Assembly: GCA_046760705.1 (NCBI GenBank)
Contig: JBHIER010000035.1
Span: 1-13,105 of the forward strand
DNA: 13,105 nt
Direction of reading: 5' to 3'
Source: JBHIER01 sp046760705 [NCBI: bacterium]
Lineage (GTDB): Bacteria > JBHIER01 > G020348925
A model generated the notes under the pieces. That model made no database searches and was not told where the DNA came from. It saw only the letters and a list, made by a program, of their open reading frames with translations. A program made the translations under genes and the position numbers. This document shows, piece by piece, positions 1 to 13,105 of this stretch (within the stretch, counting starts at the first letter, position 1; every line of letters starts with the position of its first letter).

Positions 1-12
1 GCACAAGTTCCA

Positions 13-56
13 CCGTAATGACAAGAGGATGTGTCATCCCTGCGAATGCAGGTGTC
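13..56. repeat. Partial copies of TGTCATTCC-type palindromic repeat
   Basis: CCGTAATGACA (13-23) resembles the right end CCGGAATGACA of the complete copies further on. A 21-bp left-end unit starting TGTCATCCCTGCG at 32-52 is repeated exactly at 68-88, 36 bp later. The first unit ends in GTCTCC rather than running into a full element, so this looks like stacked, partly deleted repeat copies at the window edge. Confidence 0.6.
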
Positions 57-67
57 TCCTCGGTGCC

Positions 68-157
68 TGTCATCCCTGCGAATGCAGGGATCTCCCGAAT
101 TTGAGGGGAGTCCTTCCTCTCAACAAAGGAGATTCCGGTATAAAAACCGGAATGACA
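68..157. repeat. Palindromic repeat, complete copy A (90 bp)
   Basis: The left end TGTCATCCC (68-76) and right end GGAATGACA (149-157) are near-perfect inverted repeats. A second nested pair lies inside, GGGATCTCC (87-95) against GGAGATTCC (128-136). The right end overlaps a small hairpin, ATGACAT (152-158) with ATGTCAT (165-171). The two nested arms match copies B and C in order. The element sits 37 bp upstream of the GIY-YIG nuclease gene. Confidence 0.75.
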
Positions 158-194
158 TCAATAAATGTCATGACTGCAGAATTATAATTCTTGG

Positions 195-506
195 ATGAAA
201 AATATGAAGAAATACTATGTCTATATGATGACAAATAAATACAACAATGTCCTCTACATGGGCATTACTAATGATTTGATTAGGAGAGTATATGAACATA
301 AGAACGGTTCGATAGGGGGCTTCACTAAGAAGTATAATTGTCATAAGTTAGTCTGGTTCCAAGAGACAAGTGACGTAACGAGCGCCATTACTCAAGAAAA
401 AAAGATGAAAAAGTTGAGGCGAGAATATAAGGAAAATGTGATTAACGAGTTGAACCCTGAGTGGAAAGACTTATATGATGTTATACTTCAATCTACGAAT
501 CAGTAA
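195..506 (+). CDS. Small stand-alone GIY-YIG domain endonuclease
   Basis: This 103-residue protein is essentially one GIY-YIG nuclease domain. YVY (8-10) and YMG (21-23) stand for the two family motifs. Arg30/Arg31 and His35 fall in the following helix (TNDLIRRVYEHK), and Glu68 in QEKKMK is the expected metal ligand. The end, NPEWKDLYD, is typical of the short UPF0213/YhbQ-like group. The family cuts DNA, but the role of these stand-alone proteins is mostly unknown. No good Shine-Dalgarno precedes the ATG at 195. The ATG at 204 has GGATGA about 5 nt upstream and may be the true start. The gene is visibly more AT-rich than its neighbours and is flanked on both sides by copies of the same palindromic repeat, suggesting a laterally acquired cassette. 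Family assignment is secure; mobility is inferred. Confidence 0.88.
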   Translation: MKNMKKYYVYMMTNKYNNVLYMGITNDLIRRVYEHKNGSIGGFTKKYNCHKLVWFQETSDVTSAITQEKKMKKLRREYKENVINELNPEWKDLYDVILQSTNQ

Positions 507-510
507 TGCA

Positions 511-577
511 TGTTATTCCTGCGCCGCATCAAGCTTGTCCTCGACTCTGATCGGGGATGCGGGACAGGCGTCTCCGG
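511..577. repeat. Degenerate left half of the repeat with nested palindrome
   Basis: TGTTATTCCTG (511-521) is one base from the TGTCATTCCTG left end. It is followed by a perfect inverted pair CCGCATC (524-530) and GATGCGG (556-562), then GTCTCCGG (570-577), which resembles the internal arm. It begins 4 bp after the nuclease stop codon and abuts copy B. Confidence 0.55.
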
Positions 578-578
578 A

Positions 579-654
579 TGTCATTCCTGTGAATACAGGA
601 ATCTCCTGACTTGGAGGTATCAGACGGAGATTCCTGGACAAGCCAGGAATGACA
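579..654. repeat. Palindromic repeat, complete copy B (76 bp)
   Basis: The perfect 11-bp terminal inverted repeats are TGTCATTCCTG (579-589) and CAGGAATGACA (644-654). The nested inner pair is GGAATCTCC (598-606) and GGAGATTCC (626-634). Both inner arms are identical to those of copy C some 6 kb away, so this is a defined repeat family and not a chance hairpin. Confidence 0.82.
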
Positions 655-666
655 GGCAGCGAAGAC

Positions 667-718
667 GGAGACTCCGGCATACTGGGTTAAGCCCGGCACA
701 GCTCCGACCGGAATGGCA
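667..718. repeat. Degenerate right half of the repeat
   Basis: GGAGACTCCGG (667-677) and CCGGAATGGCA (708-718) match the inner right arm and right end of the complete copies with single changes. It lies directly after copy B and ends about 40 bp before pbpC. The span 507-759 holds only these repeats and no credible gene. Confidence 0.55.
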
Positions 719-759
719 GCTCAATGGAATGAACGATAAAACAGTCAAATGATACGAAT

Positions 760-1185
760 ATGAGACACCCAAAGTTTATAAAATCTCTGCTCTCCATTTT
801 CTTCTGTATTCTCATCTTTGCCCTTGGCTTTCGTTCCACACCTTACCTCTTTCCTGTCAAGAAGAAGGACATAGAACGGGAACGTTTCCATTCCGTTAAA
901 TTTTACGACAGGCATGGAGATCTTCTTCAGGAAGTACTTTCAAGAAATTCTACAAGATCTGTTCATGTGAACCTTGAGAATGTCTCGCCCTATTTCTTGA
1001 ATGCCATTATCGCCACAGAGGATAAAAACTTTTACCGACATGGCGGTGTCGATTACAAAGCTGTGCTCAGGGCTATGTATGAAAACCTGAAATCAAAGAA
1101 GATTGTTTCGGGCGCTTCCACAATTACCCTTCAATTGGCAAGACTGATACAACCCGGGGAAAGAACCTTTGTAAAAAAAAAGTAA
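760..1185 (+). CDS. pbpC: Penicillin-binding protein 1C, N-terminal fragment (glycosyltransferase part)
   Basis: This is the first 141 codons of a PBP1C-type bifunctional peptidoglycan synthase, which polymerises lipid II and cross-links peptides at the inner membrane. A short basic N-terminus leads into a membrane anchor (about residues 8-24). The GT51 glycosyltransferase motifs follow: TEDKNFYRHGGVD (86-98, catalytic Glu87) and GASTITLQLARL (118-129). The frame ends at TAA (1183-1185) straight after an A9 run. The next GT51 motifs continue in the -1 frame from 1182 (VKESYFAYRME). Without that frame the protein has only part of the glycosyltransferase and no transpeptidase. No clear Shine-Dalgarno precedes the ATG. 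Read together with the downstream part, the gene spans 760-2915. It may be a pseudogene, a sequencing error in a homopolymer, or a slippage gene. Confidence 0.85.
   Translation: MRHPKFIKSLLSIFFCILIFALGFRSTPYLFPVKKKDIERERFHSVKFYDRHGDLLQEVLSRNSTRSVHVNLENVSPYFLNAIIATEDKNFYRHGGVDYKAVLRAMYENLKSKKIVSGASTITLQLARLIQPGERTFVKKK
1173..1185 (+). other. A9 run with dnaX-like slippery heptamer followed by stop
   Basis: Nine A residues (1173-1181) are followed by G and then TAA. In the pbpC frame the codons are AAA AAA AAG TAA, so the heptamer A AAA AAG (1176-1182) is phased as in the classical bacterial -1 frameshift site of dnaX, with a zero-frame stop directly after it. Slipping back one base rejoins the GTA AAA GAA frame of the second half. 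A weak stem ATCCT (1190-1194)/AGGAT (1206-1210) lies downstream, and a GGGGA (1156-1160) upstream could act as a stimulator. Function is inferred only. Confidence 0.5.
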
Positions 1186-1208
1186 AAGAATCCTACTTTG
1201 CATACAGG

Positions 1209-2915
1209 ATGGAAGCAGGAATGGATAAGAAATCCATTCTTGAAGAATATATCAATCGACTTCCCATGGGAGGCAATCTTTATGGAATTGAAAGTGCAGC
1301 CAGGACTTACTTTGGTACACCCTCATCAGATTTGACCCTGGCCCAGTCGACATTTCTGGCATCCATACCCAATTCTCCAAACATATTCAATCCTTATCAT
1401 AATTTGAAAGAGATAAAAAAACGTCAAAGGATTGTATTAGAGAGGATGGTTGAACAAGGATCGATCCCGAAAGATCGGGTTGAGGGAGTCTTAAAGGAGG
1501 ATGTTTTGCTCAAACCGCAAAGTTCATCCTTCCTGGCCCCCCATTTCGTCTTTCACTTAATGGATATTCTCTCCAATGAGGCACAATCCGTGAAAACAAC
1601 TATTGATTTGGAATTACAAAAAATGCTTGCAGAACAGATCGACGAAATTCTCTCTCGGCTGAAATCCTTTCATGTCACGAACGCGGCCGCTATTCTTCTC
1701 GATAACTATACCGGAGAAGTTTTGGCTTACGTTGGCTCTGCAGATTATTTCAACACGGACAATGATGGTCAATGCGACGGTGTAAGGGCGCTCCGACAGC
1801 CGGGTTCAGCATTAAAGCCCTTTCTATATTTGTTGGCCATGGAAGAGGGATTTAACCCGGCCACAGTGATTTCCGACATTCCCACTCACTATAGCATGCC
1901 TCCCGGAATCTACAGCCCGAAGAATTATTCGGAGGACTTTCATGGGCCGATGAGATTGCGAGAGGCTCTGGGCAACTCCCTCAATGTGCCGGCTGTGAGA
2001 ACTCTGGCCAAGATCGGTATCGATCGATTTCTCAATCGATTGAGGGAGTATGGCTTCGCCTCACTGGATAAAGTGGTCCAGTCCACAGAAGGGAGGACTA
2101 TTTCAAAACCTCAATTCAATTATTTGATTGCAGATATTCTCAGCGACGCATTTGCTCGCACGGCTGAATTTGGATTCAATTCCATCCTGAATCTTCCCTT
2201 TCCCTGCTGCGTCAAAACAGGCACTTCTTTCCGCTTCTGTGATAATTGGACAGTCGGTTTCACCAGAGACTATCCCTTGGGCATCTGGGTAGGAAATTTT
2301 GATCATACACCCATGCTGAAGGTTTCGGGAGTCTCGGGTGCCGACCCCATATTCGCCAATATCATGCTTATGCTATATAATGATAAGAGATGGCCTGAGA
2401 AGTTCTCCCGGCCCGATGGGCTTGTGAAAGTACCCATCTGTCCGCTCTCTGGGAAAAAGCCCAAGGCACATTGCTCGGCCAGTATCGAAGAGTTGATTCC
2501 TGAAAGGGATTTAGCCGCATACGAGACTGGCAATTGTGACATGCATATTCAGAGAGGAAAAGAGATCGCCACAGTGGTTCCGGCTAAGTATCGGATTTGG
2601 GCAGACGAGCTCGGAATAGACACACAGAGGGCAGATTATCATAGAGAACACGAATTTCAGATTACGAATCCCAAAAACGGAGCAGTGTATTATCGACTAT
2701 CCAACCTTGCTCCTGAATTTCAGTCCATTAATTTCAGGCTCAATTGTTCAGCCCGAGAGCAAAGGGTAAAATGGTTTTTAGACAAGAACCCGATCCGGAC
2801 CACCTACCAAGACCATAGCTTCTTATGGCAGATAAAGCCTGGCCATTTTGTCCTGACGGTGGTCCCCGAGGGAAATGTCCATTTGCTCAGCAGTGTTGAA
2901 TTTGACGTGAGATAA
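1209..2915 (+). CDS. pbpC: Penicillin-binding protein 1C, C-terminal fragment (rest of GT51, transpeptidase, C-terminal domain)
   Basis: The frame is homologous back to about 1182; the ATG at 1209 is only the first start codon. In local numbering, the last GT51 motifs (SILEEYINRLPMGG, 9-22, and the AARTYFG segment, 30-36) lead into a penicillin-binding transpeptidase. It has SALK (200-203, nucleophile Ser200), SLN (257-259) and KTGTS (336-340). A C-terminal region of about 110 residues resembles the PBP1C C-terminal domain. SxN and KTG are only 79 residues apart, against about 120-130 in class A enzymes. The usual segment resembling 'LGGGEVTLLELTNAYA' seems missing around residues 285-300, so activity is doubtful even if the frameshift is bypassed. 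The usual alpha-2-macroglobulin partner gene is not next to it. The gene ends tail-to-tail with dprA, 17 bp apart, with no visible terminator. Confidence 0.85.
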   Translation: MEAGMDKKSILEEYINRLPMGGNLYGIESAARTYFGTPSSDLTLAQSTFLASIPNSPNIFNPYHNLKEIKKRQRIVLERMVEQGSIPKDRVEGVLKEDVLLKPQSSSFLAPHFVFHLMDILSNEAQSVKTTIDLELQKMLAEQIDEILSRLKSFHVTNAAAILLDNYTGEVLAYVGSADYFNTDNDGQCDGVRALRQPGSALKPFLYLLAMEEGFNPATVISDIPTHYSMPPGIYSPKNYSEDFHGPMRLREALGNSLNVPAVRTLAKIGIDRFLNRLREYGFASLDKVVQSTEGRTISKPQFNYLIADILSDAFARTAEFGFNSILNLPFPCCVKTGTSFRFCDNWTVGFTRDYPLGIWVGNFDHTPMLKVSGVSGADPIFANIMLMLYNDKRWPEKFSRPDGLVKVPICPLSGKKPKAHCSASIEELIPERDLAAYETGNCDMHIQRGKEIATVVPAKYRIWADELGIDTQRADYHREHEFQITNPKNGAVYYRLSNLAPEFQSINFRLNCSAREQRVKWFLDKNPIRTTYQDHSFLWQIKPGHFVLTVVPEGNVHLLSSVEFDVR

Positions 2916-2932
2916 GATTTGGAATATGACGC

Positions 2933-3811
2933 TTATAGGGCTTTCACAATAGTGTCAATGTCCCTTTCATCCTTAATCGGAATCCCCCCATTTGCGATCA
3001 ATTTCGCCGAACTTTCTACTTTCTCTGCGCAATCCTGCCATCGCACCGCATAAACTGGCCTCCCCTGACTTTTGGCTTTGACTGCCGCATCCATCGTCCC
3101 GCTGCTGTTCAAAGTGGCTTCAACGACGATCACTGCCCCCGACAAGCCTGTCACCACGCGGTTACGGGCCATCAACCGACCGACATTCACCGGCGCATTC
3201 ATCGGATATTCGGAAATGAGAGCCCCATTTAAAGAGATCTCCTCAGCCAATTCTAAGTTTTGTTTGGGATGGATAAAGTTCAATCCGCTCCCCAACACAG
3301 CCATCGTCCTCCCAGCGCCTTGCAAAGCTCCCCGGTGGCTGGCCGTGTCAATACCCAGGGCCAACCCACTTACGACCGTCACTCCTCTCTCGGCTAAAGC
3401 TTGACCCAATTTCGTCGCTACTTGCACGCCTTCGAACGTTGCCTGATGCGATCCGACGACGGACACAGAGAGATCGTCCTCTTCCTTTAAATGGCCTTTA
3501 ATATATAAGAGCGGAGGTGCATCATCAATCTGCCTCAGCCTTTTTGGGTAGCCCCCATCAAGAAGGGTCAAAACATCGACCCCGCTGTCGGTCAAAAAGA
3601 GTAGATGCTGCTCAATCTCCTCCAGCCGATCGGCAGCTCGCAAGATCTCTGAGGCTTTCGATGCGCCGATTCTGGGCAACTGAGTGAGCTCATCTACGGA
3701 AGCATCGAACACCGCCTGAGGTGAACCAAACCGCTCCATCAGGAGCCGAAAGGTTTTTGGCCCCACTCCGGCAGCCTCATGTAAAGCCACGACGTATTTG
3801 GCCCCTTGCAT
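2933..3811 (-). CDS. dprA: Divergent DprA/Smf (SLOG-fold) DNA-processing protein
   Basis: DprA binds single-stranded DNA and loads RecA in transformation and repair. This 292-residue protein has an N-terminal helix-hairpin-helix-like part (about 5-60; LPRIGASKA). The DprA Rossmann core follows: VVGSHQAT (118-125), VVSGLALGIDTASHRGAL (146-163), AVLGSGL (171-177), LISEYPM (198-204), RNRVVTGLS (216-224) and VVEATLNSSGTMDAA (229-243). It departs from the norm at the usual FPxRNR (here LMARNR) and at the VPG after the last strand (here VRW), and it stops without the C-terminal winged helix. The ATG at 3811 has AGAGGA about 8 nt upstream. It lies 13 bp after the recQ fusion, so the two are almost certainly co-transcribed. 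That partner suggests a role coupled to helicase and phosphoribosyltransferase activity rather than competence alone, which is inference. Confidence 0.85.
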   Translation of the reverse strand: MQGAKYVVALHEAAGVGPKTFRLLMERFGSPQAVFDASVDELTQLPRIGASKASEILRAADRLEEIEQHLLFLTDSGVDVLTLLDGGYPKRLRQIDDAPPLLYIKGHLKEEDDLSVSVVGSHQATFEGVQVATKLGQALAERGVTVVSGLALGIDTASHRGALQGAGRTMAVLGSGLNFIHPKQNLELAEEISLNGALISEYPMNAPVNVGRLMARNRVVTGLSGAVIVVEATLNSSGTMDAAVKAKSQGRPVYAVRWQDCAEKVESSAKLIANGGIPIKDERDIDTIVKAL

Positions 3812-3824
3812 TCACAGATTCCTC

Positions 3825-6695
3825 TTAAACACTATGGATAGTCTTGGTCAAAGTTAATACGTAGACCTTATTTGCACCAGCTCCTTTTAACTCTTTTGTG
3901 CATTCGTTTACAGTCGCCCCCGAATCATAGAGATCGTCGAAGATCAGGATCTTCTTGTCCCTCACCAAATTCTTTTTTTCGATCCGGAAAGCACCGGCTA
4001 CGTTCTTCCTTTTCAAAACCTCGTTCTCAAAATCCTTCTGCGGAAAGGTCGTTCTGACTTTTTTTAGAATATCAAACCCGGCAGGGATTTTTGTTTTATT
4101 ATTCAATTCTTCGGTCAGGAGTAAAACAGGGTCATAGGGTCTATCTTTGATCGAAGGAGGAACTGGAACAATGTAATCGACCTTCAAAAAGTCTCGGTGC
4201 CTCCGCAAAAATTCTGTCACCTTTTCCACCAGTGCACCGACCACCTCTCGTTTGAGCTCGTATTTGAACCGATGGACTAAATCACCCATCTCCGTCCGTT
4301 TCCACTCAGACCCGACAAATCGGCTGTTAAAATCCAGAGCATACCCCTGATCGAAAAGCCCTTTGAGCGGTTTAGGCCGCGCGGAGGCTAAAAAGCTTTC
4401 TATCTCCGCCTCAATGTCTTCAACTGGAGCAGCTCTTGTAGGTTCAATTCTCCGCACTCGAGGAAGGGGCTTAACTTTCCTAATCTTTTCTGTCTCATCA
4501 GATCTGTCAGCAAATTCAGGTTCGGTTCTCTCACTGGCCGCTCTTTTAATATCTTCGCAAACAAAACGGATTTGATCGTACGTAATTTTTCTTGGTAACC
4601 GGTCTTTTATCGGTTTAAGTCTCTCTATCCCGACCCTTTCGGCAACGGAACGAATCCTACTCTGCACATCAGGATCCAACACTTCGTCTAATATTATGCG
4701 CCCTTGGCCAATCAGAGTGACGATGTGTCCGTTAACGGTCGAGAGAGCCAGTCCGCGTTCTCTGGCAACTTCCCCCGGAGATAGGCCTTGTCTGAAAAGC
4801 TTGTACGTGGACTCAACTGTTTCTTCCGAATAAGCTTTTCTTTTGGCCTCTCTTTCACGATTTCGAAATTTTTCGACAATCAATCTACTCAAATCCACAT
4901 CCACTGGTAACTTCTCTTTTAACGTTTTCATACCGAGGGGTGTCAACATTAAGACAGGGTATTCACCCCCAATCACCTTCAAAAGACGTTTTTCTATGAG
5001 TTGGTTCAGAACCTGCATCAACTGTTCCGTGGTGAAATTGGGCAGTGCATTGTAAAACTTCGAGCGGTGGTAATGAAATTGAAGTATTTCTTTGGCCTTG
5101 GAGCCCTTTAATATTTGAATGATTTTCCCTTTACCAACCCGTGGTCTCACGGCGGCGATCGAATTCAATATTAGATGGACAAGCACGTCGCCATCTGAGA
5201 CAGCCCGCTTTTCTGGAGTGGCTTGGGGTCCTTTTTCAGGGTGGCAGTTATCGCAGCAAAATTCCGGCAGCGAGATCAACCTCTCGCCAAAATAATTGAG
5301 AATGAACCTCCGGCGGCAGCTATTGCTTTCGGCATAATTTATCATCCGATTCAGCTTGCGATATTTGCTGTTTTTTCGCCGCCAGAGATATTTTAGGTCG
5401 ATGGGGAGCTGTTGGCCTTTCAGGTTTGGGTCGGACAATTCAATAGACATCTCCCGGAGGATATCGGGCAACCTCTTCAGTGCCTCTATTCTCTCCAACT
5501 CCCTGATGGCCACCCGCACCTTGGTGTCGCTGAAACCAGTTTTCGCCTCGACGATTTCAGGCAAAACCCGGACTCTCTTTCCCTCCGTAAAGCTCTGAAG
5601 GGTCTCATAGACCCTAATAATCTCCTCCGGTAAGAGACAGCTATTCTCGATGGCCCATTCCCGCAAGGCCCGATCCTGAGGAGAATAGAAAAGCAGGCAC
5701 CGCGACCTTTGGCCGTCACGTCCGGCCCGACCTGCCTCCTGATAGTATGCTTCCAGGCTATCAGGGATGTCGTAATGAATCACCCAGCGAATATTGGCCT
5801 TATCGATCCCCAGGCCGAAGGCCACAGTGGCTACCACCACTCTTATTTCACCCCTCATAAAAGAGTCTTGAACCCGATTCCTGTCTTCGGCTTCTAACCC
5901 CGCGTGATAGAAATGTCCATCGATGCTCAAAAAATCTCGCAGGAACTCAACCACTTCCTCGCTCTCTCTTCTGGTTCCTACGTAGATTATGCCCGCCCCG
6001 GGCAGTTGATCCATTAACTTTTTCAATCGCTTCAGCTTCGATCGCTCATCCGGAGTGTAAAACACCTCAAAAGAAAGATTTGGCCGGTCAAAACCAGTAA
6101 TGACTCTGTCAGCCTTTTCGATATTCAATTGTCTGAGAATATCCTCTTGAACCTCTGAGATAGCCGTGGCCGTCAGGGCCAGAACTCGCGGATGACCGAG
6201 TTTGGGAATCGAATCGCGTAAACAGAGATAGTCGGGCCGAAAATCGTGGCCCCACTGGGAGATGCAATGGGCCTCGTCGATCACAAAGAGCGAAATCTTG
6301 GCCTTGGCCAAACCATCGAGAAAGGATTGGCTGCGAAACCGCTCCGGAGCGATGTAAACCAGCTTATATCGCCCCTCAACCAGTCCCTCGATTCTTCTCT
6401 TTTGCTCTCCGAAATTCAAAAGCGAACTGATATGAGTTGCCTCTACCCATTCGTTTTCTATCAAGGCATCGACTTGATCCTTCATCAAAGCCACCAGTGG
6501 AGAGACGACCAGCGTAATGCCCTCAAAAAGAAGCGACGAAAGCTGAAAGCACAGAGATTTGCCCCCGCCGGTGGGCATGATGGCCAACACATCCCTGCCG
6601 CCCAGAATCTTTGTGATCACCTCCTCCTGCCCCGGAAGGAAATCGGTATGTCCGAAACGTTGGGTGAGTAAGCCTTTTATATCTTTTGACTCCAT
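3825..6695 (-). CDS. recQ: RecQ-family DNA helicase fused to a ComF-like phosphoribosyltransferase domain
   Basis: A 956-residue protein, against about 600 for ordinary RecQ. The superfamily 2 helicase core has Walker A PTGGGKS (41-47), DEAH (140-143), ALTATA (173-178) and motif [13 protein letters not shown] (319-329). Zinc cysteines 460, 480, 481 and 484 have a WRN-like CCxxC arrangement. A winged-helix RQC region follows (about 495-600), then a helix-turn-helix HTH_40-like segment (about 622-712) and a charged linker (720-780). The last 170 residues are a type I phosphoribosyltransferase related to ComFC, with VPVPPS (843-848), an RTTFPQ segment (881-886) and the PRPP loop [13 protein letters not shown] (916-928). 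The zinc ribbon that usually precedes ComFC is absent. RecQ unwinds DNA 3'-5'; the fused domain's role is unknown. The gene heads a unit with the dprA-like gene. The Shine-Dalgarno is weak and a TATAAT lies 27 bp upstream. Confidence 0.93.
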
Positions 6696-6721
6696 CGTCG
6701 TTTTCTTTTAACCTTAACTAA

Positions 6722-6727
6722 ATTATA
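6722..6727 (-). promoter_or_regulatory. Possible -10 box for recQ-dprA
   Basis: On the minus strand TATAAT ends 26 bp before the recQ ATG in an AT-rich stretch between the gene and repeat copy C. No good TTGACA lies at 16-18 bp spacing, so an activator or a weak -35 would be needed. The call rests on the -10 alone. Confidence 0.35.
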
Positions 6728-6748
6728 AAATAACTATCCAGCTATGCC

Positions 6749-6842
6749 CTGTCATTCCGGCTGAAGCAGAGCACAATGGAGGAATCTCCCCATTCAGTCA
6801 GGAGATTCCGGTATCCTCCTATCGTCGGAACCGGAATGACAG
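6749..6842. repeat. Palindromic repeat, complete copy C (94 bp)
   Basis: The perfect 12-bp terminal inverted repeats are CTGTCATTCCGG (6749-6760) and CCGGAATGACAG (6831-6842). The nested pair GGAATCTCC (6781-6789)/GGAGATTCC (6801-6809) is identical to that in copy B. The right end continues into TGTCAT (6844-6849), the start of another unit, much as after copy A. It fills the gap between the fabH-like and recQ genes (6696-6935), where I see no other feature except the possible recQ promoter. Confidence 0.85.
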
Positions 6843-6935
6843 ATGTCATGGAGTTCTCCAAAGAGGTAAGCTGAATAGTTACATCATAAATTTCTGTGGA
6901 TAGGGCAACTCCCATTCAGAGGAGCACATTTCGAT

Positions 6936-7964
6936 CTATGCTTTTCTCAGGATCGCTCCGGAGGCGAACCCGGACCCAAAGGCAACATCCACCACCAATT
7001 TCCCCTTGACCCTCTCTCGAGTCTCATCGTATCCGATAGGAATCGAGGCAGCGGACGTATTCCCATAATTTCTGATCCCATTGGTGTACACGTTCTCCAA
7101 TGAAATTCCGAGGGCTGCGGCAATCGCTTTGATGATCCGTAAGTTGGCCTGGTGTGGGTACACAAAGCCTATGTCTGAGAGATCGACCGGTTCTTTACAC
7201 TCGTTTGCATTATACTTTTCGAGAACCTTTTTGACAGTGCTGGTCATGGTTCGAACGGCCACGGCGAAAACTTTTTTTCCATCCATGTGAAGGTAGGACC
7301 GCTTCCCCTTCTGCTCATGTGAAAAGGCCAGCTGTTTGTGGCTCAGCAGTTGACTCTCCAAAATGGTATCGGAGTAAAGCAAATCACCGTACCTCCCTTC
7401 CGCCTCGGTATAAATCGCCAGGATCTTGTTCTGTTCCGTTTTCCCTAATACCACCGCACCAGCCCCATCGCCGAGCAAGACGCAAGTCTTTCTATCGGTC
7501 CAATCGGTCACCAGAGAGAGGCCGTCGACCCCGATCACCAGGGACAACAGATCCCTGCCGTATCTCAGTTTCTCAACTACAATCTTGTTGAACGCATCCT
7601 CCACCGCGTAAATAAAACCGGCGCAACCTGCCGAGACGTCCGAGGCCGATGATTGTTTTATGCCCAGGGCTGTCTGGACCTGTGTGGCCAGGCTGGGGAA
7701 CCTCATCCATGTGTTGACCCCGATGCGAATATCCCCGATGTCGTTCGGCGAAAGCCCTGCATCGGAGAGGGCCTTCCGAGAAGCCTGAACGGCCATTTCG
7801 AGAACGGATTCGCCGGTGTCCATGATCCTGCGCGTCTTAATCCCCGTCCTCTGCTGAATCCACTCGTCGCTCGTATCCACTATTCTCTCAAGATCTCGAT
7901 TGGTGAGAACCCGAGAGGGGAGGTAGGAACCGAAACCCAAGTAGCCTATTTTCATCTTCTCCAT
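6936..7964 (-). CDS. fabH: Beta-ketoacyl-ACP synthase III (FabH-like)
   Basis: A 342-residue thiolase-fold condensing enzyme of the KAS III family, which normally joins an acyl-CoA primer to malonyl-ACP to start fatty-acid synthesis in the cytosol. The catalytic triad is visible: Cys114 in VSAGCAGF, His271 in YPHQAN and Asn302 in YGNTSAAS. TSDEWIQQRTGIKTRR (31-46), DWTDRKTCVLLGDGAGA (154-170) and the terminal GSGFASGA (330-337) are also family hallmarks, and the length fits FabH. The ATG at 7964 overlaps a GGAG that could serve the in-frame ATG three codons later, so the start is uncertain by three residues. It lies 35 bp after gatC and probably shares the pcrA transcript. No acpP, fabD or plsX lies nearby, so a dedicated role for a specialised acyl product is possible. 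Confidence 0.92.
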   Translation of the reverse strand: MEKMKIGYLGFGSYLPSRVLTNRDLERIVDTSDEWIQQRTGIKTRRIMDTGESVLEMAVQASRKALSDAGLSPNDIGDIRIGVNTWMRFPSLATQVQTALGIKQSSASDVSAGCAGFIYAVEDAFNKIVVEKLRYGRDLLSLVIGVDGLSLVTDWTDRKTCVLLGDGAGAVVLGKTEQNKILAIYTEAEGRYGDLLYSDTILESQLLSHKQLAFSHEQKGKRSYLHMDGKKVFAVAVRTMTSTVKKVLEKYNANECKEPVDLSDIGFVYPHQANLRIIKAIAAALGISLENVYTNGIRNYGNTSAASIPIGYDETRERVKGKLVVDVAFGSGFASGAILRKA

Positions 7965-7999
7965 AGAAACGGATCACCCCAAATCAAACATCGACCGAC

Positions 8000-8287
8000 T
8001 CAGTCGATCACCTTCGGCACTTTAAAAAAACCGTCCTCTTTGGCCGGAGCATTGGCCAAAGCCTTCTCTCGGGGCAGAGAAGGCTTGACAACGTCCTGGC
8101 GAAAGACGTTCTTGAGAGGAACCACATGCGTTGTGGGCTCAACGTCCGTCGTGTCCAGTTCGTTCAGCTTCTCCATATACTTCAAGATTCGGTTCAATTG
8201 AGCCACCAGTTTCTCCTTCTCCTCCTCCGAAAACTGCAGCCGGGCCAGCTTGGCCACCTTTTCTACGTCTCTCTTGGCAACGGCCAT
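8000..8287 (-). CDS. gatC: Asp-tRNA(Asn)/Glu-tRNA(Gln) amidotransferase subunit C
   Basis: A 95-residue protein with the GatC pattern: an N-terminal helix (VEKVAKLARLQFSEEE), then a linker segment DTTDVEPTTHVVPL and a C-terminal region ending in DGFFKVPKVID. GatC stabilises the GatA-GatB complex that amidates mischarged tRNA. The ATG at 8287 is chosen over an upstream in-frame start at 8320 because it gives the family length and has AGGA about 8 nt before it. The longer version would overlap the pcrA end. It begins 10 bp after the pcrA stop, a pairing suggestive of coupled expression. In many bacteria gatA and gatB follow directly; here a fabH-like gene follows, so the catalytic subunits must lie elsewhere. 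Confidence 0.93.
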   Translation of the reverse strand: MAVAKRDVEKVAKLARLQFSEEEKEKLVAQLNRILKYMEKLNELDTTDVEPTTHVVPLKNVFRQDVVKPSLPREKALANAPAKEDGFFKVPKVID

Positions 8288-8297
8288 AGAACAATTC

Positions 8298-10490
8298 CTA
8301 CGCTCCTTCGAGCTTGGCATATTTAACCATGATCTTCTTCTTCACATTACGGTCGAAGAGAACGGTCACCTTCAGGTTCGCACCCCGGCCATCTTTATCC
8401 AAAATGCGGCCCCGCCCGAAACTGGGATGGACCACCCACTGTCCTACCTCAAAAGCGGGAATGGGGCCAGCGCTCTCCTCGACACTGAAGGAGGAGTCAG
8501 GTTCGAGCCCTTCCTGGGGGGGATAGAGGATATCTCCGATCCCTTCCGAAGGGGATCTCTCGAAGAACTCCTGAGCAATCTCCTCTAAGAAGCGGGAGCG
8601 AACGGTGCCGAGATCCCCGCTGTAGCGACGCCTTCGACAGGCCAAGGAGATGTAGAGTTTCTCTTTGGCTCGGGTCAGGCCCACGTAGAAGAGCCTCCGC
8701 TCCTCCTCCAGTTCGTGAGGTTGATCGATGGCTCGGGCCAACGGGAACAGCCCCTCTTCCAAGCCGGTGATGAAGACAACGGGAAACTCCAATCCTTTGG
8801 CGCAGTGCAGGGTCATGAGGGTCACCGCTTGGGCCCGCTCGTCCCACTCATCGATCTCTGTCACCAGGGAGACTTCGGCCAGAAAAGATTCCAACGTGGC
8901 TTCCTGGGCCCGGCAGATGTAGTCGGAGATGGCGGAGAACAGTTCCCGGACGTTCTCCGCCCTGTTTTCAGAATCGATGGTCCCTTCGGCCTGAAGAGCC
9001 TCCAGATAGCCGGTCTCTTCGATCAGACCCTGAGCCAGCAGGTCCGCAGGCTCCTGCTCTCGCCTCAAAGAATACCTCTTTACGAGCTGCCAAAACTCCT
9101 GGAGAGCCTCTTTGGTCCGCGGCGATATGCCCTCGATCTCAGCCAGATGCTCAAAGGATTGGTACAAGGCCAGACCCCTCTCGGCTGCGAACTCCTCCAA
9201 CTTTGCAACGGTAGTCTGCCCGATCCCCCGCCTGGGCACATTGATGATGCGCTTCAGACTGAGCGAATCCCTGGGATTGATCAACACCTTCAAATAGGCC
9301 AACACATCCTTCACTTCCCTGCGCTCATAAAATTTGAGGCCCCCCACGATGGTGTAGGGAATCCCCGAACCTCTGAGCTGGTCTTCAAGGGCTCTGGACT
9401 GAACGTTGGTCCGGTAGAGGATCACAAACTCCTTCAGGTTTCTCCCATTTGAGAGGAGCTCATCCTTGATTCTGTCGACAACGAGTTGAGCCTCCTCCTG
9501 CTCGTTGCGCCCCTCCATGAGGACGATCCTATCTCCCAGAGCGTTCTTCGTCCACAACTCTTTCCCTTTCCGGCTTCGGTTATAGGCAATAACAGAGCCA
9601 GCCGCAGCCAGGATGGTTTTGGTCGAGCGGTAATTCTGCTCCAGACGGATGATTTTGGCCTCGGGATAGTCCTTTTCGAAATGGAGAATGTTGGTAATGT
9701 CCGCACCTCGCCAGCCGTAAATCGACTGATCGTCGTCGCCCACGGCACACAGATTCCGATGGGTTGAGGCCAACCGGTTCACCAGAACATACTGGGCGTG
9801 GTTCGTATCCTGGAATTCATCTACCAGGATGTACCCAAATTGCTTCTGATACCGGGCCAGGACATCGGGATGGGCTTCGAAGAGCCCGACCGTTTGCATA
9901 ATCAAATCCCCAAAATCGAAGGCGTTGTTCTCCCTCAAACGGCGCTGGTACTCCCGGTAGATGGTGGTCACCTTCTCCTCGAAATGCCCGCTGGCGTAAT
10001 GAACATACTCATCCGAGCCGATCAGTTCGTTCTTGGCTCCGTCGATGCGGGCCCTCACCACTTTGGGCGGCGTTTGCCGCTCCGTAATCTCCAGGTCCTT
10101 CATCACCTTGGTGATCACCGACAGTTGGTCTTCAGGGTCGTAAATGGCGAAATTGGAGCCGTAGCCGAGCTGCTTGGCTTCCCGCCTCAGGATGCGGGCG
10201 CACATAGAATGGAAGGTGCCCAGCCAGAGCTCCCTGGATCCGAAGCCGACCAGCCTGTTCACTCGTTCTCGCATCTCGCCGGCCGCCTTGTTGGTGAAGG
10301 TCACAGCCAGAATGTTCCACGGGCGGACCCCCTTCTCACCGATCAAATAGGCGATCCGGTGGATCAGCACCCTGGTCTTGCCGCTACCAGCTCCGGCCAA
10401 GACAAGTAAGGGCCCTTCAATCTGCTCCACCGCCTCCCGCTGAGGGGGGTTAAGATCATCCAGGATCGATTTCGCTTGTGTTTGTACCAT
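8298..10490 (-). CDS. pcrA: ATP-dependent DNA helicase PcrA/UvrD
   Basis: A superfamily 1A 3'-5' helicase acting in nucleotide-excision and mismatch repair and in clearing RecA or polymerase from DNA. From the ATG at 10490 it has 730 residues, normal for the family. Motifs in order: Walker A AGAGSGKT (32-39), TFTNKAA (64-70), VDEFQDTN (223-230), DDQSIYGWRGAD (253-264), NYRST (286-290), MTLHCAKGLEFP (559-570) and FYVGLTRAKE (601-610). The C-terminal Tudor-like RNA-polymerase-binding fold is at about 680-730 (VGQWVVHPSFGRGRI). A GTG at 10523 would add 11 residues, but the ATG has AGGA just upstream and matches the family start. It is the first gene of the pcrA-gatC-fabH-like operon, driven by the promoter at 10659-10687. 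Confidence 0.96.
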   Translation of the reverse strand: MVQTQAKSILDDLNPPQREAVEQIEGPLLVLAGAGSGKTRVLIHRIAYLIGEKGVRPWNILAVTFTNKAAGEMRERVNRLVGFGSRELWLGTFHSMCARILRREAKQLGYGSNFAIYDPEDQLSVITKVMKDLEITERQTPPKVVRARIDGAKNELIGSDEYVHYASGHFEEKVTTIYREYQRRLRENNAFDFGDLIMQTVGLFEAHPDVLARYQKQFGYILVDEFQDTNHAQYVLVNRLASTHRNLCAVGDDDQSIYGWRGADITNILHFEKDYPEAKIIRLEQNYRSTKTILAAAGSVIAYNRSRKGKELWTKNALGDRIVLMEGRNEQEEAQLVVDRIKDELLSNGRNLKEFVILYRTNVQSRALEDQLRGSGIPYTIVGGLKFYERREVKDVLAYLKVLINPRDSLSLKRIINVPRRGIGQTTVAKLEEFAAERGLALYQSFEHLAEIEGISPRTKEALQEFWQLVKRYSLRREQEPADLLAQGLIEETGYLEALQAEGTIDSENRAENVRELFSAISDYICRAQEATLESFLAEVSLVTEIDEWDERAQAVTLMTLHCAKGLEFPVVFITGLEEGLFPLARAIDQPHELEEERRLFYVGLTRAKEKLYISLACRRRRYSGDLGTVRSRFLEEIAQEFFERSPSEGIGDILYPPQEGLEPDSSFSVEESAGPIPAFEVGQWVVHPSFGRGRILDKDGRGANLKVTVLFDRNVKKKIMVKYAKLEGA

Positions 10491-10553
10491 GTTTCCTACT
10501 CTCGGCCTTTCCCCTTTCGCCACTTATGGAGCAATGATAACTTACGGGTTCTG

Positions 10554-10582
10554 AAAACTGACCGATATTTCAAACCAGTTTT
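10554..10582 (-). other. Hairpin in the pcrA leader
   Basis: AAAACTG (10576-10582 on the minus strand) can pair perfectly with CAGTTTT (10554-10560), extended inward by G-T pairs. It lies about 65 nt upstream of the pcrA ATG inside the transcribed leader. It is AU-rich and has no following U run, so it is not an intrinsic terminator. No known riboswitch is recognised. Confidence 0.3.
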
Positions 10583-10658
10583 GACAGCTCCTTTCAGATA
10601 CAGTAAATCAAATTTAGAAGAAATCTTTAGCTCCGCGTCCTTTGAGCGCGTACCGAAT

Positions 10659-10687
10659 AGTATAAACGATTTTTTGCCACCTGTCAA
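10659..10687 (-). promoter_or_regulatory. Strong sigma70-type promoter for pcrA-gatC-fabH-like
   Basis: On the minus strand TTGACA (10682-10687) and TATACT (10659-10664) are separated by exactly 17 bp, matching consensus at 11 of 12 positions. Transcription would start near 10652, giving a leader of about 160 nt before the pcrA ATG. The box lies just beyond the end of the broken ATPase gene and 34 bp after its stop. Confidence 0.82.
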
Positions 10688-10720
10688 GGAGAATTCCCCA
10701 CATCTATAAATCTACAATTT

Positions 10721-11150
10721 TCACCTCAGCCTCTCCCGGTCTGAGGTGACAAGAGCGTCATCGAAGATGAGAAAGCCCTTCGCTCGCAGCAGTTTTTCGG
10801 CCAGAGCAAGCCTCAGAGCCAAAAGAAGCTGATCCTTTGACCCCGCGCTCAGGGCGGCAAATTCCCACTCCCTTCCCGAAATATCCCTTGCTCGGAGAGA
10901 AAATCCGAAAAGCTCAACCGAGGTGTACCTGCCTCCAGTGAAATCACTGAAATATTTGCTGGCTTTCCCCTTGGTAATGATCTCTTCCAAGATCACATCC
11001 GACGCCCCCAGAAGATTCTGAAAAATCTCCTTCACTTTCGCCCCAGCGGCTCTCAAAACCCTGGCCTCATTCAATTCTCTCTCTATCTCCTCCCTCTTGC
11101 AAAAGGCCTTTTCCAGCCTCTCACAGCCGAATTTGGCCCGAAGCTTGTCT
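10721..11150 (-). pseudogene. Remnant of SMC/YhaN-like AAA ATPase, C-terminal part only
   Basis: The frame is open and protein-like from just after the rmuC stop at 11151. It starts with a charged coiled-coil-like stretch (GCERLEKAFCKREEIEREL). A globular part carries the ABC-type signature LSAGSKDQLLLALRLALAE and a Walker B FLIFDDALVTSD. These match the C-terminal ATPase half of Rad50/YhaN-like DNA-repair ATPases. There is no ATG or GTG in the frame; the first possible start is TTG at 11074, which gives 117 residues. The Walker A half and most of the coiled coil are missing. The protein also stops at TGA right after RERLR, about 30-60 residues short of where relatives end. It cannot bind ATP by itself in the usual way. 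It is probably a deletion relic of a gene that followed rmuC. Confidence 0.72.
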
Positions 11151-12212
11151 CTATTGCTCTTCCTGGGATTTCTCCGACAAAAGAACCCTCTGGCTCTCCT
11201 CCAGTTTCGGTCGCGAGGCGGCCTTCAGTCGACCGGTGTCCTCAATCTTAGTGAATAACCGCTCGTAATCTGTGCAAACCCGATCCATGGCATTCTTGGC
11301 GTGGGTGAGATGGGTGTTGAGGACACCCAGGTTCTCACGAAATTTGACAGAATCGTTGCGAATAGTGCTCAGGGCTTCGAGGATCCGCTGGCTCATCTCC
11401 TCGATCCGCCTCCCTTCAAGGCCCAGCATAATGACCCGGAGAAAGTAGTAAAAACTGTTGGGCGAGACCAAAAGAACCTTTTTGTTATGAGCGTACGTGT
11501 TGAGATTGGCGTCGTGCATCACAATCTCATAGTAGATCGCTTCAGCCGGAACGTACATGATGGCGAAGTCCACTGTACCCTCCTGGGGCAAGATATATTT
11601 CCGGCTGATGCTATCGATATGTTTCTTCACATCCCTGACGAAATCCTTCGTCATTCGCTCCTTCTCGGCCTCAGATTCAGCTTGTACGATTCGCCTGAAG
11701 TTTTCCATGGGGAATTTGGCATCGATAGGGATGAGCCCTTTATCGGTGATGATGGCCGCATCCACCACTTCCCCGGCCTTGAACCGGTGCTGGAGACGGA
11801 AATTCTCCTTGGGCAAAATCTGTTCCAGAAGATCCCTCAGCACCTGTTCACCGATATTGCCCCTCAGCTTCGGTGAGCGCAGAAAGTCCTGAAAATCCTT
11901 CATGGTTCGACCGATCTCCCGAACCTGCCCCAACTCCTTGCTCACTACGCTGATTACTCTGGCAGCGTTGTCTAAGCGGTCGCCAATAGCTTTGTTCGTC
12001 CGGTCCAACTGCTCAACGAGCGTCACCCGGTTTTTATCCAGACTGCCCCGCATATCCTTCAGCCACTCGGTGATTACCTGCATGCTCTTATCATTCTCCT
12101 GCCGCTCCCGGAACTCCTGCCAGTGTCGGTCCTGTCGCCTTATTAAGAACCACAGTCCTATTAAAAGGATAAGAACGGCCCCTGTCAAGGAGACTACGAT
12201 GATTGCATTCAT
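11151..12212 (-). CDS. rmuC: DNA recombination protein RmuC
   Basis: A 353-residue membrane-anchored protein. A single N-terminal transmembrane helix (about 3-24) is followed by a coiled-coil stretch (30-110) and the RmuC nuclease-like core. The core shows GNIGEQVLRDLLEQILP (118-134), DAAI (151-154), PIDAKFPMENFRR (162-174), MYVPAEAIYYE (219-229) and LVSPNSFYYFLRVI (248-261). RmuC limits inversions at short inverted repeats in E. coli and has a PD-(D/E)XK-like fold; its exact reaction is not settled. GGGAGG lies about 9 nt before the ATG, a strong ribosome site that fixes the start. It begins 22 bp after the methyltransferase gene, and its stop abuts the ATPase remnant, suggesting one transcript. 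Found beside a methyltransferase, it may be part of an accessory DNA-modification or defence locus rather than the core copy. Confidence 0.94.
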   Translation of the reverse strand: MNAIIVVSLTGAVLILLIGLWFLIRRQDRHWQEFRERQENDKSMQVITEWLKDMRGSLDKNRVTLVEQLDRTNKAIGDRLDNAARVISVVSKELGQVREIGRTMKDFQDFLRSPKLRGNIGEQVLRDLLEQILPKENFRLQHRFKAGEVVDAAIITDKGLIPIDAKFPMENFRRIVQAESEAEKERMTKDFVRDVKKHIDSISRKYILPQEGTVDFAIMYVPAEAIYYEIVMHDANLNTYAHNKKVLLVSPNSFYYFLRVIMLGLEGRRIEEMSQRILEALSTIRNDSVKFRENLGVLNTHLTHAKNAMDRVCTDYERLFTKIEDTGRLKAASRPKLEESQRVLLSEKSQEEQ

Positions 12213-12234
12213 GGAAAGGAACCTCCCAAGCTTT

Positions 12235-13105
12235 TCAATTTTTGTGGAACATCCTAAACTCCCTCAAAATCTCCTCCAGCTCACTTTCGAGGTTGTACTC
12301 TTCGCCAGTTTCAGACTCTGTGCCAGTCTTAACCTCAGCCATAAAGATGGGCTCTTTAACTTCAGGTTTTTTGTCCTTAATCATATAAAGGATGCTCATT
12401 TTAGAAGGAACATTTGGAAAGATCCCCCGAGGCAGAGAGACCACAGCCTTAACTCTGCAGGTGTCAAAGATATGCTTGTGAAGATACTGAAGCTGTACAT
12501 TCGCTAATGTTCCATCAGGCACAATCAGGCAAATTTTGCCACCGTCTCTGGCCAGTTGTATTGCCCGTTGAATAAACAATGGGGCGTTTTGTAAGTTCCC
12601 CTTTTTGTGCTTCTCCAGGGGGAAATTGCTTCTTAACTCATCATCGTAACCCAGGTTGTAGTCAGCTCCGCCCGGAGGGTTGCTAATAATTAAATCAAAA
12701 CTTTCTTCTGCAATGACATCTCCTAAGTCGTCTTTTTCCCAACTGTGCACTCTATCACTGCAAAGCCCGTTATGGTGAAAGATGTTGAACACTTCCTGTC
12801 TTCCAGGCAGAAGAAGATCGATGAAAGTCTTTGCCGTTGAGACGGCAAACTGGTCAACATGACAGGCGAAAAGATTCGTTTCTAAAAATTGGGATTTATC
12901 AATTCTATCCTCCAGATAGCCTAATATCCCGCCGCAAAAGCCACCGGAACCGCAAGCAGGGTCGATGACCCTCTTGGGCAACCGCCTTGCCTTGAAAATC
13001 TTCTTGCGACTTCTTTTGATCAATGTCGCTCTCAGAATATCATTTATAAGAGAAATAACCTCATCATCGGTCTTAAATTTCGGACGTTTACTCAACCTTA
13101 ACGCC
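12235..13105 (-). CDS. N6-adenine DNA methyltransferase (type I HsdM-like), 5' end beyond the window
   Basis: A class I SAM-dependent adenine methyltransferase of the N6_Mtase family. The SAM-binding motif I is DPACGSGGF (45-53, counted from the TTG at 13095), and the catalytic motif IV region is FDLIISNPPGGAD (133-145). Later strands GKICLIVPDGTL (186-197) and VVSLPRGIFPNV (218-229) are typical of HsdM. The frame is open through 13105 with no stop, and HsdM proteins are about 500 residues, so the N-terminal part is probably outside the window. The TTG at 13095 is not trusted as a start. Motif IV normally reads NPPF, NPPY or NPPW; here the aromatic is Gly, so catalysis may be impaired. No hsdS or hsdR is visible. 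rmuC follows after 22 bp. Confidence 0.9.
   Translation of the reverse strand, partial: ALRLSKRPKFKTDDEVISLINDILRATLIKRSRKKIFKARRLPKRVIDPACGSGGFCGGILGYLEDRIDKSQFLETNLFACHVDQFAVSTAKTFIDLLLPGRQEVFNIFHHNGLCSDRVHSWEKDDLGDVIAEESFDLIISNPPGGADYNLGYDDELRSNFPLEKHKKGNLQNAPLFIQRAIQLARDGGKICLIVPDGTLANVQLQYLHKHIFDTCRVKAVVSLPRGIFPNVPSKMSILYMIKDKKPEVKEPIFMAEVKTGTESETGEEYNLESELEEILREFRMFHKN

What the first reader, a model, noticed from the sequence alone, without database searches (positions are those of the whole stretch)
2933..6695. RecQ helicase fused to a phosphoribosyltransferase, paired with a DprA/SLOG protein
One 956-residue protein carries helicase, RQC, helix-turn-helix and a ComF-type phosphoribosyltransferase with an intact-looking PRPP loop. 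A DprA-fold protein follows 13 bp later. ComF and DprA are both known from natural transformation, RecQ from processing recombination ends, and SLOG and phosphoribosyltransferase domains have been proposed in nucleotide-centred conflict systems. No other com gene is visible. The set could be a compact system that unwinds incoming or damaged DNA, senses or makes a nucleotide, and hands single strands to DprA. Fusion and pairing are seen; function is inferred.
Basis: partly seen in the sequence, partly recalled or inferred. Interest (0 to 1): 0.78.

Follow-up and report, generated by a model that had tools for sequence, protein, structure and literature searches.

The report
RecQ helicase–PRTase toxin with DprA partner
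A DNA-unwinding enzyme fused to a probable nucleotide-handling toxin domain sits beside its likely tamer protein, an arrangement already known from bacterial toxin–antitoxin and phage-defence systems but here apparently assembled separately, from different parts.

Summary
Confirmed: a 956-aa RecQ–RQC–HTH_40–phosphoribosyltransferase (PRT) protein is followed 13 bp later by a 292-aa DprA. The arrangement is known in kind: RecQ-like helicase–PRT plus DprA is RqlHI/PsyrTA, and PRT plus DprA is ShosTA. But this copy is not of the PsyrT clade. Its helicase falls among ordinary RecQs (AU test, p 3.7e-7), its DprA is not PsyrA (p 1.9e-4), and its PRT carries a motif seen in 21 of 21 tested members of its own group but in none of 10 PsyrT, 1 ShosT and 30 ComF PRTs. 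In G416's phylum 19 of 20 such PRT genes lie beside dprA (of the 20, 17 are unfused, two fused to RecQ, one to WD40 repeats). Seven of seven unfused PRTs examined elsewhere are followed by a homologous small protein, one copy of which models as a SLOG fold. Best reading: a PRT–SLOG toxin/neutraliser core that captured an ordinary RecQ independently of RqlH. Toxicity, neutralisation and defence are inferred, not tested.

The parts
3825..6695 (-). RecQ-RQC-HTH_40-PRT fusion protein, 956 aa (proposed toxin/effector with DNA-engaging N-terminal part)
6144..6635 (-). DEAD/DEAH helicase domain, residues 21-184 (GGGKS at residue 43, DEAH at 140)
5712..6038 (-). Helicase_C domain, residues 220-328 ([11 protein letters not shown] at 318)
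5244..5378 (-). RecQ zinc-binding domain, residues 440-484 (C460, C480, C481, C484)
4893..5198 (-). RQC domain, residues 500-601; not found by Pfam in the two PsyrT-type proteins scanned (L003, L038)
4560..4820 (-). HTH_40 domain, residues 626-712
3828..4376 (-). Phosphoribosyltransferase domain, residues 774-956, with N-terminal motif [10 protein letters not shown] (779-788) and PRPP loop DDLYDSGAT (920-928)
3812..3824 (-). 13-bp gap between the two genes, begins GAGG (ribosome-site-like)
2933..3811 (-). DprA-family protein, 292 aa: N-terminal HHH plus DprA/SLOG domain (75-275), about 17 residues after it, so no room for a C-terminal winged helix; proposed neutraliser

Best explanation
A toxin/antitoxin-like, probably anti-phage or anti-mobile-DNA module that works like RqlHI/PsyrTA and ShosTA but was assembled separately. 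SHOWN by sequence: a PRT domain with intact PRPP loop, of a family recurrently encoded next to a SLOG-fold protein, is fused to the C-terminus of an ordinary RecQ helicase (with RQC and HTH_40), and a DprA of non-PsyrA type follows 13 bp downstream on the same strand. INFERRED: the PRT domain is the effector; it uses PRPP and disturbs the purine/PRPP pool or damages DNA, as reported for ShosT and RqlH. DprA normally holds it inactive by binding the PRT domain, as RqlI does with RqlH. The RecQ part brings the effector to, or senses, recombination or replication intermediates such as those of invading DNA. When DprA is drawn away, for example onto single-stranded DNA, the PRT is released and growth stops. 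The RecQ part is replaceable: most relatives in one phylum have PRT plus DprA alone, and one has WD40 repeats instead.
For: Domains and gene order. PRT fold with PRPP loop: (ShosT with PRPP-Mg 8zvc Z 13.3, rmsd 3.2, 173 aligned). DprA side: solved ShosA 9vzo matched by sequence, E 1e-18, though other DprAs match better. Separate origin of the helicase part and of the DprA part. PRT motif in 21 of 21 tested versus 0 of 41 others. Pairing: 19 of 20 PRT hits in the phylum have DprA adjacent; 7 of 7 unfused PRTs examined elsewhere have a homologous SLOG-like neighbour (fold of one copy). Same two genes in G416 with extra RecQs and DprAs. Window DprA is 40% identical to the one DprA found in G076, the nearest of 386 genomes by PcrA, although PcrA is 76, FabH 72 and RmuC 84%. 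GC3 of the pair is 0.53/0.57 against 0.65-0.72 in FabH, GatC, PcrA and RmuC. Published function of the analogues: PMC4670107 (abstract, passages, section 15), PMC9122126 (passages), PMC12593503 (one passage of a review).
Against: No function was tested. Neighbours of 18 related loci are mostly ordinary genes, not a defence island. In G407 the fusion is not directly followed by DprA. In 3 of 13 PsyrT-type loci no DprA lies in the stretch fetched, so a DprA partner is not obligatory for such fusions. E. coli NILS69 work saw no detectable protection by PsyrTA, only a growth defect (PMC12409345, passages). PADLOC's ShosA match is not diagnostic: the ordinary DprA of G076 scores higher (229.7) than the window's (192.8). 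PRT placement is not decisive by AU test: window with PsyrT p 0.381, with ComF p 0.245. The DprA group of window, L196 and L262 has support 17 only. PBP1C next door also has low GC3 (0.49).
Confidence: 0.62

Rival explanations
1. A housekeeping recombination/repair module: RecQ with a PRT domain that only binds nucleotides to regulate unwinding, and DprA as the RecA loader for its single strands. No toxin, no defence.
For: The helicase is of ordinary RecQ type with RQC. The DprA scores above the dprA equivalog cut-off and AU does not reject it among ordinary DprAs (p 0.308). The window neighbours include PcrA, RmuC and FabH. Most neighbours of related loci are not defence genes.
Against: The PRT belongs to a family that also occurs without helicase next to DprA or a small SLOG-like protein. 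G416 has further RecQs and DprAs besides. The pair is absent from 18 kb around FabH-PcrA-RmuC in G076, and GC3 differs from those flanking genes.
Confidence: 0.22
2. A true PsyrTA/RqlHI system by descent that gained RQC and HTH_40.
For: PADLOC PsyrT 469.7 bits; same gene order; AU does not reject PRT kinship with PsyrT (p 0.381).
Against: Helicase kinship rejected, p 3.66e-07; DprA kinship with PsyrA rejected, p 0.00019. The best stretch of the PsyrT match is the helicase (3-500), and an E. coli plasmid RqlH scores 1018.9 over its whole length.
Confidence: 0.04
3. A competence (natural transformation) module with a ComF-like domain.
For: The fold is nearest to ComF 7p0h (Z 16.7, rmsd 3.0, 168 aligned); AU does not exclude ComF plus window (p 0.245); some ComFC proteins are reported to interact with DprA (PMC9005727, passages).
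Against: No zinc finger; outside the 30 ComF rows, support 99 for the non-ComF PRT group; no com gene recognised among the ten window ORFs scanned.
Confidence: 0.06
4. A mis-joined or frame-shifted assembly of separate genes.
For: The neighbouring PBP1C gene is split at a run of nine A, so the sequence may contain errors.
Against: L195 and L196 have the same fusion and domain order; one GTG at 747 is the only start-like codon in residues 720-799.
Confidence: 0.02

Closest known systems
RqlHI / PsyrTA (RecQ-like helicase-PRTase toxin, DprA-like antitoxin; Russell and Mulvey 2015 PMC4670107; Sberro 2013 seen only as cited)
   Same: Helicase N-terminus, PRT C-terminus, DprA-family gene directly downstream.
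   Different: Window helicase is an ordinary RecQ with RQC and HTH_40; helicase and DprA are not of the PsyrT/PsyrA clades; PRT has the G-x4-G-x-[AVT]-[LYM]-D motif that 0 of 10 PsyrT PRTs have; DprA 292 aa versus 462 in the E. coli plasmid copy L003.
ShosTA (PRTase plus DprA, phage defence; PMC9122126; PDB 8zvb-8zvd, 8zva, 9vzo)
   Same: PRT plus DprA pair; PRT model matches ShosT with PRPP-Mg at Z 13.3.
   Different: Effector is fused to a helicase; the one ShosT row kept lies elsewhere in the PRT tree, on a long branch. The AU test of window with three ShosA rows (p 0.000119) is weak evidence: two rows are long-branched and the third (L167, broken) groups with PsyrA.
ComF/ComFC
   Same: PRT fold.
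   Different: No zinc finger; not with the ComF rows; no com gene recognised nearby.
Unfused PRT plus SLOG-like pairs (Agrobacterium, Xanthomonas, Neisseria, Listeria, E. coli records; G295, G319)
   Same: Same PRT motif; PRT followed by a partner whose one modelled copy has a SLOG fold.
   Different: No helicase; the partner is a small SLOG-like protein, not DprA, without a Pfam, NCBIfam or PADLOC family in the copies scanned, apart from an HTH tail in the Agrobacterium and Xanthomonas copies.

Membership tests
PsyrTA/RqlHI | RecQ-family helicase fused to C-terminal PRT | tested here: met
PsyrTA/RqlHI | DprA-family gene directly downstream | tested here: met
   13 bp
PsyrTA/RqlHI | Helicase belongs to the PsyrT/RqlH clade | tested here: not met
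   41-row tree, AU p 3.66e-07; same placement in 58-row tree
PsyrTA/RqlHI | Partner belongs to the PsyrA/RqlI clade | tested here: not met
   37-row tree, AU p 0.00019, (one of the 13 PsyrA rows, L168, has no RecQ-PRT seen beside it)
PsyrTA/RqlHI | PRT kin to PsyrT PRT | tested here: inconclusive
   AU p 0.381; motif absent from 10 of 10 PsyrT PRTs
PsyrTA/RqlHI | Toxin activity neutralised by partner | not testable with these tools
   -
ShosTA | PRT gene and DprA gene adjacent | tested here: met
ShosTA | PRT is a stand-alone protein | tested here: not met
   fused to RecQ
ShosTA | Partner is ShosA | tested here: inconclusive
   PADLOC 192.8 bits, but the ordinary DprA of G076 scores 229.7; AU p 0.000119 against three ShosA rows, two long-branched and one misplaced
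ComF | N-terminal 4-Cys zinc finger | tested here: not met
   PRT part has one cysteine
ComF | PRT lies in the ComF clade | tested here: inconclusive
   outside it (99), but AU p 0.245
Ordinary RecQ | RecQ family score (TIGR00614 cut-off 219.8) | tested here: met
   433.2 bits
Ordinary RecQ | recQ equivalog score (TIGR01389 cut-off 640.2) | tested here: not met
   512.8 bits
Ordinary DprA | TIGR00732 cut-off 191.15 | tested here: met
   195.4
Ordinary DprA | Ortholog of the lineage's DprA | tested here: inconclusive
   40% to G076 DprA while flanking genes are 72-84%; own genome not held

The most novel reading that the evidence does not exclude
A family of immune modules built on one PRT effector and one SLOG-fold partner (DprA or a small uncatalogued SLOG protein), to which different sensors are fused: ordinary RecQ (here, independently of RqlH), or WD40 repeats. 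The SLOG partner reads DNA or a nucleotide and gates the PRT, so the RecQ-PRT/DprA plan has evolved at least twice because it works.
Probability: 0.4. Interest if true: 0.72.

Novelty: new variant of a known kind. Interest (0 to 1): 0.52.

Why it matters
In the papers seen, RqlHI/PsyrTA is one fused helicase–PRTase lineage with a DprA-like antitoxin. If an unrelated RecQ was joined to a related PRT beside another DprA, the combination itself is meaningful: it points to the PRT–SLOG pair as the core and the helicase as an exchangeable targeting or sensing part. That gives a direct test of an open question, namely what the helicase does in RqlH, by comparing unfused, RecQ-fused and WD40-fused relatives. 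It also adds a small SLOG-like partner family that the libraries searched do not name.

Tried and rejected
Finding close relatives by peptide patterns: viral contigs gave one generic helicase fragment, then none twice, and genome contigs gave five helicase fragments of 27-47% identity, so the window's species stays unknown. PcrA placed it nearest G076 (76%) among 386 genomes, the only genome held of its phylum. G076 has no RecQ match at E <= 1e-20. A further stretch of G076 was fetched but not analysed.

PADLOC matches as proof of membership were dropped after the control. A competence reading and descent from PsyrT were considered and set aside. Promoter and terminator scans were no better than shuffles. 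Literature: searches (10 of 10 used); none of the listings or passages I saw describes an RQC-bearing RecQ-PRT fusion with DprA. The 2012 RqlH paper is not held; Sberro 2013 and Pu 2025 were seen only as cited by others.

Limits of counts. Rows dropped before trees: duplicates and near-duplicates, and ShosT row L165 (very long branch). In the helicase trees two rows without a PRT (L106, L130) lie inside the PsyrT clade. In one search L168 was put under PsyrA though no RecQ-PRT was seen beside it, and L167 under ShosA though its genes are broken. One search used 13 of the 19 loci. The neighbour scan took up to three genes a side within 3.5 kb of 18 loci and used 76 of the 83 listed. The PRT motif was derived from the same sequences it was counted on.
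Full report
Observation. The window holds a 956-aa ORF at 3825-6695 (-) and a 292-aa ORF at 2933-3811 (-), 13 bp apart in the direction of transcription. Pfam finds DEAD, Helicase_C, RecQ zinc-binding, RQC and HTH_40 domains above their cut-offs. The C-terminal PRT passes the cut-off only when scanned alone (27.8 against 26.3). The second protein is DprA with an N-terminal HHH and no room for a C-terminal winged helix. Helicase motifs and the PRPP loop DDLYDSGAT are present. An AlphaFold2 model of residues 766-956 from 18 sequences has mean pLDDT 92.8. Its best solved matches are ComF 7p0h (Z 16.7, rmsd 3.0, 168 aligned) and ShosT with PRPP-Mg 8zvc (Z 13.3, rmsd 3.2, 173 aligned).

Known kind. 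The arrangement is described. RqlH is a RecQ-like helicase with a C-terminal PRTase; RqlI has a DprA homology region; the two form an operon, bind each other apparently through the PRTase domain, and RqlH is genotoxic without RqlI; many bacteria, above all Gram-positives, have RqlH alone (PMC4670107: abstract, passages, section 15). PMC9122126 (passages) reports DprA+PRTase as a phage-protective pair and names DprA homologues as antitoxins in shosTA, syrTA and rqlHI. PMC8790059 (passages) lists PsyrTA with a RecQ toxin. PMC5512222 (passages) notes a PRTase fused to an SFII helicase coupled to DprA. A review passage (PMC12593503) says ShosT acts as PRTase and pyrophosphatase, disturbs purine pools, and is countered by the DNA-binding ShosA. 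Against a general defence role, PMC12409345 (passages) saw no detectable protection by PsyrTA in E. coli NILS69, only a growth defect.

Not the same lineage. In a 41-row helicase tree the window falls with ordinary RecQs across a 100/100 branch, and holding it with 12 PsyrT rows is rejected (AU p 3.66e-07); two PRT-less rows lie inside the PsyrT clade. In a 37-row DprA tree it lies with ordinary DprAs and two ShosAs across a 100/99 branch; with 13 PsyrA rows it is rejected (p 0.00019), with ordinary DprAs it is not (p 0.308). In a 52-row PRT tree it joins seven unfused PRTs (99/87), though AU rejects neither PsyrT (0.381) nor ComF (0.245). In a 62-row PRT tree the PsyrT, SLOG-paired, DprA-paired and RecQ(RQC)-fused PRTs form one group, support 99, apart from 30 ComF rows and the one ShosT row kept. 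A motif G-x4-G-x-[AVT]-[LYM]-D occurs in 7 of 7 unfused SLOG-paired PRTs, 11 of 11 DprA-paired PRTs tested and 3 of 3 RecQ(RQC) fusions, and in 0 of 10 PsyrT PRTs, 0 of 1 ShosT and 0 of 30 ComF (the motif was chosen from these sequences).

Survey. A PsyrT profile over 386 genomes (two candidates scored per genome) gave at least 13 matches spanning the profile. In 10 of 13 a DprA gene is adjacent, in 3 of 13 none was found in the stretch fetched. None of the 13 gave a blastp match (E <= 1e-3) to the window's RQC-HTH_40 segment. An E. coli plasmid RqlH (L003) and the G073 copy (L038) were scanned with Pfam and lack RQC and HTH_40; L038 instead has HRDC after the PRT. The window's PRT profile in the phylum of G057 (84 genomes) hit 20 genomes at E <= 1e-24. 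DprA is adjacent in 19 of 20, at -11 to 122 bp in the 18 intact pairs measured. Seventeen of the 20 PRTs are unfused (two of them broken or short: G057, L212), two are fused to RecQ-RQC-HTH_40 (L195, L196) and one to WD40 repeats (L194).

The same-architecture relatives. L196 (G416) has the fusion (1036 aa; 43% identity overall) followed 28 bp later by a DprA (306 aa, 43-46%). L195 (G407) is cut at its start by the contig end, and its next gene is a DNA methylase at the other contig end. A DprA grouping with that of L196 (support 100) lies on another G407 contig behind a DNA methylase and a DpnII-like endonuclease. Whether these two contigs adjoin is not shown. Both fusions carry a HEAT-repeat stretch that the window lacks (below the cut-off in L196). 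Helicase: window+L195+L196 form one group, support 84. PRT: holding the three together raises the likelihood. DprA: grouped, but with support 17. G416 has two further RecQ-type genes and two further DprAs.

Partner theme. All 7 unfused PRTs examined from named records and from G295 and G319 are followed by one homologous protein of 173-286 aa. Of four copies scanned with Pfam, two match nothing and two only by an HTH tail; the copies put to PADLOC and NCBIfam matched nothing else. A model of the G319 copy from two sequences (mean pLDDT only 68.2) matches SLOG-fold proteins best, all tied: YpsA Z 10.9 (rmsd 3.1, 136 aligned), DprA 3maj 10.5 (3.2, 138), ShosA 8zva 10.0 (3.4, 145). So the PRT is linked to SLOG-fold partners beyond DprA.

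Context. The window's genome is not held. By PcrA the nearest of 386 genomes is G076 (76%; FabH 72, RmuC 84), where FabH-PcrA-RmuC are in the same order and no RecQ-PRT or DprA lies in the 18 kb fetched. G076's only DprA match is 40% identical to the window's, and G076 has no RecQ match. GC3 of the pair (0.53, 0.57) is below FabH, GatC (named by eye), PcrA and RmuC (0.65-0.72) but nearer PBP1C (0.49). These fit an acquired module but do not prove it. Defence context is mixed: 3 of 5 annotated plasmid relatives lie by restriction, CBASS-like or toxin genes, 2 of 5 do not, and 76 neighbours of 18 loci in G057's phylum are mostly ordinary genes with few strong PADLOC matches.

Mechanism and verdict. 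Shown: domain make-up, gene order, active-site motifs, family relations, recurrent PRT-SLOG pairing, a RecQ source other than PsyrT's. Inferred: co-transcription, PRT toxicity, DprA neutralisation, DNA-sensing by RecQ. Filed as a new variant of a known kind: it works like RqlHI/ShosTA, but fails the clade tests for PsyrTA.

Noticed in passing
window 760-2915 (+): PBP1C gene read as two ORFs (760-1185 and 1209-2915), broken near a run of nine A (1173-1181): assembly error or pseudogene.
   Followed up: partly
window 10721-11074 (-): 117-aa ORF between pcrA and rmuC that reads by eye like the C-terminal end of an SMC/RecF-type ABC ATPase (no Pfam hit). G076 has only 89 bp there. Possible gene remnant.
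   Followed up: no
window 12235-13104 (-): N-6 DNA methylase cut by the window end; best NCBIfam match MAD2 of a methylation-associated defence system at 82 bits, far below its cut-off of 720.
   Followed up: no
window 2-187 and 510-752 (+): Two ORFs share the odd string CHPCECR/CHSCEYR, perhaps an interspersed repeat.
   Followed up: no
L194 7321-10506 (-): 1061-aa WD40-repeat protein fused to the same PRT, followed by DprA.
   Followed up: partly
L132 3824-4378, L133 4029-4589, L012 3456-4004, L004, L006, L002, L007: Small SLOG-like protein directly after the PRT in 7 of 7 loci; no Pfam/NCBIfam/PADLOC family in the copies scanned apart from an HTH tail in two.
   Followed up: partly
L038 3728-6247 (+): RecQ-zinc-PRT-HRDC order: PRT lies inside the RecQ instead of at its end.
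   Followed up: no
L263, L265-L269: A further DprA class (311-331 aa, 37-39% to the window's) present as an extra copy in several genomes of G057's phylum; no PRT found in the stretches fetched.
   Followed up: no
L262 1-2830 and L195 2935-4242 (G407): Restriction-modification-type genes next to both the fusion and the matching DprA, perhaps inserted between them.
   Followed up: no
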